This document shows positions 1-64,000 of a stretch of DNA of 64,000 nt, piece by piece. Both the position numbers and the translations under genes were made by a program. This stretch comes from Jatrophihabitans sp. GTDB taxonomy: Bacteria > Actinomycetota > Actinomycetes > Mycobacteriales > Jatrophihabitantaceae. The stretch lies in assembly GCA_036399055.1 (NCBI GenBank), contig DASWNX010000030.1:233238-297237 (forward strand), written 5' to 3'. The notes under the pieces are model-generated. The model saw only the letters and a list, made by a program, of their open reading frames with translations, ran no database searches and had not been told where the DNA came from. How positions within the stretch are numbered: position 1 is the first letter of the stretch; the number at the start of each line of letters is the position of its first letter.

Positions 1-373
1 GGTCCGCCGCGGCCAGCAGCTCCGAAAGCGGCCGGCGTGGGGTGGTCAGCGGCAGCACCGAGTTCGCCCGGCTGGTCCAACCCTGGTCGGCGTGCAGCAG
101 CCAGCCGTCAAACTCCTCCACCTCAGCCGCTCGCCAGCCCCGGCGCGCGATGCGTTCGAGCTCCAGGATCTGGCGCCGGTGCGGGGCCACCGGCCGGGCG
201 GCCACGATCGCGGCTCGATCAACGGTGACCGGGCCGTTCGGGCCTGCCACGACGGCGGTGGTGGGCGTCAGGGACGTCAACTCGCCGACCACGTCTGAAA
301 GCGGGGGGAGTATTCCGTCATGACGCCGATAACGCAGGACAATCCGCCGCCCCACGAGCTCGGTAGACAGCAT
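1..373 (-). CDS. GNAT-family N-acetyltransferase, C-terminus cut by window edge
   Basis: I translated the minus strand from the ATG at 373 to the window edge and found an open frame of about 124 residues with no stop. It begins MLSTELVGRRIVLRYR and continues with a small beta-rich SH3-like domain (VVGELTSL, then TAVVAGPNGPVTVDRAAIVAARPV). After that comes ARRGWRAAEVEEFDGWLLHADQGW and the motif SRANSVLPL, typical of the start of a GNAT domain in the actinobacterial family to which Rv0428c belongs. The acetyl-CoA binding part lies outside the window. The gene is divergent from the ferredoxin gene (76 bp apart). The substrate is unknown; the family name rests on the N-terminal pattern. Confidence 0.72.
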   Translation of the reverse strand, partial: MLSTELVGRRIVLRYRRHDGILPPLSDVVGELTSLTPTTAVVAGPNGPVTVDRAAIVAARPVAPHRRQILELERIARRGWRAAEVEEFDGWLLHADQGWTSRANSVLPLTTPRRPLSELLAAAD

Positions 374-449
374 GACCGGCATACTATGCACCGGTGGTGA
401 CGATGCACCCCTTTGGACCAGCGCTAACCCGTACCGGGAGGACCCTCCA

Positions 450-776
450 GTGACCTACGTGATCGCCGAACCCTGCGTTGATGTGCTGGACAAGGCGTGC
501 ATCGAAGAATGCCCGGTCGACTGCATCTATGAAGGCAGCCGGATGCTCTACATCCATCCGGACGAGTGCGTCGACTGCGGCGCGTGCGAGCCGGTGTGCC
601 CGGTCGAGGCGATCTTCTACGAGGACGACGTGCCCGAGAAGTGGCGTCAGTACACCCAGGCCAATGTCGACTTCTTCGACGAGCTCGGCTCGCCGGGCGG
701 CGCGTCCAAGGTCGGCAAGACCGCAGCGGACCCGGCCTTCATCATGGCTCTGCCACCTCAGGCCGGCGACCACTAG
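450..776 (+). CDS. fdxA: Seven-iron ferredoxin (3Fe-4S/4Fe-4S)
   Basis: A 108-residue electron carrier. The first cluster region is AEPCVDVLDKACIEECPVDC and the second has CVDCGACEPVCPVEAI, the pattern of actinobacterial FdxA/FdxC proteins with one [3Fe-4S] and one [4Fe-4S] cluster. The frame is open further upstream, but the GTG at 450 is preceded by GGGAGG at 437-442 and gives the family N-terminus MTYVIAEPC, so it was chosen as the start. In many actinobacteria the next gene on this strand is dapC; here dapC is absent from this position and lies at 23067. It probably supplies electrons to oxidoreductases such as cytochromes P450 (inference). Confidence 0.93.
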   Translation: MTYVIAEPCVDVLDKACIEECPVDCIYEGSRMLYIHPDECVDCGACEPVCPVEAIFYEDDVPEKWRQYTQANVDFFDELGSPGGASKVGKTAADPAFIMALPPQAGDH

Positions 777-804
777 GACCGCTGGCCGCAGCCGCGGCGG
801 CGCC

Positions 805-1620
805 TCAGTGCGCCAGCGTGGCGACCACGGCTGAGCCGCTCGCCGCGGCGTCGTCCTTCCAGCCCTCGGAATAGCTCCACCGCTTGCCCTCGTGGCGCAC
901 CGACTCCACGCCCAGCCGGTCGGCGTTGCAGACGAACCATGCCACGGTGGCCCACCCGGCGTCGGTGACGGTGACGGTCTTGCCCGCCACCGTGGGGGCG
1001 CTGACCGGGAGGTCGCGAGTCAGCGCGGCCGCGACAGCGGCGGGCTTCGCCGAGCGGTCGGGCTTGTCGAAGCGGCATGACACCCCGGCCGGGGTGTCGC
1101 CGACCAGCGCGTCGGTGATCGCCTGCGCCTGGTCCTCGTGCCGGGCGTAGGCCGAGCCGTCGGCCGAGATCTGCACGGTCTGCACCACGGTGGCCAGCGA
1201 GCCGTCCTGCCAGCCAGGCACCCGCACCAAAGCGTCCAGGAATTTCCCGGTCGCGTAGCGGACGTCGGCGATCTGCTCAGCGGTGCCCCAGCCCTGTGAG
1301 GGCCGTTGCTGCAGGATGCCCACCGAATCGCGGTCACCCTGCCCGGCCGGGATGTTGCGCAGCTTGGACTCCTGCAAGGCGCCGCCGATGGTCAGCACCG
1401 CCGCGCGTTTGGGCAACTCACGCTTGAGCACCACCCCGACGATGGCCGAGGCGACCTGGGCCTGCTCCAGCTCCAGGAAGTAGCTGCCCACGTCGCAGCC
1501 GTCAGGCTTGACCACCGACTGAGCGGCTCGCCAGAGCGTCCGGGCGCCGAAGGCCAACGCGCCCAGCACGATCACCACCACCAGCAGGGCGATGCCGCCG
1601 CGCCGCGTTCGACCCGCCAC
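805..1620 (-). CDS. Membrane-anchored lysozyme-like protein of unknown function
   Basis: 271 residues from a GTG start. One N-terminal membrane segment (about residues 9-25, IALLVVVIVLGALAFGA) with a positive cytosolic end predicts an extracytoplasmic domain. That domain contains ALQESKLRN, GDRDSVGILQQRPSQGWG and a further 40 residues resembling the lysozyme-like fold seen in actinobacterial proteins often labelled heavy metal transporter for no good reason. The glutamate in ALQES is where a lysozyme-like catalytic acid would sit. A role in cell wall turnover is possible but unproven. It lies 31 bp downstream of dapD on the same strand, and the two could be co-transcribed. Confidence 0.75.
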   Translation of the reverse strand: MAGRTRRGGIALLVVVIVLGALAFGARTLWRAAQSVVKPDGCDVGSYFLELEQAQVASAIVGVVLKRELPKRAAVLTIGGALQESKLRNIPAGQGDRDSVGILQQRPSQGWGTAEQIADVRYATGKFLDALVRVPGWQDGSLATVVQTVQISADGSAYARHEDQAQAITDALVGDTPAGVSCRFDKPDRSAKPAAVAAALTRDLPVSAPTVAGKTVTVTDAGWATVAWFVCNADRLGVESVRHEGKRWSYSEGWKDDAAASGSAVVATLAH

Positions 1621-1651
1621 CGCTTACGTCCCGTCCGATCTCGTCCCCGGC

Positions 1652-2614
1652 TCAGTTGGCGTGCAGGTCGGTGTTCAGCGCGACCCCGGCGCCGGTGCGC
1701 TGGCGCACCTCCAGGGCCCCTGTCACCGTGTTCTGCCAGAACTGCAGCCCGGCCTGCCCAGACAACTCCGCGGCCTTGCGAACAGTTCCGTCCGGCAGCA
1801 CCACTTTGGAGCCGGCCGTGACATAGGTTCCGGCGGCCACCACGCAGTCGTCGCCCAGGGAGATCCCGATGCCGGCGTTGGCCCCGATCAGGCAGCGCCG
1901 GCCGACCGAGACCACCTCCTTGCCGCCGCCGGACAGGGTGCCCATGATCGAGGCGCCGCCGCCGACGTCCGAGCCGTCCCCGACGACCACCCCGGCCGAG
2001 ATCCGGCCTTCGACCATCGAGGCGCCGAGCGTGCCGGCGTTGTAGTTGACGAAGCCTTCGTGCATCACGGTGGTGCCGGCGGCCAGGTGCGCGCCCAGGC
2101 GCACCCGGTCGGCGTCGGCGATCCGCACTCCGGCGGGCACGACGTAGTCCACCATCCGCGGGAACTTGTCGACGCCGTAGACGGTGACCGGGCCGCGGGC
2201 GCGCAGCCTGGTCCGCACCTGCTCGAAGCCGGCGACCGCGCACGGCCCGTGGTTGGTCCACACCACGTTGTTCAGCACCCCGAAGACACCGCTGAGGTTC
2301 ACCCCGTGGGGGGCGACCAGGCGGTGCGAGAGCAGGTGCAGGCGCAGGTAGACGTCGGCCGCGTCAACCGGCTCGGCCGCCAGTTCCAGCACCCTGGACA
2401 GCACCTCCGTCCGCACCCCGCGCAGCTCGTCGACCCCGGTCAACGCCGACAGCTCGGCGGGGGCGACTGCGTCAGGCGCCGCAGGCCCGAGGGCCGGGCT
2501 GGGGTAGTAGACGTCGAGGACGGCGCCGTCGGCGGCGATGCTGGCCAGGCCGAAGCCGTGGGCGAGGCCGGTGTCGGAGGGGTCGCTGAGCTGGCTCTCA
2601 GAGCTGGGGGTCAC
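1652..2614 (-). CDS. dapD: Tetrahydrodipicolinate N-succinyltransferase
   Basis: 320 residues, GTG start. Transfers succinyl from succinyl-CoA to tetrahydrodipicolinate in the succinylase route to meso-diaminopimelate and lysine. The C-terminal half shows the hexapeptide left-handed beta-helix pattern ([15 protein letters not shown], then [32 protein letters not shown]). The N-terminal half ([29 protein letters not shown]) is specific to the actinobacterial DapD family. It is divergent from dapE with 54 bp between starts, the classical dapD/dapE arrangement, so a shared bidirectional promoter is likely. Confidence 0.95.
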
Positions 2615-2668
2615 GCCGACACCCTAGTCAACCTTCACCGATCCTTCCTGGCGACTAACCTGCTGGCC

Positions 2669-3793
2669 GTGACGACAACTCCGATCCAGCCACCCGGGCC
2701 CGCCGTCTTGGAACTGAGCCGGACGGCGGCCCAGCTCACCGCCGACCTGGTCGACATCGAGTCGGTGTCCGGTGACGAGGCCCGGATCGCCGACGCGGTG
2801 GAGGCCGCGGTCCGCCGCCATGACCGGCTGTCGGTGCTGCGGCTGGGCAATGTGGTGATCGTGCGGACCGAGCTGGGGCTTGCCGAGCGGGTGGTGCTGG
2901 CCGGGCACCTGGACACGGTGCCGATCGCGGGCAACCTGCCCTCGCGGCTGGCCGAGGGCAGGCTGCACGGCTGCGGCGCCTCGGATATGAAGTCCGGCGT
3001 GGCGCTGCAGCTGCGGGTGCTCGAACTCGTCGGCGTCGGGGCGCTGGAGCCGGCCGTCGACCTGACCTGGCTGTTCTATGACTGCGAGGAGGTGGCGGCT
3101 GCCCGCAACGGCTTGAACCGGGTCGCCGCCGAGCACCCGGAGCTGCTGCAAGCCGACCTGGCCATCCTGCTGGAGCCGACGAACGGGACCGTCGAAGGCG
3201 GCTGCCAGGGCACCATGCGCGTCCAGCTGAGCACCGCCGGCCGGCGGGCGCACAGCGCGCGGTCCTGGCTGGGAGTCAACGCCATTCACCTGGTGACGCC
3301 GATCCTGCAGCGGCTGGCCGACTACCGCGCCCGGGAGGTCGAGGTCGAGGGGCTGACCTACCGGGAGGGGCTGAACGCGGTGCTCATCGAGGGCGGGGTG
3401 GCCAGCAACGTGATCCCGGACAGCTGCCTGGTAACCGTCAACTACCGTTTCGCGCCGGACCGGTCCGAAGCCGAGGCCGAGCAGCACCTGCGTTCGGTGT
3501 TCGAGGGCTTCGAGCTGAGCGTGCTGGACTCGGCGCCGGCCGCCCGCCCAGGGCTGGACCAGCCACTGGCGCGGCGGGCGGTGGCCGCGTTGGGCGGCGA
3601 GGTGGCCGCCAAGCTCGGCTGGACCGACGTCGCCCGGTTCAGCGCGCTGGGCATTCCGGCGCTGAACTTCAGCCCCGGTGACCCCAACCTCGCGCACCGG
3701 GCCGATGAGTCGGTGGAGCTGGCGCAGCTGGAGCGCTGCGAGCGACTGCTGGTGGGCTTTCTGGGCGGTCCGCCTGCCGCGGCCACGAACTAG
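2669..3793 (+). CDS. dapE: Succinyl-diaminopimelate desuccinylase
   Basis: 374-residue M20-family zinc amidohydrolase releasing succinate from N-succinyl-LL-diaminopimelate. Metal-site motifs are LAGHLDTVP (His/Asp), GASDMKSG (bridging Asp), YDCEEV (catalytic Glu pair) and ILLEPTNG. The insert TAGRRAHSARSWLGVNAIHL is the dimerisation/substrate loop. The frame is open far upstream, but the GTG at 2669 gives MTTTPIQPPG followed by LVDIESVSGDE, the family N-terminus, and is the chosen start. Divergent from dapD and followed 9 bp later by the LOG-family gene. Confidence 0.94.
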   Translation: MTTTPIQPPGPAVLELSRTAAQLTADLVDIESVSGDEARIADAVEAAVRRHDRLSVLRLGNVVIVRTELGLAERVVLAGHLDTVPIAGNLPSRLAEGRLHGCGASDMKSGVALQLRVLELVGVGALEPAVDLTWLFYDCEEVAAARNGLNRVAAEHPELLQADLAILLEPTNGTVEGGCQGTMRVQLSTAGRRAHSARSWLGVNAIHLVTPILQRLADYRAREVEVEGLTYREGLNAVLIEGGVASNVIPDSCLVTVNYRFAPDRSEAEAEQHLRSVFEGFELSVLDSAPAARPGLDQPLARRAVAALGGEVAAKLGWTDVARFSALGIPALNFSPGDPNLAHRADESVELAQLERCERLLVGFLGGPPAAATN

Positions 3794-3802
3794 GGTGACG
3801 CC

Positions 3803-4633
3803 ATGACCAATGGACGTCCTGAGGGCAAGCTGCCGGCCGAGCGGCACCGCGGACCGGTGGTGTTCCGACGCCGCCAGGTCGAGGCCGACGCCGCGACCAC
3901 CGACCAGCGGCTGTTGGACTCCGGCGGACCGACCGACTGGCTGCACACCGACCCGTGGCGGGTGCTGCGCATCCAGTCTGAGTTCGTCGAGGGCTTCGGC
4001 CTGCTCGCCGAGCTCGGACCGGCGGTCTCGGTGTTCGGCTCGGCCCGCACCGACGCCGAGCACCCGGAGTACCAGCAGGCCCGGCAGCTGGGCGCGGCGC
4101 TGAGCCGGGCCGGCTACGCGGTGATCACCGGCGGCGGCCCGGGCGCCATGGAGGCCGCCAACCGCGGCGCCTCCGAGGCCGGCGGCACCTCGGTGGGCCT
4201 GGGCATCGAGCTGCCCTTCGAGCAGCGGCTCAACGACTGGGTCGACATCGGGCTGACCTTCCGGTACTTCTTCGCGCGCAAGACGATGTTCGTCAAGTAC
4301 GCGCAGGCGTTCGTGATCCTGCCGGGCGGGTTCGGCACCCTGGACGAGCTGTTCGAGGCGCTGACCCTGGTGCAGACCCGCAAGGTGACCCGGTTTCCGG
4401 TGATCCTGTTCGGCGAGCAGTACTGGTCCGGGCTGCTGGACTGGATCAGGGGCACGATGCTGCCCGAGGCCAAGATCGGGGCCGCGGACCTGGAGCTGAT
4501 CCGGGTCACCTCCGACGTCGAGGAGGCGGTGTCGATCATCGTCGAGGCCGACGCGCACCGCTCGGCGCAGGAGCTGACCGAGGACGCCGCGCACGCCGAG
4601 TCGCGCTCTGCCGGCGCAGGCGATGCCCAGTAG
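3803..4633 (+). CDS. LOG-family protein (TIGR00730), long form
   Basis: 276 residues. A Rossmann-fold protein of the lysine decarboxylase-like / LOG family, related to cytokinin riboside 5'-monophosphate phosphoribohydrolases. Signature motifs are ITGGGPGAMEAANRGA and ILPGGFGTLDELFE (the PGGxGTxxE motif with catalytic Arg/Glu). The ~70-residue N-terminal extension (RHRGPVVFRRRQVEADAATTDQ) and the Ala/Glu-rich tail distinguish it from the shorter paralogue 46 bp downstream. It sits between dapE and that paralogue, all on one strand. The physiological substrate in bacteria is uncertain; nucleotide monophosphate base release is the best supported activity in the family. Confidence 0.9.
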   Translation: MTNGRPEGKLPAERHRGPVVFRRRQVEADAATTDQRLLDSGGPTDWLHTDPWRVLRIQSEFVEGFGLLAELGPAVSVFGSARTDAEHPEYQQARQLGAALSRAGYAVITGGGPGAMEAANRGASEAGGTSVGLGIELPFEQRLNDWVDIGLTFRYFFARKTMFVKYAQAFVILPGGFGTLDELFEALTLVQTRKVTRFPVILFGEQYWSGLLDWIRGTMLPEAKIGAADLELIRVTSDVEEAVSIIVEADAHRSAQELTEDAAHAESRSAGAGDAQ

Positions 4634-4679
4634 CGGCTCCGGCGGCGCTATGGGCCCAGCCGCCGGGCCGCGGTAGCCG

Positions 4680-5210
4680 ATGGCCTCGATCTGCGTCTTC
4701 TGCGCCTCCGCCGACGGCATCGACCAGTCCTACCTGCGGCTGGCGGCCGAGGTGGGCGCCCGGATCGGCGACGGCGGGCACCGGCTGGTCTCAGGCGGTG
4801 GCCGGGTCTCGATGATGGGCCAGGTGGCCGCCCAGGCGCGGGCGCACGGCGCTCGCACGTTGGGAGTCATTCCGCAGCACCTGGTCGACTACGAGGTGGC
4901 CGACACCGACTCCGACGAGTTGCTGGTGGTCGACACCATGCGCGAGCGCAAGGCACTGATGGACGCCCACGCCGACGCCTTCCTGGTGCTGCCCGGAGGC
5001 ATCGGCACCCTGGAGGAGTTCTTCGAGGTCTGGACGGCGGGCTCGCTGGGCATGCATCCGAAACCGGTGATCGTGCTGGACCCGGACGGCTTCTACGCCC
5101 CGCTCTGGCAGTTCCTCGAATCGATGACCGAGCGCGGCTTCGTCCGTCCGGCCGCCTGGCAGCGGCTGCACCGGGTGAGTCGGGTGGACGCGGCCTTCGC
5201 GCTGATCTGA
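4680..5210 (+). CDS. LOG-family protein, short form (cytokinin-activating type)
   Basis: 176 residues beginning MASICVFCASADGID, with LVSGGGRVSMMGQVA, IPQHLVDYEV, and VLPGGIGTLEEFFEVWT. Length and motifs fit the canonical LOG phosphoribohydrolases, including the M. tuberculosis Rv1205 type found at the same place. Paired in tandem with a longer LOG protein. In mycobacteria folP2 and gpgS lie between this gene and the DivIVA-like gene; here the next gene follows after only 81 bp and neither is present. The ATG at 4680 has a weak ribosome binding site. Confidence 0.9.
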   Translation: MASICVFCASADGIDQSYLRLAAEVGARIGDGGHRLVSGGGRVSMMGQVAAQARAHGARTLGVIPQHLVDYEVADTDSDELLVVDTMRERKALMDAHADAFLVLPGGIGTLEEFFEVWTAGSLGMHPKPVIVLDPDGFYAPLWQFLESMTERGFVRPAAWQRLHRVSRVDAAFALI

Positions 5211-5291
5211 GCGCGCGACGCCCGGTGGCCCGGGCGCCGCGGCGCCAGGGGCGTGTCGACGGTTGTCAGCCCGGCGTGCCAGGATTTGACC

Positions 5292-5771
5292 ATGTTGCTG
5301 CTCGGCTACCTGTTGCTGGCCCTGGTGGTGGCGGCGCTGCTGTTCTACGGCGTGGTGGCGCTGCTGCCCCGCGGGCTGTCACTGCCCCCGCAGCGTGACA
5401 ACCGGCCCTTCGAGCTGCCGGCCGACCGGCGGATGGTTCGATCCGACCTGGATCGGGTGCGCATCCCGGTCGGGGTGCGCGGCTACCGCTTCGCCGAGAC
5501 CGACGACCTGATCGACCGGCTGGCCGCCGAGATCGTGGTGCGCGATGAGGAGATCGCCCGGCTGCGCTCCCAGGCCGCCGGCGGCGCCGGCCGGCCGGCC
5601 GTCGAGGCCCAGCCCGAGTCGCGGCCCGTCGAGGCCCGACCCGTCGAGGCCCGGCCTGAATCGCGACCTGTCGAGGCCCGACCCGTAGGCGTCCGACCCG
5701 AGTCGCGACCGGTCGAGGCCCGACCCGTAGAGGACCGCCCCGAACCCGAGCGCTCGCAAGGGCCCGAATGA
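5292..5771 (+). CDS. DivIVA-domain-like small membrane protein
   Basis: 159 residues from ATG 5292 (the frame extends upstream to 5253, but this ATG gives a clean membrane start, MLLLGYLLLALVVAALLFYGVVALLPRG written in two parts: MLLLGYLLLALVV and AALLFYGVVALLP). One N-terminal membrane helix is followed by RIPVGVRGYRFAETDDLID, the RGYR...VDDFLD-type pattern of DivIVA N-domains, then a short coiled stretch. The C-terminus is a low-complexity array of PVEAR/PESR units, encoded by an imperfect tandem repeat at about 5612-5745. The position matches Rv1209 of M. tuberculosis. Stop and next start overlap (ATGA at 5768-5771), so it is translationally coupled to tag. Possible link to cell pole or wall synthesis (inference). 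Confidence 0.85.
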   Translation: MLLLGYLLLALVVAALLFYGVVALLPRGLSLPPQRDNRPFELPADRRMVRSDLDRVRIPVGVRGYRFAETDDLIDRLAAEIVVRDEEIARLRSQAAGGAGRPAVEAQPESRPVEARPVEARPESRPVEARPVGVRPESRPVEARPVEDRPEPERSQGPE

Positions 5772-6355
5772 CCGAACCTCACCGGATCGACGGTGACCCG
5801 GGCGCGGCCGGCTTACGCCGGTGCGAGTGGGGCGACAGCACGCCGGACTACGCGATCTATCACGACACCGAGTGGGGCGTGCCGGTGCGCGGTGACAACG
5901 CGCTGTTCGAGCGGATGACCCTGGAGGCGTTCCAGTCCGGGCTGTCCTGGCTGACGATCCTGCGCAAGCGCGAGAACTTCCGCGCCGCCTTCGCCGGCTT
6001 CGACATCACCACCGTGGCCGGTTTCGGCGAGGCCGACCGGCAGCGGCTGCTGGCCGACGCGGGCATCGTCCGCAACCGGGCCAAGGTCGACGCGGCGATG
6101 AACAACGCCCGGGCCATTCTCGACAGCGTCCCCGAGGGCCTGACCGAGCTGCTGTGGTCCTTCGCCCCGGCCGAGCATCAGCGTCCGGCGTTGCTCACCG
6201 ACGTGCTGGCGTGGACGCCGGAGTCCAAGGCGATGGCCAAGGAGCTCAAGCGACGCGGGTTCGCCTTCGTCGGGCCGACCACCGCCTACGCGCTGATGCA
6301 GGCCACCGGCATGGTCGATGACCACGTGGCCTACTGCTGGCGAGCGACCACCTGA
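5768..6355 (+). CDS. tag: DNA-3-methyladenine glycosylase I
   Basis: 195 residues. Excises 3-methyladenine in base excision repair. Motifs: RRCEWGDSTPDYAIYHDTEWG (start of family, zinc-binding Cys in RCEWG), ALFERMTLEAFQSGLSWLTIL, FRAAFAGFD, and near the C-terminus FVGPTTAYALMQATGMVDDH followed by H-x-x-x-C (HVAYC), the remaining zinc ligands. Length and motif order are normal for Tag/TagA. It overlaps the upstream DivIVA-like gene by 4 bp, as in mycobacteria. Confidence 0.95.
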   Translation: MTEPHRIDGDPGAAGLRRCEWGDSTPDYAIYHDTEWGVPVRGDNALFERMTLEAFQSGLSWLTILRKRENFRAAFAGFDITTVAGFGEADRQRLLADAGIVRNRAKVDAAMNNARAILDSVPEGLTELLWSFAPAEHQRPALLTDVLAWTPESKAMAKELKRRGFAFVGPTTAYALMQATGMVDDHVAYCWRATT

Positions 6356-6387
6356 GGAATCGGGCCCCAGCCGTGCGGCTCGCGGGC

Positions 6388-7176
6388 TCAGCGACCGCGG
6401 AAGACCGGCTTCTCCTTCTTGACGAAGGCCGCCACGGCCGCCCGGTGATCGGCAGTGGCGCCGGCGGCGGTCTGCAGGATGGCCTCGTTCTCCAGCGCCT
6501 GCTCCAGCGTGGCTGTCGCGGCGTGGTGGATGGCGTTCTTGATGCCGGCGTAGGCCACGGTCGGCCCGGCAGCCAGCCGGGCGGCCAGCTCCTGGGCGGT
6601 GGGCAGCACCTGCTCAGCGGGCACCAGCTGGGTCACCAGCCCGTAGCGCTGAGCCGTCTCGGCGGTGATGGGCTGTGCCAGCAGGGCCAGCTCCAGGGCC
6701 CGGCCCGCGCCGATCAGCCGGGGCAGCGTCCAGGAGGCGCCGCTGTCTAGGGCCAGCCCGACATTGGCGAAGGCCAGCAGGAACTTGGCCTCTTCGGCGA
6801 CGATGCGGAAGTCGCAGGCGAAGCTGAACGAGGCGCCGGCGCCGGCGGCCGTGCCGTTCACTGCCGCGATGACCGGCTTGGGCATCTGAGCCAGTGACAG
6901 CGCGATCGGGTTGTAGTGCTCCACCACGGTGCGCAGCGGAGCCGGGTCTCCGGCCTCCAGCAGCTGGATGTGCTCACTGAGGTCCTGGCCGACGCAGAAT
7001 CCGCGACCGCTCCCGGTCAGCACCACGGCCCGCACGGTGTCGTCTGTTCCGACATCTGCCAGCGCTTGGACCAGCGCGTCCTTGAGCTCGGTCGACAGCG
7101 AGTTCATCGACTCGGGGCGGTTCATCGTCAGGGTCGCCACACCGTCGGCGCGGTCGATCAGCAGCACGTCAGCCAT
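6388..7176 (-). CDS. Enoyl-CoA hydratase/isomerase family protein
   Basis: 262 residues of the crotonase superfamily. VVLTGSGRGFCVGQDLSE and AAVNGTAAGAGASFSFACD contain the CoA-binding and oxyanion-hole glycines. ALDSGASWTLPRLIGAGRALEL follows, where many hydratases have a second catalytic Glu; here the residue region reads LDSGASW, as in 2-(1,2-epoxy-1,2-dihydrophenyl)acetyl-CoA isomerases (PaaG-like) that use an aspartate. The exact substrate is therefore open between PaaG-type isomerase and hydratase. Convergent with tag (32 bp) and divergent from the DUF3117 gene. It interrupts the tag-DUF3117 order seen in mycobacteria. Confidence 0.88.
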   Translation of the reverse strand: MADVLLIDRADGVATLTMNRPESMNSLSTELKDALVQALADVGTDDTVRAVVLTGSGRGFCVGQDLSEHIQLLEAGDPAPLRTVVEHYNPIALSLAQMPKPVIAAVNGTAAGAGASFSFACDFRIVAEEAKFLLAFANVGLALDSGASWTLPRLIGAGRALELALLAQPITAETAQRYGLVTQLVPAEQVLPTAQELAARLAAGPTVAYAGIKNAIHHAATATLEQALENEAILQTAAGATADHRAAVAAFVKKEKPVFRGR

Positions 7177-7226
7177 GGCAGCAGCCTAGGACATCGGTGC
7201 CCGGCGCGGCTTTGAACCGGGCCGCT

Positions 7227-7256
7227 TTGGTCGCATCACCGGCGATGCGAGACAAT
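7227..7256 (+). promoter_or_regulatory. Candidate sigma-70-type promoter of the DUF3117 gene
   Basis: TTGGTC at 7227-7232 and GACAAT at 7251-7256 separated by 18 bp, about 73 bp upstream of the ATG. Pattern match only. Confidence 0.35.
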
Positions 7257-7328
7257 GGGAGCACACTGCCCGGTCGAACGCTGATCGGCTGACGTGATGG
7301 TGCAGTTCTTATCGCATAGGAGGCACGG

Positions 7329-7496
7329 ATGGCGGCGATGAAGCCGCGGACGGGTGATGGTCCGCTGGAAGTCACCAAGGAGGGTCGTGGCTTGGTGATG
7401 CGCGTCCCGCTGGAAGGCGGCGGTCGTCTCGTCGTCGAGCTTTCTGCTGATGAGGCAAGCGCGCTGTCACAGGCGTTGTCAGCGGCCGTAGGTTAG
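7329..7496 (+). CDS. DUF3117 small conserved protein
   Basis: A 55-residue protein starting MAAMKPRTGDGPLEVTKEGR, then GLVMRVPLEGGGRLVVELS and ADEASALSQALSAAVG. This is the DUF3117 family, nearly universal in actinobacteria (M. tuberculosis Rv1211 at the same position). The ATG at 7329 is preceded by TAGGAGG at 7318-7324, an almost perfect ribosome binding site with 4-5 bp spacing, suggesting high expression. Predicted cytosolic, with a short basic N-terminus and a beta-beta-alpha profile. Function unknown. Confidence 0.93.
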   Translation: MAAMKPRTGDGPLEVTKEGRGLVMRVPLEGGGRLVVELSADEASALSQALSAAVG

Positions 7497-7571
7497 CGGG
7501 CGCCTATCGGCCCCAGTCCAGTCCTGTGCGCACACCCGCACGGGCCGTGGCTGGGGCCGCGCTATGCCTCG

Positions 7572-7639
7572 CCGAACACCCTGCAGGCCCGAACACCCCG
7601 CAAGCCCGAACACCCCGCAAGCCCGAACACCCGGTAAGC
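7572..7639. repeat. Four 17-bp direct tandem repeats
   Basis: Units CCGAACACCCTGCAGGC, CCGAACACCCCGCAAGC (twice) and CCGAACACCCGGTAAGC run head to tail at 7572-7588, 7589-7605, 7606-7622 and 7623-7639. They fill part of the 201-bp gap between the DUF3117 gene and the aminopeptidase. No coding frame is supported here. Confidence 0.9.
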
Positions 7640-7697
7640 CCGTCTGTCGGCTGGCGCGTGACTCTCGCGCCAGTCCTGAGCTTGAAGAAGGTCCGCT

Positions 7698-9197
7698 GTG
7701 ATCCTGCTGCAGATACCCGAGCGTCACACGGCTGCTGACGTGGTGGCCCTCGGCTTGATCGGATCAGAGCTGCAGCTGGAGGAGATTTCCACCGAGGTGC
7801 TGCCGGTGGCCGCCGCCGAGGCCTGCGCGCTGTACGTCTCGGCCGAGGAGCCCGACGCTGAGGCCGGCGCCTTGCACACGGTGACCCTGCCCGGGGCGGT
7901 CCCGGCCACCGTCCTGATCGTCGGCCTCGGTGACGCCAGCCCCGAAGACCTGCGGGTGGCGGCGGTCGCGCTGGGCCGGCGGATCGAGCGACTGCCCGAG
8001 TCGCGCAGCGTGGCGGTGGCCATCCACGCCCCGAGCCGGCGGCAGAGCCGGGCGCTGGCTGAGGGGCTGGTGCTCGGCGGCTACCAGTACAGCAAGGCCT
8101 CCGACGCAGAGGACGCCCTGCATCAGCTGAATCTGGTCGGCACGCTGGACCGGGCCGGCCTGGACGCCGGTGACGAGGCCGCTGACGCCGCCGGTTGGGC
8201 TCGCGACCTGGGCAACGCCCCGCCCAACGAACTGACCCCCGCCCGGATGGGCGAGCTGGCCGAGCAGCAGCTGACCCCCGCCGGCTGCAAGGTGAGCGTG
8301 CACGACGAGGCGTGGTTGACCGCGCAGGGCTTCGGCGGCGTTCTCGCCGTCGGCGGCGGCTCGGCAGCCGGCCCGCGACTGATCGAGGTGACCTACCGGC
8401 CGCGGCGAAAGAGCGGCGCCGCCCGGTTGCCGCACGTGGTGCTCGTCGGCAAGGGGATCACCTTCGACACCGGCGGCCTGAACCTCAAACTGGGCGACGG
8501 CATGCGCACCATGCACACCGACATGTGCGGGGGAGCGGCGGTGCTCGCCGCGGTCCAGTACGCGGCGATGCGCAAGCTGGCGATCTCGGTGACCGTCCTG
8601 GTGCCGGCCGCCGAGAACGCCGTGTCGGGGACCGCGACGCGGCCTTCGGACGTGATCACCCACTTCGGTGGACGCACCACCGAGGTCGGCAACACCGACG
8701 CCGAGGGCCGGTTGATCCTGGCCGACGCGCTCGGTTATGCGGTCAAGCGGCTCAAGCCGGACGTGCTGATCGACGTCGCCACCCTGACCGGCGCCGCCAG
8801 AGTGGCGCTCGGAATGGAGATCGGCGCCTACTTCGCCAACGACGACGCCCTCGCCGCCCAGCTGGAACAGGCCAGCGCGGACTCCGGAGAGCCGATCTGG
8901 CGGATGCCGCTGGAGCATCACTACGTCAAGCAGCTGGAGTCCCCGGTGGCCGACGCGCGCAACGATCCCGGCACCCCGGGGGCGATCACGGCGGCGCTGT
9001 TCCTGCAGCCGTTCGTCGGTGACGTCGCCTGGGCGCACCTGGACATCGCCGGGCCGGCGAGGGCCGCCGCTGACGGGCCGGTGCTGTCCCACGGCGCCAC
9101 CGGGTTCGGCGCCCGGCTGCTGGCTCACTACCTGGACACCATGGCCGGCTCAGACACCATGGCCGGCTTAGGGACCGCGGCCGGCTCACCCGGCTGA
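7698..9197 (+). CDS. pepA: Leucyl aminopeptidase (M17 family)
   Basis: 499 residues, GTG start with AGAAGG at 7686-7691 as ribosome binding site. Two-zinc cytosolic exopeptidase. Metal/catalytic motifs: VGKGITFDTGGLNLK (Lys and Asp ligands), MHTDMCGGAAVLAA (Asp ligand and helix), and the family signature NTDAEGRLILADAL (Asp/Glu ligands and catalytic Arg). The N-terminal regulatory domain (residues 1-170) is normal. The last ~20 residues hold an in-frame repeat (SDTMAGSDTMAGLGTAAGS is not found in usual homologues), encoded by direct repeats of ACACCATGGCCGGCT at about 9135-9190. Its position between DUF3117 and glgA differs from mycobacteria. Confidence 0.93.
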   Translation: MILLQIPERHTAADVVALGLIGSELQLEEISTEVLPVAAAEACALYVSAEEPDAEAGALHTVTLPGAVPATVLIVGLGDASPEDLRVAAVALGRRIERLPESRSVAVAIHAPSRRQSRALAEGLVLGGYQYSKASDAEDALHQLNLVGTLDRAGLDAGDEAADAAGWARDLGNAPPNELTPARMGELAEQQLTPAGCKVSVHDEAWLTAQGFGGVLAVGGGSAAGPRLIEVTYRPRRKSGAARLPHVVLVGKGITFDTGGLNLKLGDGMRTMHTDMCGGAAVLAAVQYAAMRKLAISVTVLVPAAENAVSGTATRPSDVITHFGGRTTEVGNTDAEGRLILADALGYAVKRLKPDVLIDVATLTGAARVALGMEIGAYFANDDALAAQLEQASADSGEPIWRMPLEHHYVKQLESPVADARNDPGTPGAITAALFLQPFVGDVAWAHLDIAGPARAAADGPVLSHGATGFGARLLAHYLDTMAGSDTMAGLGTAAGSPG

Positions 9198-9216
9198 GCC
9201 AGGCCAGCCGAGGAGC

Positions 9217-10386
9217 TCAGCGCAACGACTGGTACAACCGCACCGTGCGGGCGGCGATGGCGTCCCAGCCGTACTGGGTGACCGCGCGCTCCCGGCCGGC
9301 CAGTCCCATCGACTGCAACCGCCCTGAGTCGGCGAGCAGCTCGTTGACGGCCGCGGCGAAGCCGGCCTCGAACTCCTTCGGGTCCGCGGCGTAGTCCACC
9401 AGCAGGCCGGTCTCGCCCTCGACCACCACGTCGGGGATGCCGCCGACCCGGGAGGCCACCACCGCGGTCTCGCACGCCATCGCCTCGAGGTTGACGATGC
9501 CCTGCGGCTCGTAGATCGACGGGCACAGGAACAGGTCGGCGGCGCTGAGCAGTTGCAGCAGTTGCTCGCGCGGCAGCATCTCCTGGATCCAGACGACGCC
9601 CTTGCGGCCGGCCTGCAACCGGTGGACGGCCTCGGTGATCTCGGCGGCGAGCTCAGGGGTGTCCGGGGCGCCGGCGCACAGCGCGAGCTGCACGCCCGGG
9701 GTGAAGTCGGCGGCGGCCGCGACCAGATGCCCGACGCCCTTCTGCCGGGTGATCCGGCCGACGAACAGCGCGATCGGGCGGTCGGGGTCCAGCCCGTAGT
9801 GCCGTAGCACGTCGCGCGCGGGCACCGGCGCGTAGAGCTCGGTGTCGATTCCGTTCGGGATCACGTGCACCCGTGAGGACTCCAGCGCGGGGTAGGCGGC
9901 GAGGATGTCAGCGCGCATCCCGTTGCTGACCGCCACCACCGCCGCGGCCGCTTCATAGGCGCTGCGCTCGGCCCAGGATGAGATGCGGTAACCGCCGCCG
10001 AGCTGCTCGGCCTTCCACGGCCGCAGCGGCTCCAGCGAGTGCGCGGTCACCACGTGGGGGATGTCGTACATCATCGAGGCCAGGTGACCGGCGAGGTTGG
10101 CGTACCAGGTGTGCGAGTGCACCAGGTCCGCGACTGGCGCGCCGTCAGACATCAGACCCGCCGCGATCTCGAGGTCGACGCCCAGGGTGGCCAGCGCCGG
10201 GTTGGCCGCGGCCAGGCCGGGCGGCGTCCGATAGGCGTGCACGCCGGGCTCGTCGCGCTCGGCGCCGAAGCAGTGCACCTCCACCTCGATCAGCTTGCGC
10301 AACTCGCGCGCCAGGAACTCGATGTGGACCCCTGCCCCGCCGTAGACCTCGGGCGGGTACTCCCGGCTGATCAGTGCTGCGCGCAT
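9217..10386 (-). CDS. glgA: GT4-family glycogen synthase / maltose-1-phosphate synthase
   Basis: 389 residues. The start at the ATG ending at 10386 gives MRAALISREYPPEVYGGAGV, the family N-terminus with the KxGG-like glycine loop; the frame is open upstream but not conserved. Retaining GT-B fold: LFVGRITRQKGVGHLV begins the nucleotide-sugar domain, and YEPQGIVNLEAMACETAVV carries the E-x7-E catalytic motif. Actinobacterial members of this clade (Rv1212c) act mainly as GlgM, making maltose 1-phosphate from ADP-glucose and glucose 1-phosphate for the GlgE glucan pathway, as well as elongating glucan; which applies here is not decidable by eye. Divergent from glgC, which makes its ADP-glucose donor. 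Confidence 0.9.
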   Translation of the reverse strand: MRAALISREYPPEVYGGAGVHIEFLARELRKLIEVEVHCFGAERDEPGVHAYRTPPGLAAANPALATLGVDLEIAAGLMSDGAPVADLVHSHTWYANLAGHLASMMYDIPHVVTAHSLEPLRPWKAEQLGGGYRISSWAERSAYEAAAAVVAVSNGMRADILAAYPALESSRVHVIPNGIDTELYAPVPARDVLRHYGLDPDRPIALFVGRITRQKGVGHLVAAAADFTPGVQLALCAGAPDTPELAAEITEAVHRLQAGRKGVVWIQEMLPREQLLQLLSAADLFLCPSIYEPQGIVNLEAMACETAVVASRVGGIPDVVVEGETGLLVDYAADPKEFEAGFAAAVNELLADSGRLQSMGLAGRERAVTQYGWDAIAARTVRLYQSLR

Positions 10387-10464
10387 GCTTAGCACGCTAT
10401 CGCCGCGGACAGCCCCCCGGAACAGCAGGTGTGACACGGCTGTCAATCCCGCTAGGGTGACGAT

Positions 10465-11685
10465 ATGGCTGCTGGCGTCCGGGTACTCGGCATCGTCCTG
10501 GCTGGTGGTGAGGGAAAGCGGCTGTGGCCCCTCACCGCGGACCGGGCAAAGCCGGCAGTGCCCTTCGGGGGTAATTACCGGCTGGTCGACTTCGTGCTGT
10601 CCAACATGGTGAACGCGGGCTTCCTGCGGATCTGCGTGTTGACCCAGTACAAGTCGCACTCGCTGGACCGGCACATCACCCAGACCTGGCGGATGTCGCA
10701 GTTACTCGGTAACTACGTGACTCCGGTGCCGGCTCAGCAGCGGCTGGGCCCGCGCTGGTACACCGGCAGCGCCGACGCGATCCTGCAGTCGATGAACCTG
10801 ATCACCGACGACAAGCCCACGCACATCGCGGTGTTCGGCGCCGACCACGTGTACCGGATGGATCCCAAGCAGATGCTGGAGCGGCACATCGACTCCGGCT
10901 GCGGGGTCACCGTGGCCGGCATCCGGGTGCCGCGCGACCAGGCCGACCAGTTCGGCGTGATCGACGCCGACGTCAACGGCAAGGTGCTGCAGTTCCTGGA
11001 GAAGCCGGCCGACCCGCCGGGCCTGCCCAACGACCCCGACGTCAGCTACGCCTCGATGGGCAACTACATCTTCACCACCGAGGCGCTGGTCGAGGCGCTG
11101 CGGGCCGACGCCGAGGACCCGACCTCGGTGCACGACATGGGCGGCTCGATCATGCCGTGGATGGTCGAACGCGGCCGGGCGTCGGTCTATGACTTCGACG
11201 ACAACGACATCCCGGGCTCGGAGGAGCGCGACCGCGGCTACTGGCGCGACGTCGGGACCATGGACGCCTACTACGACGCGAACATGGACCTGGTCAGCGT
11301 CCACCCGATCTTCAACCTCTACAACTCGGCCTGGCCGATCTACACCTTTCACGAGCAGTTGCCGCCGGCCAAGTTCGTCGACGGCGGCCTGGCCCAGGAG
11401 TCGATCGTCGGCGCCGGGGCGATCATCTCCGGCTCCACGGTGCGCAGCAGCGTGGTGTCGCCCAACGTCAAGATCCGCAACGGCGCCTACGTCGAGGGGT
11501 CGGTGATCATGGACAACGTGGTGATCGGCGAGGGTGCCGTGGTGCGCCGGGCGATCCTGGACAAGAACGTGGTGATCGCTCCCGGCGCCCACATCGGTGT
11601 CGACCTCGAATCCGACCGCAGCCGTTACCACGTGTCCGAAAGCGGCGTGGTGGTGCTCGGCAAGGCTGAGCGGGCGGGCTTCTGA
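10465..11685 (+). CDS. glgC: Glucose-1-phosphate adenylyltransferase
   Basis: 406 residues. Makes ADP-glucose from ATP and glucose 1-phosphate, the committed step of glycogen synthesis. Motifs: [20 protein letters not shown] (nucleotide-binding loop and allosteric site), [14 protein letters not shown] (metal-binding Asp), [25 protein letters not shown] (sugar-phosphate site), and a C-terminal left-handed beta-helix ([38 protein letters not shown]). Divergent from glgA across a 78-bp gap that must hold both promoters. Confidence 0.95.
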
Positions 11686-11699
11686 ATGCGGAGCGCCTG

Positions 11700-11719
11700 A
11701 GCCGGCGGCAAAACCGGCT
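11700..11719 (+). terminator. Weak hairpin after glgC
   Basis: AGCCGG and CCGGCT flank an 8-nt loop 15 bp after the glgC stop. Six base pairs only and no T-run, so assignment as terminator is tentative. Confidence 0.3.
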
Positions 11720-11849
11720 TAGACGATAAATGACGCGAGCCCGGTCACGTTTGAGTTTCGTAGCAGAGGGTTCCCTCTGGCGTGCCAGAGCGCTGCCTTA
11801 GAGTCGCGCCAACCATGCCCGTGAATGCGTATCGAAGAGAGAAGTGAGA

Positions 11850-12749
11850 ATGCGTCGTTCCATCGTCGTCTTCGCCGGACTCGCCGTCACCGGCTCGCTG
11901 GCCCTGGCCGGGTGCGCGAAGAATGAGCCCAAGTCCAGCACGCCGACCACGTCGGCGACTGTCGGCGCCGTCAGCAAGGACCAGGCCGCGGCAGATCTGC
12001 TGCCTGCCTCGCTCAAGTCCTCGGGCAAGCTCATCGTCGGCATCAACGTGCCCTACGCGCCGAACGAGTACAAGGACCCGTCCGGCAAGATCGTCGGCTG
12101 GGAGGTCGACCTGCTCAACGCGATGGCGACCAAGCTCGGCGTGACGCCGGTCCTGCAGGAGTCTGGCTTCGACAACATCATCCCCTCGGTCAAGGGCGGC
12201 AAGTTCAACATCGGGATGTCCTCCTTCACCGACAACAAGACCCGCGAGGCCCAGGTCGACTTCGTCAACTACTACAGCGCCGGCACCCAGTGGGCCGCAC
12301 CGGCGGGCAAGACCGTCGACCCGGACAACGCCTGTGGCATGAAGATCGCCGTGCAGACCAGCACCACCCAGGAGACCGACGACCTGCCGGCCAGGAGCAA
12401 GGCCTGCACCGCGGCGGGCAAGAAGGCGATCACGATCGTCAAGATCGACAGCCAGGACGCGGTGAACCAGGCAGTGATCCTCGGCCAGGCCGAGGCCTTC
12501 GCCGCCGACTCGCCGATCACCCAGTACGCGGTCAAGCAGTCCAACGGCAAGCTGGCGTTGGCCGGCGAGATCTACGGCGCCGCGCCGTACGGCTTCGTGG
12601 TGGCCAAGGACGCCGGCACCCTGAAGCAGGCGCTGCAGAAGGCCGTCCAGTCGATGATCGACGACGGCACCTACAAGCAGGTCCTGGACAAGTGGGGGGT
12701 CGGCGCCGGTGGTCTCACACAGGCGACCGTCAACGGCGCCCAGAGCTGA
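11850..12749 (+). CDS. ABC transporter substrate-binding lipoprotein, polar amino acids
   Basis: 299 residues. Begins MRRSIVVFAGLAVTGSLA with lipobox LAGC (lipidated Cys about residue 22). A GTG six bases upstream (11844) is an alternative start; the ATG at 11850 is favoured by AGAGAGAAG at 11836-11844. The mature protein has the PBP type 2 amino acid fold: KLIVGINVPYAPNEYKD, VGWEVDLLNAMATKLGV, FDNIIPSVKGGKFNIGMSS and C-terminal MIDDGTYKQVLDKWGV. This profile fits glutamine/glutamate/arginine-type binding proteins. It heads an operon with permease (3 bp gap) and ATPase. Confidence 0.92.
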   Translation: MRRSIVVFAGLAVTGSLALAGCAKNEPKSSTPTTSATVGAVSKDQAAADLLPASLKSSGKLIVGINVPYAPNEYKDPSGKIVGWEVDLLNAMATKLGVTPVLQESGFDNIIPSVKGGKFNIGMSSFTDNKTREAQVDFVNYYSAGTQWAAPAGKTVDPDNACGMKIAVQTSTTQETDDLPARSKACTAAGKKAITIVKIDSQDAVNQAVILGQAEAFAADSPITQYAVKQSNGKLALAGEIYGAAPYGFVVAKDAGTLKQALQKAVQSMIDDGTYKQVLDKWGVGAGGLTQATVNGAQS

Positions 12750-12752
12750 GCC

Positions 12753-13709
12753 GTGTCTGTCTCACACCCTGACGCCGGGAAGGCCGCCGGCGCCGCTGGG
12801 AGCAGCCCTGAGTTGATCCAGGCGGTGCCGCTGCGGCGACCGGGCCGGTGGGTCGCGGCCGTGCTGGTGGTCCTGCTGCTGGGCCTGTTCCTCTACGGCG
12901 CGGCGACCAACTCGGCCTATGACTGGTCGACCGTCGGGCAGTACCTGTTCGACGAGCGGGTCAGCCAGGCGGCGATGATCACGCTGTCGCTGACCGCGCT
13001 GGCGATGTTCTTCGCGATCCTGCTCGGAGTCGTGCTCGCGGTGATGCGGCTGTCGCCGAACCCGATCCTGAAGTGGGTGAGCTTCGGCTATCTCTGGGTC
13101 TTCCGGGGCACCCCGGTGTACGTGCAGCTGGTGTTCTGGGGGCTGTTGGTCGTCATCTACCCCGAGATCGACCTCGGCATCCCGTTCGTGCACCAGTTCG
13201 CCCACGTCCAGACCCAGAGCTTCTTCACCTACTACTGGCTGGCCGTGATCGGGCTGGCTCTCAACGAGGCGGCCTACATGGCCGAGATCGTCCGGGCCGG
13301 CATCACCAGCGTGGACGAGGGGCAGGACGAGGCAGCCCGGGCGTTGGGCATGTCGTGGGGGCAGTCGACGAGGCGGATCGTGCTGCCGCAGGCGATGCGG
13401 GTGATCATCCCGCCGACCGGCAACGAGCTGATCTCGATGCTCAAGACCACCTCGCTGGTCACCGCGGTGCCCTACACCAAGGAGCTCTACAGCCGCACCC
13501 GCGACCTGTCGGTGGAGACCTTCAACCCGATCCCGATGCTGCTGGTGGCCTCGATCTGGTACCTGTTCTTCACCTCGATCCTGATGGTCGGTCAGTTCTA
13601 TCTGGAGCGTCACTTCGCCCGGGGGGCCTCGCGCAAGATGTCGGTCAGGCAACTGCAAGCGCTGGCCAACGCCCAGGGCGTCGGCGACCAGCACGGGCGC
13701 CTCGGATGA
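12753..13709 (+). CDS. ABC transporter permease, polar amino acids
   Basis: 318 residues, GTG start 3 bp after the binding-protein stop. Five or so membrane helices of the HisM/GlnP type; the EAA loop is [20 protein letters not shown], preceded by [18 protein letters not shown], the polar amino acid permease signature. The N-terminal ~35 residues are hydrophilic. A single permease in the operon suggests a homodimeric channel. Overlaps the ATPase gene by 4 bp. Confidence 0.93.
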
Positions 13710-14470
13710 GCCGGCCCATGGTGCGCAGCGAGTCGGTGTGCAAGTCCTTCGGCGCGCTGCAGGTGCTCAAGGGCATCTCCTTGACCGTCGAGCGGGGCGA
13801 GGTGATGTGCCTGGTCGGGCCGTCGGGCTCGGGCAAGTCCACCTTTCTGCGCTGCATCAACCACCTGGAGCAGGTCACTGCCGGCCGGCTCTGGGTCGAC
13901 GGTGAGCTGGTCGGCTACCACGAACGCGGCGGCAAGCTGCATGAGATGCCGGCCAGGGACGCGGCCCGTCAGCGCCGCGACATCGGAATGGTCTTTCAGC
14001 GGTTCAACCTCTTTCCGCACCTGACGGCGCTGGAGAACATCACCGAGGCGCCGATCCGGGTGAAGAAGCAGAAGAAGGCGGTGGCCGTCGAGCGGGCTCG
14101 GGAGTTGCTGGCCCAGGTCGGGCTCTCGGAGAAGGAGAAGGCCTACCCCGCCCAGCTGTCCGGCGGGCAGCAGCAACGGGTCGCCATCGCCCGGGCGCTG
14201 GCGATGGACCCGAAGCTCATGCTGTTCGACGAGCCGACCTCGGCGCTGGACCCGGAGCTGGTCGGCGAGGTCCTGGACGTGATGAAGGAGCTGGCCCGCG
14301 GCGGCATGACCATGATCGTGGTCACCCACGAGATGGGCTTCGCCCGGGAGGTCGCCGACCAGCTGGTGTTCATGGACGCTGGAGTCGTGGTCGAGTCGGG
14401 CAACCCCCGCGAGGTGCTGGCCAATCCGCAGCACGACCGGACCAAGGCGTTCCTGTCCAAGGTGCTGTGA
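13706..14470 (+). CDS. ABC transporter ATP-binding protein, polar amino acids
   Basis: 254 residues; the ATG at 13706 overlaps the permease stop (ATGA), which fixes the start although the frame is open upstream. Walker [11 protein letters not shown]-loop [15 protein letters not shown], signature [15 protein letters not shown], Walker [15 protein letters not shown] and switch His in VVTHEMGFA. GlnQ/HisP-like. A segment [20 protein letters not shown] between Walker A and the Q-loop is a family-typical insertion of actinobacterial members. Confidence 0.95.
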
Positions 14471-14507
14471 GCACGCCTGCCCGCCGGTTGGGCCGGGCTT
14501 TGCGTCC

Positions 14508-15677
14508 ATGAGCGAGGTGGGTTGGGACGCTGACCCCGGGGTCGCCGGCTGGCCGGGACTGCCGGCGCTGAGCGGTGACCTGCGGGCCGACGTGTGCGTG
14601 GTGGGGCTCGGCGGCAGCGGGTTGGCCGCGGTCGGCGAGGTGCTGCGCCGGGGGCTGTCGGTGGTGGGCGTGGACGCCGGCCGGGTGGCCGCGGGCGCGG
14701 CCGGGCGCAACGGCGGGTTCCTGCTCGGCGGCCCGGCCATCAGCGTTCACCACGCCGGCGCCGGCTGGGGCCTGGCCGCCGCCCTGGAGCTCTACCGCCA
14801 GACCCTCGACGAGATCGCCGAGCTGGCCCGGCTGCTGGGTCCGGAGGTGGTCCGCCAGGTCGGTTCGCTGCGGATCGCCGGGTTGCCGGGCGAGCCGGCG
14901 GACGAGCTCGAAGAGGCTGACCGGCAGGCGGAGCTGGCCGATTGCCACGAGCAGCACGAGGTGCTGCGCGAGCACGGCATCGCGGTGCGCCGCTATGACG
15001 GCGAACTCGGCGCCGGGTTGTTCCTGCCCGACGACGCGGCGATGAACCCGGCCCGCCGGGCGTTGGGGCTGGCCACGCTGTACGGCGGCGATCCCGGCCG
15101 AGCCCGGCTGTTCGAGAACAGCCCGGTCACCGCGATCAGCGCCGGCCGGGTGCAGACCGCCGCCGGCGCGGTGTCAGCGGGGTTGGTGGTGGTCGCCGTC
15201 GACGGCCGGCTGGAGGTGCTGCTGCCCGAGCTGGCCGGCCGGGTGCGGACCGCGCGGCTGCAGATGCTGGCCACCGAGCCGGTGGCGCCGGGGCGGTTGC
15301 CCTGCCCGGTGTACGGCCGGTGGGGTTATGACTACGCCCAGCAGGACCAGGCCGGCCGGCTGTTCGTCGGCGGTGGCCGGGACCGGTTCCTCGATCAGGA
15401 GTGGACGACGCGGACGAGCCCGACAGCCGGGGTGCAGGCCTGGATCGAGCAGGCCGCGGCCCGGTTCGCCGGCGCCCCGGTCCGGGTCAGCCACCGGTGG
15501 GCCGCCTCGGTCGGCTACACCGAAGACGCCCGCCCGCTGGTGACCGAGGCCCGACCCGGAGTCATCGCCTGCGGTGGCTACAACGGCACCGGCAACCTCG
15601 TCGGGCCGGTCGCCGCCCGGGCGGCGGTGGCGCTGGGCCTGGACGGCGTTCCGCCGCCGGCCTGCTTCAGCAGCTGA
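14508..15677 (+). CDS. FAD-dependent amino acid/amine oxidoreductase (DAO family)
   Basis: 389 residues. Rossmann FAD-binding motif VCVVGLGGSGLAAVGEVLRR, then AAGAAGRNGGFLLGG, characteristic of DadA/glycine oxidase-like DAO proteins, and a C-terminal FAD contact IACGGYNGTGNLVGP. It begins 37 bp after the amino acid ABC operon on the same strand, so it may oxidise the imported amino acid (inference). The exact substrate is unknown. Convergent with the LysR gene. Confidence 0.85.
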   Translation: MSEVGWDADPGVAGWPGLPALSGDLRADVCVVGLGGSGLAAVGEVLRRGLSVVGVDAGRVAAGAAGRNGGFLLGGPAISVHHAGAGWGLAAALELYRQTLDEIAELARLLGPEVVRQVGSLRIAGLPGEPADELEEADRQAELADCHEQHEVLREHGIAVRRYDGELGAGLFLPDDAAMNPARRALGLATLYGGDPGRARLFENSPVTAISAGRVQTAAGAVSAGLVVVAVDGRLEVLLPELAGRVRTARLQMLATEPVAPGRLPCPVYGRWGYDYAQQDQAGRLFVGGGRDRFLDQEWTTRTSPTAGVQAWIEQAAARFAGAPVRVSHRWAASVGYTEDARPLVTEARPGVIACGGYNGTGNLVGPVAARAAVALGLDGVPPPACFSS

Positions 15678-15712
15678 GACGCTGCCGCGCCGGCGGAGCT
15701 GGCTGGGCGCGC

Positions 15713-16609
15713 TCAGTCCAGCGTCCGGGCGGTGGCCCGGATCGCGCTCAGAGCCGCGGCGATCAAGCTGTTGTGCGCCGCCGGCCGGTGCAAGGCCAGC
15801 ACGGCACGCCGCGGTGAGCGTCCCAGCAGCGGGGTCGGCAGCACGCCGTCGGTGTCGCTGACGCCCAGGCCCGGAACCAGGGCGACCCCCAGGCCTGCCC
15901 CGACCAGGCCCCGCACCACCGAGTAGTCGTTGCTGCGAAAGCTGACTCGCGGCACGAAGCCGGCTCGGGCCGCCAACCGGTCCAGGTTCAGCGCGCCCGG
16001 TGAGCCGGCCAGCGGGGCCACCCAGCGCTCGGCCGCCAACGCGGCCAACCGCAACGGAGCGCCGGCCAGCCGATGCCCGGCCGGCAGCAGCAGGTACAGC
16101 GGCTCGCGCAGCACCTCGGTCTCGGCCAGCCGGGCGGGCCAGCCGGGCGGCACGGTGTCATAGCGATAGGCCAACGCCAGGTCGAGCTCGCCGGACAGCA
16201 ACCGGGGCAGCAGCGCGTCCAGCTCGCCCTCGTCCACCTCGATCTCGACACCTGGACGCTGCTGTCGCAGGGCGGCCAACGCGGCCGGCAGCAGCCTGGC
16301 CGAGGCGGTCGGAAAACTGCCGATCCGCAACTGGCCGGCCTCGCCCCGGGCGATCGCGGCCACCTCGCGGTCCAGGCCGGCCAGCATCGCCAGCACGTCG
16401 GCGGCCCGCTCGGCCAGCAGGTGGGCGTGCGCGGTCGGCCGGACGCTCTGCGCGCCGCGCTCGAACAGGACCAGGCCGGTGGCCTTCTCCAGCGCCGACA
16501 TCTGCTGGGAGACCGCGGAGGGCGTGTAACGCAACTCGGCGGCCGCGCCGGCGTAGGAGCCAGTGGCCAGCACGGTGCGCAGGGTGTGCAGCTGATGCGG
16601 AGCGAGCAT
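15713..16609 (-). CDS. LysR-family transcriptional regulator
   Basis: 298 residues. N-terminal winged helix-turn-helix: LHTLRTVLATGSYAGAAAEL, then RYTPSAVSQQMSALEKATGL. The effector domain begins near residue 90 (GQLRIGSFPTASARLLPAAL). It lies downstream of the lactate permease on the same strand (133-bp gap filled by a tandem repeat) and convergent with the FAD oxidoreductase. Either could be a target. No divergent partner, unlike most LysR genes. Confidence 0.9.
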   Translation of the reverse strand: MLAPHQLHTLRTVLATGSYAGAAAELRYTPSAVSQQMSALEKATGLVLFERGAQSVRPTAHAHLLAERAADVLAMLAGLDREVAAIARGEAGQLRIGSFPTASARLLPAALAALRQQRPGVEIEVDEGELDALLPRLLSGELDLALAYRYDTVPPGWPARLAETEVLREPLYLLLPAGHRLAGAPLRLAALAAERWVAPLAGSPGALNLDRLAARAGFVPRVSFRSNDYSVVRGLVGAGLGVALVPGLGVSDTDGVLPTPLLGRSPRRAVLALHRPAAHNSLIAAALSAIRATARTLD

Positions 16610-16626
16610 CAGCGAAGCTTAGGCTG

Positions 16627-16732
16627 CGGCGGGCTATCGGACGGCGGGCTATCGGACGGCGGGCTTATCGGACGGCGAGCTTATCGGCGGCGGGCTTATC
16701 GGCGGCGGGCTATCGGACGGCTGGCGCATCGG
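16627..16732. repeat. Seven 15-16 bp direct tandem repeats
   Basis: Units of the form CGGCGGGCTATCGGA, with variants GGCTTATCGG, GAGCTTATCGG and TGGCGCATCGG, occur back to back at 16627, 16642, 16657, 16673, 16688, 16703 and 16718. They fill nearly all of the gap between lctP and the LysR gene. Confidence 0.93.
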
Positions 16733-16742
16733 CGCCGCTGGG

Positions 16743-18428
16743 TCACGGCGTCATCCAGGACAGCACCGGCGTCGCCTGCAGCCCCACGATCAGGCACATC
16801 CCTGACAGCAGCACCAGGCTCCAGCCGAACATCCGACGGAACAGGTCGCCTTCGCGCCCCACGAGCCCGACGGCGCCGGCGGAGATGGTCAGGTTCTGCA
16901 GCGAGATCATCTTGCCGACCACGCCGCCTGAGGCGTTCGCGGCCGCCAGCAGCGTCGGGTCGAGCCCGGTCTGCCCGGCAGCCGAGACCTGCAGCGCGCC
17001 GAACAGCGAGTTCGACGAGGTGTCCGAGCCGGTCAGGGCCACGCCGAGCCAGCCGAGGATCGGTGACAGCACCGCGAACAACCCGCCCGCGCCGGACATC
17101 CAATGGCCCAGGGTCGCGGCCTGGCCACTGGCGTTCATCACAAAGGACAGCGCCAGCAGGCCGGTCACCGTGAGAATCGCCCAGCGCAGCTGCAGCACGG
17201 CTCGGCCGTAGGCCCGCACGGCCTGCGCGGGGCTGACCCGCAGCACCGCCATCGTGATCAGCCCCGCCAGGAACAGCAGCGAGCCGGGCGCCAAGAGCAG
17301 GTTGAGCTTGTAGGTGGACAGCGACGACGGCTTGCCCGCCAGAGTCAGCAGGTGCAGGCCCGGCCAGCCGAACGTCGCGGTGGCCGAGTCCAGGGCCCGG
17401 GTGACGGGCCCCCATTGCGACAAGGTGAAGATCGCGACAATCGCCGCGTACGGCGCGTAGGCGCGCAGGACGTCGGCACGGCTGTCGGGAGCTGCCGCGT
17501 CGACCGCCGGGCCGCCGATCCCTAAGCCGTCGACCGCTGAGTCGCCGACGGAGCCGCCGACAGAGCCGCCGACAGAGCCGCCCCGGCCGACCAGGGCCGG
17601 CGCCGCGGCGTGCCTGATCGCCGGTCGCCGGCGCACCAGCAGCGTCACCACGCCCACGCTGACCAGGGCGGCGACGATGTCGGCCAGCGCGACCGCCAGG
17701 TAGTTGGAGGTGGCGAACTGCGCGAACCCGAAGGACAGCCCACAGGCCAGGGCCGGCCACCACTGCTCGCGCACGCCCCGGCGGCCGTCCACGATCAGGA
17801 CCACCAGCAGCGGGATCGCCACGGCGAGGATGGGCACCTGCCGCCCGGCCATCGCCCCGAGGTCGTCTGCCGGCAGGCCGGTCACCTTCGCCAGCGTGGT
17901 GATCGGCAGCCCGAGCGGGCCGAACGCGGCGGGCACGGTGTTGGCCACCAGGGCCGTGCTTGCCGCCAGCACCGGCCGGAACCCCACCGCGAGCAGCATG
18001 ACGCTGGTGATCGCGACCGGCGTGCCTTGCCCGGCGAGCGCCTCAAGCAGCGAGCCGAAGCAGAACGCGATGACGATCGCCTGGATCCGCCGGTCATCGC
18101 TGACCTGCGCGAACGATCGCCGCAGCACGTCGAAGTGGCCGGTGCCGACGGTCATCGTGTAGATCCAGATCGCGGTGGTGAACGTCCACGCGAGTGGGAA
18201 CAGACCGAAGGCGCCGCCCTGCGTGGCGGTCAGCAACGCCTGGTCGACCGGCATCTCATACGCCGCGATCGCCACCAGCAGGGCCACCGCGAGCCCGCCG
18301 GCGGCGGCCACCCAGGCCTTGGCACGCACGAGGCCGAGCAGCGTGAACAGCGCGAGGATCGGCAGGCTGGCCAGCAGCGCGCTCCAGCTCAGTGACCCGG
18401 CGACCGGGTCCAGCACCTGGCGGTACAT
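16743..18428 (-). CDS. lctP: L-lactate permease (LctP family)
   Basis: 561 residues with about 12-14 hydrophobic helices. Starts MYRQVLDPVAGSLSWSALLA, nearly identical in layout to the LctP/LldP/GlcA start. Family motifs: GAFGLFPLAWTFTTAIWIY, FGSLLEALAGQGTPVAITS, and SPILGWLGVALTGSDTSSN. A cytosolic loop near residues 280-310 contains the in-frame repeat GGSVGGSVGGSVGDS from short direct repeats at about 17520-17585. Import of lactate or glycolate fits the D-lactate dehydrogenase-like enzyme encoded divergently at 20109. Confidence 0.94.
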   Translation of the reverse strand: MYRQVLDPVAGSLSWSALLASLPILALFTLLGLVRAKAWVAAAGGLAVALLVAIAAYEMPVDQALLTATQGGAFGLFPLAWTFTTAIWIYTMTVGTGHFDVLRRSFAQVSDDRRIQAIVIAFCFGSLLEALAGQGTPVAITSVMLLAVGFRPVLAASTALVANTVPAAFGPLGLPITTLAKVTGLPADDLGAMAGRQVPILAVAIPLLVVLIVDGRRGVREQWWPALACGLSFGFAQFATSNYLAVALADIVAALVSVGVVTLLVRRRPAIRHAAAPALVGRGGSVGGSVGGSVGDSAVDGLGIGGPAVDAAAPDSRADVLRAYAPYAAIVAIFTLSQWGPVTRALDSATATFGWPGLHLLTLAGKPSSLSTYKLNLLLAPGSLLFLAGLITMAVLRVSPAQAVRAYGRAVLQLRWAILTVTGLLALSFVMNASGQAATLGHWMSGAGGLFAVLSPILGWLGVALTGSDTSSNSLFGALQVSAAGQTGLDPTLLAAANASGGVVGKMISLQNLTISAGAVGLVGREGDLFRRMFGWSLVLLSGMCLIVGLQATPVLSWMTP

Positions 18429-18625
18429 GCCTCACTCCGTTCTTCGGCGACGAGCCACCGCGGTGGCCTGTGGCGACCCCGGAAGTCTCCGTCGCCGGGC
18501 CGTCAGGGCCTTCTCGCCACATGCTCTGTCTCGGCTCGCCGGCAGGAGGCAGCCGCCGATGGCCCGAAGGGCTTGCAGAGCCGGCGCGCGCCCGCCCCAG
18601 TCGCGGGCGAACACCCTAACTTCTT

Positions 18626-18636
18626 CTTAAGCTAAG
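18626..18636. promoter_or_regulatory. Candidate operator palindrome
   Basis: CTTA-AGC-TAAG is a short perfect palindrome in the 269-bp gap between the divergent lctP and the gene at 18698. A related half (AAGCTTAGGC) lies at the LysR start near 16614. Suggestive of a regulator site; weak evidence. Confidence 0.25.
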
Positions 18637-18697
18637 GCCGACAATCATTCGTAGTGCTTACCTGGGCTGCACGCTTCGATTCGGCGAGAATGGCCTT

Positions 18698-20032
18698 ATG
18701 AGCGAGTACGAGTGGCAGTTGCATCCGCAGGCCGAGGCGCTGGTCGACAGGCTGGTCGCCGAGGCGATCGGCAAGAGCGCCGAGTTGGCCGCGTTCACCA
18801 GGCGACTGGCCGCCCAGACGGCCACCCGAGCGCAGGACTGGCTGGACTCGGTCACCGGGCCGGTGACGGTCGATGAGCTGGCCGCAGTCGGTTACCAGCC
18901 CACCGACCACGCCGGGCTGTGGCGCCACGCCGGGGCGCAGTTGCCCGCCGTTGTCCCGGCCGAGCACTACGAGCTGGCGCTGCGCGTCGATGACATCGCA
19001 GCCCTGGCCGCCAGTCACGCCCGCGAGACCGGCGCCAGCGCCGCGCAGCTCGAGGGGTCGCCGCTGGCCGGTTTTCGCCGGGTGGTGCTCGCCGAGCAGA
19101 ACGGGGTGGTGCTGGCCGGTGTGGAACGGCGCTCGTGGGCAGCCGGCAACAGGCCGCAGACCTTTCAGCCGAGCCAGGCCAGCGCCGCCAGCCAGGCCTG
19201 GCAGCTGCTCGCCGAGCGCCCCCGGACGCTGAGCGGCCCGGCCGGGGTACGCGCCCAGTTGCCGGCGGCCAGGGCGGCGGTCGAGCTGGTCGGGCTAGAC
19301 CTGGCGGCGTCCTACTTCCTGCAACAGGAGCGCGGCTACTGGCAGCGGCACAACACCGCCGGCGCCCTGCAGCACGCCCGCCAGGACCGGCTCGGCCTCG
19401 GCTGGGGCAACAACGACCACCACACCTTCCGTTCGTCCCGGGCGGCCTTCGCGCCGCTGATCGAGTTTCTGACCCTGCTCGGATTCGGCTCGCGCGAGCG
19501 GTTCTACGCCGGCGCGCAGGCCGGGTGGGGCGCCCAGGTGCTGGAGCACCCCGGTTGCGGCGGGGTGATCTTCGCCGACGTGGACCTGCTGGCCGGCGAG
19601 GTCGACCTCGACTTCTCGCAGGTCGAGCTCGCCGAGACCGGCCGGCACGGCACGGTGGGGATGTGGTGCGCGCTGCATGGTGAGTCGCTGCTGGCGGCGG
19701 GCATGCACCACCTGGAGGGCCAGTTCTCCTTCGATGAGCTGACCACGTCGCTGGCCGAGCTGGGCCAGCCCTCGATGCGGCCGTTCTCCGACTACCCCTA
19801 CCTGCGACAGGCGTTCACCGAGGCGGACTGGTGGCCGGTGCCGGCCGCGCGGCTGGACGCGCTGGTGACCGCCGGCCAGCTGGAACCGCGGCGGGCGGCC
19901 GAGATCGCCGAAAACGGCGCCGCCGGCTCGCATCTGGAGAACCTGGCACGACGGTCGGGCTTCAAGGGTTTCAACCAGGCCAACGTCTCGGCCACCATGG
20001 CCGCCACCGATCCGCGCGAGTACCGCCGGTGA
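18698..20032 (+). CDS. Conserved-looking protein of unknown function, possible VOC-like metal site
   Basis: 444 residues, ATG start. No signal peptide or membrane helix. I do not recognise the family. The central part contains GWGNNDHHTFRSSR (Asp240-His241-His242), followed by FAPLIEFLTLLGFGSRERFY and CGGVIFADVDL, and later GTVGMWCALHGESLLAAGMHH. The spacing recalls vicinal-oxygen-chelate (VOC) metalloenzymes, where His and Glu residues on beta strands bind a metal, but the match is loose. The C-terminal ~110 residues look helical. It sits between the lactate permease and the FAD/Fe-S lactate dehydrogenase-like gene, and could act in the same 2-hydroxy/2-oxo acid pathway (inference). Confidence 0.7.
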   Translation: MSEYEWQLHPQAEALVDRLVAEAIGKSAELAAFTRRLAAQTATRAQDWLDSVTGPVTVDELAAVGYQPTDHAGLWRHAGAQLPAVVPAEHYELALRVDDIAALAASHARETGASAAQLEGSPLAGFRRVVLAEQNGVVLAGVERRSWAAGNRPQTFQPSQASAASQAWQLLAERPRTLSGPAGVRAQLPAARAAVELVGLDLAASYFLQQERGYWQRHNTAGALQHARQDRLGLGWGNNDHHTFRSSRAAFAPLIEFLTLLGFGSRERFYAGAQAGWGAQVLEHPGCGGVIFADVDLLAGEVDLDFSQVELAETGRHGTVGMWCALHGESLLAAGMHHLEGQFSFDELTTSLAELGQPSMRPFSDYPYLRQAFTEADWWPVPAARLDALVTAGQLEPRRAAEIAENGAAGSHLENLARRSGFKGFNQANVSATMAATDPREYRR

Positions 20033-20108
20033 GCGAGGCCGCCCCGCTTTCGGCGCCGGTGGCCCCGCCAGGCGCCAACCTGCCCGGCGGTAAGACAAGA
20101 TTGACGGC

Positions 20109-22958
20109 GTGAACCCCGAGACGCTGGCAGCCGAGCTACGCCGAGCCGGTGTCGGCGAGGTCGACGCCGGTAGCCGTCGGCGCGCGGAGTACTCCACCGA
20201 CGCCTCCAACTACCGGGTGGTTCCCCAGGTGGTGGTGTTTCCCAGGCACGCCGACGAGGTGGCGCTGGCGCTGCAGGTGGCCGGGCGCACCGGCACGCCG
20301 CTGACTGCTCGCGGCGGTGGCACCTCCTGCGCCGGCAACGCCGTCGGGGCGGGCATGGTGCTGGACTTCTCCAGGCACCTCAACCGGCTGATCTCCCTGG
20401 ACCCCGAGGCCCGCACCGCCACCGTGGAACCCGGCCTGATCCTGTCCGAGCTGCAGCGGGCCGCGGCCACGCACCGGCTGCGCTTCGGCCCCGACCCCTC
20501 CACCCAGGCCCGCTGCACGATCGGGGGGATGATCGCCAACAACGCCTGCGGGCCGCGCGCGCTGGCCTACGGCCGCACCGCCGACAACGTCGAATCGCTG
20601 TCGCTGCTGCTGGCCGACGGGCGCAGCCTGCGGACCGGCTCGCTGGCCGCGATGGCCGACCCGCTCGGCGCCCGGCTGGCGGCCCTGGTCCAGGCGAACC
20701 TGGGCGTCATCCGCACCGAGTTCGGCCGGTTCGGGCGCCAGATCTCGGGTTACTCCATGGAGCACCTGCTGCCTGAAAACGGCGGCAGCCTGGCCCGGTT
20801 CCTGGCCGGCACCGAGGGCACCCTGGCGATCAGCACGTCGGCGACCGTCAGCCTGGTCGAGCTGGCCCCGGCCACCGCGCTGGCCGTGCTGGCCTATCCC
20901 GACATGGCGGCCGCCGCCGACGCGGTGCCGACGGTGCTGCCGCATCGGCCATTGGCGCTGGAAGGCATGGACGCCCGGCTGGTCGAGGTGCTGCGCAGCC
21001 GGCGAGGCCCGGGCGCGGTCCCGCCGCTGCCCGAGGGCGGTGGCTGGCTGTTCGTCGAGACCGGCGGCCAGAGCCTGGCTGAGGCGGTCGCCGCGGCCGA
21101 GCAGGTCGTGCGGGCCGCGGACCCGGCGGCGTCGGCGGTGGTGACCGGCGAGCACGCCCGCCGGCTCTGGCGCATCCGTGAGGACGGCGCCGGATTGGGC
21201 GGGCGGACCCCGGACAACGCGCCGGCCTGGCCGGGCTGGGAGGACGCGGCGGTGCCGCCGGAACGCCTCGGCGCCTACCTGCGAGAGTTCTTCGCCCTGC
21301 TGGAGCGGCACCGGATCGACGGCTTGGCCTACGGCCACTTCGGCGACGGCTGCGTGCACGTCCGGCTGGACTTCCCGCTGGCCGACCGGCCGCCCGCGTT
21401 CCGGCAGTTCCTGCTGGAGGCGGCCACCCTGGTGGCTGCGCACGGCGGCTCGATGTCGGGGGAGCACGGTGACGGCCGGGCCCGCGGCGAGCTGTTGCCG
21501 GCGATGTACTCCGCCGAGGCGATCGGGCTGTTCGCCTCGGTCAAGGCGATCTTCGACCCGGCCAACGTCCTCAACCCGGGCGTGATCGTGGACCCGGCGC
21601 CGGTCGAGGCGGACCTGCGGCTGCCGCTGGCCCGCGCGCTGACCGGCTCGGGCGGCCGGGCGCTCGGGTTCAGCTACCCGCACGACGGGGGCTCGTTCAG
21701 CACAGCGGTGCACCGCTGCGTCGGGGTCGGCAAGTGCCGTGCCGACCTGACCGGCGCCGGCGGCGTGATGTGCCCGTCCTACCTGGCGACGCTGGATGAG
21801 ACCCACTCGACCCGGGGGCGGGCCCGGGTGCTGCAGGAGCTGGCCAACGGCGAGCTGCTCACCGAAGGCTGGCAGTCGCCTGAGCTGCTGCAGGCGCTGG
21901 ATCTGTGCCTGGCGTGCAAGGGCTGCAGCTCGGACTGCCCGGCCGGGGTGGACATGGCCACCTACAAGGCCGAGCTGCTGTTTCAGCGCTACCGCCGCCG
22001 GCTCCGGCCGGCCGCGCACTACCTGCTGGGACAGCTGCCGCGCTGGAGCCGGCTGGCCACCCGTGCCCCGAGGCTGGCCAACGCCGCGCTGCGACCCCGA
22101 GCGCTGGCGGCGCTGGCCAAGCGGGTCGGCGGCATCGACCAGCGCCGGCCACTGCCGGCCTTCGCACCGCGGTCGTTTCGCGACTGGTTCGCCGAGCATC
22201 CGGTGGCGCCGGGTGATCCGGTGCTGCTCTTCGTCGACACCTTCACCAACGCGTTCTCACCAGAGGTCGGCCAAGCCGCTGTCGAGGTGCTGGAGGCCGC
22301 CGGCTGTTCGGTGCGGATCGCGGACTCTCAGGTCTGCTGCGGCCTCACCTGGATCTCGACCGGCCAGCTCGACGGGGCGCGCAAGCAGCTGCGCCGGACC
22401 TTCGACGCGCTGGCGCCCGCTCTGGCGCAGGGCATGCCGGTGGTGGGCCTGGAGCCCTCCTGCACCGCGGTGCTGCGGGCGGATGCCCTCGAGCTGTTGC
22501 CCGACGATGACCGGGCCCGGCAAGTGCGGGCCCAGACCCGGACGCTGGCTGAGTTGCTCACCGAGCGCGGCTGGCGCCCGCCGTCGCTGGCGGGTGTCGA
22601 GGCCGTCGTGCAGCCGCACTGCCATCAGCACGCCGTGCTGGGCTTCGGCGCCGACTCCGCGTTGTTGACCGGGGCCGGCGCCCAGCTGCAGACGGTCGGC
22701 GGCTGCTGTGGCCTGGCCGGTAACTTCGGCGTCGAGCGCGGCCATTACGAGGTGTCGGTGGCGGTCGCTGAGCAGGCGCTGTTGCCCGCGGTGCGCGGCG
22801 CCGGGCCCGATACCGTGGTGCTGGCCGACGGGTTCTCCTGCCGCACCCAGCTCGACCAGCTCAGCCAGCGCAGCGGCCTGCACCTGGCGCAGCTGCTGGC
22901 CCGCGAGTTGCCCGACAGCCCGCGCACCGACAGCCCGCACACCGAGCCCGTCCCCTGA
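20109..22958 (+). CDS. FAD-linked/Fe-S oxidoreductase, D-lactate (2-hydroxyacid) dehydrogenase-like
   Basis: 949 residues, GTG start. Residues 1-500 form a GlcD-type FAD_binding_4 domain with ARGGGTSCAGNAVGAGMVLD and PDPSTQARCTIGGMIANNAC, and a C-terminal SGEHGDGRARGELLPAMYS motif. Residues 530-640 hold a ferredoxin-like two-cluster domain (CVGVGKCRADLTG then CLACKGCSSDCPAG). The last third carries two CCG (heterodisulfide reductase-like) domains, with CCGLTW and GGCCGLAGNFG. This GlcD + GlpC-like fusion is the layout of D-lactate/D-2-hydroxyglutarate dehydrogenases feeding quinone. The C-terminal TDSP repeats come from a DNA repeat that also creates the stop codon. Confidence 0.9.
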   Translation: MNPETLAAELRRAGVGEVDAGSRRRAEYSTDASNYRVVPQVVVFPRHADEVALALQVAGRTGTPLTARGGGTSCAGNAVGAGMVLDFSRHLNRLISLDPEARTATVEPGLILSELQRAAATHRLRFGPDPSTQARCTIGGMIANNACGPRALAYGRTADNVESLSLLLADGRSLRTGSLAAMADPLGARLAALVQANLGVIRTEFGRFGRQISGYSMEHLLPENGGSLARFLAGTEGTLAISTSATVSLVELAPATALAVLAYPDMAAAADAVPTVLPHRPLALEGMDARLVEVLRSRRGPGAVPPLPEGGGWLFVETGGQSLAEAVAAAEQVVRAADPAASAVVTGEHARRLWRIREDGAGLGGRTPDNAPAWPGWEDAAVPPERLGAYLREFFALLERHRIDGLAYGHFGDGCVHVRLDFPLADRPPAFRQFLLEAATLVAAHGGSMSGEHGDGRARGELLPAMYSAEAIGLFASVKAIFDPANVLNPGVIVDPAPVEADLRLPLARALTGSGGRALGFSYPHDGGSFSTAVHRCVGVGKCRADLTGAGGVMCPSYLATLDETHSTRGRARVLQELANGELLTEGWQSPELLQALDLCLACKGCSSDCPAGVDMATYKAELLFQRYRRRLRPAAHYLLGQLPRWSRLATRAPRLANAALRPRALAALAKRVGGIDQRRPLPAFAPRSFRDWFAEHPVAPGDPVLLFVDTFTNAFSPEVGQAAVEVLEAAGCSVRIADSQVCCGLTWISTGQLDGARKQLRRTFDALAPALAQGMPVVGLEPSCTAVLRADALELLPDDDRARQVRAQTRTLAELLTERGWRPPSLAGVEAVVQPHCHQHAVLGFGADSALLTGAGAQLQTVGGCCGLAGNFGVERGHYEVSVAVAEQALLPAVRGAGPDTVVLADGFSCRTQLDQLSQRSGLHLAQLLARELPDSPRTDSPHTEPVP

Positions 22959-23014
22959 CAGCCCGCACACCGACAGCCCGCACACCGACAGCCCGCACAC
23001 CGAGCCCGTCCCCT
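22914..23014. repeat. 15-bp tandem repeats spanning a stop codon
   Basis: Five copies of GACAGCCCGCACACC (the first with one change) start at 22914, 22929, 22957, 22972 and 22987. The 13-mer GAGCCCGTCCCCT follows the second and fifth copies (22944 and 23002). The TGA stop of the oxidoreductase (22956-22958) is formed exactly at a junction between CCCCT and GACA. Confidence 0.93.
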
Positions 23015-23066
23015 GACAGCCCCGCGAGAACCCGCCCTGACAGCCGACCCCCGATAGGACACAGCG

Positions 23067-24161
23067 ATGACGAGTGGTTTCGTCCCACCGCCCTACCCCT
23101 ATGAGCGCCTCGGCGAGATCAAGGCGATCGCCGACCGGCTCGAGGGCGGCCAGATCGACCTGTCCGTCGGCACCCCGTGCGACTCGCCGCCGCCGGAGGT
23201 GATCGCCGCGCTGGCCGCGCCCGGCCGCGCCGAGGGCTACCCGCCCTCGATCGGCACCGCGGCGCTGCGCAGTGCCGCCGCAGACTGGATCTCACGCCGG
23301 CTGGGGGCGACGGTGGACCCTGACGCCGAGGTGGCGGCCTGTGTGGGGACCAAGGAGTTCGTCGCCTCGGCGCCGCAGTTCCTCAAGCTGCGCACGCCGG
23401 ACAAGGACACCGTGCTGTATCCGGCGATCAGCTACCCGACCTATGAGATGGGCGCCATCCTGTCCGGCGTGCGGGCGGTGCCCTACCAGCACCTGGGTGA
23501 GATCGCCGACGCCGACGCCGCCCGGGCGCTGTGCCTGTGGGTGAACTCGCCCAACAACCCGACCGGTGAGCTGTCGGACCTGGCCGAGGTCGCCGGCTGG
23601 GGGCGCGACCGGGAAGTCCCGGTCCTGTCGGATGAGTGCTACGCCGAGTTCAGCTACAGCCAGCCGCCCAGCACGATCCTCACCAGCGGAACCGCCGGGG
23701 TGCTGGCGTTGCACTCGCTGTCCAAGCGGGACAACTTCGCCGGCGCCCGGATCGGCTTCTACGCCGGTGACCCCGAGCTGGTGCACTACCTGCGCGAGGC
23801 GCGCAAGCACGCCGGCCTGATGGCGCCAGGTCCGGTGCAGCACGCCGCCACGGTCGCCCTGGCCGACGACGAGCACGTCGAGGCGCAGCGCCAGCGGTAC
23901 TGGCGGCGGATGACGCGTCTGTGCCAGGTGCTGGCCGCCCTCGGGCTACCGGCCAAGATGCCGGACGGCGGGTTCTACCTCTGGCTGGAGGCGCCGGACG
24001 GAGACGCCTGGGCGGCGACCAGGATGCTGGCCGAGCGGGCCGGCATCGTCGCCTCGCCGGGGGAGTTCTACGGATCGGCGTCCACCGGCTACCTCAGGCT
24101 GGCCGCGGTGGCGCCGGATGACCGGATCGAGCTTGCGGCCCGCCGGGTCGGGCTGGCCTGA
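23067..24161 (+). CDS. dapC: Succinyldiaminopimelate transaminase
   Basis: 364-residue class I/II PLP aminotransferase of the actinobacterial DapC type. Starts FVPPPYPYERLGEIKAIA, then IDLSVGTPCDSPPPEVI. Asn in VNSPNNPTGE, Asp in PVLSDECYAEFS, PLP lysine in ALHSLSKRDNFAGARIGFYA and Arg near the C-terminus. Converts N-succinyl-2-amino-6-ketopimelate to succinyl-DAP, between DapD and DapE. In relatives it lies next to fdxA; here it is about 22 kb away. A clear hairpin follows. Confidence 0.9.
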   Translation: MTSGFVPPPYPYERLGEIKAIADRLEGGQIDLSVGTPCDSPPPEVIAALAAPGRAEGYPPSIGTAALRSAAADWISRRLGATVDPDAEVAACVGTKEFVASAPQFLKLRTPDKDTVLYPAISYPTYEMGAILSGVRAVPYQHLGEIADADAARALCLWVNSPNNPTGELSDLAEVAGWGRDREVPVLSDECYAEFSYSQPPSTILTSGTAGVLALHSLSKRDNFAGARIGFYAGDPELVHYLREARKHAGLMAPGPVQHAATVALADDEHVEAQRQRYWRRMTRLCQVLAALGLPAKMPDGGFYLWLEAPDGDAWAATRMLAERAGIVASPGEFYGSASTGYLRLAAVAPDDRIELAARRVGLA

Positions 24162-24180
24162 CAGCGTGGCCTGTCCAGAC

Positions 24181-24220
24181 CGGTATGCCCCTGAGCTGGT
24201 ACAGCTCAAGGGGCATACCG
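24181..24220. terminator. Bidirectional hairpin terminator
   Basis: A near-perfect inverted repeat: CGGTATGCCCCTGAGCT at 24181-24197 pairs with AGCTCAAGGGGCATACCG at 24203-24220, one bulged base, 5-nt loop. It lies between the convergent dapC and aldehyde dehydrogenase genes and can serve both. Confidence 0.82.
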
Positions 24221-24268
24221 GCCCTCGACAGCAACCGGGCGGTGACCAGCCGGCCCGGCTGCGCGGAC

Positions 24269-25807
24269 TCAGCCGAATTGGACGCCTTGTGCCAGCGGCA
24301 ATTCGGTTGAGTAGTTGATGGTGTTGGTGGCGCGGCGCATGTAAGCCTTCCAGGAGTCCGAGCCGGACTCCCGACCGCCCCCGGTCTCCTTCTCGCCCCC
24401 GAACGCGCCGCCGATCTCGGCGCCGGACGGGCCGATGTTGACATTGGCGATGCCGCAGTCAGAACCGGCCGCGGCGAGGAAGAGCTCGGCCTCGCGGACG
24501 TCGAGGGTGAACACCGAGGAGGACAGCCCCTGAGCGACGTCGTTCTGCATCGCGATCGCCTCGTCGAAGCTGTCGTAGCTGAGCACGTACAGCAGCGGTG
24601 CGAACGTCTCGTGCTTCACGATGTCGCTCTGCCGGGGCATTCTCATGATCGCAGGTCGCACGTAGAAGGACTGCTGGGCCTGCTCACCCTCGCCCAGGCT
24701 CACCCGCTCACCGCCGACGAGCAGCTCGCCGCCGTCGGCCTGCGCCGCGGCGATGGCCTTGTCAAAGCCCTCGTAGGCCGCGCCGTCGATCAGCGGGCCC
24801 ACCAGGGTGGCGTCCTCCAGCGGCGAGCCGATCGGCAGGGTGGCGTAGGCCTTCTTGAGGGCCTCCACCAGCTGATCGGCGATCGAGGAGTGCGCGATCA
24901 CCCGGCGCAGGCTGGTGCAGCGCTGCCCGGCGGTGCCCGCGGCCGAGAACACGATGGCCCGGACGGCCATGTCGAGGTCGGCGCTGGGGGCCACGATGGC
25001 GGCGTTGTTGCCACCGAGTTCGAGCAGCAGCCGGCCGAAGCGGCTGGCCACCCGGGGCGCGACGGCCCGGCCCATCCGGGTCGAGCCTGTCACTGAGACC
25101 AGCGCCACCCGAGAGTCGTCCACCAGCGCCTGGCCGATGTCCGGACCGCCCAGGAGCAGCTGGCACAGAGCCTGCGGAGCGCCGACCCGGCGGGCGGCTT
25201 CGGTGGCCAGAGCGAGGCAGGCCAGCGCGGTGAGCGGGGTCTTTTCCGACGGCTTCCAGACCACCGGGTCGCCGCAGACCAGCGCCAGGGCCGAGTTCCA
25301 CGACCACACCGCGACCGGGAAGTTGAACGCCGAGACGACGCCGACCACGCCGAGCGGGTGCCACTGCTCCATCATCCGGTGGCCCGGGCGCTCGGTGGCG
25401 ATGGTGTTGCCGAACAGCTGCCTGGACAACCCGAGGGCCAGGTCACAGATGTCGATCATCTCCTGGACCTCGCCGAGGCCTTCGGAGACGATCTTGCCGG
25501 CTTCGATGGACACCAGCGCGCCGAGGTCCTGCTTGTGCTCGCGCAGCAGCTCGCCCAGCTCGCGGACCAGCCGGCCGCGGACCGGCGCCGGCGTCACCCG
25601 CCACTGCTCGAAGGCCTGCTGGGCCTGGCCGACGATGCCGTCGACCTCGTCGACGCTGTGCGAGCGCAGCCGGCCCAGCTCGCCACCGGTGATCGGCGAG
25701 CGGCAGCTGAGATCGCCGTCGGCGGTGAAGGGATCGCCGACGCCCAGCCGGGACAGGATGCCGGCGGTGCGCTGGACCAGGTCGTCGTGGGAGATCATGG
25801 CAGTCAT
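24269..25807 (-). CDS. amaB: Aldehyde dehydrogenase, probable L-aminoadipate-semialdehyde dehydrogenase
   Basis: 512 residues. NAD-dependent ALDH with catalytic Glu in LLELGGNNAAIV and catalytic Cys in GTAGQRCTSLRRV; the C-terminal GAFGGEKETGGGRESGSDSW is typical of the ALDH7 (antiquitin/AmaB) group, which oxidises 2-aminoadipate 6-semialdehyde (piperideine-6-carboxylate). The ATG at 25807 is preceded on its strand by GGAAAGG, 7 bases upstream. Only 2 bp separate it from the upstream dehydrogenase gene, which would make its substrate from lysine, so the two form a lysine degradation operon. Confidence 0.87.
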   Translation of the reverse strand: MTAMISHDDLVQRTAGILSRLGVGDPFTADGDLSCRSPITGGELGRLRSHSVDEVDGIVGQAQQAFEQWRVTPAPVRGRLVRELGELLREHKQDLGALVSIEAGKIVSEGLGEVQEMIDICDLALGLSRQLFGNTIATERPGHRMMEQWHPLGVVGVVSAFNFPVAVWSWNSALALVCGDPVVWKPSEKTPLTALACLALATEAARRVGAPQALCQLLLGGPDIGQALVDDSRVALVSVTGSTRMGRAVAPRVASRFGRLLLELGGNNAAIVAPSADLDMAVRAIVFSAAGTAGQRCTSLRRVIAHSSIADQLVEALKKAYATLPIGSPLEDATLVGPLIDGAAYEGFDKAIAAAQADGGELLVGGERVSLGEGEQAQQSFYVRPAIMRMPRQSDIVKHETFAPLLYVLSYDSFDEAIAMQNDVAQGLSSSVFTLDVREAELFLAAAGSDCGIANVNIGPSGAEIGGAFGGEKETGGGRESGSDSWKAYMRRATNTINYSTELPLAQGVQFG

Positions 25808-25809
25808 TG

Positions 25810-26907
25810 TCAGACCTTTCCGAGGTCGCCGAACAGGGCGCCGCTCTTGGTGGACAGCAGGTCGGCGAAAGAGATGTCTTCCTGTTTCACGAAGCCGGTC
25901 TGCCGGAGCCGGCCGTCGGCGACCAGCTCGACGACCGCGGCCGCCGAGGCGGCCGTGGTCCAGGAGATGGCGCGCCAGGTCCGGCCGTCGATGGTCAGCG
26001 GCTGGTATGCCCGGACGTACTGCTTGCGGTACAGCTGGCCGCCGGCGGTCTCGGCCCGGCCCTCGACGGCGGCATGCAGGTAGACCACGTCGTCATCGAC
26101 CGGCGGCTTGGCCTCGACCAGGATCTGGCCGGCCAGCTCACGGCGCTGGCGCAGCCCCAGCTCGTCGAAGAAAAAGCGCATGAGCTCGAAGTGGCCTGGG
26201 TAGCGCATGGTCTTGTAGTCCAGCCGTTGCACCCGGCCGGCGTAGGTGTCGCACATGGTGCCCAGCCCGCCCGAGGTCAGCGAGGCCTCCAGCTCGATGC
26301 CGCCGATCACCACCCGCTCGTTCTCGGTCATCGCCGGCACCATCTGACGGTGGCCGGCGCGCAGCACCTCGCAGTCGTTGAGGTACTCGTTCACCACGCC
26401 CTCGGGGGACCAGTTGAAGGCGTAGCCGAGCAGGCCGGCCGGGTGCCGGGGCAGCGCGCCGACCTTCAGCTCGATGGATCGGATGTCGTCGAACTGCTTG
26501 GCCAGCCAGGAGCCGACGATGCCGATCAGGCCGGGGGCCAGGCCGCACTGGGGGGCGTAGACCGCGCGCGGCGCCTGGGTGGACAGCTCCATCACCCGGT
26601 TGGTGGTCGGAACGTCCTCGGTGAGGTCGAAGTAGTGCACGCCGGTGTCGTGGGCCGCCTCGGCGACTCCGAGGTTGAGGCTGTACGGCAGGCAGGACAC
26701 CACGGCGTCGGCGCCGGTCAGCGCGGCCCGCAACCCGGCGCCGTCGCGGACGTCGAGCTCCTTGCAGGTGAAGGGCAGGTCACTGCGGGGCCGGGTGTCA
26801 TAGGCGGTGACGGTGAAGCCGGCGTCCGACAGCAGGATGGCGACCAGTTCGCCGACCTTGCCGAGTCCGACCACTCGAACCTCGTTGATCGAGCGTTGCA
26901 TGTGCAC
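25810..26907 (-). CDS. Saccharopine dehydrogenase-family protein, probable lysine 6-dehydrogenase
   Basis: 365 residues. NAD(P)-binding motif VVGLGKVGELVAILLSDAG (GxGxxG), then LPYSLNLGVAEAAHDTGVHY and APQCGLAPGLIGIVG, features of the saccharopine dehydrogenase/lysine 6-dehydrogenase family. Forms piperideine-6-carboxylate from lysine (if LysDH) or cleaves saccharopine. No separate lysine-ketoglutarate reductase is visible nearby, which favours LysDH. First gene of the operon with amaB and divergent from a LysR gene. Either ATG of MHM (26907 or 26901) could start it. Confidence 0.8.
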   Translation of the reverse strand: MHMQRSINEVRVVGLGKVGELVAILLSDAGFTVTAYDTRPRSDLPFTCKELDVRDGAGLRAALTGADAVVSCLPYSLNLGVAEAAHDTGVHYFDLTEDVPTTNRVMELSTQAPRAVYAPQCGLAPGLIGIVGSWLAKQFDDIRSIELKVGALPRHPAGLLGYAFNWSPEGVVNEYLNDCEVLRAGHRQMVPAMTENERVVIGGIELEASLTSGGLGTMCDTYAGRVQRLDYKTMRYPGHFELMRFFFDELGLRQRRELAGQILVEAKPPVDDDVVYLHAAVEGRAETAGGQLYRKQYVRAYQPLTIDGRTWRAISWTTAASAAAVVELVADGRLRQTGFVKQEDISFADLLSTKSGALFGDLGKV

Positions 26908-27007
26908 ATCCTTCCGTCGGCGCCGGTCCGGGTTCGCCGACCAGGGCGGGTGATCTGAGGCGGGCGTCTACAGCACCGCAGCTATGCTTACGTTAGTCTC
27001 AGAATCG

Positions 27008-27023
27008 TCATTAGAGAAAATGA
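27008..27023. promoter_or_regulatory. Candidate LysR operator
   Basis: TCATT-AGAGAA-AATGA is a perfect 5-bp dyad with a 6-bp centre, 34 bp upstream of the LysR start and within the 149-bp divergent region shared with the lysine dehydrogenase gene. The stretch is AT-rich relative to its surroundings, as expected for a promoter/operator. Confidence 0.4.
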
Positions 27024-27056
27024 TGATGGCTCCAGCGTAGAGGATGGCCGGCGAAG

Positions 27057-27959
27057 GTGGACACACCCCTGGACGTCGGCAGGTTGCGCCTGCTGCACGA
27101 GGTCGCCCTACGCGGTTCCATCGCCGCCGCGGCCCGGGAGGTCGGGCTGACGCCGTCGGCGGTGTCCCAGCAGCTGAGCATCCTCGAGCGGGAGGCCGGC
27201 ACGGCCCTGCTGGACCGCTCGCCGCGCGGGGTGCTGCTCACCGGGGCGGGGCAGACGCTGGTGGTGCGGGCCCGGTCGATCCTGCAGGTGCTGGAGGAGG
27301 CCCGGGCGGACCTGGACCGGCTGACCGGCGAGCTGTCCGGGCACGTGCGGATAGGCACCGTGGCCTCGGCCGCGGCCGCTCTGGTCAGCGAGGCCGCGAT
27401 TCGGCTGACGACCGAGCATGCCGCCCTGGAGCTGACCGTCACCGTGACCGAGCCGGCACGCAGCATCGACCAGCTGCTCAACGGCGACTTCGACATCGCC
27501 GTGGTGGACTTCTACGACGGGGTGCCGGTCGCGGTGCCCGACTACCTGATGGCCACCGATCTGTGCACCGAGCCGTTGGTGGTGGTCACCGCGGCAGGCG
27601 CGTTGCCGGGGCAGGCAGAGCTGAAGCTCTCGGAGCTGTCGGACGCGAACTGGGTGATGCCGCCACTGGACGCAGCCTGTGGTCAGGCGGTCCGCTTCGC
27701 CTGCCGCGCCGAAGGCTTCGAGCCTCGGGTCCGCTGGGAGACCGATGACATGCTGCTGCTGGTGCGGGCGGTCGCGGCTGGGCATGGCATCGCCGTGCTG
27801 CCTCGGCTGGCGGTGGCTGACAAGGTGGCCGAGGTCCAGATCAGGCCCCTGGCCCAGCCGAGCATGAGCCGGCGGCTGCTGGCGCTGACCCGTAGCTCGA
27901 GCCAGGACCGGCCGATCATCCGGGCGGCGTTGGACGAGCTGGTCAAGTCCACCGGCTGA
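27057..27959 (+). CDS. LysR-family regulator, probable regulator of the lysine catabolic operon
   Basis: 300 residues from GTG 27057, giving MDTPLDVGRLRLLHEVALRG. Winged HTH: SIAAAAREVGLTPSAVSQQL. Effector domain from about residue 93 (VRIGTVASAAAALVSEAAIR). The resemblance to ArgP/LysG-type regulators is only general. The divergent position relative to the lysine dehydrogenase/amaB pair makes those genes its likely targets, with lysine or aminoadipate as effector (inference). Confidence 0.9.
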   Translation: MDTPLDVGRLRLLHEVALRGSIAAAAREVGLTPSAVSQQLSILEREAGTALLDRSPRGVLLTGAGQTLVVRARSILQVLEEARADLDRLTGELSGHVRIGTVASAAAALVSEAAIRLTTEHAALELTVTVTEPARSIDQLLNGDFDIAVVDFYDGVPVAVPDYLMATDLCTEPLVVVTAAGALPGQAELKLSELSDANWVMPPLDAACGQAVRFACRAEGFEPRVRWETDDMLLLVRAVAAGHGIAVLPRLAVADKVAEVQIRPLAQPSMSRRLLALTRSSSQDRPIIRAALDELVKSTG

Positions 27960-27992
27960 GCCCGACGAGGCGGCCAGCCAGCGAGGGCGCGG

Positions 27993-28631
27993 TCAGCGCT
28001 TGGCGGCCACCAGCAGCCCGTCGCCCACCGGCAGCAGCGCCGGCACCAGCCGGGTGTCCTCCCGTAGCGTCCGGCCGAGCTCGCGCAGCGCGACCGTCTC
28101 GGCGTCGCGGGCGTTCGGATCGGCCACCCGGTCACCCCAGAGCGCGTTGTCGAAGGCCAGCACGCCGCCGCTGCGCAGCAGCCGGACGCCCTGCTCGAAA
28201 TACTCGCTGTAGCCGGTCTTGTCGGCGTCTACGAACACCAGGTCGTAGGAGCTGTCATTGAGCCGGGGCAGCACCTCGGCCGCCGCGCCGTTGATCAGCC
28301 GGTACCGGGTGGTGCCGATGCCTGCCTCGCCGAAGGCCTGCCGGGCGGCCCGCTGGTGCTCGGGCTCGGTGTCAACCGTGGTGAGCACCCCGTCCGGGCG
28401 CATTCCGGCGAGCAGCCACAGCCCCGAGACGCCGGCGCCGGTGCCGACCTCGACCACCGACTTGGCGCTGACCAGGGTGGCCAGCAGCCGCAGGGTCGCC
28501 CCGCCGGCCCGGCCGATCGGGGTGCAGCCCATTTCCGCGCCCCGGGCGCGGGCAGCCGCGGTGACTTCGTCCTCGGCCAGGAAGTTCTCGGCGTAGGCGA
28601 GGCTGGATGAGTTGAGATACGCGTCGGCCAT
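27993..28631 (-). CDS. SAM-dependent O-methyltransferase
   Basis: 212 residues of the class I catechol/caffeoyl-CoA-type O-methyltransferase family. SAM motif VVEVGTGAGVSGLWLLAGM, acidic residue in TVDTEPEHQRAAR, metal-binding Asp pair in DLVFVDADKTGYSEYFEQ and FDNALWGDRVAD. It matches Rv1220c, which is found upstream of sigE in mycobacteria; here a PLP decarboxylase lies between it and sigE. Substrate unknown. Convergent with LysR (33 bp). Confidence 0.92.
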   Translation of the reverse strand: MADAYLNSSSLAYAENFLAEDEVTAAARARGAEMGCTPIGRAGGATLRLLATLVSAKSVVEVGTGAGVSGLWLLAGMRPDGVLTTVDTEPEHQRAARQAFGEAGIGTTRYRLINGAAAEVLPRLNDSSYDLVFVDADKTGYSEYFEQGVRLLRSGGVLAFDNALWGDRVADPNARDAETVALRELGRTLREDTRLVPALLPVGDGLLVAAKR

Positions 28632-28710
28632 GGCTTCAGACTCTACCGAGCACCGGACCCGCTGCTTACCCGACCGGGCCGGGCGGGGCAGGGCTATTCG
28701 GCCCGTGCGG

Positions 28711-30072
28711 CTATTTCATCGAATCGAGGATCATGACCAGGTCGTTGACCGTGGTCTCGGGGTTGACGATGGCAAACCGGGTGCAGACCTGTCCCTCGTG
28801 CCGGGTCGGGGTCACGAAGGCGAAGCCGGCGGCGAGCATGCGCGCCGTCCAGAGGGTGTAGTCCTCGGCCTGCCAGCCGATCCGCTCGAAGATCAGCACC
28901 GTCAGGTCCGGCTCCACCAGCAGCCGGACGTGCTCGGCCGCCTCGATCAGCGCCTGACCGGCCCGGGCCACCCGCAGCGTCTGCTCGACGGCCTCGGTGT
29001 AGGCGGCCGTGCCGTGCACGGCCAGCGAGAACCAGAACGGCAGGCCGCGGGCTCGCCGGGTCAGCTGCACCGAGAAGTCACTGGGATTCCATTCGCCCTC
29101 CACCGTGACCGGGTCGAGGTAGCCGGCCTTCTGGGTGTGCGCGGCGCGGGCGAGCACCGGGTCCCGGTAGATCAGCGCGCAGCAGTCATACGGGGCGAAC
29201 AGCCACTTGTGCGGATCGACGATGAAGGAGTCGGCGTGCTCGGCGCCGGCGAACAGCCCCCGCACCGACGGCGCGGCCAGCCCGGCGCCGCCGTAGGCGC
29301 CGTCGATGTGAAACCACCAGTCCTGTTCCCGGGCGACGTCGGCGATTCCGGCCAGGTCGTCCACGACGCCGGCGTTGGTGGTGCCGGCGGTGCCCACGAC
29401 GGCGAAGATCCCGTCGATCTCGGCCTCGGACAGCTCGGCCAGCCGGGCCCTGATGGCGGCCCCGGTCATCCGTCCGCGCTCGTCACCGGGCACCTTGACG
29501 ACGCCGACGTCCATCACCACCTGCAGCGAGTGCTTGACCGAGGAGTGCGTCTCGTCACTGACCAGCACTGACCACCGGGCCGGGGGCGGGCCCTGCCGCT
29601 TGTGCTTGGCGGCCTCGCGGGCGGCCACCAGGGCAGACAGGTTGCCGATCGTGCCGCCCTGCACGAACACCCCGCCGGCGCCTTCGGGCAGGCCCACCAG
29701 GTCAGCGATCCAGCGCAGCGCCTGGTTCTCCACGTACACCGCGCCCGAGCCCTCCAGCCACGTGCCGGCGTAGACGCTGGAGGCGCCGACCAGCATGTCG
29801 AAGGCGGCGGCAGCCTTGGTCGGCGCGCCGGGAATGAAGGACAGGTAGCGCGGATGGTCCACCGACAGGCAGGCCGGGGCCAGCACGTGCTCCCAGAGCC
29901 GCAGCGCCTCCTCGGCGCCAAGGCCGGTCTCGGTGACGGTCACTCCGGCGGCCTCGCCCAGCTGGTCAGGGGTGAGCGAGAGGTCCAGCGGCGCCTGCAT
30001 CGCCAACCGCGCCAGGCACAGATCGGCCAGTGATCGGGACAGGGCCGCGCTCAGGTCGGTATAGGTGTGCAC
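28711..30072 (-). CDS. PLP-dependent group II decarboxylase
   Basis: 453 residues from a GTG start, close to the normal length of aromatic L-amino acid decarboxylase-like enzymes. Motifs: GAPTKAAAAFDMLVGASSVY, VFVQGGTIGNLSALVAAREA, VLVSDETHSSVKHSL, FHIDGAYGGAGLAA (PLP Asp) and SFIVDPHKWLFAPYD (Schiff-base lysine). The substrate could be an aromatic amino acid, glutamate or diaminobutyrate; I cannot decide. Divergent from sigE. Insertion between the methyltransferase and sigE is not the mycobacterial order. Confidence 0.88.
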   Translation of the reverse strand: MHTYTDLSAALSRSLADLCLARLAMQAPLDLSLTPDQLGEAAGVTVTETGLGAEEALRLWEHVLAPACLSVDHPRYLSFIPGAPTKAAAAFDMLVGASSVYAGTWLEGSGAVYVENQALRWIADLVGLPEGAGGVFVQGGTIGNLSALVAAREAAKHKRQGPPPARWSVLVSDETHSSVKHSLQVVMDVGVVKVPGDERGRMTGAAIRARLAELSEAEIDGIFAVVGTAGTTNAGVVDDLAGIADVAREQDWWFHIDGAYGGAGLAAPSVRGLFAGAEHADSFIVDPHKWLFAPYDCCALIYRDPVLARAAHTQKAGYLDPVTVEGEWNPSDFSVQLTRRARGLPFWFSLAVHGTAAYTEAVEQTLRVARAGQALIEAAEHVRLLVEPDLTVLIFERIGWQAEDYTLWTARMLAAGFAFVTPTRHEGQVCTRFAIVNPETTVNDLVMILDSMK

Positions 30073-30118
30073 GGCTGGAGCCTAGACATCGGAGCGGGCA
30101 AAGGCTTGCCGGGCGTCG

Positions 30119-30144
30119 GGAACGTCAAAGCTCAGTGAGACGTT
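30119..30144 (+). promoter_or_regulatory. Candidate SigE/SigH-type ECF promoter of sigE
   Basis: GGAAC at 30119-30123, 17-bp spacer, CGTT at 30141-30144. This matches the GGAAC-N17/18-CGTT consensus recognised by actinobacterial SigE/SigH-class sigma factors and lies 84 bp upstream of the preferred sigE start, so autoregulation is likely. Confidence 0.6.
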
Positions 30145-30228
30145 TAGGCAATACACAGCCACGGCTGCAAGGCTTATGTGGTTCCCGCCAGAACCGCGGG
30201 ACGCCACTTGGAAATGGGTGATCGCTCG

Positions 30229-30885
30229 ATGTCCACGCTGAACCTCGGTGTGGCTAGTTCGATGGGTGGGCAGCGGGCGGTCACGCCGCCGGCGACCACG
30301 GAATCCTCGCATGCCGTGCAACCGTCAGACTGGATCGCGCCGTCCTGGGACGACATCGTGCGCCAGCACGCCGACCGGGTGTACCGATTGGCCTACCGGC
30401 TCTCGGGCAACCGCTCCGATGCCGAGGACCTGACCCAGGAGACCTTCGTCCGGGTGTTCCGCTCGCTGGCCGACTACACCCCCGGCACGTTCGAGGGCTG
30501 GCTGCACCGGATCACCACCAACCTGTTCCTGGACATGGTGCGCCGCCGGCAGAAGATCCGGTTCGACGCCCTGGCCGAGGACGCCTCTGAACGGCTGGCC
30601 TCCGACGAGCCCGGGCCAGAGCGAGCCTACGAGCAGAACAACCTCGACCCTGAGATCCAGCGCGCGCTCGACGCGTTGCCGGCCGACTTCCGGGCCGCCG
30701 TGGTGCTCTGCGACCTTGAGGGCCTGACCTACGAAGAGATCGCCCTCACCCTCGACATCAAGGTCGGGACGGTCCGTTCCCGCATTCACCGCGGCCGGGT
30801 GCTGCTGCGTGAGGCTCTGGCCCACCGCGCGCCGGCCGGCCGGCCGGATGAGCCCGGTCTGGAAAAGGCAGTGGTGAACGCGTAA
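30229..30885 (+). CDS. sigE: ECF RNA polymerase sigma factor SigE
   Basis: 218 residues from ATG 30229. Region 2: [20 protein letters not shown], then [19 protein letters not shown], with [13 protein letters not shown]. Region 4: [20 protein letters not shown], then [20 protein letters not shown]. Other in-frame starts are 30214 (ATG) and 30178 (GTG); 30229 has GGGTGA 7 bases upstream, but the true start is uncertain, as for mycobacterial SigE, which has several. The stop TAA abuts the ATG of the anti-sigma gene (TAAATG), so the two are coupled. Expected role: cell envelope and heat/oxidative stress response, controlling htrA. Confidence 0.9.
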
Positions 30886-31809
30886 ATGACCAGCCCGGTG
30901 TTTCGCCTGCCGCACCTGTCCGAGGACGCTGTCGCGGCTTTCGCCGACGGCGTGCTGTCGGCGGCGGCGGCGAGCCGGGCGCAGCGGCATTGCGCCGAGT
31001 GCGTCGAGTGCGCCGACGCCGTTCGGGGCCAGCGGGAGACGGCGATGATGCTGCGAGCCGCCCAGGCTCCGGCGTTGCCGTCCGGCCTGCTCGATCGGCT
31101 GGCGGGGCTGCCGATGTCCACCCCGCTGCCACCGCCGTCGCGCGGTGGGTTGCCGACGGTGCTTGACGCTGACGGCACCGCGATGTTCATCGCCTACGAC
31201 ATGCGCAAAGCCCGGGACGCCCAGGCCCGGGACGCTCAGGCCCGTGACGCGCAGGCCCGTGACGCTCAAGCCGGCGCGCCCTTCTCGGGTGAGCAGGCCG
31301 ACACGGCTGCCCACCAGCCGGTCCGGCACCCGCGCCGCCGAGGCGCGCTGCCGGTGACCGTGCTGGCCTCGGCCGCCGCGGTGGTCGCGGCAGGCACCTT
31401 CGGCGGGCAGGTCTCGACGCTGGCCGCCGTCGCTGACCGGCAGGCGCCGGCCGGCGCGGCCAATGTGGCCGGCTCGTTGACTGGCCAGAAAGCGGCGTCC
31501 AGCCCGCTGGGCGGCGTGGCGGCGCTGGGCGGCGTCCGCAGCCGACCCACAGCGAGCACAGCAAGCACAGCAAGCACGGCAAGCACAGCAAGCACAGCAA
31601 GCACGGCCAGCCCGATCGCCGATCGACCGGCTCGTCCGGGCCCGCAGCGGGTGACTTCGGTGACTGTGGCGCCGCCGTCCGCCGTTGCGCCCTCGCCCTC
31701 GGCCTCGGCTGCTGCCGGGCCGAACCGGTCCGCGGCGTGGTCGAGCGACGAGCGGCCTTCGGCAGCCTTCGCGCCGACGATGGCCGGTGCGCCGGTGGCG
31801 ACGCCCTAA
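30886..31809 (+). CDS. rseA: Zinc-finger anti-sigma factor (RseA-like)
   Basis: 307 residues, starting immediately after the sigE stop. ZAS motif H35-x3-C39-x2-C42 in QRHCAECVECADAV. A possible membrane helix lies at about residues 155-180 (VTVLASAAAVVAAGTFGG), with a 130-residue Ala/Ser/Pro-rich region beyond. This is longer than the cytosolic mycobacterial RseA (about 150 residues), suggesting a membrane-bound sensor here. Two repeat tracts are encoded: four RDAQA units (about 31200-31270) and six TAS units (about 31552-31612). Binds and restrains SigE (inference from position and motif). Confidence 0.85.
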   Translation: MTSPVFRLPHLSEDAVAAFADGVLSAAAASRAQRHCAECVECADAVRGQRETAMMLRAAQAPALPSGLLDRLAGLPMSTPLPPPSRGGLPTVLDADGTAMFIAYDMRKARDAQARDAQARDAQARDAQAGAPFSGEQADTAAHQPVRHPRRRGALPVTVLASAAAVVAAGTFGGQVSTLAAVADRQAPAGAANVAGSLTGQKAASSPLGGVAALGGVRSRPTASTASTASTASTASTASTASPIADRPARPGPQRVTSVTVAPPSAVAPSPSASAAAGPNRSAAWSSDERPSAAFAPTMAGAPVATP

Positions 31810-31978
31810 GGGCTCACCGGTTGTGGCCGCGAGCCCAGGCTGCCCGGCGGGCCCGGCCGAATCCAGGCGCGGGCGCCCTGCGCTTGGCCCGGACCGCGCC
31901 GCTCAGGCAGACTCAGACGTTCAATCCACTTTCCGGTGCGGCGAGGTCACCGGGCAGCGCCAGACGGAGGGAGGGCAT

Positions 31979-33541
31979 GTGAGCGACTCTAGAAGCGAGA
32001 AAGCCGACTCGTCGCCTTTCGCCCGCCCCGCCGGCGCCCAGGGATCGTTCCAACCGCCCGCGCCGGAGACGGCTGAGCAGCCCACCCCCGGGCCGCAGGT
32101 GTCGGCGACTGACCGTGAGGCCTTCAGCGCGCCGGCGGGCTCGGGCGCGGCCTTCGCCCCGGCGCCGGGGGACCGGTTGCCGGCCCGGCACGACAACCCG
32201 GCGCGCCGACCGGTTCCCGCCGAGCTCGCGCAGGCCTTCGCGGGCGCCGGGTCGTTCGCACCGGCGCCCGGTGACCGGCTCGCTCCCTCCATGCCTGGGC
32301 CGGGCTCACCCTGGTGGAAGCCCGATGCCGCGACCGATCCCTGGCGTGACCCGCAGTCGCCGTACTGGATCGCCGGGCCGCCGGTGTACGCCGATGACGA
32401 GGTCATCGGCATGTCCGATGCCGTCGAGGACCCCGAACCGACCGCGGCCGCCTCGGCGTCGCCGGGCAAGCGCGCCCGGTTCGGGTTGTCAGCGTTGGCG
32501 ATGGTGCTGGTGGCCGGGCTGGTCGCCGGGCTGATCGGCGGCGGGGTGGGGTACTGGCTGTCTGACCGGGCCAATGCCGTGCTGACCGATCCCAACGTCA
32601 AGCTGGCCAAGACCGACCAGCCCGCCAACCGTCCGGCCGGCTCGGTGGCTGACATCGCCAAGCGGGTGAGCCCGGCCGTGGTGTCCATCGACGTCCGCTC
32701 CGCCGACGCCGCCGGCTCCGGGTCGGGGGTGATCATCGACAAGGGCGGCTACATCCTCACCAACAACCACGTGATCGCCTTTGCCGCCACTCCGACGATC
32801 CGGGTGGTGTTCGCCGACCGTTCCTCAAGCCCGGCCAAGGTGGTCGGAACCGATCCTCGCAACGATCTGGCCGTGATCAAGGTCGCCAAGACCGACCTCA
32901 CGGTGGCGACCCTGGGCGACTCGGACAGCCTGGCGGTCGGCGATCCGGTGGTCGCCATCGGCGATCCGCTGGGGCTGCGAGGCACGGTCACCGCCGGAAT
33001 CGTCTCGGCCCTGAACCGGCCGCTCCGGCTGCCCGGTGAGAACGGCGAGCCCGACGCGGTGATCGACGCGGTGCAGACCGACGCCTCCATCAACCCGGGC
33101 AACTCCGGCGGCGCGCTGGTCGACGCCGCCGGGGCGGTCGTCGGCATCAACACCGCCATCGCCTCAGTGGGCCAATCCAGCAGCCAGAGCGGCAATATCG
33201 GGGTCGGCTTCGCGATTCCGGTGAACACCGCCCGCTCGATCGCCGAGGAGCTGATCCAGACCGGCAAGGTCCGTCACGCCGACCTCGGGGCCAGCAGCCG
33301 CAGCGTCACCGACGGCACCCGGGACGGCGCCTACCTCGTGCAGGTCGTCCCCGACGGCCCGGCCGCCAAGGCCGGGCTGAAGGAGGGTGACGTGGTGACC
33401 TTGTTCGGAGACAACCTGATCGACTCCGGCGACGCGCTGACGGTCGCGGTCGCCGAGTCCAAGCCGGGGGCCACCGTGACGCTGCGTTATGTGCGCGACG
33501 GCGTGACCGGTCAGGCCAAGGTAATCCTCGGTAGCAGCTGA
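31979..33541 (+). CDS. htrA: HtrA-family membrane-anchored serine protease
   Basis: 520 residues. The GTG at 31979 with GGAGGGAGG at 31968-31976 was chosen although the frame is open upstream. N-terminal ~160 residues are a proline-rich cytosolic region with two FAPAPGDRL units; a membrane helix follows (about 166-190, LVAGLVAGLIGGGVGYWLS). The trypsin-like domain has the triad His264 (LTNNHVIAF), Asp296 (RNDLAVIKV) and Ser376 (NPGNSGGALV). A C-terminal PDZ domain is at about 430-515 (VQVVPDGPAAKAGLKEGDVV). Periplasmic-side quality control; position fits Rv1223 in the sigE locus. Confidence 0.95.
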   Translation: MSDSRSEKADSSPFARPAGAQGSFQPPAPETAEQPTPGPQVSATDREAFSAPAGSGAAFAPAPGDRLPARHDNPARRPVPAELAQAFAGAGSFAPAPGDRLAPSMPGPGSPWWKPDAATDPWRDPQSPYWIAGPPVYADDEVIGMSDAVEDPEPTAAASASPGKRARFGLSALAMVLVAGLVAGLIGGGVGYWLSDRANAVLTDPNVKLAKTDQPANRPAGSVADIAKRVSPAVVSIDVRSADAAGSGSGVIIDKGGYILTNNHVIAFAATPTIRVVFADRSSSPAKVVGTDPRNDLAVIKVAKTDLTVATLGDSDSLAVGDPVVAIGDPLGLRGTVTAGIVSALNRPLRLPGENGEPDAVIDAVQTDASINPGNSGGALVDAAGAVVGINTAIASVGQSSSQSGNIGVGFAIPVNTARSIAEELIQTGKVRHADLGASSRSVTDGTRDGAYLVQVVPDGPAAKAGLKEGDVVTLFGDNLIDSGDALTVAVAESKPGATVTLRYVRDGVTGQAKVILGSS

Positions 33542-33560
33542 GCCCGGCTACGCTGGGTTT

Positions 33561-33977
33561 GTGTTCAACATCGGCCCGCTCGAGTTCGTGGTGCTCGCGG
33601 CTATCGCGCTGATCGTGTTCGGGCCTGATCGGCTGCCCGAGTTGGCCAGGGACGCCGCGCGCATGCTGCGGAGCCTGCGCGACGTCGCCCAGGGCGCGCG
33701 CACGCAGCTGAACTCCGAACTCGGGCCGGACTTCGCCGACTTCGACCTGTCATCGCTGAACCCCCGCACCGCGATCAAGAACGCCCTGCTCGGTGACGAG
33801 GACTTCAGCTCGCTCAACCCACGGGAGTCGATCCAGCGGGCGCTGCGCGGCGAGGACGAGCCGGTCAGGCCGTCGCCCATGATCGACCTCAGCAAGCCCG
33901 CGCCACCGCAGGCGCTGCCGGCGGACCAGCCGCTGGCCCTGGGCGAGCGGCCTCCGGTCGACCCCGAAGCCACCTGA
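33561..33977 (+). CDS. tatB: Sec-independent (Tat) translocase subunit TatB
   Basis: 138 residues, GTG start 19 bp after htrA. MFNIGPLEFVVLAAIALIVF is one membrane helix, then the Tat hinge FGPDRLPELARDAARML and an amphipathic helix. The hydrophilic tail has a duplicated segment (SSLNPRTAIKNALLGDED and SSLNPRESIQRALRGEDE). Works with TatC (not in the window) in export of folded proteins. Last gene of the sigE-rseA-htrA-tatB unit, as in mycobacteria. Confidence 0.93.
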   Translation: MFNIGPLEFVVLAAIALIVFGPDRLPELARDAARMLRSLRDVAQGARTQLNSELGPDFADFDLSSLNPRTAIKNALLGDEDFSSLNPRESIQRALRGEDEPVRPSPMIDLSKPAPPQALPADQPLALGERPPVDPEAT

Positions 33978-34016
33978 GCGCTTCGCCGGACCGCGACGGG
34001 AGTCGGCGCCGAGGCT

Positions 34017-35174
34017 TCAGCGAGCGGCCACCGACAGCCCGAGCGGGCGTCCCACCAAACTGAGCTGCCGGCCGGCCAGGGTGTCGGCGATCATGCCGAA
34101 AGCCCGACTCGACGCCGAGTCCGGCTGCGAGAGCACGATCGGAGTGCCGTCATCGCCACCCTCGCGGATGGCCACCTCGATCGGCACCTGGCCAAGCAGG
34201 CCGACTTTGGTGCCGGTCGACTCGGTCAGCGAATCGGCGACGGCCTGGCCGCCGCCGGCGCCGAACAGCTCCAGCCGGCTGCCGTCGGGCAGGTCCAGCC
34301 AGCTCATGTTCTCCACCACGCCGACGATCTGCTGGTGGGTCTGCAGGGCGATCGAGCCGGCCCGCTCGGCCACCTCCCGGGCGGCCAGCTGCGGAGTGGT
34401 GACCACCAGCAGCTCGGCGGAGGGCACCAGCTGAGCCAGCGAGATCGCGATGTCACCGGTCCCGGGCGGCAGGTCCATCAGCAGCACGTCCAGCTCGCCC
34501 CAGTACACGTCGGCCAGGAACTGCTGCAGGGCCCGGTGCAGCATCGGCCCGCGCCACACCACCGCGGTGTTGCCAGGGGTGAACATGCCGATCGAGATCA
34601 CCTTCACCCCGTGCGCCTGCGGCGGCATGATCATCTTCTCGACCTGGGTCGGCTTGCCCGTCACGCCCAGCATCCGGGGCACCGAGAAGCCGTAGATGTC
34701 GGCGTCGAGCACGCCCACCCGGAGGCCTCGTTGGGTCAGCGCCACCGCCAGGTTCACCGTGACAGAGCTCTTGCCGACCCCGCCCTTGCCCGAGGCGACG
34801 GCGTACACCCGGGTGCGCGAGCCGGGCTGGGCGAACGGGATCTCGTTCACCGGGTTGTCGCCGCGCAGCTTGGTGCGCAGGTCGGTGCGCTGCGCGTCGT
34901 TCATGACGCCCAGCTCCACGGCCACCGAGGACACCCCGGGCACCGCCGACACCGCGGCGGTGACATCGGTCGTGAGCTTCTCGCGCATCGGGCAGCCGGC
35001 GACCGTCAGCAGCACCCGGACGCTGGTCGAGCCGTCCGCGGCGACGCTGACCCGCTCCACCATGCCCAGCTCGGTGATCGGCTTGTGGATCTCGGGATCC
35101 TCCACGCCGGCCAGCGCCGCTGTGATCGCCGCTTGCAAGGTGCTCGGGTCCGGCCCTACCTCATTAATAGACAC
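34017..35174 (-). CDS. mrp: Mrp/NBP35-family iron-sulfur cluster carrier ATPase
   Basis: 385 residues, GTG start. N-terminal DUF59/MIP18-like domain (LAGVEDPEIHKPITELGMVE, VRVLLTVAGCPMREKL). P-loop GKGGVGKSSVTVNLA with the deviant Walker A of the MinD/Mrp group, DADIYGFSVPRMLG, then DVLLMDLPPGTGD. The C-x-x-C pair of many Mrp proteins is not evident in the C-terminal half, as in other actinobacterial members. Probably binds and transfers Fe-S clusters. Convergent with tatB, divergent from marR. Confidence 0.93.
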   Translation of the reverse strand: MSINEVGPDPSTLQAAITAALAGVEDPEIHKPITELGMVERVSVAADGSTSVRVLLTVAGCPMREKLTTDVTAAVSAVPGVSSVAVELGVMNDAQRTDLRTKLRGDNPVNEIPFAQPGSRTRVYAVASGKGGVGKSSVTVNLAVALTQRGLRVGVLDADIYGFSVPRMLGVTGKPTQVEKMIMPPQAHGVKVISIGMFTPGNTAVVWRGPMLHRALQQFLADVYWGELDVLLMDLPPGTGDIAISLAQLVPSAELLVVTTPQLAAREVAERAGSIALQTHQQIVGVVENMSWLDLPDGSRLELFGAGGGQAVADSLTESTGTKVGLLGQVPIEVAIREGGDDGTPIVLSQPDSASSRAFGMIADTLAGRQLSLVGRPLGLSVAAR

Positions 35175-35222
35175 ACCAAAGATCCTACGGCGGTGCTCGG
35201 CGTCACTACGATGTGTGTGGTG

Positions 35223-35726
35223 ATGTCCGCTTCCGATGACGGCGCCGAGGCGCCGGTGACCGCTCCCGCGCCGCCGCGCGCAGACGACTGGCGGTTGGCG
35301 GCGTGGCGCAGTCTCCTACGGACCCACAACCACCTGTGGCGCGAGCTCGAGCATCAGCTGCACGTCCACGGCAAGATCGCAATGGGCAGTTATGACGTGC
35401 TGCTCCAGCTTGCCGAGGCCCCTGGCAACAGGTTGCGGATGTCGGAGCTGGCCGAGGCGGTGCTGCTCTCGCGCAGCGGCCTGACCCGGTTGGTCGACCG
35501 GCTGCAGAAAGAAGGCCTGGTGCAGCGCCAGCCCGATCCCGAGGACGCCCGGGGCATGTACACGGTGCTGACCGGCAAGGGCCGCGACGCGCTGCGCGAC
35601 GCGTCGAAGGTGCATCTGGCCGGGGTGGCGGAGCTGGTGCTGGATCGGCTGTCCGACCTCGAGCTGCGGCAGCTGCACGCCCTCATGGTCAAGCTCGACC
35701 CGATGCCCTCCAGGAGCGGACGCTAG
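35223..35726 (+). CDS. MarR-family transcriptional regulator
   Basis: 167 residues from ATG 35223. A cluster of in-frame starts (ATG 35211, GTG 35217, GTG 35220, ATG 35223) makes the exact start uncertain. Winged helix: RMSELAEAVLLSRSGLTRLV, then DRLQKEGLVQRQPDPEDARG (recognition helix and wing), flanked by dimerisation helices. Divergent from mrp with a gap of only about 48 bp, so it may regulate itself and mrp. Ligand unknown. Confidence 0.9.
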   Translation: MSASDDGAEAPVTAPAPPRADDWRLAAWRSLLRTHNHLWRELEHQLHVHGKIAMGSYDVLLQLAEAPGNRLRMSELAEAVLLSRSGLTRLVDRLQKEGLVQRQPDPEDARGMYTVLTGKGRDALRDASKVHLAGVAELVLDRLSDLELRQLHALMVKLDPMPSRSGR

Positions 35727-35752
35727 CTCGTGGCCGCGCCTGCCGGGCCGGC

Positions 35753-36232
35753 TCAGCCGTCCCGGTCCTCAGCCAGGCCGCGTTCGAGCCGGGTCAGCTC
35801 TGAGCGCAGGTAGTCGCGGGTGGCCACGTCGCCGAGCGCGATCCGGATCGCGGCGATCTCGCGCGCGAGGTACTCGGCGTCGGCGATCGCGCGCTGGTCG
35901 CGCCTGCGGTCGGCGTCGGCCTGAATCCGGTCCCGGTCAGCCTGCCGGTTCTGGGCCAGCAGGATCAGCGGCGCGGCGTAGGCGGCCTGGGTGGAGAAGG
36001 CCAGGTTCAGCAGGATGAAGGGGTACGGGTCGAACTTCCAGACCCCCATCGCGAGGACGTTGAAGATGATCCAGCAGATCACCAGGAACGTCTGGATGGC
36101 GAGGTAGCGGGCGGTGCCGAAGAACCGGGCGATGCCTTCGGCCGCCGTGCCCACCGCGTCGGCGCTGAACTTGGGCGCGCGCAGGCCGCGAGGTGTCTTC
36201 GGCTGATCCAGCCGGCGACGAGGCTCGGTCAC
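35753..36232 (-). CDS. DUF1003 membrane protein
   Basis: 159 residues, GTG start. Two adjacent membrane helices (YLAIQTFLVICWIIFNVLAM and a second, YPFILLNLAFSTQAAYAAPL), then LILLAQNRQADRDRIQADAD and a charged helix. This is the DUF1003 (former cyclic-nucleotide-associated) family, found beside the MgtE-N/CBS protein in mycobacteria. Function unknown; possible role with the neighbouring magnesium-related protein. Confidence 0.92.
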   Translation of the reverse strand: MTEPRRRLDQPKTPRGLRAPKFSADAVGTAAEGIARFFGTARYLAIQTFLVICWIIFNVLAMGVWKFDPYPFILLNLAFSTQAAYAAPLILLAQNRQADRDRIQADADRRRDQRAIADAEYLAREIAAIRIALGDVATRDYLRSELTRLERGLAEDRDG

Positions 36233-36308
36233 CGGGACTCGCGCCGACGCTGGCGGCGACTCTCACCCGGCAGCGAGCCGCCCTGGGCGTGAGCGCTCAC
36301 GCTGGCGC

Positions 36309-37589
36309 TCACTCAGCCCTCCGGCGGGTGACGGCCGCGTCAGCGGGCAGCTCGTCGCGATCACGCCAGTCCTCGGGCAGCAGGTGGTCGATCACGTCGT
36401 CGACGCTGACCGCGCCCAGCAGCCGGTCGTTCTCATCGACCACCGGCACCGCGACCAGGTTGTAGGTCGCCAGGTGCCGGGTCACCTCCTGCAGCGTGGA
36501 CTCCGGCGTCAGCGGGTCGATGACGTCATCGAGCATTCCCGACACCAGCGAGGACGGCGGCTCGCGCAGCAGCCGCTGAAAATGCGCCACACCGAGGAAG
36601 CGGCCGGTCGGGGTGGCCTGGGGCGGGCGGACCACATACACCTGGGCTGCCAGCGCCGGCGAGAGATCGGGATTGCGCAACCTGGCCAGCGCCTCGGCGA
36701 CGGTGGCGTCGGGCAGCAGCACCACCGGCTCCGAGGTCATCATGCCGCCGGCGGTGTACTCGCCGTAGGTCATCAACCGGCGGACCGGAGCGGCCTCTTC
36801 CGGCTCCATGATCTCCAGCAGGCGTTCCTGCTCGTCGGTGGGCAACTCGCGCAGCAGGTCGGCGGCGTCGTCGTCGTTCATCTTCTCCAGGACGTCGGCG
36901 GCGCGCTCGTCGCTCAGCCCGCTGATGATGTTGATCTGGTCCTCTTCGGGCAGCTCCTCCATCACGTCGGCCAGCCGCTCGTCATTGAGGGCTTCGGCCA
37001 CTTCCTGTTGCCGCTTGTCCGGCATGCCCTGCAGCTGGGCGGCCAGGTCGGCCGGTCGCAGCCCGGCCAGCACCGCCAGCAGCGAGTCCGCGCCCTGGCC
37101 CTTCTCGGTCGCCGACAGCCCGTCCACGTCGTTCCAGTCGATCTGCTGCAGCACCGCTCGGCGCCGTCCGAGCTTGCTGGTGACCGAGCGGACCGCCAGC
37201 CTGGTGATCACCCAGTCCTTGGGGCGGTTCTGCTCCATGGCCGCGTCGACCACCACCATCCGGGCGCCGTCCTCGATCCGCACGACGGTCCGGTCCAGCA
37301 CCTCGCCCAGCACCAGCAGCTCGTTCGGCCGCTGCTCGAAGCGCTTGATGTTGACGCTGCCGGTGGTCAGCACCACCGCCTCCGGCTCGATCCTGGTGAC
37401 CCGGCCCATCGGCACGAAGATCCGGCGCCGGTGCTGCACCTCGACCACCAGGCCGAGGATGCGCGGCGGCTGACGCCCGACCCGCAGGGTCGCCACCGCG
37501 TCGCGGACCCGGCCGAGCTGGTCGCCGTTGGGGTCATAGACCCCCAGGCCGGCCAGCCTGGCCACGAAGACGCGGGTCGCGGTGCTCAC
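36309..37589 (-). CDS. MgtE N-domain and CBS-domain protein without a channel
   Basis: 426 residues; GTG at 37589 chosen because it yields MSTATRVFVARLAGLGVYDP, the conserved start, while the upstream extension is not. Residues 1-190 have PRC-barrel-like segments (DPNGDQLGRVRDAVATL, VTRIEPEAVVLTTGSVNIKR). Residues 200-300 are the MgtE intracellular repeat region (NDERLADVMEELPEEDQINI, SDERAADVLEKMNDDDAADL). Two CBS domains follow (to PVVDENDRLLGAVSVDDVID). No membrane helices, so it is not a transporter itself but a possible Mg-sensing regulator. Matches Rv1232c. Confidence 0.9.
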   Translation of the reverse strand: MSTATRVFVARLAGLGVYDPNGDQLGRVRDAVATLRVGRQPPRILGLVVEVQHRRRIFVPMGRVTRIEPEAVVLTTGSVNIKRFEQRPNELLVLGEVLDRTVVRIEDGARMVVVDAAMEQNRPKDWVITRLAVRSVTSKLGRRRAVLQQIDWNDVDGLSATEKGQGADSLLAVLAGLRPADLAAQLQGMPDKRQQEVAEALNDERLADVMEELPEEDQINIISGLSDERAADVLEKMNDDDAADLLRELPTDEQERLLEIMEPEEAAPVRRLMTYGEYTAGGMMTSEPVVLLPDATVAEALARLRNPDLSPALAAQVYVVRPPQATPTGRFLGVAHFQRLLREPPSSLVSGMLDDVIDPLTPESTLQEVTRHLATYNLVAVPVVDENDRLLGAVSVDDVIDHLLPEDWRDRDELPADAAVTRRRAE

Positions 37590-37645
37590 GCGGCAAAGCT
37601 TAGTGGCCAGCAGGCCGCCATATCCCTCACTGACAGGATGGTCGG

Positions 37646-38572
37646 GTGTCGCGAATCGAGCAGTCTTCGGAGTCGCTGACACTGCCGCCGGCCCGCGACG
37701 CCGGGCTGCTGGCGATAGCGCTGGCGGGGGTGTCGGCATCCGGGCCGATCATGGCCGCCACCGCGGCGCCCGCGCTGGCCATCGCGTTCTGGCGCAACGC
37801 CCTCGGCGCCGGCAGCACCGGCGCCTACCTCGCCGTGGCGCACCGGGCCGAGTTCGCCGCCCTGGGCCGGCGGGGCTGGGCCGAGGCCTCGCTCGCCGGG
37901 GTGTTCCTGGCGCTGCACTTCGGCGCCTGGGTGCCGTCGGTGAAGTTGACCTCGGTCGCCTCGGCCACCGCCCTGGGCGCCACCCAGGCGGTGTTCACCG
38001 GGCTGATAGCCGCGATGGCCGGCCGCCGGCTGCCCCGGATCGCCTGGCTGGGCATGGCACTGGCGATTGCCGGCACCGCCCTGATCGCCGGAGCGGACTT
38101 CGGGGTCTCAGCGCGGGCGCTGGCCGGCGACGGGCTGGCGTTGCTGGGCGGGGTCTTCGCGGCCGCCTACGTCACGACCGGCGCCAGCGCCCGCCGGCAG
38201 ATGTCGACCGTGGCCTACACCACCATCTGCTACAGCGTGTGCGCGCTGGTCCTGCTGGGGGTCTGCCTCGCGGCCCGCCAGCCGCTCAGTGGCTACTCGG
38301 GCGAGGCCTGGCTGCTGATCCTGGCCGTGACCGGTTGCGCCCAACTGCTCGGGCACAGCCTGTTCAACGTGGTGCTGCGCTCGGTCAGCGCCACGTTCGT
38401 CAGCCTGAGCATCCTGATCGAGGTTCCCGGAGCGGCGCTGATCGCCGGGCTCTGGCTGGGCCAGTGGCCGCCGCTCAGCGCGATCCCCGGGCTGGTGCTG
38501 TTGCTGGCCGGCTTGGTCGTGGTGGTGCGGGCTCGTGATCGCCTCTCCGAGCCTGTGCCCGACCTGGACTGA
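37646..38572 (+). CDS. EamA/DMT-superfamily transporter
   Basis: 308 residues, GTG start, about ten membrane helices in two EamA repeats (AIAFWRNALGAGSTGAYLAV; SVSATFVSLSILIEVPGAAL). Drug/metabolite transporter of unknown substrate, possibly an exporter of amino acids. Divergent from the MgtE-N/CBS gene with a 56-bp gap. Confidence 0.9.
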   Translation: MSRIEQSSESLTLPPARDAGLLAIALAGVSASGPIMAATAAPALAIAFWRNALGAGSTGAYLAVAHRAEFAALGRRGWAEASLAGVFLALHFGAWVPSVKLTSVASATALGATQAVFTGLIAAMAGRRLPRIAWLGMALAIAGTALIAGADFGVSARALAGDGLALLGGVFAAAYVTTGASARRQMSTVAYTTICYSVCALVLLGVCLAARQPLSGYSGEAWLLILAVTGCAQLLGHSLFNVVLRSVSATFVSLSILIEVPGAALIAGLWLGQWPPLSAIPGLVLLLAGLVVVVRARDRLSEPVPDLD

Positions 38573-38591
38573 AGCCGGCGCGAGGCCTGGC

Positions 38592-38843
38592 CTAGCAGTA
38601 TCTGCGGAAGCCCTTGGCGTACTGAGTGCGGTAACCCCACTCGATGTACCCGCACACCTCCGAGCCGTATTCACCGACCCGGACGGTGTAGGTGGCGTCG
38701 GAGTAAAACTCCATCAGCATGTCGCAGTGATCCGGTTCGCAGATCGGATAAGCCGCACCCGCCGAGGTGGCCGGCCCCATCAGAGTGCTGAGGGCGAGGA
38801 CGGTTGTCGCGAGCGCGATCCGGGGACGGGCGCCAAGCTTCAT
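38592..38843 (-). CDS. Small secreted cysteine-containing protein (DUF6289-like)
   Basis: 83 residues. Signal peptide MKLGARPRIALATTVLALST followed by a cleavage site near SAGA-AYP. The mature ~50 residues have four cysteines (PICEPDHC, EVCGY and the terminal RRYC), likely two disulfides, and the core EFYSDATYTVRVGEYGSEVC, which resembles the DUF6289 family (from memory). Its ribosome binding site AAGGAG is strong. The upstream region 38860-38915 is strikingly AT-rich, a likely strong promoter. Function unknown. Confidence 0.8.
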   Translation of the reverse strand: MKLGARPRIALATTVLALSTLMGPATSAGAAYPICEPDHCDMLMEFYSDATYTVRVGEYGSEVCGYIEWGYRTQYAKGFRRYC

Positions 38844-39006
38844 GGTGGCTCCTTATAGGAGTAAAAGTATGATTCGTCATTAATATACAAATAATGCGAT
38901 AACTAAGCGATATCCAGCGGATGTCTGTTGCGAGACTCCACAAGGGGTGTGACACCGCGAACATCGCCCGGCACGGTCGCCGCCGCCGGTGGCATTCTCA
39001 GCAGCT

Positions 39007-39996
39007 ATGACCGCTTCCGACTCGCCGCCTGCCACTCAGCCTCAACCGCTGCGCCCGCGCCGGTCCTGCCTGGCAGTGCCCGGTTCCAACCCGCGCTTCC
39101 TGGAGAAGGCCAAGGGCCTGCCGGCCGACCAGGTCTTCCTCGACCTCGAGGACGCCTGCGCGCCGCTGGCCAAGCCCGGCGCCCGCAAGAACATCGTGGC
39201 GGCCCTGAACGAGGGCGGCTGGGGCGACAAGCTGCGGGTGGTGCGGGTCAACGACCTGACCACCCACTGGACCTACCGCGACGTGATCGAGGTGGTCGAG
39301 GGCGCCGGCGCCAACCTGGACGCGATCATGCTGCCCAAGGTGCAGAGCGCGGCCCAGGTGCAGTGGCTCGATGTGATGCTGACCCAGATCGAGAAGACCG
39401 TCGGCCTGCCGGTCGGCCGGATCGGCATCGAGGCCCAGCTGGAGAACGCCCGCGGCCTGCTGGCCATCGATGAGATCGCCCAGGCCTCGCCGCGGATTCA
39501 GACGCTGATCTTCGGACCGGCCGATTTCATGGCCTCGATCAACATGCGCTCACTGGTGGTCGGAGAGCAGCCGCCCGGCTACGACGTGGGCGACGCCTAC
39601 CACCACATCCTGATGTCGATCCTGATGGCGGCCCGGGCCCATGACCTGCAGGCCATCGACGGCCCGTACCTGCAGATCCGCGATGTCGAGGGGTTCCGGC
39701 GGGTGGCAGGACGCTCGGCCGCCCTCGGCTTCGACGGCAAGTGGGTGCTGCACCCGGGTCAGATCGACGCCGCCAACGAGATCTTCGCGCCCAGCCAGGA
39801 CGACTACGACCACGCCGAGCTGATCCTGGACGCCTACGACTACTACACCTCCGAAGCCGGGGGCCTGAAGGGCTCGGCCATGATCGGGGACGAGATGATC
39901 GATGAGGCCTCGCGCAAGATGGCCCTGGTGATCGCGGCCAAGGGCCGGGCCGCCGGGATGTCGCGGACCTCGGCCTTCACCCCGCCGCAGAGCTGA
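39007..39996 (+). CDS. HpcH/HpaI aldolase family CoA-ester lyase (CitE-like)
   Basis: 329 residues from ATG 39007 (an ATG six codons upstream is less likely). TIM-barrel CitE/malyl-CoA lyase family: RRSCLAVPGSNPRFLEKAKG, VFLDLEDACAPLAKPGARKN (metal-binding and substrate Glu/Asp), IMLPKVQSAAQVQWLD, IGIEAQLENARGL, FGPADFMASIN and GKWVLHPGQIDAANEIF. Cleaves a beta-hydroxyacyl-CoA such as malyl-, citramalyl- or hydroxymethylglutaryl-CoA. It is followed 58 bp later by an acyl-CoA dehydrogenase, resembling the mycobacterial Rv2498c-fadE19 branched-chain amino acid set, but the MaoC and carboxylase genes of that set are absent. Confidence 0.9.
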   Translation: MTASDSPPATQPQPLRPRRSCLAVPGSNPRFLEKAKGLPADQVFLDLEDACAPLAKPGARKNIVAALNEGGWGDKLRVVRVNDLTTHWTYRDVIEVVEGAGANLDAIMLPKVQSAAQVQWLDVMLTQIEKTVGLPVGRIGIEAQLENARGLLAIDEIAQASPRIQTLIFGPADFMASINMRSLVVGEQPPGYDVGDAYHHILMSILMAARAHDLQAIDGPYLQIRDVEGFRRVAGRSAALGFDGKWVLHPGQIDAANEIFAPSQDDYDHAELILDAYDYYTSEAGGLKGSAMIGDEMIDEASRKMALVIAAKGRAAGMSRTSAFTPPQS

Positions 39997-40054
39997 GCCA
40001 CCCGAAGCAGTTCCGCCCGCTGGACCCGTGCTTGTCGTCGAAAGAGGTATCGCC

Positions 40055-41263
40055 ATGGCTCGTCTTGCTCAGACCGCCGGTCTCAGCGACCTCCAGAAGG
40101 AGATCCTGTCGACCGTCCGCGGCTTCGTCGACAAGGAGATCCTGCCCAACGTCCACGACCTCGAGCACGCCGACGAGTACCCCGAGCAGATCGTCAAGGG
40201 AATGGCTGAGATGGGGCTGTTCGGGCTGACGATCCCCGAGGAGTACGGCGGCCTGGGCGAGTCGCTGCTCACCTACGCCCTGGTCGTGGAGCAGATCGCC
40301 CGCGGCTGGATGAGTGTCTCGGGCGTCATCAACACCCACTTCATCGTGGCCTACATGCTGATGCGGCACGGCACCGACGAGCAGAAGCAGCGGCTGCTGC
40401 CCAAGATGGCCGCCGGCGAGGTGCGCGGCGCGTTCTCGATGTCCGAGCCGGACGTCGGGTCCGACGTGGCCGCCATCAAGTCCCGGGCCACTGCCGAGGG
40501 GGACGGCTTCCGCCTGAACGGGCAGAAGATGTGGCTGACCAACGGCGCCCGGTCCAGGGTGGTGGCGACGCTGGTCAAGGACGACGTCTCGGCGGGGGAC
40601 CCGGAGAGCTCGGTCTACCGCAACATGACCACCTTCCTCATCGAGAAGGAGCCGGGCTTCGGTGAGACCCGGCCTGGCCTGCGGATCCCCGGCAAGCTGG
40701 AGAAGATGGGCTACAAGGGCGTCGAGACCACCGAGATGATCATGGACAACGTCGCGGTGGCCGCCGAGGACGTGCTGGGCGGGCCGGACAAGCGGGGCCA
40801 GGGCTTCTACCAGATGATGGACGGCGTCGAGGTCGGCCGGGTCAACGTCGCCGCCCGGGCCTGCGGCATCTCGATCCGGGCCTTCGAGCTGGCCATCGAC
40901 TACGCCCAGCAGCGCAAGAGCTTCGGCAAGAAGATCGCCGAGCACCAGGCGATCGCCTTCAAGCTGGCCGAGATGGGCACCAAGGTCGAGGCCGCCCACC
41001 TGCTGATGGTCAACGCGGCCAGGCTGAAGGACGCCGGCCAGCGCAACGACGTCGAGGCCGGTATGGCCAAGCTGCTGGCGAGCGAGTACTGCGCCGAGGT
41101 GACCCAGGAGTCCTTCCGGATCCACGGCGGCTACGGCTACTCCAAGGAGTACGAGATCGAGCGGCTGATGCGCGAGGCGCCGTTCCTGTTGATCGGCGAG
41201 GGCACCTCAGAGATCCAGAAGACCATCATCAGCCGCGGCCTGCTCAAGGAGTACCGGGCCTGA
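40055..41263 (+). CDS. Acyl-CoA dehydrogenase
   Basis: 402 residues; ATG 40055 preceded by AAAGAGG at 40041-40047. Motifs: IPEEYGGLGESLLTYALVVE, FSMSEPDVGSDVAAIKS, KMWLTNGARSRVV, catalytic-loop region IHGGYGYSKEYEIERLMREA and IGEGTSEIQKTII. FAD-dependent; probably acts on a short branched-chain acyl-CoA, given the CitE-like lyase upstream (inference). An unusual ~20-residue stretch VKDDVSAGDPESSVYRNMTT is inserted in the beta-domain. Confidence 0.93.
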   Translation: MARLAQTAGLSDLQKEILSTVRGFVDKEILPNVHDLEHADEYPEQIVKGMAEMGLFGLTIPEEYGGLGESLLTYALVVEQIARGWMSVSGVINTHFIVAYMLMRHGTDEQKQRLLPKMAAGEVRGAFSMSEPDVGSDVAAIKSRATAEGDGFRLNGQKMWLTNGARSRVVATLVKDDVSAGDPESSVYRNMTTFLIEKEPGFGETRPGLRIPGKLEKMGYKGVETTEMIMDNVAVAAEDVLGGPDKRGQGFYQMMDGVEVGRVNVAARACGISIRAFELAIDYAQQRKSFGKKIAEHQAIAFKLAEMGTKVEAAHLLMVNAARLKDAGQRNDVEAGMAKLLASEYCAEVTQESFRIHGGYGYSKEYEIERLMREAPFLLIGEGTSEIQKTIISRGLLKEYRA

Positions 41264-41318
41264 GCTGGCCCGCCGGCCCGGGTTGGCATTGTGCCCGGGT
41301 TGGCATTGTGCCCAGGTC

Positions 41319-41383
41319 GGCATTGTGCGGCCTGAATCCGCGGTTCAAGCACTCACGAGCGCGGATTCGGGCCGCACAATGCC
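41319..41383. terminator. 24-bp inverted repeat between convergent genes
   Basis: The 24-nt arm at 41319-41342 (GGCATTGTGC... ending ATCCGCG) pairs with the arm at 41360-41383 with one mismatch; the loop is 17 nt. The right arm is inside the last codons of the MFS gene. Two further copies of TTGGCATTGTGCCC occur just upstream (41283 and 41300). Probably a shared terminator, but the stem is unusually long. Confidence 0.65.
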
Positions 41384-42564
41384 TCCGAGGCGGCGGCAGC
41401 GGAGAGGCGGGCCGTCATCCGGACCGCGATCACGCCCAGCACGCCCGCCAGCGCGGCGAAGCTCGGCAGCACCCAGAGCGCCACATGCACCGAGGTGGCG
41501 TGGGCCAGCGGACCCAGCGAGGCCGGTCCGAGCAAGAAGCCGAGGTAGCTGAAGCTGGACACCAGCGCCAGCTTCGGCCCGGCCGCTCCCGGCCCGTCGG
41601 CGGCGGTGGAGAAGATCACCGGGACCATCACCGACAGGCCCAGCCCCAGGCAGGCGAAGCCGATGGACGAGCCGATCAGGGTGTCGCTGATCAGGCCGGC
41701 GCTCATGCCCGCCGCGCCGATGCCGGCCAGCAGGCTGAGGCTCCTGGACCGGCCCAGCGCCAGCACCAGCCGGTCCCCGGTCAGCCGGCCGACGGTCATC
41801 ATCACCGTGAACGCGCCGAAGGCGATGCCGGCCTGGCCCGGCGAGACCTGCAGGTCATCGCGCAGGTACACCGGCGACCAGTCCGCGGCGCTGCCCTCGG
41901 CCAGCAGCGCGCAGACCCCGGCCAGGCCCAGCAGCACCAACCGCCACTGGAAGACCCGCTTGCCGCCCTGGTACTCCTGCGGCGGGTGATCGCCGATGAA
42001 CTGGCGCACGCACCAGCCGGTGACCAGCGCCAGCAGCACCGCCAGCCCCGCCTGCTGGCCGGCCAGCGACAGCCCGATGCCGGCGCCGAGGCTGCCCAGC
42101 ACCGTGCCCAGCACCGTGCCGATGCTCCAGTAGGCGTGGAAGCTGGACATGATCGGGCGCTGGTAGCTGGTCTCGATCTGGACGGCCTGGGAGTTCATCG
42201 CCACGTCCAGTCCGCCGGTGACGACTCCCCAGAGCACCAGCGCCGCGAACAGCTCGGGCAGGTCGCGCGCCAGCCCGGGGCCGCTGATGGCCAGGTAGGT
42301 GGCGAAGGCCAGCACCGCGGTGACCTTGCCGCTGCCGTACCGGGTGGTGGCCCGCCCGATCACCGGCATCGAGATGACCGAGCCGACGGCCGGGCCCAGC
42401 AGCGCCAGGCCCAGGGAGGCGTCGCTCAGGCCCAGCTGGTGCTTGACCTCGGGGATGTGCGGCACCCAGGCGGCGAACAGCAGGCCGTTGAAGGCGAAGA
42501 CCAGCGAGGTGGCTGTCCGAGCCCGGCGGAGCCGGCCGGGCCGCTGTGGAGTCGTCGCGATCAA
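41353..42564 (-). CDS. Major facilitator superfamily transporter
   Basis: 403 residues and about 12 membrane helices: SLVFAFNGLLFAAWVPHIPE, LGLALLGPAVGSVISMPVIG (motif A follows with RATTRYGSGKV) and VCALLAEGSAADWSPVYLRD. It resembles the fucose-permease-like MFS clade. Start: only TTG 42564 (MIATTPQRPGRLRR) is available before an upstream stop, and this TTG lies inside the first unit of a tandem repeat. Substrate unknown. Confidence 0.88.
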   Translation of the reverse strand: MIATTPQRPGRLRRARTATSLVFAFNGLLFAAWVPHIPEVKHQLGLSDASLGLALLGPAVGSVISMPVIGRATTRYGSGKVTAVLAFATYLAISGPGLARDLPELFAALVLWGVVTGGLDVAMNSQAVQIETSYQRPIMSSFHAYWSIGTVLGTVLGSLGAGIGLSLAGQQAGLAVLLALVTGWCVRQFIGDHPPQEYQGGKRVFQWRLVLLGLAGVCALLAEGSAADWSPVYLRDDLQVSPGQAGIAFGAFTVMMTVGRLTGDRLVLALGRSRSLSLLAGIGAAGMSAGLISDTLIGSSIGFACLGLGLSVMVPVIFSTAADGPGAAGPKLALVSSFSYLGFLLGPASLGPLAHATSVHVALWVLPSFAALAGVLGVIAVRMTARLSAAAASEALCGPNPRS

Positions 42565-42651
42565 GGGGTTCAGCCGTTCCGATCAGGTGCTCAGTCGTTG
42601 CGTTCAGGTGCTTAGTCGTCGCGTTCAGGTGCTCAGTCGTCGCGATCAGGG
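42551..42651. repeat. About five 21-bp tandem repeats at an MFS gene start
   Basis: Units such as GTCGTCGCGTTCAGGTGCTCA occur at 42551 (22 bp, diverged), 42573, 42594, 42615 and 42636 (partial). The array overlaps the first codons of the MFS gene and its promoter region. Confidence 0.9.
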
Positions 42652-42796
42652 CAGTGGCAGCGCGGTGGCGCGGCTGCCTCCTTGACGCCACCGCCGGCAA
42701 ACTCTCTACGATCACCGAACGTGGGGTGGCGCGTCCGCTGCAGTCAGACGATCGCCGCCGCAACCTATAAGGCGTAGCGCCAGACAGGAATCCGAC

Positions 42797-44125
42797 ATGA
42801 CCGCCGAGACCACCTTCGCACTCGATCGACAGTACGTTTTCCACTCCTGGTCAGCGCAGGCAGCCCTGAAGCCGCTGGTGATCACCGAGGCGGCCGGCAG
42901 TTACGTCACCGACGGCGACGGCAACCGGTTGCTGGACCTGAGCTCGCAACTGGTGAACACCAACATCGGCCATCAGCACCCCAAGGTGGTCGCCGCGATC
43001 AAGGAGCAGGCCGACCTGCTGTGCACGGTCGCTCCGCAGCACGCCAACGCCGCTCGCGGCGAGGCAGCCAAGATGATCATCGAGCGGGCGCCGCAGAACA
43101 TGGCGAAGGTGTTCTTCACCAACGCCGGCGCCGAAGCGGTGGAGTACGCCGTGCGGATGGCCCGGCTGCACACCGGACGCAACAAGGTGCTCTCGACCTA
43201 TCGCAGCTATCACGGCGGCACCCAGACCGCGGTGAACCTGACCGGTGACCCGCGGCGCTGGCCCAACGACCTCGGCGCCAGCGGCGCGGTGCACTTCTTC
43301 GGCCCGTTCCTGTACCGCTCGGCCTTCCACGCCAGCACCGAGGCCGAGGAGTGCGAGCGCGCGCTGGAGCACCTGGAGCAGGTGATCGGCTTCGAGGGGC
43401 CGGCCACCATCGCCGCGATCATCCTGGAGACCGTCCCCGGCACCGCGGGCATCATGCCGCCGCCGCCGGGCTACCTGCAGGGCGTGCGCGAGCTGTGCGA
43501 CCGGTTCGGCATCGTCTACATCGCCGACGAGGTGATGTGCGGCTTCGGCCGGACCGGCAGGTGGTTCGCCGTCGACAACTACGACGTCACGCCGGATCTG
43601 ATCACCTTCGCCAAGGGTGTGAACTCCGGCTACGTCCCGCTGGGCGGCGTGATCATCTCCTCCGAGATCTGCCGGACCTTCGACGAGCGGGCCTTTCCCG
43701 GCGGTCTGACCTACTCAGGGCATCCGCTGGCGTGCGCGGCCGCGGTGGCCAGCATGGCCGCGATGACCGAGGAGCGCATCGTCGAGAACGCGGCCCGGAT
43801 CGGCGAGCAGGTGCTCGGCCCGGGACTGCGTGAGCTGGCCGAGCGGCATCCGATGATCGGTGAGGTGCGCGGGCTCGGGGTGTTCTGGGCGCTGGACCTG
43901 GTCACCGACCGGGCCACCCGCGAGCCGCTGGCCCCCTACGGCGGCAGCTCGCCGGCGATGTCAGAGCTGGTCGGTGCCCTCAAGGCCAATGGCGTGCTGC
44001 CCTTCACCAACTACCACCGGCTGCACGTGGTGCCGCCGTGCACCATCACCGACACGGAGATGCGCGAGGGACTGGCCGCCGTCGACAAGGCGCTGACCGC
44101 GGTCGGCCACCACTACACGGGCTGA
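42797..44125 (+). CDS. Class III PLP-dependent aminotransferase
   Basis: 442 residues. Omega-aminotransferase fold type I: LLDLSSQLVNTNIGHQHPKV, VFFTNAGAEAVEYAVRMARL, STYRSYHGGTQTAVNLTGDP, VYIADEVMCGFGRTGRWFA (PLP Asp in ADE), and the Schiff-base lysine near residue 273 in ITFAKGVNSGYVPLGGV. Taurine-, beta-alanine- or aspartate-type donors are all possible; no partner gene decides. A loose TTGACG/TACGAT promoter lies about 100 bp upstream (42683-42713). Confidence 0.92.
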   Translation: MTAETTFALDRQYVFHSWSAQAALKPLVITEAAGSYVTDGDGNRLLDLSSQLVNTNIGHQHPKVVAAIKEQADLLCTVAPQHANAARGEAAKMIIERAPQNMAKVFFTNAGAEAVEYAVRMARLHTGRNKVLSTYRSYHGGTQTAVNLTGDPRRWPNDLGASGAVHFFGPFLYRSAFHASTEAEECERALEHLEQVIGFEGPATIAAIILETVPGTAGIMPPPPGYLQGVRELCDRFGIVYIADEVMCGFGRTGRWFAVDNYDVTPDLITFAKGVNSGYVPLGGVIISSEICRTFDERAFPGGLTYSGHPLACAAAVASMAAMTEERIVENAARIGEQVLGPGLRELAERHPMIGEVRGLGVFWALDLVTDRATREPLAPYGGSSPAMSELVGALKANGVLPFTNYHRLHVVPPCTITDTEMREGLAAVDKALTAVGHHYTG

Positions 44126-44226
44126 ACCGCCAGAGCCGGTCCTCGGCGAGCAGAGCCGGGCCACCTCAAGCACCATCGGCGCCGGCCGCCGCGGCCGGTC
44201 GCCGACGGCTGCGGTGTGCCCCGGGG

Positions 44227-44403
44227 TCAGCGGCGTCGACGCGGTGGTCGAGAGCACAGCATCCGCCGCGCCGGGCCCGGTGCGGGCTGGTCCGGCGTGA
44301 GCGGTGTGAACGCCGCTGTGAACAGCCAGCTCAGCATCCGGTCGGCGGCCAGCTCCTGCTCTGTTTCGGCCAGCTGGGAGTTCTCTTCTTCCGACAGCGC
44401 CAT
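44227..44403 (-). CDS. Possible 58-residue protein with DUF3040-like start
   Basis: A short frame from ATG 44403 reading MALSEEENSQLAETEQELAA then DRMLSWLFTAAFTPLTPDQP. The first 20 residues resemble the N-terminus of DUF3040 proteins (MxLSExExxLLxxIExxL), but the two membrane helices of that family are missing. GGAG sits 5-9 bases before the ATG. It is the only plausible gene in 44126-44644; otherwise I see nothing coding there. It could be an eroded DUF3040 gene. Confidence 0.4.
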   Translation of the reverse strand: MALSEEENSQLAETEQELAADRMLSWLFTAAFTPLTPDQPAPGPARRMLCSRPPRRRR

Positions 44404-44644
44404 GGGGTTCTCCGGCGGAGGGCGTGGTCCAGAACGTGCGCGGACGTCCGGACTCAGGTCAGCTCGCGGCTTCTCGGCGAGTGCACTCGGCGGACGCGAG
44501 AACGCTTCTTGGGCTCTTATCGCCGAAACAGGCCTCTAGGCTTACTCCCCACGGTGGGCGAGCGCAACCTTGCCCGCGCCCGCCTGCTCGACGCCGGGGT
44601 CGCGGCTGGTTGCCGCCGTCCACGTCGGTGGATAGCGTCAATGC

Positions 44645-45115
44645 ATGAAGCTGCCGACCGGTCTGCTCCTCGGCGCTGCCGCTGGCGCCGCTGGGACCAC
44701 CACTTTGAACACCGTCACCTATCTCGACATGGCGATCCGCGGACGTCCGACCAGCAGCACTCCCGAGGACAGCGTCCAGGCGCTGGCGACGCGGGCGCAC
44801 GTGAGCATTCCCGGAGACGGCGACGCCCGCGCCAACCGGGTGGCAGGGCTGGGCCCGCTGCTGGGACTCGCCGCCGGCGTGGGAGTGGGCGCGCTGCTCG
44901 GCCTGGCCCGAGCGGCAGGCTGGCGGCCGAGCCTGGTCGCCGGCACGGCCGCCGCCGCGGCCGGCGCCCTGGTCGCGGGAAACGCTCCGATGACCATCCT
45001 GGGAGTCACCGATCCACGGTCCTGGTCGGCCGCGGACTGGGCAGCCGACGCCGTGCCGCATCTGGCCTACGGGGTCGTCACCGCCGCGGTGCTGGACCGG
45101 CTGACCAGGGCCTGA
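44645..45115 (+). CDS. Small membrane protein of unknown function
   Basis: 156 residues with three to four hydrophobic stretches: LLLGAAAGAAGTTTLNTVTY, LGPLLGLAAGVGVGALLGLA, LVAGTAAAAAGALVAGNAPM and a last one LAYGVVTAAVLDRLTRA. The pattern NTVTYLDMAIRGRPTSSTPE after the first helix resembles small actinobacterial membrane proteins I cannot name. It precedes the ABC exporter genes on the same strand by 47 bp. Confidence 0.75.
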   Translation: MKLPTGLLLGAAAGAAGTTTLNTVTYLDMAIRGRPTSSTPEDSVQALATRAHVSIPGDGDARANRVAGLGPLLGLAAGVGVGALLGLARAAGWRPSLVAGTAAAAAGALVAGNAPMTILGVTDPRSWSAADWAADAVPHLAYGVVTAAVLDRLTRA

Positions 45116-45162
45116 CCTACGGCGTGCAAGGGGCGAGTCCGTGTCGAGTCCGGGAACCGCGC

Positions 45163-45881
45163 ATGGCTGAGGCCGCGGTCGCCGTCGAGGACCTGGTCGT
45201 GTTCCGGGGCCGGCGTCAGGTGCTCTTCGGACTGAGTTGCGCCGTGCCGGCCGGTCAGGTCAGCGGCCTGCTCGGACCCAGCGGTGGCGGCAAGACCACC
45301 CTGCTGCGCAGCATCGTGGGCGTGCAGAAGGTGCGCTCCGGCAGGGTGACGGTGCTGGGAATGCCGGCCGCGATCGGGGTTTGCGCACCAGGATCGGGTA
45401 CATGACGCAGGCGCCGTCGGTGTACGCCGACCTGTCGGTGCACGACAACCTTCGCTACTTCGCCGCGCTGACCGCGGGCGCGGACCGGATCGATGAGGTG
45501 CTGGCCTCGGTCGATCTCACCGATCGGGCCGGCGACCGGGTGGATCAGCTGTCCGGCGGTCAGCGGGCCCGGGTGTCGCTGGCGTGCGCGCTGGTCGGGT
45601 CACCGGCGTTGCTGGTGCTCGACGAGCCGACCGTGGGCTTGGACCCGGCGCTTCGACGGGATCTGTGGAAGCTGTTCCACGACCTGGCCGGCAGCGGCAG
45701 CACCGTCCTGGTGAGCAGCCATGTGATGGACGAGGCGGCCAGATGCGATCGGTTGCTGCTGTTGCGCGACGGGCGCCTCTACGCCGACGACACACCGGCC
45801 GCCGTTCGGCGCCAGACCGGTGCGCAGGACCTCGAAGAGGCATTTCTGCGGCTGGTGTCCCAACCTGGGCAGCTCTCATGA
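45163..45881 (+). pseudogene. ABC exporter ATP-binding protein, interrupted by a frameshift
   Basis: Reading from ATG 45163 gives a normal ATPase start: Walker A LLGPSGGGKTTLLRSIVG and VTVLGMPAA, but the frame ends at a TGA near 45405. A second frame carries on exactly where expected: LRTRIGYMTQAPSVYADLSV, signature QLSGGQRARVSLACALVG, Walker B LLVLDEPTVGLDPAL and switch SSHVMDEAARC, to a stop at 45881. Restoring one G in the G-run at 45376-45379 joins the frames (ATC GGG GGT TTG CGC ACC). DrrA-like. Either a true inactivating deletion or a sequencing error. Overlaps the permease start by 4 bp (ATGA). Confidence 0.85.
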
Positions 45882-46611
45882 ACCCGGCAGTGGCCGCGGC
45901 CACCGCCCGCCGGGTGCTACGGCAGTTGCGGGGTGACCACCGCACCCTCGCCCTGCTGGTCGTGGCGCCCAGCGTCCTGATGATCCTGCTGCGCTACGTC
46001 TACGACGGCTCACCGCGCACCTTCGACAGCATCGGCCTGTCGCTGCTGGGCATCTTCCCGTTCACGACGATGTTCCTGGTGACCTCGGTGGCGATGCTGC
46101 GCGAACGGACCAGCGGAACCCTGGAGCGGCTGTTCACCACCCGGTTGGCCAAGCTGGACCTGTTGATCGCTACGCGGCTGCCTTCGCGGTGGCCACCGTC
46201 GTCCAAGTCGGGGTCGTCTCGCTGATCGCCTTCGGCTGGCTGGGCCTGGACGCCCCCGCCGGGCTCGGTTGGGTCCTGGCGCTGGCGTTGGCCAGCGCGC
46301 TGCTGGGCATGGCGCTGGGACTGCTGGTCAGCGCTTTCGCCGCGACCGAGTTCCAGGCCGTGCAATTCCTGCCGGCCGTGGTCCTGCCGCAGTTCTTGCT
46401 GTGCGGGCTGCTGACACCCCGCTCGCACATGCTGGACGTGCTGCGCTGGATCAGCAACGCGATGCCGCTGTCCTACGCGGTCGAGGGGATGACCCGGGTC
46501 CGGCAAGGCGTCGTGGACTTCGTGCTGTTGCGCGATATCGCCGTGGTGATCGGCTGCGTCCTGGCCGCGCTGGCCCTCGGCGCGGCGACCCTGCGCCGCC
46601 GCACTTCCTGA
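45878..46611 (+). pseudogene. ABC-2 type permease, interrupted by a frameshift
   Basis: Starts MNPAVAAATARRVLRQLRGD and continues with membrane helices (SLLGIFPFTTMFLVTSVAML) and RERTSGTLERLFTTRLAKLD, the ABC-2 permease signature. The frame is then lost near 46170; the rest of the protein resumes in another frame as ATVVQVGVVSLIAFGWLGLD and FLLCGLLTPRSHMLDVLRWI to the stop at 46611. Inserting one G into ATCGCTACGCGG at about 46168 gives LLIGYAAAFAVATVV, the expected join. Partner of the ATPase upstream; exporter substrate unknown. Confidence 0.85.
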
Positions 46612-46634
46612 GACCGGGACCCAGCCGACGTCGG

Positions 46635-46676
46635 GCAGCCGGGGGGCGGCCTACTGCAGCCGGGGGGCGGCTTACT
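46635..46676. repeat. Two copies of a 21-bp direct repeat
   Basis: Two adjacent 21-bp units (46635-46655 and 46656-46676) differ at a single base. The second contains the stop codon of the GAF-ANTAR gene, which reads the other strand. Confidence 0.85.
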
Positions 46677-47391
46677 GGAGTCGGGGCAGTTCCAGGGTGC
46701 CGGTGTCGGCGACGTCGGTGGCGATGTCGGATAGTTTGCGGTGGGTGTGCTGGCTGGTGATGCGCAGCAGGTCGAAGGCCTGGTCCCGGCTGATCTTGTG
46801 CTGTGCCATCAACACGCCCATCGCCACGCCGATCTCGCGGTTGCTGGACAGGGCCCGGGCCAGGTGGGCGGCCGTCTCGCCGCGGCGCAGCGCAGACAGG
46901 GCCAGCGCGCCGTGGGTGGCCAGCAGCAAACCGATCGTCTGGGCGTGCTCATCGAAGGCGTCCGGCTTGCTGGAATAGAAATTGAGGCCCGCGATCAGGT
47001 CGTCGTCTTCCAGGAACATCCGGAACGACAGCATGCTGATCACACCGAGTTCCTCGGCGGCACGTTTGCCGAAGCCGGGCCAGCGTTCCTCGCTGGGGAG
47101 GTCGCCGGTGACGTAGGTGGTGTTGTCGATGATCGCGTCGACGCAGGGACCGTAGCCGAACTCGTACTGGATGGAGTCAACCTTCAAAGGCAGGTCGCTG
47201 GTCGCCGCCACCGTCTTGAAGTTCCCTGGCCGGCCGCGGGTGATCGCCGAATGCTCCGCGCCTGGGACCACTCGCACGCCCTTGCTGGTGATGGTCTGCA
47301 GCACGTCGTCGGTGGGGCCCGGTTCCAGCAGGTGCGGCTCAAGGCTGGTGAACGCCTCGACGAGGTCCTGCAGTGTCTGTCCCGCGGTCAT
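46672..47391 (-). CDS. GAF and ANTAR domain regulator
   Basis: 239 residues from ATG 47391; an in-frame ATG at 47442 would add 17 residues, and neither has a clear ribosome binding site. GAF sensor domain at about 30-160 (IQYEFGYGPCVDAIIDNTTY, LPSEERWPGFGKRAAEELGV). C-terminal ANTAR RNA-binding domain (about 170-230) with the family pattern ALSSNREIGVAMGVLMAQHK, then ISRDQAFDLLRITSQHTHRK. ANTAR proteins antiterminate transcription by binding paired hairpins. Target RNA not identifiable here. Confidence 0.9.
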   Translation of the reverse strand: MTAGQTLQDLVEAFTSLEPHLLEPGPTDDVLQTITSKGVRVVPGAEHSAITRGRPGNFKTVAATSDLPLKVDSIQYEFGYGPCVDAIIDNTTYVTGDLPSEERWPGFGKRAAEELGVISMLSFRMFLEDDDLIAGLNFYSSKPDAFDEHAQTIGLLLATHGALALSALRRGETAAHLARALSSNREIGVAMGVLMAQHKISRDQAFDLLRITSQHTHRKLSDIATDVADTGTLELPRLQ

Positions 47392-47572
47392 GAGATCGCG
47401 CTGACGACAGGTGGGACGGCAGTGTTGGTCACGGATCCTCATTCATTTGGCACGGCCCAGGAGGATTCACTGGAATGTACTGCCGAGAAGGGTAGGTTTT
47501 TTTAACCTAGTGGTCACCTTACTCCGCCGGTGAACCGACAAAGCGGAGAGGCGTGCCGCGGCTAGCGCGACC

Positions 47573-48097
47573 TCAGACCGGCAGTTTGTCCCGCAGCGTG
47601 TGGCTCGCCGACTGCAGGGCGAGCTCGGTGTCGCGACGCAGGCCGGTGGCGGCGTGGCCGAGAACCTGCGGGGTGCGTCGGGCCCACCAACCCAGCGAGG
47701 GCCGGCCTTCGGTGTCGACGGCAGCGAGCAGCAGCCCACCGAGCAGCCCGGCGCTCTTCATGAACTGGTGTCTCTGCTGGGTGCGCCGGATCGGGTCGCG
47801 CTCCTCCCAGAACGGGTGATCGGCGATCGTGGTCGGCACCAGGCTGGCGGCCAGCACGGCAGCCGACAGGCGAGGGAGCCTGCCGGTGGCGAACATGGCG
47901 CCGGCGACCACCTTGGCGGCGGCGTCGATCTTGACCACCTGCTCGGTGTTGGACAGCTGCGGCACCCGGCTGATCAGAGGAGCCACCACCCGGTCGGCGG
48001 CGGCCACCCCTCGGGCCGGCTTACGCAGGGTGCTGACGCCACCGGTGACGAAGGAGGCGGCGAGCAGAGGACGGGCGAGCGCGCGTACCAGAAGCAT
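47573..48097 (-). CDS. DoxX-family membrane protein
   Basis: 174 residues from ATG 48097 (frame open upstream, but this start gives the family N-terminus MLLVRALARPLLAASFVTGG). Four hydrophobic segments; conserved features LSNTEQVVKIDAAAKVVAGA and FWEERDPIRRTQQRHQFMKS, which follow helix 3 in DoxX proteins. Possible role in redox defence with thiol carriers (family knowledge). Lies 71 bp before the stop of the renalase-like gene. Confidence 0.88.
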   Translation of the reverse strand: MLLVRALARPLLAASFVTGGVSTLRKPARGVAAADRVVAPLISRVPQLSNTEQVVKIDAAAKVVAGAMFATGRLPRLSAAVLAASLVPTTIADHPFWEERDPIRRTQQRHQFMKSAGLLGGLLLAAVDTEGRPSLGWWARRTPQVLGHAATGLRRDTELALQSASHTLRDKLPV

Positions 48098-48168
48098 GTG
48101 ACCATCATGCCAACTCCGGACAAGGAGTGTCACCTCACCCCCGGTTCCCAGCCTCAGCGCCCGGCGCC

Positions 48169-49221
48169 TCACCGTGGCAGCCGGGCTGCCAACGCCTCGC
48201 CGAGCCGCAGGCCGGACAGGAACGCAGCCTCCACCCGCGGCCGCTGCGACCAGCTGTCGCCGCAGACGCCGACCAGGCTCGGCCACAGCTGAAAGCAGGC
48301 CGCCCGTCCAGCGGCTGGTTTGCCGTGCAGCCACTGGTCCAGGCGCGTCCAGGACGGGGGCGTGGTGATTCCGAGCACCTCGCTCAGCGCCTGCAGCATC
48401 GCCTCGGCGGCCCCGGCGGCCCCGGCGGCCTCGGCGGCCTCGGCGGCCTCGGCGGCCTCGGCGGCCCCGGCTGGTTCGGCGGACTGGTCGGACTGCGCGG
48501 GCCGGCCTGGCTGCTCGAGCTGACTCGCCGCCCAGGACGGGGTGGAATGGGCGACCAGCACCGGCGCCCCGTCACCGCGCCGGCTGCCGTCGTCGGCGAT
48601 CCAGGACAGCCGCTCGTCGCCGTTGACGAAGACGCCGTCCAGCTGGGCCCAGCTCCGCTCCGGCCAGCCCGCGCTGAGCGCCAGCACCGGCTCGAACCGC
48701 GCGTGCAGCCCGGCCCGCTCGGCGGCCAGATCCGGGTGCAGGATCGCCCTGGCCTGCGCGTCAGGCATCGCCAGCACCACCGCGGCCGCTGGCCGGCCGT
48801 CCACCGCCAGCCGTCCCGAGCCACCGGGGGACACCAGCCGGGCCTCGGTCCGCTCGACCCGCACGTCCGCGGTGTCAGCCAGGTCCTGCACCAGCGTCTG
48901 CAGACCGGCGTCGGCGGCCCAGCGCAGCGGGCCGCTGCTGCGACGCCAGGTCCGGTCGGCGTAGACCTCGAAGGTGTCGGTCCAGGGCCGGGCCAGGCCG
49001 CGCCGCTGCCAGTCCCGCACCACCGCCTCGAATCGGTCGTCGGAGACCGTGAAGTACGAGGCGCCGGTGTCGACCGGGCGCCCGGCGCACTCAGCGCTGG
49101 CCATCCGCCCGCCCGGGCGCTGATCGCGCTCGAGCACCAGCGTCGCCAGGCCGGCGTCGGCAAGCGCCCGGGCGCACGAGATGCCGGCGATTCCCGCGCC
49201 GATCACGATCACCGGGTCCAT
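48169..49221 (-). CDS. Renalase-like FAD-dependent amine oxidase family protein
   Basis: 350 residues from the ATG at 49221. N-terminal FAD-binding VIVIGAGIAGISCARALADA, then VLERDQRPGGRMAS, and GASYFTVSDDRFEAVVRDW as in the COG3380/renalase family; C-terminal GVCGDSWSQRPRVEAAFLSG closes the FAD site. Near residue 250 an Ala/Glu run (AEAAEAAEAAEAAGAAGAAE) is encoded by GGCGGCCTC repeats at about 48408-48472; it is not a family feature. Substrate uncertain, perhaps oxidation of isomeric NAD(P)H forms. Confidence 0.87.
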   Translation of the reverse strand: MDPVIVIGAGIAGISCARALADAGLATLVLERDQRPGGRMASAECAGRPVDTGASYFTVSDDRFEAVVRDWQRRGLARPWTDTFEVYADRTWRRSSGPLRWAADAGLQTLVQDLADTADVRVERTEARLVSPGGSGRLAVDGRPAAAVVLAMPDAQARAILHPDLAAERAGLHARFEPVLALSAGWPERSWAQLDGVFVNGDERLSWIADDGSRRGDGAPVLVAHSTPSWAASQLEQPGRPAQSDQSAEPAGAAEAAEAAEAAEAAGAAGAAEAMLQALSEVLGITTPPSWTRLDQWLHGKPAAGRAACFQLWPSLVGVCGDSWSQRPRVEAAFLSGLRLGEALAARLPR

Positions 49222-49337
49222 TCGACAAGCCTGCCAGCCGCCCGCCCGGCAGCGCACGTCTGCCGGCGCCCGCCAGGGCTGAATCCAGCCCGCGTGATCC
49301 AGCCCCCGTGCCGTCGCGGCGATGACATGATCACCAG

Positions 49338-49784
49338 ATGTCCATCACGACCGCCTACTCCCACGTCCGTCTGACCGTGACTGACATCGGACGGTCCCGG
49401 GCCTTCTACGAGCAGGTGTTCGGGATGCCGGTCGCCCTGGAGGCGCCCGAAGGCGCCGACGAGGCGACCCTCGAGCGGCTGAGCTTCCTCTACGGCGGCG
49501 TGATCTACCGGGTCGGAACGGCCCTGTTCGGACTCCGTCCGGGCGCGCCGGCCGGCGACCGGTTCGACGAGAGCCGGGTGGGGCTGGACCACCTCAGCTT
49601 TCTGGTGGAGGGCCTCAGCGACCTGGAGGGCTTTGCCCGGTCGCTGGAGGAGATGGGGGTGGCGCACGCCGGAGTCAAGGACATCGGGGTAGCCCACATC
49701 CTGGAGTTCCGCGACCCGGACAACATCGCCCTGGAGCTGTATGCCTGGAAGCCCCGAGGACCCCGGTCCGATCAAGACCGCTGA
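49338..49784 (+). CDS. VOC-family (glyoxalase/dioxygenase-like) protein
   Basis: 148 residues, two beta-alpha-beta-beta-beta units. YSHVRLTVTDIGRSRAFYEQ has the first metal His, LDHLSFLVEGLSDLEGF the second, and RDPDNIALELYAWKP the terminal Glu. Single-domain metalloenzyme, likely acting as a dimer. Substrate not predictable. Confidence 0.92.
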   Translation: MSITTAYSHVRLTVTDIGRSRAFYEQVFGMPVALEAPEGADEATLERLSFLYGGVIYRVGTALFGLRPGAPAGDRFDESRVGLDHLSFLVEGLSDLEGFARSLEEMGVAHAGVKDIGVAHILEFRDPDNIALELYAWKPRGPRSDQDR

Positions 49785-49836
49785 AGCCTGCCGAGCGCCC
49801 TGGCTCGCCTGCTTCGCCAGCACGTACCGTGATGGC

Positions 49837-50358
49837 GTGTCCGGACGCCCGAGCAAGTTGACGCTGCTGCACGCCAAGTGGCTGCTGCTGCACGCCGTCA
49901 CGATCGCGGTGTGCGCCGGGATGATCTGGCTCGGGCTCTGGCAATGGCGCGCCGCCGTCCGGCGCGGCGACGACCTGCGCAACTACGCCTACGCCCTGCA
50001 GTGGTGGGCCTTCGTCGGCTTCACCGTGCTGATGTGGTTCCGCATCGTCAACGACCACCTGCGGCCGGACCGGCACGCCAAGGCGCGCGACGCCCGGACG
50101 CCCGACGGCGGCGCTCAGGGCGGCGGGGCTCAAAGCGGCGAGGCTCAAAGCGGCGAGGTTCAGAGCGGCGGCGCTCAGGACGCAGACGGCGGTGCAGCCG
50201 GGGCTCAGCAGCCGCGGGCCGCCGAGCCGGCCACCCGGTATCGGGCCTACACCCCGCCGTCGCTGCCCAGCCCCGAGCTTGAGACCGATCCGGAGCGGCG
50301 CAGACTCAACGCCTACCTGGCGCGACTGAGCGCCGCCGACCGAGAGGCTGCCGAGTGA
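49837..50358 (+). CDS. Two-helix membrane protein of unknown function
   Basis: 173 residues from GTG 49837. Helix 1 HAKWLLLHAVTIAVCAGMIW ends LGLWQWRAAVRRGD, resembling the first helix of SURF1-like proteins (H...LGxWQ). Helix 2 is AYALQWWAFVGFTVLMWFRI. The cytosolic tail contains imperfect AQSGE/AQGGG repeats (about 50107-50175) and ends with ERRRLNAYLARLSAADREAA. It overlaps the DUF3817 gene by 4 bp (GTGA), as commonly in actinobacteria, so the two work together. Confidence 0.8.
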   Translation: MSGRPSKLTLLHAKWLLLHAVTIAVCAGMIWLGLWQWRAAVRRGDDLRNYAYALQWWAFVGFTVLMWFRIVNDHLRPDRHAKARDARTPDGGAQGGGAQSGEAQSGEVQSGGAQDADGGAAGAQQPRAAEPATRYRAYTPPSLPSPELETDPERRRLNAYLARLSAADREAAE

Positions 50359-50699
50359 CGGGCACCAGCACCACTACGACCGCCGGCCAGCGCGGTCTGT
50401 CCGGGGCGTTCCTGCGTTACCGGATCCTGGCCTTCCTCACCGGCGTGCTGCTCATCCTGCTGGTCTTCCTGGCCCTGCCGATGAAGTACCTGGCCGACAA
50501 CGAGGGACCGGTCTCGCTGATCGGCACCGCGCACGGCTTTCTGTTCATGGCGTATCTGGTGACGGCTCTGGACCTCGGCATCCGGCTGCGCTGGGCCTGG
50601 CTCAAGCTGGGCCTGGTGATGCTGGCCGGCACGGTCCCGTTCGCCTCGTTCGTCGCCGAACGCCGGGCCCATGCCGAGGTCCGCGCACGCCTGGGCTGA
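50355..50699 (+). CDS. DUF3817 integral membrane protein
   Basis: 114 residues with three membrane helices: RYRILAFLTGVLLILLVFLA, IGTAHGFLFMAYLVTALDLG and LGLVMLAGTVPFASFVAERR. This is the DUF3817 family, with its typical His-Gly in AHGFLF. Function unknown; coupled to the gene upstream. Confidence 0.92.
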   Translation: MTGTSTTTTAGQRGLSGAFLRYRILAFLTGVLLILLVFLALPMKYLADNEGPVSLIGTAHGFLFMAYLVTALDLGIRLRWAWLKLGLVMLAGTVPFASFVAERRAHAEVRARLG

Positions 50700-50704
50700 G
50701 CCGC

Positions 50705-51256
50705 TCAGCCGGCGCCGCGGGCGGCCCGGCTGCCGCTCTCACCCAGGCCGGCCACCAGCGCGTCGCGGGCGCGGGCCACCCGGGACCTGATTGTGCCCAC
50801 CGGGCAGCCGACCACCTCGGCAGCCTCGGCGTAGCTCAGCCCGAGCACCTGGGTCAGCGTGAAGGCCTCGCGGAACGGTGGGTCGAGGCTGTCGAGCAGC
50901 ATGCGCAGGCTCACCGTCTCGGCCGGGTCAGCGCCGCGTCCGGGCGGCTCCAACTCAGCGACCGGGGTGCATGGCCGGCGAGTGCGGATGGCGTCGGCGC
51001 AGACCCGCCGGGCGATCGAGAGCAACCAGGTGCGTGCTGAGGACCGGCCGGCGAAGCGGTGCAGCGAGCTGAACGCGCGGGCGAAGGTCTCCTGGGTCAG
51101 GTCCTCGGCGTCGCGGGGGCTGCCCAGATGCGCGCAAAGCCGCCAGACATCGCCCTGGCAGGCCCGCACGAACGCGGTGGCGGCCTCGGAGTCACCGGCG
51201 CGAGCCCGCAGCGCTGACAGCGTGATCGCGTCGAGGTCCTGCTCTGGCGGTGGCAC
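50705..51256 (-). CDS. ECF sigma factor of the copper locus
   Basis: 183 residues from GTG 51256, which has AAGGAG 6 bases upstream; the frame extends further, but no homologous residues precede this start. Region 2: ACQGDVWRLCAHLGSPRDAE, then DLTQETFARAFSSLHRFAGR and RTWLLSIARRVCADAIRTRR. Region 4: SLDPPFREAFTLTQVLGLSY, then AEAAEVVGCPVGTIRSRVAR. Divergent from a zinc-finger membrane protein gene and the copper operon, so it probably controls them (inference). Confidence 0.9.
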   Translation of the reverse strand: MPPPEQDLDAITLSALRARAGDSEAATAFVRACQGDVWRLCAHLGSPRDAEDLTQETFARAFSSLHRFAGRSSARTWLLSIARRVCADAIRTRRPCTPVAELEPPGRGADPAETVSLRMLLDSLDPPFREAFTLTQVLGLSYAEAAEVVGCPVGTIRSRVARARDALVAGLGESGSRAARGAG

Positions 51257-51273
51257 CGGCTCTCCTTCTGCGT

Positions 51274-51352
51274 GCGTGACCCGACGCGCTGGCAGTGAAC
51301 TCTGTCGACGCTGACGTCCTGCGCGCGTGACCGGGGCCACAGGCAGGGAACT
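51274..51352. promoter_or_regulatory. Two 28-bp promoter/operator-like direct repeats
   Basis: GCGTGACC-N9-GGCAGTGAACT at 51274-51301 and GCGTGACC-N9-GGCAGGGAACT at 51325-51352. The conserved 8-mer and 11-mer (one mismatch) keep exactly the same 9-bp spacing; the copies are 51 bp apart. They occupy the divergent region between the ECF sigma gene and the zinc-finger/copper operon, one copy per direction being possible. Likely regulator or ECF sigma recognition elements. Confidence 0.6.
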
Positions 51353-51382
51353 GAACAGCCATTGCACCCGACTGAGGTGGGC

Positions 51383-52057
51383 ATGAGCTGTGCGCCTTAC
51401 CGAGAAGCCGCCTCGGCACGACTGGACGGTGAGGTCACCGACATGCCGAGCGTAGTGCTGGACGAGCATCTGGCGCGTTGCCAGGAGTGCTCTACCTGGC
51501 TGGAGGCCGCTACCCGCGCGGGGCGGTTGCTGCGCGTGTCCGGCGACACCCCACCGGATCTGAGCGAGCTGATCCTGCCCGACGCCAGGCTGCCGGCCGC
51601 CCGGCTGTGGCGTCGCCGGCGCGCGCTTCAGGTCGGGCTGGTGCTGCTGGCCGGCCTGCAACTGGCGCTCTCGGCGCCGGCGGTGTGGGGCGAGAGCATC
51701 GGCATGGCCGCGATGCACCTGGGCGGCGCGCACCAGGCGCACGAGAGCGCGGCCTGGAACGTCGCGGTCGGCGCCGCGCTGCTGGCGGTGGCGCTGCGCC
51801 CGGCCCGGGCAGGCGGCACCACTCCGATCCTGCTGGTGTTCGTGACGGTGCTGGCGGTGCTGTCGGTGCCGGACCTGCTGAGCGGGGCGGTCACCGGCGC
51901 CCGGCTGGGCAGCCATGCCGGGGTGGTGCTCGGCCTGCTGCTGGTGGCCGCGCTGGCGCGTGCCGAACGAGTGCCCGGCCCTGGCCGGCCGGCGACCCGC
52001 GCCGATGGCCACAGCTCGTCCCGCTCGCTGCCGTGGCGGCACCGGGGGGCCGCGTGA
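51383..52057 (+). CDS. Zinc-finger (zf-HC2) membrane anti-sigma protein
   Basis: 224 residues from ATG 51383 (GAGGTGG 51374-51380 as ribosome binding site). N-terminal ZAS-like motif Cys3, His29-x3-Cys33-x2-Cys36 (EHLARCQECSTWLE). About four membrane helices follow: VGLVLLAGLQLALSAPAVWG, NVAVGAALLAVALRPA, ILLVFVTVLAVLSVPDLL and VVLGLLLVAALARA. Position opposite the ECF sigma factor and first in the copper operon suggests it holds the sigma factor at the membrane until copper stress. Overlaps copCD by 4 bp. Confidence 0.85.
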   Translation: MSCAPYREAASARLDGEVTDMPSVVLDEHLARCQECSTWLEAATRAGRLLRVSGDTPPDLSELILPDARLPAARLWRRRRALQVGLVLLAGLQLALSAPAVWGESIGMAAMHLGGAHQAHESAAWNVAVGAALLAVALRPARAGGTTPILLVFVTVLAVLSVPDLLSGAVTGARLGSHAGVVLGLLLVAALARAERVPGPGRPATRADGHSSSRSLPWRHRGAA

Positions 52058-53931
52058 GGCGTCTGCTGCCCGCTCTGCTGGCAGTGCTGGCCCTGGCAGT
52101 CCTGAGCGCGCTGTGGGCCGCGCCCGCCTCGGCGCACACCGTGCTGGTGAGCTCTGATCCGGCCAACGGCAGCAGGCTCACCCAGTCGCCGACGGCGGTG
52201 ACGCTGCGGTTCAACGAGCAGGTCGGGTTGGAGTTGGGCTACCTGAGGGTGACCGACTCGACCGGGCGGCGGGTCGACAGCGGCTCCGCCGGCCATCCCG
52301 GCGGGGTGGGCAGCTCGGTCTCGGCGCCGCTGCAGCCCGGTCTGGGCGAGGGCAGCTACCTGGCCAGCTACCGGGTGACCTCGGCCGACTCGCACCCGGT
52401 GGCGGGTGTCATCCGGTACGTGGTGGGCGACGGCCCGCTGGGCGCCGGCGGTGAGGCGTCCGCTTCGGCCCCGGTCGACCCGGCGGTGCAGACCGGCCGG
52501 GCGCTCAGCCACTGGCTCAGCTTCGCCGGGGTGGGGATGGCCGGCGGCAGCTGGCTGGTGTTCTCGCTGTGGCCGGCCGGCCGGCGCCGCCGCTCGATCC
52601 GCGCGCTGGTGTGGACGGGCTGGAGCCTGGCCGGCCTCGGCGCGATCACCGAGTACCTGTTGGAGGGGCCCTACGCCGCCGGGACCGGGCTGGCCAGCGT
52701 GGGCGACCTCACCCTGCTCGACGCCAGCCTGCACAGTGAAGTCGGCCAATTCCTGTCGCTGCGGGTGCTGCTGCTGGGCATCCTGGGGATAGTGCTCACG
52801 GTGCTGTTCAGTGAGAAGGAGCGGGCCGGCGGCGACGTGCCGGCCGATGACCTGGGGCCTGACGATGACCTGGGGCCTGACGATGCGCTGGTCGGCGGCG
52901 GTGCGCTGGCCGGTGGCGGTGCGCTGGCCGGCGGCGGTGCGTGGGAAGTGCCCAGCTGGAGCCCCGGGGCAGCGGTCGGTCTCGGGTTCGGCGTTCTGAT
53001 CACGTTCGCCGCGACCGGGCACGCCCAGTCGTCCAGCCCGCACGAGCTGTGGGTGCTGGTGGACGCCCTGCACTTGAGTGCCATGATCGTCTGGCTGGGC
53101 GGCGTGGTGGCGCTACTGGTGGCCGGGCTCGGTCGCGGCGGTGGCGAGCAGGCCGACCGCGACGCCGATCGGGCGCAGCTGTCGGCCGCTCTGCCGGTCT
53201 TCTCCAAGGTCGCGCTGGTCTGCATCGCCACCCTGGCGGTGACCGGCACGCTTCAGGCGTGGCGAGAGGTGGGGGCGATCGAGGCGATCACCGGCACCCG
53301 GTACGGCCAGCTGGTGCTGGTCAAGGTGGCGCTGTTCGGGGGAGTGCTCGGGCTGGGTTACCTGGCCCGGCGGGCGGTCCAGCGAAGGGCGGCGTCCGAG
53401 GCAGGGCCGGGGTCGCCGTCCGAGGCAGGGCCGGCGTCTGAGCCGGCGTCCGAGGTGAGGCCGGCGTTCGAGCCGTCCGAGGCAGGGCCGGGGTCGCTGC
53501 GGGGGTTGAGACGGACGCTGCTGAGCGAGGTGGCGATCGGCGCCCTGGTGCTCGCCGCGACCGCGGTGCTGATCTCGCAGCCGCCGGGGAAGGTGGCGTT
53601 GGCAGCCGAGCAGAGCAAGCCGCGGCACGCCACCGTCCAGGTGAGCGCCCAGACCCAGGCGCTGGTCGACGTCGAGCCGGGAGTGCACGGCAACGTCCGA
53701 ATCACGGTGCGGCTCAACGGGGGCCCGCCCGCGACCGGCGTCACCGCCACCGCCAGCCTGCCGGCCAAGCAGCTCGGGCCGATCCCGGTGCGATTGCAGG
53801 CGGCCGGAGCCGGCAACTACACCTCGACCGCCGTGCTGCTTCCGGCCGCCGGCGTCTGGGAGCTGAGCCTGACCATCCGCACCTCCGAGTTCGACTCGAC
53901 CGTCGCGGTGGCCAAGGTCGAGGTGTCCTGA
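52054..53931 (+). CDS. CopC-CopD fusion, copper resistance protein
   Basis: 625 residues, GTG at 52054 (GTGA overlap fixes the start). Signal peptide ends at ASA-27; mature protein begins with His28 (HTVLVSSDPANGSRL), the Cu(II) histidine-brace residue of CopC, with the second site in SADSHPVAG. Residues 155-460 are the CopD-type membrane domain (SHWLSFAGVGMAGGSWLVFS; LHLSAMIVWLGGVVALLVAG). Two low-complexity cytosolic loops derive from DNA repeats (GGGALAGGGALAGGGA at about 52890-52945; SEAGPGSPSEAGPASE at about 53391-53500). The C-terminal ~100 residues are a beta domain (VSAQTQALVDVEPGVHGNVR), as in many YtkA-like tails. Confidence 0.9.
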   Translation: MRRLLPALLAVLALAVLSALWAAPASAHTVLVSSDPANGSRLTQSPTAVTLRFNEQVGLELGYLRVTDSTGRRVDSGSAGHPGGVGSSVSAPLQPGLGEGSYLASYRVTSADSHPVAGVIRYVVGDGPLGAGGEASASAPVDPAVQTGRALSHWLSFAGVGMAGGSWLVFSLWPAGRRRRSIRALVWTGWSLAGLGAITEYLLEGPYAAGTGLASVGDLTLLDASLHSEVGQFLSLRVLLLGILGIVLTVLFSEKERAGGDVPADDLGPDDDLGPDDALVGGGALAGGGALAGGGAWEVPSWSPGAAVGLGFGVLITFAATGHAQSSSPHELWVLVDALHLSAMIVWLGGVVALLVAGLGRGGGEQADRDADRAQLSAALPVFSKVALVCIATLAVTGTLQAWREVGAIEAITGTRYGQLVLVKVALFGGVLGLGYLARRAVQRRAASEAGPGSPSEAGPASEPASEVRPAFEPSEAGPGSLRGLRRTLLSEVAIGALVLAATAVLISQPPGKVALAAEQSKPRHATVQVSAQTQALVDVEPGVHGNVRITVRLNGGPPATGVTATASLPAKQLGPIPVRLQAAGAGNYTSTAVLLPAAGVWELSLTIRTSEFDSTVAVAKVEVS

Positions 53932-53977
53932 TGGCCGGACGGCTCCGATGGCACGGCGTTGCCCGGGCTGAGGGATC

Positions 53978-54484
53978 ATGGTTCTTGTGAAGCGTTTTCC
54001 GTTGTCGTTGATCGCGGCGATCCTGCTGACCGTGACCGGGCTGGCCGGGCTGGCTCGCGGCACCGAGCCGACGGCGACCGCCGCTGACGCCGCCGCGTCG
54101 CAGGGGTCGCAGGGGCCGATCGTGGTCAGCGGCGCCTACGTCCGAGAGCCGGCCAACGGGATCAACGCGGCGGCGTACTTCACGCTCTCCAACACCACGG
54201 ACGCCGCGGAGTCGCTGACGGCGGTCACGTCCGGCGCCGGCGCGCTGACCACCCTGCACACCGACTCGATGCGGCAGAGCGCCGCGTTGACCATTCCGGC
54301 GCGTGGCAGCGTCACCCTCTCACCCGGTAAGGGACACGTCATGATCGAAAAGCTCTACGGCCCGCTCAAGGCCGGTCAGAGCGTCAATTTCCAGCTGACT
54401 TTCGCCAAGTCGGGGCAACTGCTGCTGACCGCCCCGGTCATCGCGGTGACCGCGCCGGCGCCGACCGCGCAGGCGCCTCGATGA
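53978..54484 (+). CDS. PCu(A)C-type copper chaperone, reduced metal motif
   Basis: 168 residues with a signal peptide/anchor (VLVKRFPLSLIAAILLTVTG). PCuAC core: YVREPANGINAAAYFTLSNT, TLHTDSM, and SPGKGHVMIEKLYGPLKAGQ. The family motif is H(M)-x10-M-x21-H-x-M. Here the His-x3-Met and the final H-V-M are present, but the middle GVMKM-like segment is missing (RQSAALTIPARG directly follows), so Cu(I) binding may be weaker. Stop overlaps the SCO1 start by 4 bp. Delivers copper to the CuA site of cytochrome oxidase or buffers it (family knowledge). Confidence 0.85.
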   Translation: MVLVKRFPLSLIAAILLTVTGLAGLARGTEPTATAADAAASQGSQGPIVVSGAYVREPANGINAAAYFTLSNTTDAAESLTAVTSGAGALTTLHTDSMRQSAALTIPARGSVTLSPGKGHVMIEKLYGPLKAGQSVNFQLTFAKSGQLLLTAPVIAVTAPAPTAQAPR

Positions 54485-55203
54485 GCCGCTCGCGCGGCGC
54501 CCGGTGGAGCGGCGCCCGATGGAGCGGCACCCGAGGGAGCGGCGCCCGAGGGAGCGGCGCTGGGGGCGTCCTGGTCAGCGCCCTGCTTGCCGTCCTGCTG
54601 ACGGCGGGCTGCGGATCGAGCGGGCCGGGAGGTTCCAGCAGCGCCGCCAAGCCGGCGCCCAGCGAGCTCATCGGCCACACCGGCGGCGCCTATCAGGGCC
54701 TTGAGCTGACGCCGCCGCGCCCGCGCCCGCAGTTCACCCTCACCGACACCGCGGGACGGGAGTTCAAGTTCGGCGCCGAGACGGCCGGCAAGCCGACCCT
54801 GCTGTTCTTCGGCTTCACTCACTGCCCCGACGTCTGCCCGACCACCTTGGCCGACATCGCCAACGGGCTGCGCCAGGTGCCGGCGGCGGTCCGGGCCCAG
54901 ACCCAGATGGTGTTCGTGACGACCGACGTCAAGCGCGACAGCGCGGCGGTGATCAGGAACTACCTGACCAAGTTCGACGTCGGCCTGCCGAACAAGTTCA
55001 TCGGCCTGCGGGGGACGCAGTCGGCGATCGACGCCGCGCAGGTGGCTGCCCGGGTGACGCTCGCCGAAGACGAGGGTCAGACGCATTCCGCCCAAGTGCT
55101 GCTCTATGGTACGGACGACTACGCGCGAGTGGCGTTCCTGCAGAGCACCAACGGGGCCGCGCAGCTAGCCCATGACCTGCCATTGGTGGCTGAAGCCAAG
55201 TAA
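54481..55203 (+). CDS. SCO1/SenC copper-binding thiol lipoprotein
   Basis: 240 residues. Lipobox LTAGC near residue 41, after an unusually long basic N-region made of [RWSGA]-like repeats from direct repeats at about 54489-54560. Thioredoxin-like SCO domain: LLFFGFTHCPDVCPTTLADI with Cys115-x3-Cys119 and the conserved metal His202 in QTHSAQVLLYG. Assembles the CuA centre of cytochrome c oxidase together with PCuAC. Third gene of the copper operon. Confidence 0.92.
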   Translation: MSRSRGARWSGARWSGTRGSGARGSGAGGVLVSALLAVLLTAGCGSSGPGGSSSAAKPAPSELIGHTGGAYQGLELTPPRPRPQFTLTDTAGREFKFGAETAGKPTLLFFGFTHCPDVCPTTLADIANGLRQVPAAVRAQTQMVFVTTDVKRDSAAVIRNYLTKFDVGLPNKFIGLRGTQSAIDAAQVAARVTLAEDEGQTHSAQVLLYGTDDYARVAFLQSTNGAAQLAHDLPLVAEAK

Positions 55204-55216
55204 GGGGTTCTACGAC

Positions 55217-56653
55217 GTGAGGTTCCCAGCGCTGTCCACCCGGCGAGATCAATCCAGCGTGGCCGGCCTGGTGGTCCGGGTGCTGCTCGCGGCGCTCTGG
55301 GCGTGGGCCGCGCTGGCAAAGATCGGTGACCCGCGCCGCTTCGTCCAGGTGGTGCGGGCCTACGACGCCACCCCGGAGTGGCTGAGCCGGGGGATCGGCT
55401 ACGGCCTGCCGACGCTGGAGCTGGTGCTGGCGGCCCTGTTGCTGATCGGACTGCTCACCCGCTACGCCGCGATCCTCAGCGCGACGCTGCTGACGCTGTT
55501 CCTGATCGTCACCCTCCAGGCGGCCGCTCGGGGCCTGGACGTCGAGTGCAACTGCTTCGGCGGCGGCGGCGGGCCCTCGGCCTCGACGTCCTACACCCTG
55601 GACATCCTGCGCGCCCTGGGGATGCTGGCGCTGTCGGCGTACCTGATCCGGTGGCCGCTGACCAGGTGGTCCCTGGACAAGGCGATCATCGACTCCGAGC
55701 GGGTGCCCGACCTCAGCCCCAAGCAGCGCAGGAGCGAGAAGAACATCCGCAGGCACCGGTCCGCGGTGGCCGCCGCCGAGGCCGAGCTGCGCTACAAGCA
55801 GCGCTACACCGCCGCCGGGACCCTGGCGCTGCTGCTGCTGATCACCATCATCGGGGCCGGCGTGCAGGGCAGCCGCGCCGAGGTCAGCTCTGAGGCCAAT
55901 ACGGCCAACGCCACCAGCGCGACCGGGGTGCGGGTCGGCAACCAGCAGGCGCCGGTGCTGGTCGACCTCTACGAGGACTTCGGGTGCCCGGACTGCGCCG
56001 ACGTGCAGCAGAGCGGGCTGGCCAAGGACCTCGCCGCCAAGGTCAAGGCCACCACGGTCAAGGTCAACTACCACATGGTGTCGTTCCTGGACTCCGAGTC
56101 CAACGGCGACTACTCCTCGCGGGCGGCCAACGCCGGTTACTGCGCCGCCGACCAGAGCCCCGAAGCCTTCGGGAAGTTCCACGACATCCTGTTCGGCAAG
56201 AACGCCTCGGGGCAGGGCAACCAGCCGGCCCCGGGCAAGGGCAAGCCGGACTCCCAGCTGGTCGCCTGGGGCAAGGAAGCGGGCATCACCAGCGCCACCT
56301 TCTCCACCTGCGTGACCTCCAACCAGCACAAGGAGCTGGTGGCAGGCGTCACCGACGCGGCGTCCAAGCGGGGCGTCAACACCTTCCCGACGGTGTTCGT
56401 CGACGGCAAGCGGCTCAACGACAACGGCGACACATCGGTGACGGTGGCCGAGGTCGACTCCGCGATCGCCTCGGCGCTGGCCAAGGCCAAGTCCACCGCG
56501 GCGCCGTCGCCGACCGCCACGCCCAGCGGCTCGTCACGGGCGCCGTCGAGCGGTTCTTCGAGCAGTCCGGTTCCGAGCCGCAGCGCGACGGTGACGCCCA
56601 GCAGGTCGGCGCCGGTTCCCACCGGGTCGGCCAGCCCGACGTCGAGCAACTAG
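55217..56653 (+). CDS. MauE-DsbA fusion: redox membrane protein with thioredoxin-fold domain
   Basis: 478 residues from GTG 55217 (13 bp after the SCO1 stop). Residues 15-165 are a MauE/DoxX-like four-helix domain (VRVLLAALWAWAALAKIGDP; VLAALLLIGLLTRYAAI) with the C-x-C pair ECNCFGGGGG of MauE-type thiol carriers. A further helix (about 197-213) leads to an exported DsbA-like domain with Cys257-Pro-Asp-Cys260 (YEDFGCPDCADVQQSG) and cis-Pro region NTFPTVFVDGKRLND. The tail is Ser/Pro/Thr-rich. It would pass electrons across the membrane to the exported thiol, keeping SCO1/PCuAC cysteines reduced (inference). Confidence 0.88.
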   Translation: MRFPALSTRRDQSSVAGLVVRVLLAALWAWAALAKIGDPRRFVQVVRAYDATPEWLSRGIGYGLPTLELVLAALLLIGLLTRYAAILSATLLTLFLIVTLQAAARGLDVECNCFGGGGGPSASTSYTLDILRALGMLALSAYLIRWPLTRWSLDKAIIDSERVPDLSPKQRRSEKNIRRHRSAVAAAEAELRYKQRYTAAGTLALLLLITIIGAGVQGSRAEVSSEANTANATSATGVRVGNQQAPVLVDLYEDFGCPDCADVQQSGLAKDLAAKVKATTVKVNYHMVSFLDSESNGDYSSRAANAGYCAADQSPEAFGKFHDILFGKNASGQGNQPAPGKGKPDSQLVAWGKEAGITSATFSTCVTSNQHKELVAGVTDAASKRGVNTFPTVFVDGKRLNDNGDTSVTVAEVDSAIASALAKAKSTAAPSPTATPSGSSRAPSSGSSSSPVPSRSATVTPSRSAPVPTGSASPTSSN

Positions 56654-56719
56654 CGGGGCTTCTGTCCGGGCTGGTCTGCTGGCTGGGCTGCTGGTCTGGG
56701 ACAGTTTGGGCAGGGACAG

Positions 56720-56757
56720 CGAAGAGGGCCGGCGCCTGTGGGCGCCGGCCCTCTTCG
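56720..56757 (+). terminator. Strong hairpin terminator of the copper operon
   Basis: A perfect 17-bp stem (56720-56736 with 56741-56757; GGCCGGCGCC against GGCGCCGGCC at the core) and a TGTG loop, 66 bp after the fusion gene. It can also face the convergent HU gene. Confidence 0.9.
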
Positions 56758-56835
56758 TGAGCTTTCGGGTGGCCCACCAGGGCGCTGTTGAGCCGTTCGG
56801 CGTTAGTCCGCGTGGCTGACTGGTGGGCCGGATGC

Positions 56836-57111
56836 TTACTTGTTGGCGGCGTCCTTCAGAGCGCTGCCGGCGGTGAACTTGACCGTGTTGGCGGCGGCGA
56901 TCTGGATGGTCTCGCCGGTGGCCGGGTTGCGTCCTTCGCGGGCGGCGCGCTTGCCGACCGAGACGGCGAAGAAGCCGGGGACGCTGACCTTGTCGCCCTT
57001 GGCGACGGCGCCTTCCAGGGTGGACTGCAGGCTGCGCAGCACTGCGTCGACGGTCTTCTGCTCGAGATCGGCGTGCTCGGCGACCGCGGTCACCAGTTCC
57101 TTGCGGTTCAC
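56836..57111 (-). CDS. hup: HU-type nucleoid DNA-binding protein
   Basis: 91 residues, normal HU length without the long mycobacterial Lys/Ala tail. Starts MNRKELVTAVAEHADLEQKT at GTG 57111, preceded by AAGGGAG; DNA-binding arm motif REGRNPATGETIQIAAANTV and FTAGSALKDAANK at the end. The longer frame upstream has no homology. Bends and compacts DNA. Convergent with the copper operon terminator. Confidence 0.95.
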   Translation of the reverse strand: MNRKELVTAVAEHADLEQKTVDAVLRSLQSTLEGAVAKGDKVSVPGFFAVSVGKRAAREGRNPATGETIQIAAANTVKFTAGSALKDAANK

Positions 57112-57457
57112 GAATGTCTCCCTTATGAGTGTCCTCGCCGCGCGGTGTTGCTTGCGTTGGCGGCGCGAGGCCGGTGCGGCTCGCCCCAAGTATGGCCGAG
57201 AGGGCTGCAAGTCAGGAAATCCGGGGGTTCTCGGCGTGGCGGATGGGTCGCTTTCAAGATCGTCGGCTGGCTTCCGGCGTGGTTGTCGTCGTGAGCCATA
57301 GGCCTTGGCCAGCGCAGGCGTGTGAATGTCTGAGTCAGAAGGGGGCGTCGGCGCCTGTGGGCTGGCGGCGCGCCTCTCAAGGGCCGGCGCTGGGCGGCCT
57401 TAGGCCCTGTGTAAACTCACTTCTCGGCTCGCCGTACCAGGGCGGGTCGTTTGGTTA
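57112..57457. other. Intergenic region, no gene found
   Basis: 346 bp between HU and tRNA-Ala. It should hold both promoters (a CATACT -10-like box for HU on the minus strand near 57192; a TAAACT box near 57414 for the tRNA). GGCGCCTGTGGGC near 57349 repeats part of the terminator at 56731. No credible coding frame. Confidence 0.5.
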
Positions 57458-57530
57458 GGGGCTGTGGCGCAGCTGGTAGCGCACCACACTGGCAGTGTGG
57501 GGGTCAGGGGTTCGAGTCCCCTCAGCTCCA
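57458..57530 (+). tRNA. tRNA-Ala (anticodon GGC)
   Basis: 73 nt cloverleaf: acceptor GGGGCTG pairs with CAGCTCC including the G3-U70 pair that identifies alanine; D-stem GCGC/GCGC; anticodon stem CCACA/TGTGG with loop CTGGCAG (anticodon GGC, reads GCC); T-arm AGGGG-TTCGAGT-CCCCT; discriminator A at 57530. The genome continues CCC, so CCA is not encoded. The unfamiliar gene set begins just downstream. Confidence 0.96.
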
Positions 57531-57871
57531 CCCATCTTCAGCACAACATGTAGTCGTCCTCCGTTGGTTTTCGGGCCCCACATCATGTGTCCTGCTCGCC
57601 GCCTGAGGCCATACCTGTAGCTCTCCCGTGCGAGGTGGCCAACAGCAGCCTCCTACCGCTTGAGGCTCCGCCCACCGCACCGCACCGCGACGCCCCCGCT
57701 ACCCGCGAGTGCCAGACGCTAGGCGCCCGGCCGGGGGCACAGTCAGAGGTGATCCGTGGCGAGCTAGGTTCAGGCACCGCTCTCCGCCGATGGGCTCGTT
57801 GGCGTTAACTGGATGAGATCCTGGTGATGACGCTATGCGGCACGTACGGCGTCCGCAGGAGGGGGTGATTG
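57531..57871. other. Intergenic region downstream of tRNA-Ala
   Basis: 341 bp with no supported gene. Composition is mixed and no second copy of the tRNA 3' end was seen here. It likely carries the promoter of the SIR2-TPR gene. Confidence 0.45.
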
Positions 57872-59848
57872 GTGGATCCCGAGCGGCTCTTCGTCTTCGC
57901 TGGCGCGGGCTTGTCGTTCCCGGCCCCGACCAGCCTGCCGACCTTCAATCAAATCCGGGATGAGATCCTGATCGGCCTCGATCTGGCAGAGTTCGTCCGG
58001 CCGCCGAACACCGCCAACGACGATGTCACGATCGAGGTCGCAACAGCCGAAGGGCTTTTCCCGGAACCGTTCCTCCACGCGCTTTCAGCGGCCGGCTTTC
58101 CGCTGACGTCGTGGCTGGCCGACATCCTCGGCGCGGTGCGGCCGAACGCCGCGCACACCGCGCTCGCCGAACTAGCGCTGGCAGGAGCGCGAGTCTGGAC
58201 CGTCAACTACGACCACAACATCGAGCGCGCGGTGGATCCCGCGCTGAGCGCCTGCGCCTGGCCGGCAGCGCCGGGACGCGCCCAGGTCATGAAGCCGCAC
58301 GGTTCTCTCGGCGGCGACCTGATCGCGACCACCGAGCAGGTCGTCCGCGGCCTGGACGAGGGCTGGCTCGCGCAGCTGCGTCGCGATCTCGACGACATCG
58401 ACACTGCCGTCTTCCTCGGCTACAGCGGTCGGGACCTCGACTTTCACCCGTATTGGGACGGCATCCTCGGTGGGGTCCGGCGCCTGGTCTGGTTCGACCT
58501 GCCGGGCGCCGACCGCGCTTTCAAGGAATCACTGATCCCGCAGACCGTCGCGCGGGGCGCCCTCGAGCTGCCGGGGCCTGCGGCGCCTCCGCCGAGCGTC
58601 GATTCAGCTGCCTGGCCGAATCCGTGTTGGGACTTCCTCGTCTGGTGTCGCGACACGGGCTTGCTCGGCGAACCGGATGCTGCTGGCGCGCGGGGCCTTT
58701 TCGCCGATCGCGTCGACGCCCTCCCGCACACCCGACTGCCCGGAGATCTGCGCTGGGCGCGGACCGCGGTCTTGGGAACGCTCGGGGCCTATCGCCGGGG
58801 ACGCCAGCAGTACGAAGAGCTGCTGCGCTCGCCCAGGCAAGCGCGTGCCGCAGCCCTGGCTCTCGGCAATCACCTGCTCAACCACGGCGGCCGACCCGTC
58901 GCCCGTGTCCTGCGGGCCGGCGTGCTCATCCCGCCGCTGACCGGGCGGTCGCGGGGCGCTCGCGAGCGGGCCGAGCGCAAGCGGCTCACTGTGCTGTCGC
59001 GTGTCGGGGACCACGCCCGCGTCATCAAGGCAACCTCCTCACTATCGGGCGACGCCGTGTCGACCTACGCCATCCTGCGCGCCGAATCGCTGCGGGTGGC
59101 GGGCTCCCTCGACGCCGCCGCGGCCACCGCCCGGCGTGCCTACGAGCGCGCCCTCACCGAGCATCACCTCGTTCGCATCGCCCACGCGGCCTACCAGGAG
59201 TGCCAGGCCCTCACCTGGGCCGACCGCGCCGACGAGGCCTGGGAGGCGCTGGAAAACCACCTGCGACCCCATGCTCCGCTTGCGGCCAGCCGATGGGTGG
59301 CCTGGGCCGATTTCATCCAGTCGGCGCTGCTCGTCAGGCGCGGGGACGTCGACCAGAGTCGCCGCTACGTCGAGCGCGCCGTCCGCGGCTTCGCAGCCGA
59401 GGCTCTCGTCGATGGCATCGTCAGCGCCCACATGGTGCTGCCGACCGTGGCTCGTCGCGCCGGTGATGACGCCGGCTTCGCCGCCGCCGTCCGAGCGGTT
59501 CGTGAGCAGATGACCTCTGCGGCTGACGTCACCTATTACACCCGCGGACACCCGTTCACCGATCAACTGCTCATGCTTGAGGAGGCGGAGTTCGCGCGGA
59601 TCCATACCCGCGACACTGCGCGGGCCAGGGAACTTTTCACCATGCTGGCCTCGTCGGCTTATCCGCTGCAGGCAGCCTTTGGCCAGCTCGGCCTGGCCCT
59701 GACGGCCGGCGACACCACTGTTCAACGCCGACTGGCCGAGCAGGCCCGTGAGTCCGGCGTCAGAGCAGGGCAGCGTCTCGTCATCAACCGCGCTGAACTG
59801 CTCCTCACCGGTGATCCAGCCGCGACCGCCGAGCTATTCTTCTGCTGA
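57872..59848 (+). CDS. SIR2-like domain protein with TPR-like C-terminus, candidate defence effector
   Basis: 658 residues from GTG 57872 (AGGAGGGGG at 57857-57865; a TTG at 57869 is an alternative). Residues 1-200 are a SIR2-fold domain: GAGLS (11-15, NAD loop), TVNYDHNIE with Asn112 and Asp114, KPHGS with His143 (catalytic His position), and GYSGRD (183-188). The remaining ~450 residues are all-helical with repeated degenerate pairs (AESLRVAGSLDAAAATARRA; WADRADEAWEALENHLRP), consistent with TPR repeats as sensor or scaffold. SIR2 proteins of this type deplete NAD on phage infection (Thoeris ThsA, DSR, SIR2-HerA families). No partner gene is obvious, and it lies right after tRNA-Ala. Confidence 0.82.
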   Translation: MDPERLFVFAGAGLSFPAPTSLPTFNQIRDEILIGLDLAEFVRPPNTANDDVTIEVATAEGLFPEPFLHALSAAGFPLTSWLADILGAVRPNAAHTALAELALAGARVWTVNYDHNIERAVDPALSACAWPAAPGRAQVMKPHGSLGGDLIATTEQVVRGLDEGWLAQLRRDLDDIDTAVFLGYSGRDLDFHPYWDGILGGVRRLVWFDLPGADRAFKESLIPQTVARGALELPGPAAPPPSVDSAAWPNPCWDFLVWCRDTGLLGEPDAAGARGLFADRVDALPHTRLPGDLRWARTAVLGTLGAYRRGRQQYEELLRSPRQARAAALALGNHLLNHGGRPVARVLRAGVLIPPLTGRSRGARERAERKRLTVLSRVGDHARVIKATSSLSGDAVSTYAILRAESLRVAGSLDAAAATARRAYERALTEHHLVRIAHAAYQECQALTWADRADEAWEALENHLRPHAPLAASRWVAWADFIQSALLVRRGDVDQSRRYVERAVRGFAAEALVDGIVSAHMVLPTVARRAGDDAGFAAAVRAVREQMTSAADVTYYTRGHPFTDQLLMLEEAEFARIHTRDTARARELFTMLASSAYPLQAAFGQLGLALTAGDTTVQRRLAEQARESGVRAGQRLVINRAELLLTGDPAATAELFFC

Positions 59849-60141
59849 CACTGATGGCCTATCCCTCAGCCAGATGGTGACCCGGCCGGGCCGACTTGCC
59901 GAGCTGCCACCCGGTCTGTGCCCTGCAGGCTATAGAGCAGATCAGCCGTTTCCGCGCTCTCACATCCATCCTCGTGACCGGGCGTACACGGCCGCCGCAA
60001 CGGCACCGAGCGCTGGCGGGCTGTACCCGGTCCGGGCACTCAGACCCGTACGGCTTACGAGGAATACCTCGACATCACCTAGCCCGCCACCCGGCGGTCG
60101 CTGCCGCGGTGAGTCAGGGCTGGGTGAGCTCACAGCAGCTA
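59849..60141. other. Gap between SIR2-TPR and the convergent surface-protein gene
   Basis: 293 bp. Short frames only; one reads GRRNGTERWRAVPGPGTQTR then TAYEEYLDIT, too short to name. Otherwise nothing seen. Confidence 0.4.
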
Positions 60142-61518
60142 TCACAGCGGCGGGATTCGGTTGCGCTGGAGCTGCCGACTGTAGGACGTCGATGCTGACC
60201 GGCGCTTACGCCGGTAGGTCGAGGGTAGCGAGGGCGGCGTGGTCAGTTGCGGCTTCGACGATGATCGTCGTGGGCCTGACGATGGCGGCGTTCGGCTTCT
60301 CCGAATTTTCCTCCAGGTGCTGATGAGTAGGCGGTCGACGCCTCGGCCGGCCCGGGCGAGGAGGTATAGGGCGGCGACCAACACGGGGAGGATGGCCCAG
60401 GTGGGGACGTGGGTGAGCGCTGAAGTGCCTGCCTTATTTAGCAACTGTGTCGGTCCAGTGAAGGTGTCCGGGTCGAGCTCAGTCCTGACTGTGAAGTTCA
60501 TGGTGGCCTTCTCTGCCGTGACCAGGGGTGGTGCGGCTCCGTTGCCTGCCATTACCAGACCGGGTTGGGAGGTGACGTTGACCCAGTTCGCAGACAGGGA
60601 AACCACCTTGGTGTTGCGAGGCAGATCTACGTCGGCGATCTGGGTTGAGTGAGTGGCTTCGGCGTAGTCCGTCTGTTCGGCGATGCGGTAGGTGCCGTCC
60701 TGGAGTTGCTCGAGTCGGGTGTGACCTCGAGTCCTGACCTCGCAGAGGTCGGTATGTGTCTTGTTCTGTTGGCGGCCGGGCTTGGGAGCGCAGGGCTTGC
60801 CATCGATCTCGAGGTCGATTGTTGCCGGCGTGGAGAGAGACGTGTTCTGATCGACGCCGAGAGTGATCGCCAGGCGCACCGTGTTACCGGTGGTCTCGCG
60901 GACGAAGACTCCGATCGAGTAGTGCGCCGGTTGGAGTGGTATGCGAAGGTTGGTGTTGGAGGCGCCGTCGGCGAGTTGCTGCGCTCGGGCGAGCAAGCTG
61001 GCGTTGGGGACGACCTGCGGGACAAGTGGCAGGTTATTAGTGTATTTCCAGATGGCTATCTGCCTGGCAGCAAGTTCAAAGTTTGTCTCGGCGTACAGCA
61101 CTTGCTGGTCGGAGCCTCGGTTGCCTCGCGCGATGAGTCCGGCGATGAGGGGGTCGTTGACGCCAATGGCCGACAGCGACCGGTCGGCGTTATTGGCTGG
61201 GCGTCCGAGTGACAAGCCGGTCCACGTGTCGCCGTATTGGACCTGGCGGGTGATGTCGAGGCTGTAGGCGAACGGCGAAGCCTGACCTATCAACCGTATC
61301 CGAAACGGCATCGCAGAAATCCTTTTACCGTTTACGACTACGACGAGATTAGGTTCACCGACGATGATCGTCTGTGTCGATGCGGTCACCACCGTTGGGT
61401 CGGAACTGATGGACTGTGGCTCGTCCGCTCCCGCTGGGGACGCCAGTAAGCTCGCTCCGAGAGCCAAAAAGCTGAACGTGGCGAAGCCCGTAACGGCTGA
61501 TGTTCTCCAGGAAAGCAT
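60142..61518 (-). CDS. Secreted, membrane-anchored thioester-domain-like protein lacking the cysteine
   Basis: 458 residues from ATG 61518 (GGAG five bases upstream). Signal peptide with cleavage near ASPAGA-DEP. Residues 45-185 resemble actinobacterial Cys-Gln thioester (TED/TQXA) adhesin domains: the region that normally reads AYCIDL is AYSLDI here (Ser86), while the TQAAIW-like motif is ARQIAIWKYT (Gln153). A beta-rich domain follows (VRLAITLGVDQNTSLSTPAT). A C-terminal helix (WAILPVLVAALYLLARAGRG) and a basic 65-residue cytosolic tail anchor it. No sortase motif. With Cys replaced by Ser, a thioester could not form; an ester-like link is conceivable but unproven. Confidence 0.72.
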   Translation of the reverse strand: MLSWRTSAVTGFATFSFLALGASLLASPAGADEPQSISSDPTVVTASTQTIIVGEPNLVVVVNGKRISAMPFRIRLIGQASPFAYSLDITRQVQYGDTWTGLSLGRPANNADRSLSAIGVNDPLIAGLIARGNRGSDQQVLYAETNFELAARQIAIWKYTNNLPLVPQVVPNASLLARAQQLADGASNTNLRIPLQPAHYSIGVFVRETTGNTVRLAITLGVDQNTSLSTPATIDLEIDGKPCAPKPGRQQNKTHTDLCEVRTRGHTRLEQLQDGTYRIAEQTDYAEATHSTQIADVDLPRNTKVVSLSANWVNVTSQPGLVMAGNGAAPPLVTAEKATMNFTVRTELDPDTFTGPTQLLNKAGTSALTHVPTWAILPVLVAALYLLARAGRGVDRLLISTWRKIRRSRTPPSSGPRRSSSKPQLTTPPSLPSTYRRKRRSASTSYSRQLQRNRIPPL

Positions 61519-61581
61519 AACTTCTCCGATTCGGATCAAACCCGTCTATCTATCCTGTAAACGCGGGCGGGACTTGCGTGT

Positions 61582-61613
61582 AATGCCTGGAGCCAAGGCT
61601 CCGTCCCGGCATT
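61582..61613 (-). terminator. Nested hairpin between two surface-protein genes
   Basis: GGAGCC-AA-GGCTCC at 61589-61602 is a perfect palindrome, flanked by AATGCC (61582) and GGCATT (61608), which extend the stem. It lies between the pentapeptide-repeat gene and the thioester-like gene, both on the minus strand. Terminator of the first or operator of the second. Confidence 0.4.
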
Positions 61614-61675
61614 GTCTAAATGCCGAACTGCAAGCACCAGTGCAGGTATATAACGATTGGTTAGCCACATAAAAG

Positions 61676-62437
61676 TTACGGACATGCAGACCGGTCACCG
61701 CGCGCAGGCCAGTGCTTCGCTTGAGTGACTTCGGTGGGAGTCGTGATGGCCGTTGCCGTCCAGGCGTTAGTCGCGTCGACTCCAGCTAGATCGGCACCGG
61801 TGAGATCGGTTCGGTCCAGGCAGCTGTGCGTGAGGTCCGCACCGCGCAAGGTCGCCCCGTACAGCTGCGCACCGGTCAGGTTGGCATTGATAAGCAGCGC
61901 TCCAGTGAGGTCAGCAGCTCGCAGATCGAGTCCGGTCAGATCACGTCCGGACAGGTCAGCGTCGACAAAGTCAGCGCCCCGTAGTACCTGATTAGCGAGC
62001 GCCTGCTCGCTGACGCGCTGTCCACGGAATGACACCGGCAATGCGCCGGACCTAGTGGGCTGGGAGGTGACCGGGGTGGCGGACGGTAATGCCGACTCGG
62101 ATGAGGCGCTCGCCTTCGCACTGGCCGAACCAGAGCGCGAGGGAGCAGACGCGGGTGTCTTGCTGTTGCTCTCGGACGCTTGCCACCACAAACCGGCGAG
62201 CAATAGCACACCGACCGCTGCACCGCCGAACGGTGCGACTGGCGCCCACTTCGAGCCCGAGAGCGAAATCCGCAACGCCGTCGAAGCCGCGACCGTCATC
62301 CCTACGGCGACCACTGCGGCGGCGGCACGCGGGCCAGCGGCTTGACCGATTGCTGCCACGAGCACCACCGCAACTGCCGGAAGCGCCCATGTGGGCAAGC
62401 GGCGAGGCGGTCGCGCGCCATGCCGCTCGTCACTCAT
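61676..62437 (-). CDS. Membrane-anchored pentapeptide-repeat protein
   Basis: 253 residues. Three hydrophobic stretches near the N-terminus (WALPAVAVVLVAAIGQAAG; AAAVVAVGMTVAASTAL; FGGAAVGVLLLAGLWWQA), a Ser/Ala-rich linker, then about 14 pentapeptide units A(D/N)LXX at roughly residues 150-230 (VLRGADFVDADLSGRDLTGL, LINANLTGAQLYGATLRGAD). The right-handed beta-helix would sit outside the cell if topology is as drawn. Function unknown. Confidence 0.82.
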   Translation of the reverse strand: MSDERHGARPPRRLPTWALPAVAVVLVAAIGQAAGPRAAAAVVAVGMTVAASTALRISLSGSKWAPVAPFGGAAVGVLLLAGLWWQASESNSKTPASAPSRSGSASAKASASSESALPSATPVTSQPTRSGALPVSFRGQRVSEQALANQVLRGADFVDADLSGRDLTGLDLRAADLTGALLINANLTGAQLYGATLRGADLTHSCLDRTDLTGADLAGVDATNAWTATAITTPTEVTQAKHWPARGDRSACP

Positions 62438-62557
62438 GCGTCACATCGTGGTCCACCGCGCTGGAGGGCGCGGGACGGCTCGCCGGGTATCGACGAGCAC
62501 CTTCGGCGCGCCTACTCTGAACCTTGACTAGGCCTTGATACGGGGAGGGGTTGCTCA

Positions 62558-62758
62558 GTGACTCAAGATCCCTCGCTCAAGCTGCCTGGTGACCGCCCGC
62601 TCGCCGAGACCGCCAAGCCGGTCGATGGTTACTGGGCCGGCGAGAAGCTGATGTGCTCACTTCACCCCACGGAGCAGGCCACGCGCAATGTCGCCGGTGA
62701 CTGGGAGTGCGTCGTAGGGCTGCACGTAGTCCTCCCGCCGGCGAATCCCGGATGGTGA
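62558..62758 (+). CDS. Small 66-residue protein, unknown
   Basis: GTG start with GGGGAGGGG at 62541-62549, a good ribosome binding site. Sequence MTQDPSLKLPGDRPLAETAK continues through DGYWAGEKLMCSLHPTEQAT to VLPPANPGW. No membrane helix; two cysteines. The next gene starts 4 bp after its stop, so the pair is probably coupled. I do not recognise it. Confidence 0.65.
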   Translation: MTQDPSLKLPGDRPLAETAKPVDGYWAGEKLMCSLHPTEQATRNVAGDWECVVGLHVVLPPANPGW

Positions 62759-62762
62759 CAGC

Positions 62763-63896
62763 ATGGCGAGCGTTGTCCCGTCAGACCTGACGCTCGGAAC
62801 CGGCCAGAGTATCGGCCGGTACTTCGGGCTGGTAAGCGTCGTCCCGTCACTGGTACTGGCGGCGTGGGTGTACGGGCTGCTGGTCAGCGGCCTCCCGGGG
62901 CGCGCTCCCAGCATGTCAATGGCCGCTGACAGCTTCGTCGACCACCCCGGTCACGCGGCGGCGGTCGCCGCAGCTGCAATCGTACTGGCGTTGCTGCTGC
63001 ATCCCCTGCAGTTTTCGATGATCCAAGTGATGGAGGGCTACTGGACGGGAACGCGCCTCGGGCGTGCGCTCGCGGCTCGAAAGATCTCCGGCGAACTGGC
63101 TAGGTATGGTAAGGCGGTCGACGCAGCTACTGTGATCCTTCGCAAAACGTCGGCCGAGCCGGTAGTGCGTAACAACACGCTGCTGTACGGACCGCAGCGC
63201 GAACGCGCAGTGCTGGTTCGGAGTGCGCTTGAGTTGGCCGGGCACCAGCGTGTCCGTAACCAATACCCGTCCGAGCCAGCAGCGGTGATGCCGACCCGCC
63301 TGGGCAACATCCTTCGCCGGCACGAGCTCGCCGCTGGTGCCGCGTACGGCCTATCGGGTCTTGAGCTGGCCACTCACATCGGCTTGGTCGCGGACCCAGC
63401 GCATGTCGTCTATCTGCGAGACCAACGGCAGGGAATGGAGCTTGCTGCACGTGTCTCGGTGAGTTCTGTGATCGCTACCCTCGTATCTGCCGTGCTGTTG
63501 TGGCCCTATGGGCTGTGGCTGCTGGTCGCGCTTGTGCCCTACAGCGCCGCGTACTTGGCCTACCGGGGCGCGGTCACGTCCGCTGCGAGCCTGGGGGCCG
63601 CCGTCATGGCGGTCACTGACCTCAACAGATTCACGTTGTACACGGCGCTACATCTGCCCCTGCCTCCCACCTCGCAGGCCGAGCGGAAACAAAACGAGCA
63701 GTTCGCGCGGCTGCTCTACGGCTCCAACGCCTACGCCGCCGACTACGCGCATCCCGACGCCAGCGGCCCCAGCGATCAGACCCTTGATGAGTCAAGCATC
63801 CGCCCTCAGCCACAGCCAGCAACGAGAGCCACCGCCCGACGCCGGTGGTGGCCGCTTCGGCGCCGACGGCACCAACCTCTCACGCAAACACGATAG
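62763..63896 (+). CDS. Multi-helix membrane protein of unknown function
   Basis: 377 residues. Hydrophobic pairs at about 20-45 (YFGLVSVVPSLVLAAWVYGL), 60-80 (AAAVAAAAIVLALLLHPLQF) and 230-275 (VSVSSVIATLVSAVLLWPYG; LVALVPYSAAYLAYRGAVTS). The cytosolic middle contains a helical region with conserved-looking PTRLGNILRRHELAAGAAYG. The tail is basic (ARRRWWPLRRRRHQP). It resembles membrane proteins seen in actinobacterial islands, but I cannot name a family. Followed by a hairpin at the window end. Confidence 0.78.
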   Translation: MASVVPSDLTLGTGQSIGRYFGLVSVVPSLVLAAWVYGLLVSGLPGRAPSMSMAADSFVDHPGHAAAVAAAAIVLALLLHPLQFSMIQVMEGYWTGTRLGRALAARKISGELARYGKAVDAATVILRKTSAEPVVRNNTLLYGPQRERAVLVRSALELAGHQRVRNQYPSEPAAVMPTRLGNILRRHELAAGAAYGLSGLELATHIGLVADPAHVVYLRDQRQGMELAARVSVSSVIATLVSAVLLWPYGLWLLVALVPYSAAYLAYRGAVTSAASLGAAVMAVTDLNRFTLYTALHLPLPPTSQAERKQNEQFARLLYGSNAYAADYAHPDASGPSDQTLDESSIRPQPQPATRATARRRWWPLRRRRHQPLTQTR

Positions 63897-63966
63897 TAGT
63901 TCTGACTGCTGTTCATGTGGCCCGGCGGTCTGTCATGGCGACGAACGGGCCCCTGAGATGGGAACC

Positions 63967-64000
63967 GCGGCCGATCGACTGGTCAAGGTCGATCGGCCGC
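63967..64000 (+). terminator. Perfect 12-bp inverted repeat at window end
   Basis: GCGGCCGATCGA (63967-63978) and TCGATCGGCCGC (63989-64000) flank a 10-nt loop, 70 bp after the last stop. Likely terminator; anything beyond is outside the window. Confidence 0.7.

Follow-up and report, generated by a model that had tools for sequence, protein, structure and literature searches.

A SIR2-TPR gene beside tRNA-Ala in Jatrophihabitans as a candidate one-gene defence system

Can a single protein in which a SIR2 domain is joined directly to a TPR array serve as a complete defence against phage? The question is raised by a gene that starts 339 nt past the end of a tRNA-Ala gene in the window, i.e., the whole stretch of 64,000 nucleotides that was analysed (C30:233238-297237, with 297237 also being the end of the contig). 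It was postulated in an initial annotation that this gene encodes a standalone SIR2-TPR protein of distinct architecture within a tRNA-adjacent island. The reading favoured here, to which a probability of roughly 0.6 is assigned, is that the window protein is a one-gene, horizontally moved NADase effector that carries its own TPR sensor and whose activity is predicted.

The gene and its two halves

The annotated gene is real, given its intact 658-aa frame, its codon GC pattern (0.753/0.531/0.815 by position), and a full-length ortholog that is 44% identical (features in Table 1). A TTG one codon upstream of the GTG is an alternative start. Both called neighbours, hup upstream and a gene downstream that starts at 60142, lie on the opposite strand; consequently, the SIR2-TPR gene is by layout a single transcription unit, and the term "standalone" is correct up to the contig end. 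A promoter scan found none. Terminator-like sites numbered two (expectation 0.7), of which one lies within the gene itself.

Table 1. Features of the SIR2-TPR locus (positions in the window)
Feature	Position	Strand	Basis
hup (HU DNA-binding protein), neighbour within the conserved backbone	56836..57111	-	Pfam, site comparison
tRNA-Ala (GGC), edge of conserved backbone, with variable cargo beyond it in relatives	57458..57532	+	tRNA call, site comparison
AGGAGG, probable ribosome-binding site, ends 9 nt upstream of GTG	57857..57862	+	sequence
SIR2-TPR gene, 658 aa; GTG start at 57872, stop ending at 59848	57872..59848	+	ORF list, gene call, Pfam SIR2_2, full-length orthologs
SIR2 domain, residues ~1-215; GAGLS 11-15, N112, D114, H143, GYSGRD 183-188	57872..58516	+	Pfam, family profile, motifs
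Linker, residues ~216-360, includes WDFLVWC; least conserved part (26-37%)	58517..58951	+	alignment, model
TPR superhelix (predicted), residues ~361-650	58952..59821	+	AlphaFold2 and structural alignment
C-terminal tail ATAELFFC	59822..59845	+	alignment
Strain-specific lower-GC stretch (~64%) reaching the contig end; unassigned genes and a pentapeptide-repeat gene	59900..64000		composition, Pfam, comparison

All of the SIR2 motifs that had been named are in place (GAGLS at 11, WTVNYD with N112 and D114, KPHG with H143, and GYSGRD at 183). The Pfam profile SIR2_2 (PF13289) matches the window protein at 28.9 bits, versus a gathering cut-off of 24.5, and matches its three orthologs and one paralog at 35.6-46.5 bits. 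When a family profile built from these five proteins was run on PDB sequences, it found 9v0g (3.5e-8), KomC (6.6e-7), and ThsA (3e-6), with most of the SIR2 domain covered. In the KomC alignment, which spans profile positions 8-198, H143 corresponds to His146, the residue mutated in entry 9xvc (H146N), and N112 corresponds to the Asn of the KomC TTNYD motif. The pair also aligns with the Asn and His of ThsA, and it is kept in all five family proteins. In DSR2 the matching residues, N133 and H171, are required for NAD+ cleavage (excerpt of PMC11087589). The SIR2 assignment of the initial annotation is supported by a SIR2_2 match above cut-off, by the recovery of KomC and ThsA, and by the aligned catalytic pair. 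NCBIfam yields nothing for the window protein (E up to 1). Other results speak against the NADase-defence reading. The window protein's PADLOC matches are confined to weak ones with ThsA (0.0038 and 0.017). Furthermore, the SIR2 half of the AlphaFold2 model is poor (the domain modelled alone has a mean pLDDT of 48.1), and a Foldseek search with the full model retrieves nothing at E up to 0.001 from either the PDB or a viral library, the top PDB row being 8jkz at 1.1e-3.

It is very improbable that the protein is instead a common deacylase of the sirtuin type whose TPR domain serves in targeting. Weak matches to CobB-type models are seen among the homologues, the window protein having none at E up to 1. 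However, these matches reach 11.9-16.8 bits versus cut-offs of 243 or more, and the domain is a SIR2_2, the subfamily to which ThsA, DSR1, and DSR2 belong (excerpt of PMC12700824). Since the deacylase-model matches of the homologues are both partial and below threshold, an ordinary sirtuin was rejected.

The C-terminal half had been described as a TPR-like helical array, originally a guess. This is supported by the predicted structure and by structural alignment, but not by Pfam, which finds no TPR at E up to 1 and has no profile that matches this half. AlphaFold2 models residues 401-650 well and has low confidence over linker residues 268-357. Tandem helix pairs like those of a TPR solenoid are present in the model, and structural alignment places residues ~300-650 on TPR superhelices, although the start at ~300 falls within poorly modelled sequence. 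In this predicted superhelix, the protein resembles domain III of MalT and the RRNPP receptors, whose ligands are secreted oligopeptides, but identity is low (4-13%) and the fold is common to many TPR proteins in the match list. None of the 50 structural-alignment matches listed for this half is a SIR2 fusion. The best neighbours include the peptide receptors Rap, NprR, and AimR. This would suit a signalling or regulatory NAD enzyme, in which the TPR part would recognise a peptide of the host, and a nucleotide signal would be made or destroyed by the SIR2 part, for example in development or a quorum response; we regard such a role as quite unlikely.

Relation to known SIR2 systems

The SIR2 defence families known previously carry STAND, SLOG, or APAZ partners, and their absence from the window protein, claimed in the initial annotation, was upheld. 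In Avs5, a SIR2 effector is followed by a STAND module and by C-terminal TPR, Sel1-like, or PPR repeats, and the protein depends on its own STAND ATPase (excerpt of PMC12931631); other excerpted work also describes STAND proteins with a SIR2 effector (PMC9122126). The window protein shares with Avs5 the combination of a SIR2 effector and C-terminal TPR-type repeats in one protein. The difference is the STAND NTPase: the P-loop motif GxxxxGK[ST] is absent from all five full-length proteins (window protein, three orthologs, and paralog), and Pfam scans of the window protein and homologues show no STAND profile. Consequently, identity as a STAND protein or an Avs5 was rejected.

DSR2 joins SIR2 to another helical solenoid. 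In one gene it combines a SIR2 NADase at the N-terminus, with the equivalent Asn and His, and a helical C-terminal part as sensor (excerpt of PMC11087589), a layout like that of the window protein, whose NADase activity and sensing are predicted. It differs in its length of ~1005 aa, which includes a middle domain besides the CTD, and its activator is a phage tail tube protein. Between DSR2 and the family, profile similarity is weak and limited to the SIR2 region (E 0.07), and the Foldseek rows have a TM of 0.25 or less. The DSR1 model NF041818 of NCBIfam (cut-off 1400 bits) does not match the window protein, and the best homologue scores 15.8 bits.

ThsA has a C-terminal SLOG domain and acts together with ThsB. 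It resembles the window protein in its SIR2 domain, with equivalent Asn and His, but the place of SLOG is taken by what is predicted to be a TPR array; a Pfam scan of the window protein shows no SLOG. No ThsB (TIR) gene, and no pAgo, is found among hup and the four downstream ORFs that reach the contig end. The SLOG domain of ThsA is also mentioned in an excerpt of PMC11087589. KomC, which is similar in its SIR2 domain, has 264 aa and is therefore too short to hold a comparable TPR part. PADLOC Aga_SIR2 models, representing the SIR2-APAZ proteins of SPARSA, match part of the SIR2 region in the four homologues, whose best stretches all lie within that region; the top Foldseek row, 8jkz, is a further likeness to SPARSA. 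For the window protein, these models give no match up to an E of 1, and its C-terminus differs in being a modelled TPR array. Likewise, no match up to that E is given by the PDC-S65 models of PADLOC (503-592 aa); the best stretches in three homologues fall within the SIR2 region rather than spanning the full length.

Given these comparisons, the claim of a distinct architecture stands in part. SIR2 is joined directly to TPR in the absence of STAND, but Avs5 and DSR2 already join SIR2 to repeats or to a solenoid, and a SIR2-like protein of another family in the survey (see below) has a weak, sub-threshold TPR match. What is new is the direct layout carried by a lone, sporadic gene, the pairing of SIR2 with repeats being known already. 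Titles and abstract openings in the open-licence literature yielded no named SIR2-TPR system that lacks a STAND module.

By analogy rather than proven membership, the window protein most likely works like DSR2 or like an Avs5 devoid of STAND. We infer a mechanism in which the SIR2_2 domain would hydrolyse NAD+ via Asn112 and His143 but would be kept inactive at rest. A molecule of the invader, such as a phage protein or peptide, would bind the C-terminal TPR superhelix, or would shift the oligomeric state; the NADase would then be released, NAD+ would drop, and the infection would be aborted. If this is true, an NADase plus a TPR array suffices, and neither STAND ATPase nor nucleotide signal nor partner gene is required for SIR2 immunity. 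Furthermore, a compact actinobacterial receptor of ~660 aa would join the SIR2 group.

A further proposal, speculative and improbable, concerns the extreme C-terminus, where F-[FH]-C is found in the window protein and all three orthologs and is absent from the paralog. The protein might be a minimal, NTPase-free, NLR-like immune protein, that is, a ligand-switched SIR2-TPR plugged by F-[FH]-C and borne on a lone mobile gene, whose ligand is perhaps a short peptide of a phage or element.

A rare family and an inserted paralog

The family consists of the window protein, three orthologs (G189, 44% identical to it; L016, an Actinomycetota metagenome-assembled genome, 46%; and L017, from Symbioplanes lichenis, 41%), and a diverged paralog encoded elsewhere in the genome of the window (29%). 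Between the window protein and the orthologs, identity is 48-53% in the SIR2 part, 44-45% in the TPR part, and 26-37% in the linker. A simple gene caller of our own recovered three of the five genes, those of the window, L016, and L017, and overlooked the other two, the paralog and the G189 ortholog. The gene is rare and occurs sporadically, as a single gene. In genome sets that overlap one another, matches of any kind were found in 2 of 101 (own genome and relatives), 7 of 396 (phylum), 21 of 394 (class), and 6 of 149 (genomes around G189); the full-length ones are confined to the own genome in the first and third sets, to the own genome and G189 in the second, and to G189 in the fourth. A scan of genome contigs with two short peptide patterns, which diverged members can escape, gave 43 stretches, two of which are relatives. 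None of the 31 pattern stretches from viral contigs was confirmed as a homologue. Among 72,556 plasmid records and 50,697 phage records there is no homologue, a result that counts against the NADase-defence reading; carriage by phages, plasmids, or viruses was rejected on these searches. Three candidates were discarded, L007 because its sequence is that of a repeat protein, and L008 and L009 because their matches span just 56 and 47 residues.

This rarity, together with the lower-GC sequence adjoining the gene at the contig end, could indicate a decayed or inactive piece of cargo. This is extremely improbable, however, because the ORF is intact, and because the window protein and its three orthologs (41-46% identity) all retain the catalytic residues and the C-terminal tail.

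The initial annotation had called for a survey of the homologues for defence contexts, and the result is uneven: a Dsr1-like gene lies near one ortholog, but the remaining contexts say little. In L017, the Dsr1-like gene (5759-9124, opposite strand; PADLOC 1.2e-60; NCBIfam 224.6 bits, under the cut-off of 1400) is followed by a 254-aa gene (9201-9965) and then by the ortholog. The 254-aa gene has a likely membrane segment, overlaps the start assigned to the ortholog, and has no Pfam or PADLOC match. Of three further L017 neighbours run in PADLOC, one has a weak partial match (PDC-S35, 1e-5) and two have no match. The L016 ortholog, in contrast, is surrounded by genes that look metabolic, and neither of the two neighbours tested has a PADLOC match. 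A capP-like gene (1.5e-15; L018 8260-9291) lies ~8 kb from the G189 ortholog, and four other genes near it have no PADLOC match. One of the orthologs is near a contig end.

The paralog (L019 9994-11925) has an intact frame of 643 codons. Similarity to G002, the closest relative, breaks off at L019 9933 and is picked up again at 12114; between these two ends there are 2,180 bases in the genome of the window and 18 in G002. The paralog is the only ORF of more than 120 aa wholly within this insertion, and its span also contains ORFs of 109 and 116 aa. Close to the right border, a stretch of 77 bases (12020-12096) is 92% identical to 13168-13244, which lies in a neighbouring gene read as qcrB; this copy is possibly a scar of the insert's arrival. 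Comparison of ~1.5 kb per side shows both flanks in four of the eight genus-mates (G002, G003, G004, and G008) and one flank in the other four, and the paralog is absent from all eight. A weak match in G002 was rejected as a paralog, being a SPARSA-type SIR2 protein (L046 601-2442; PADLOC 3.2e-111). Because the paralog's codon usage relative to the host scores negative, its gene call rests on the intact frame and full-length similarity. It is read as a lone insertion in an apparent respiratory gene cluster. Its absence from the genus-mates argues against a fixed housekeeping role, which the initial annotation had named as a refutation of the defence proposal. Nevertheless, both the respiratory-looking cluster around the paralog and the metabolic-looking genes around the L016 ortholog count against the NADase-defence reading.

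Other SIR2 proteins were seen in the course of this search. L066 415-2340, L005 379-2172, and L070 1042-3027 belong to another SIR2-like family (GAGxS, TANFD, GYSGSD), which was not merged with the present one since the profile comparison spans the SIR2 region only. One of the three has a weak, sub-threshold TPR_16 match, PADLOC matches none of them at E up to 0.001, and the family is possibly a second SIR2-TPR lineage. L061 373-2187 encodes 604 aa, about half the length of the Dsr1 model, which its SIR2 part matches (2.1e-37). L074 1351-3147 encodes a single protein with SIR2_2 and a macro domain.

The tRNA-Ala site beside hup

The tRNA-Ala stretch was compared in nine of the 30 relatives searched. 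All nine have hup similarity and the tRNA-Ala (~1.7 kb apart in G013), and in each of them similarity to the window ends at 57532-57538. The gene before hup (55259-56653) has a match in all eight genus-mates, in G003 over just 126 bases. None of the eight has a match to the SIR2-TPR gene or to 59900-64000. Beyond the tRNA, the relatives differ from one another apart from a tRNA-adjacent match of 65 bases and two sequence-sharing pairs, which have an integrase or recombinase in common; one of these pairs shares another 129 bases as well. In G001 and G017, the first called gene past the tRNA encodes a tyrosine integrase, whereas G011 and G008 have a serine recombinase there and G002, G004, G013, and G016 have neither; in G006 the stretch is not long enough to tell. 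The site at the tRNA-Ala next to hup is thus variable in content.

Defence genes are found there in two relatives. G004 has two DpdB genes (2.1e-121 and 2.4e-141; L050 9103-10251 and 11744-12664) with QueC nearby (L050 5646-6353), parts of a DNA 7-deazaguanine modification cluster at the same tRNA-Ala. In G001, a MzaC-like gene (1.4e-62; L051 11643-14237) lies in a stretch headed by the tyrosine integrase. PADLOC was applied to five chosen genes from these two stretches, and the term "defence hotspot" therefore rests on two relatives. The proposed tRNA-adjacent island is thus upheld as a tRNA-anchored variable region with defence genes in two relatives, but the site in the window runs to the contig end and has no integrase, which also counts against the NADase-defence reading. 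With up to three mismatches allowed, the only copy of the tRNA 3' end in the window is the tRNA itself; repeats downstream look like chance and were rejected as tRNA-end copies.

Since integrase- or recombinase-bearing elements occupy this site in relatives, and a paralog is inserted elsewhere in the same genome, the same NADase could be directed at plasmids, integrative elements, or rival cargo, acting as a stabilising or exclusion module of the element at the tRNA. This is unlikely, given the lack of homologues on the plasmid records and of any same-strand gene directly adjoining the SIR2-TPR gene. Returning to the NADase-defence reading, the presence of phage-defence genes at the tRNA site in some relatives suggests that the window protein probably serves in defence on its own, being of a well-known general type but unusual in its layout. 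If so, the tRNA-Ala/hup site in Jatrophihabitantaceae would be a place to seek further defence genes. Within the strain-specific stretch, 61676-62437 encodes a pentapeptide-repeat protein with a likely N-terminal membrane segment.
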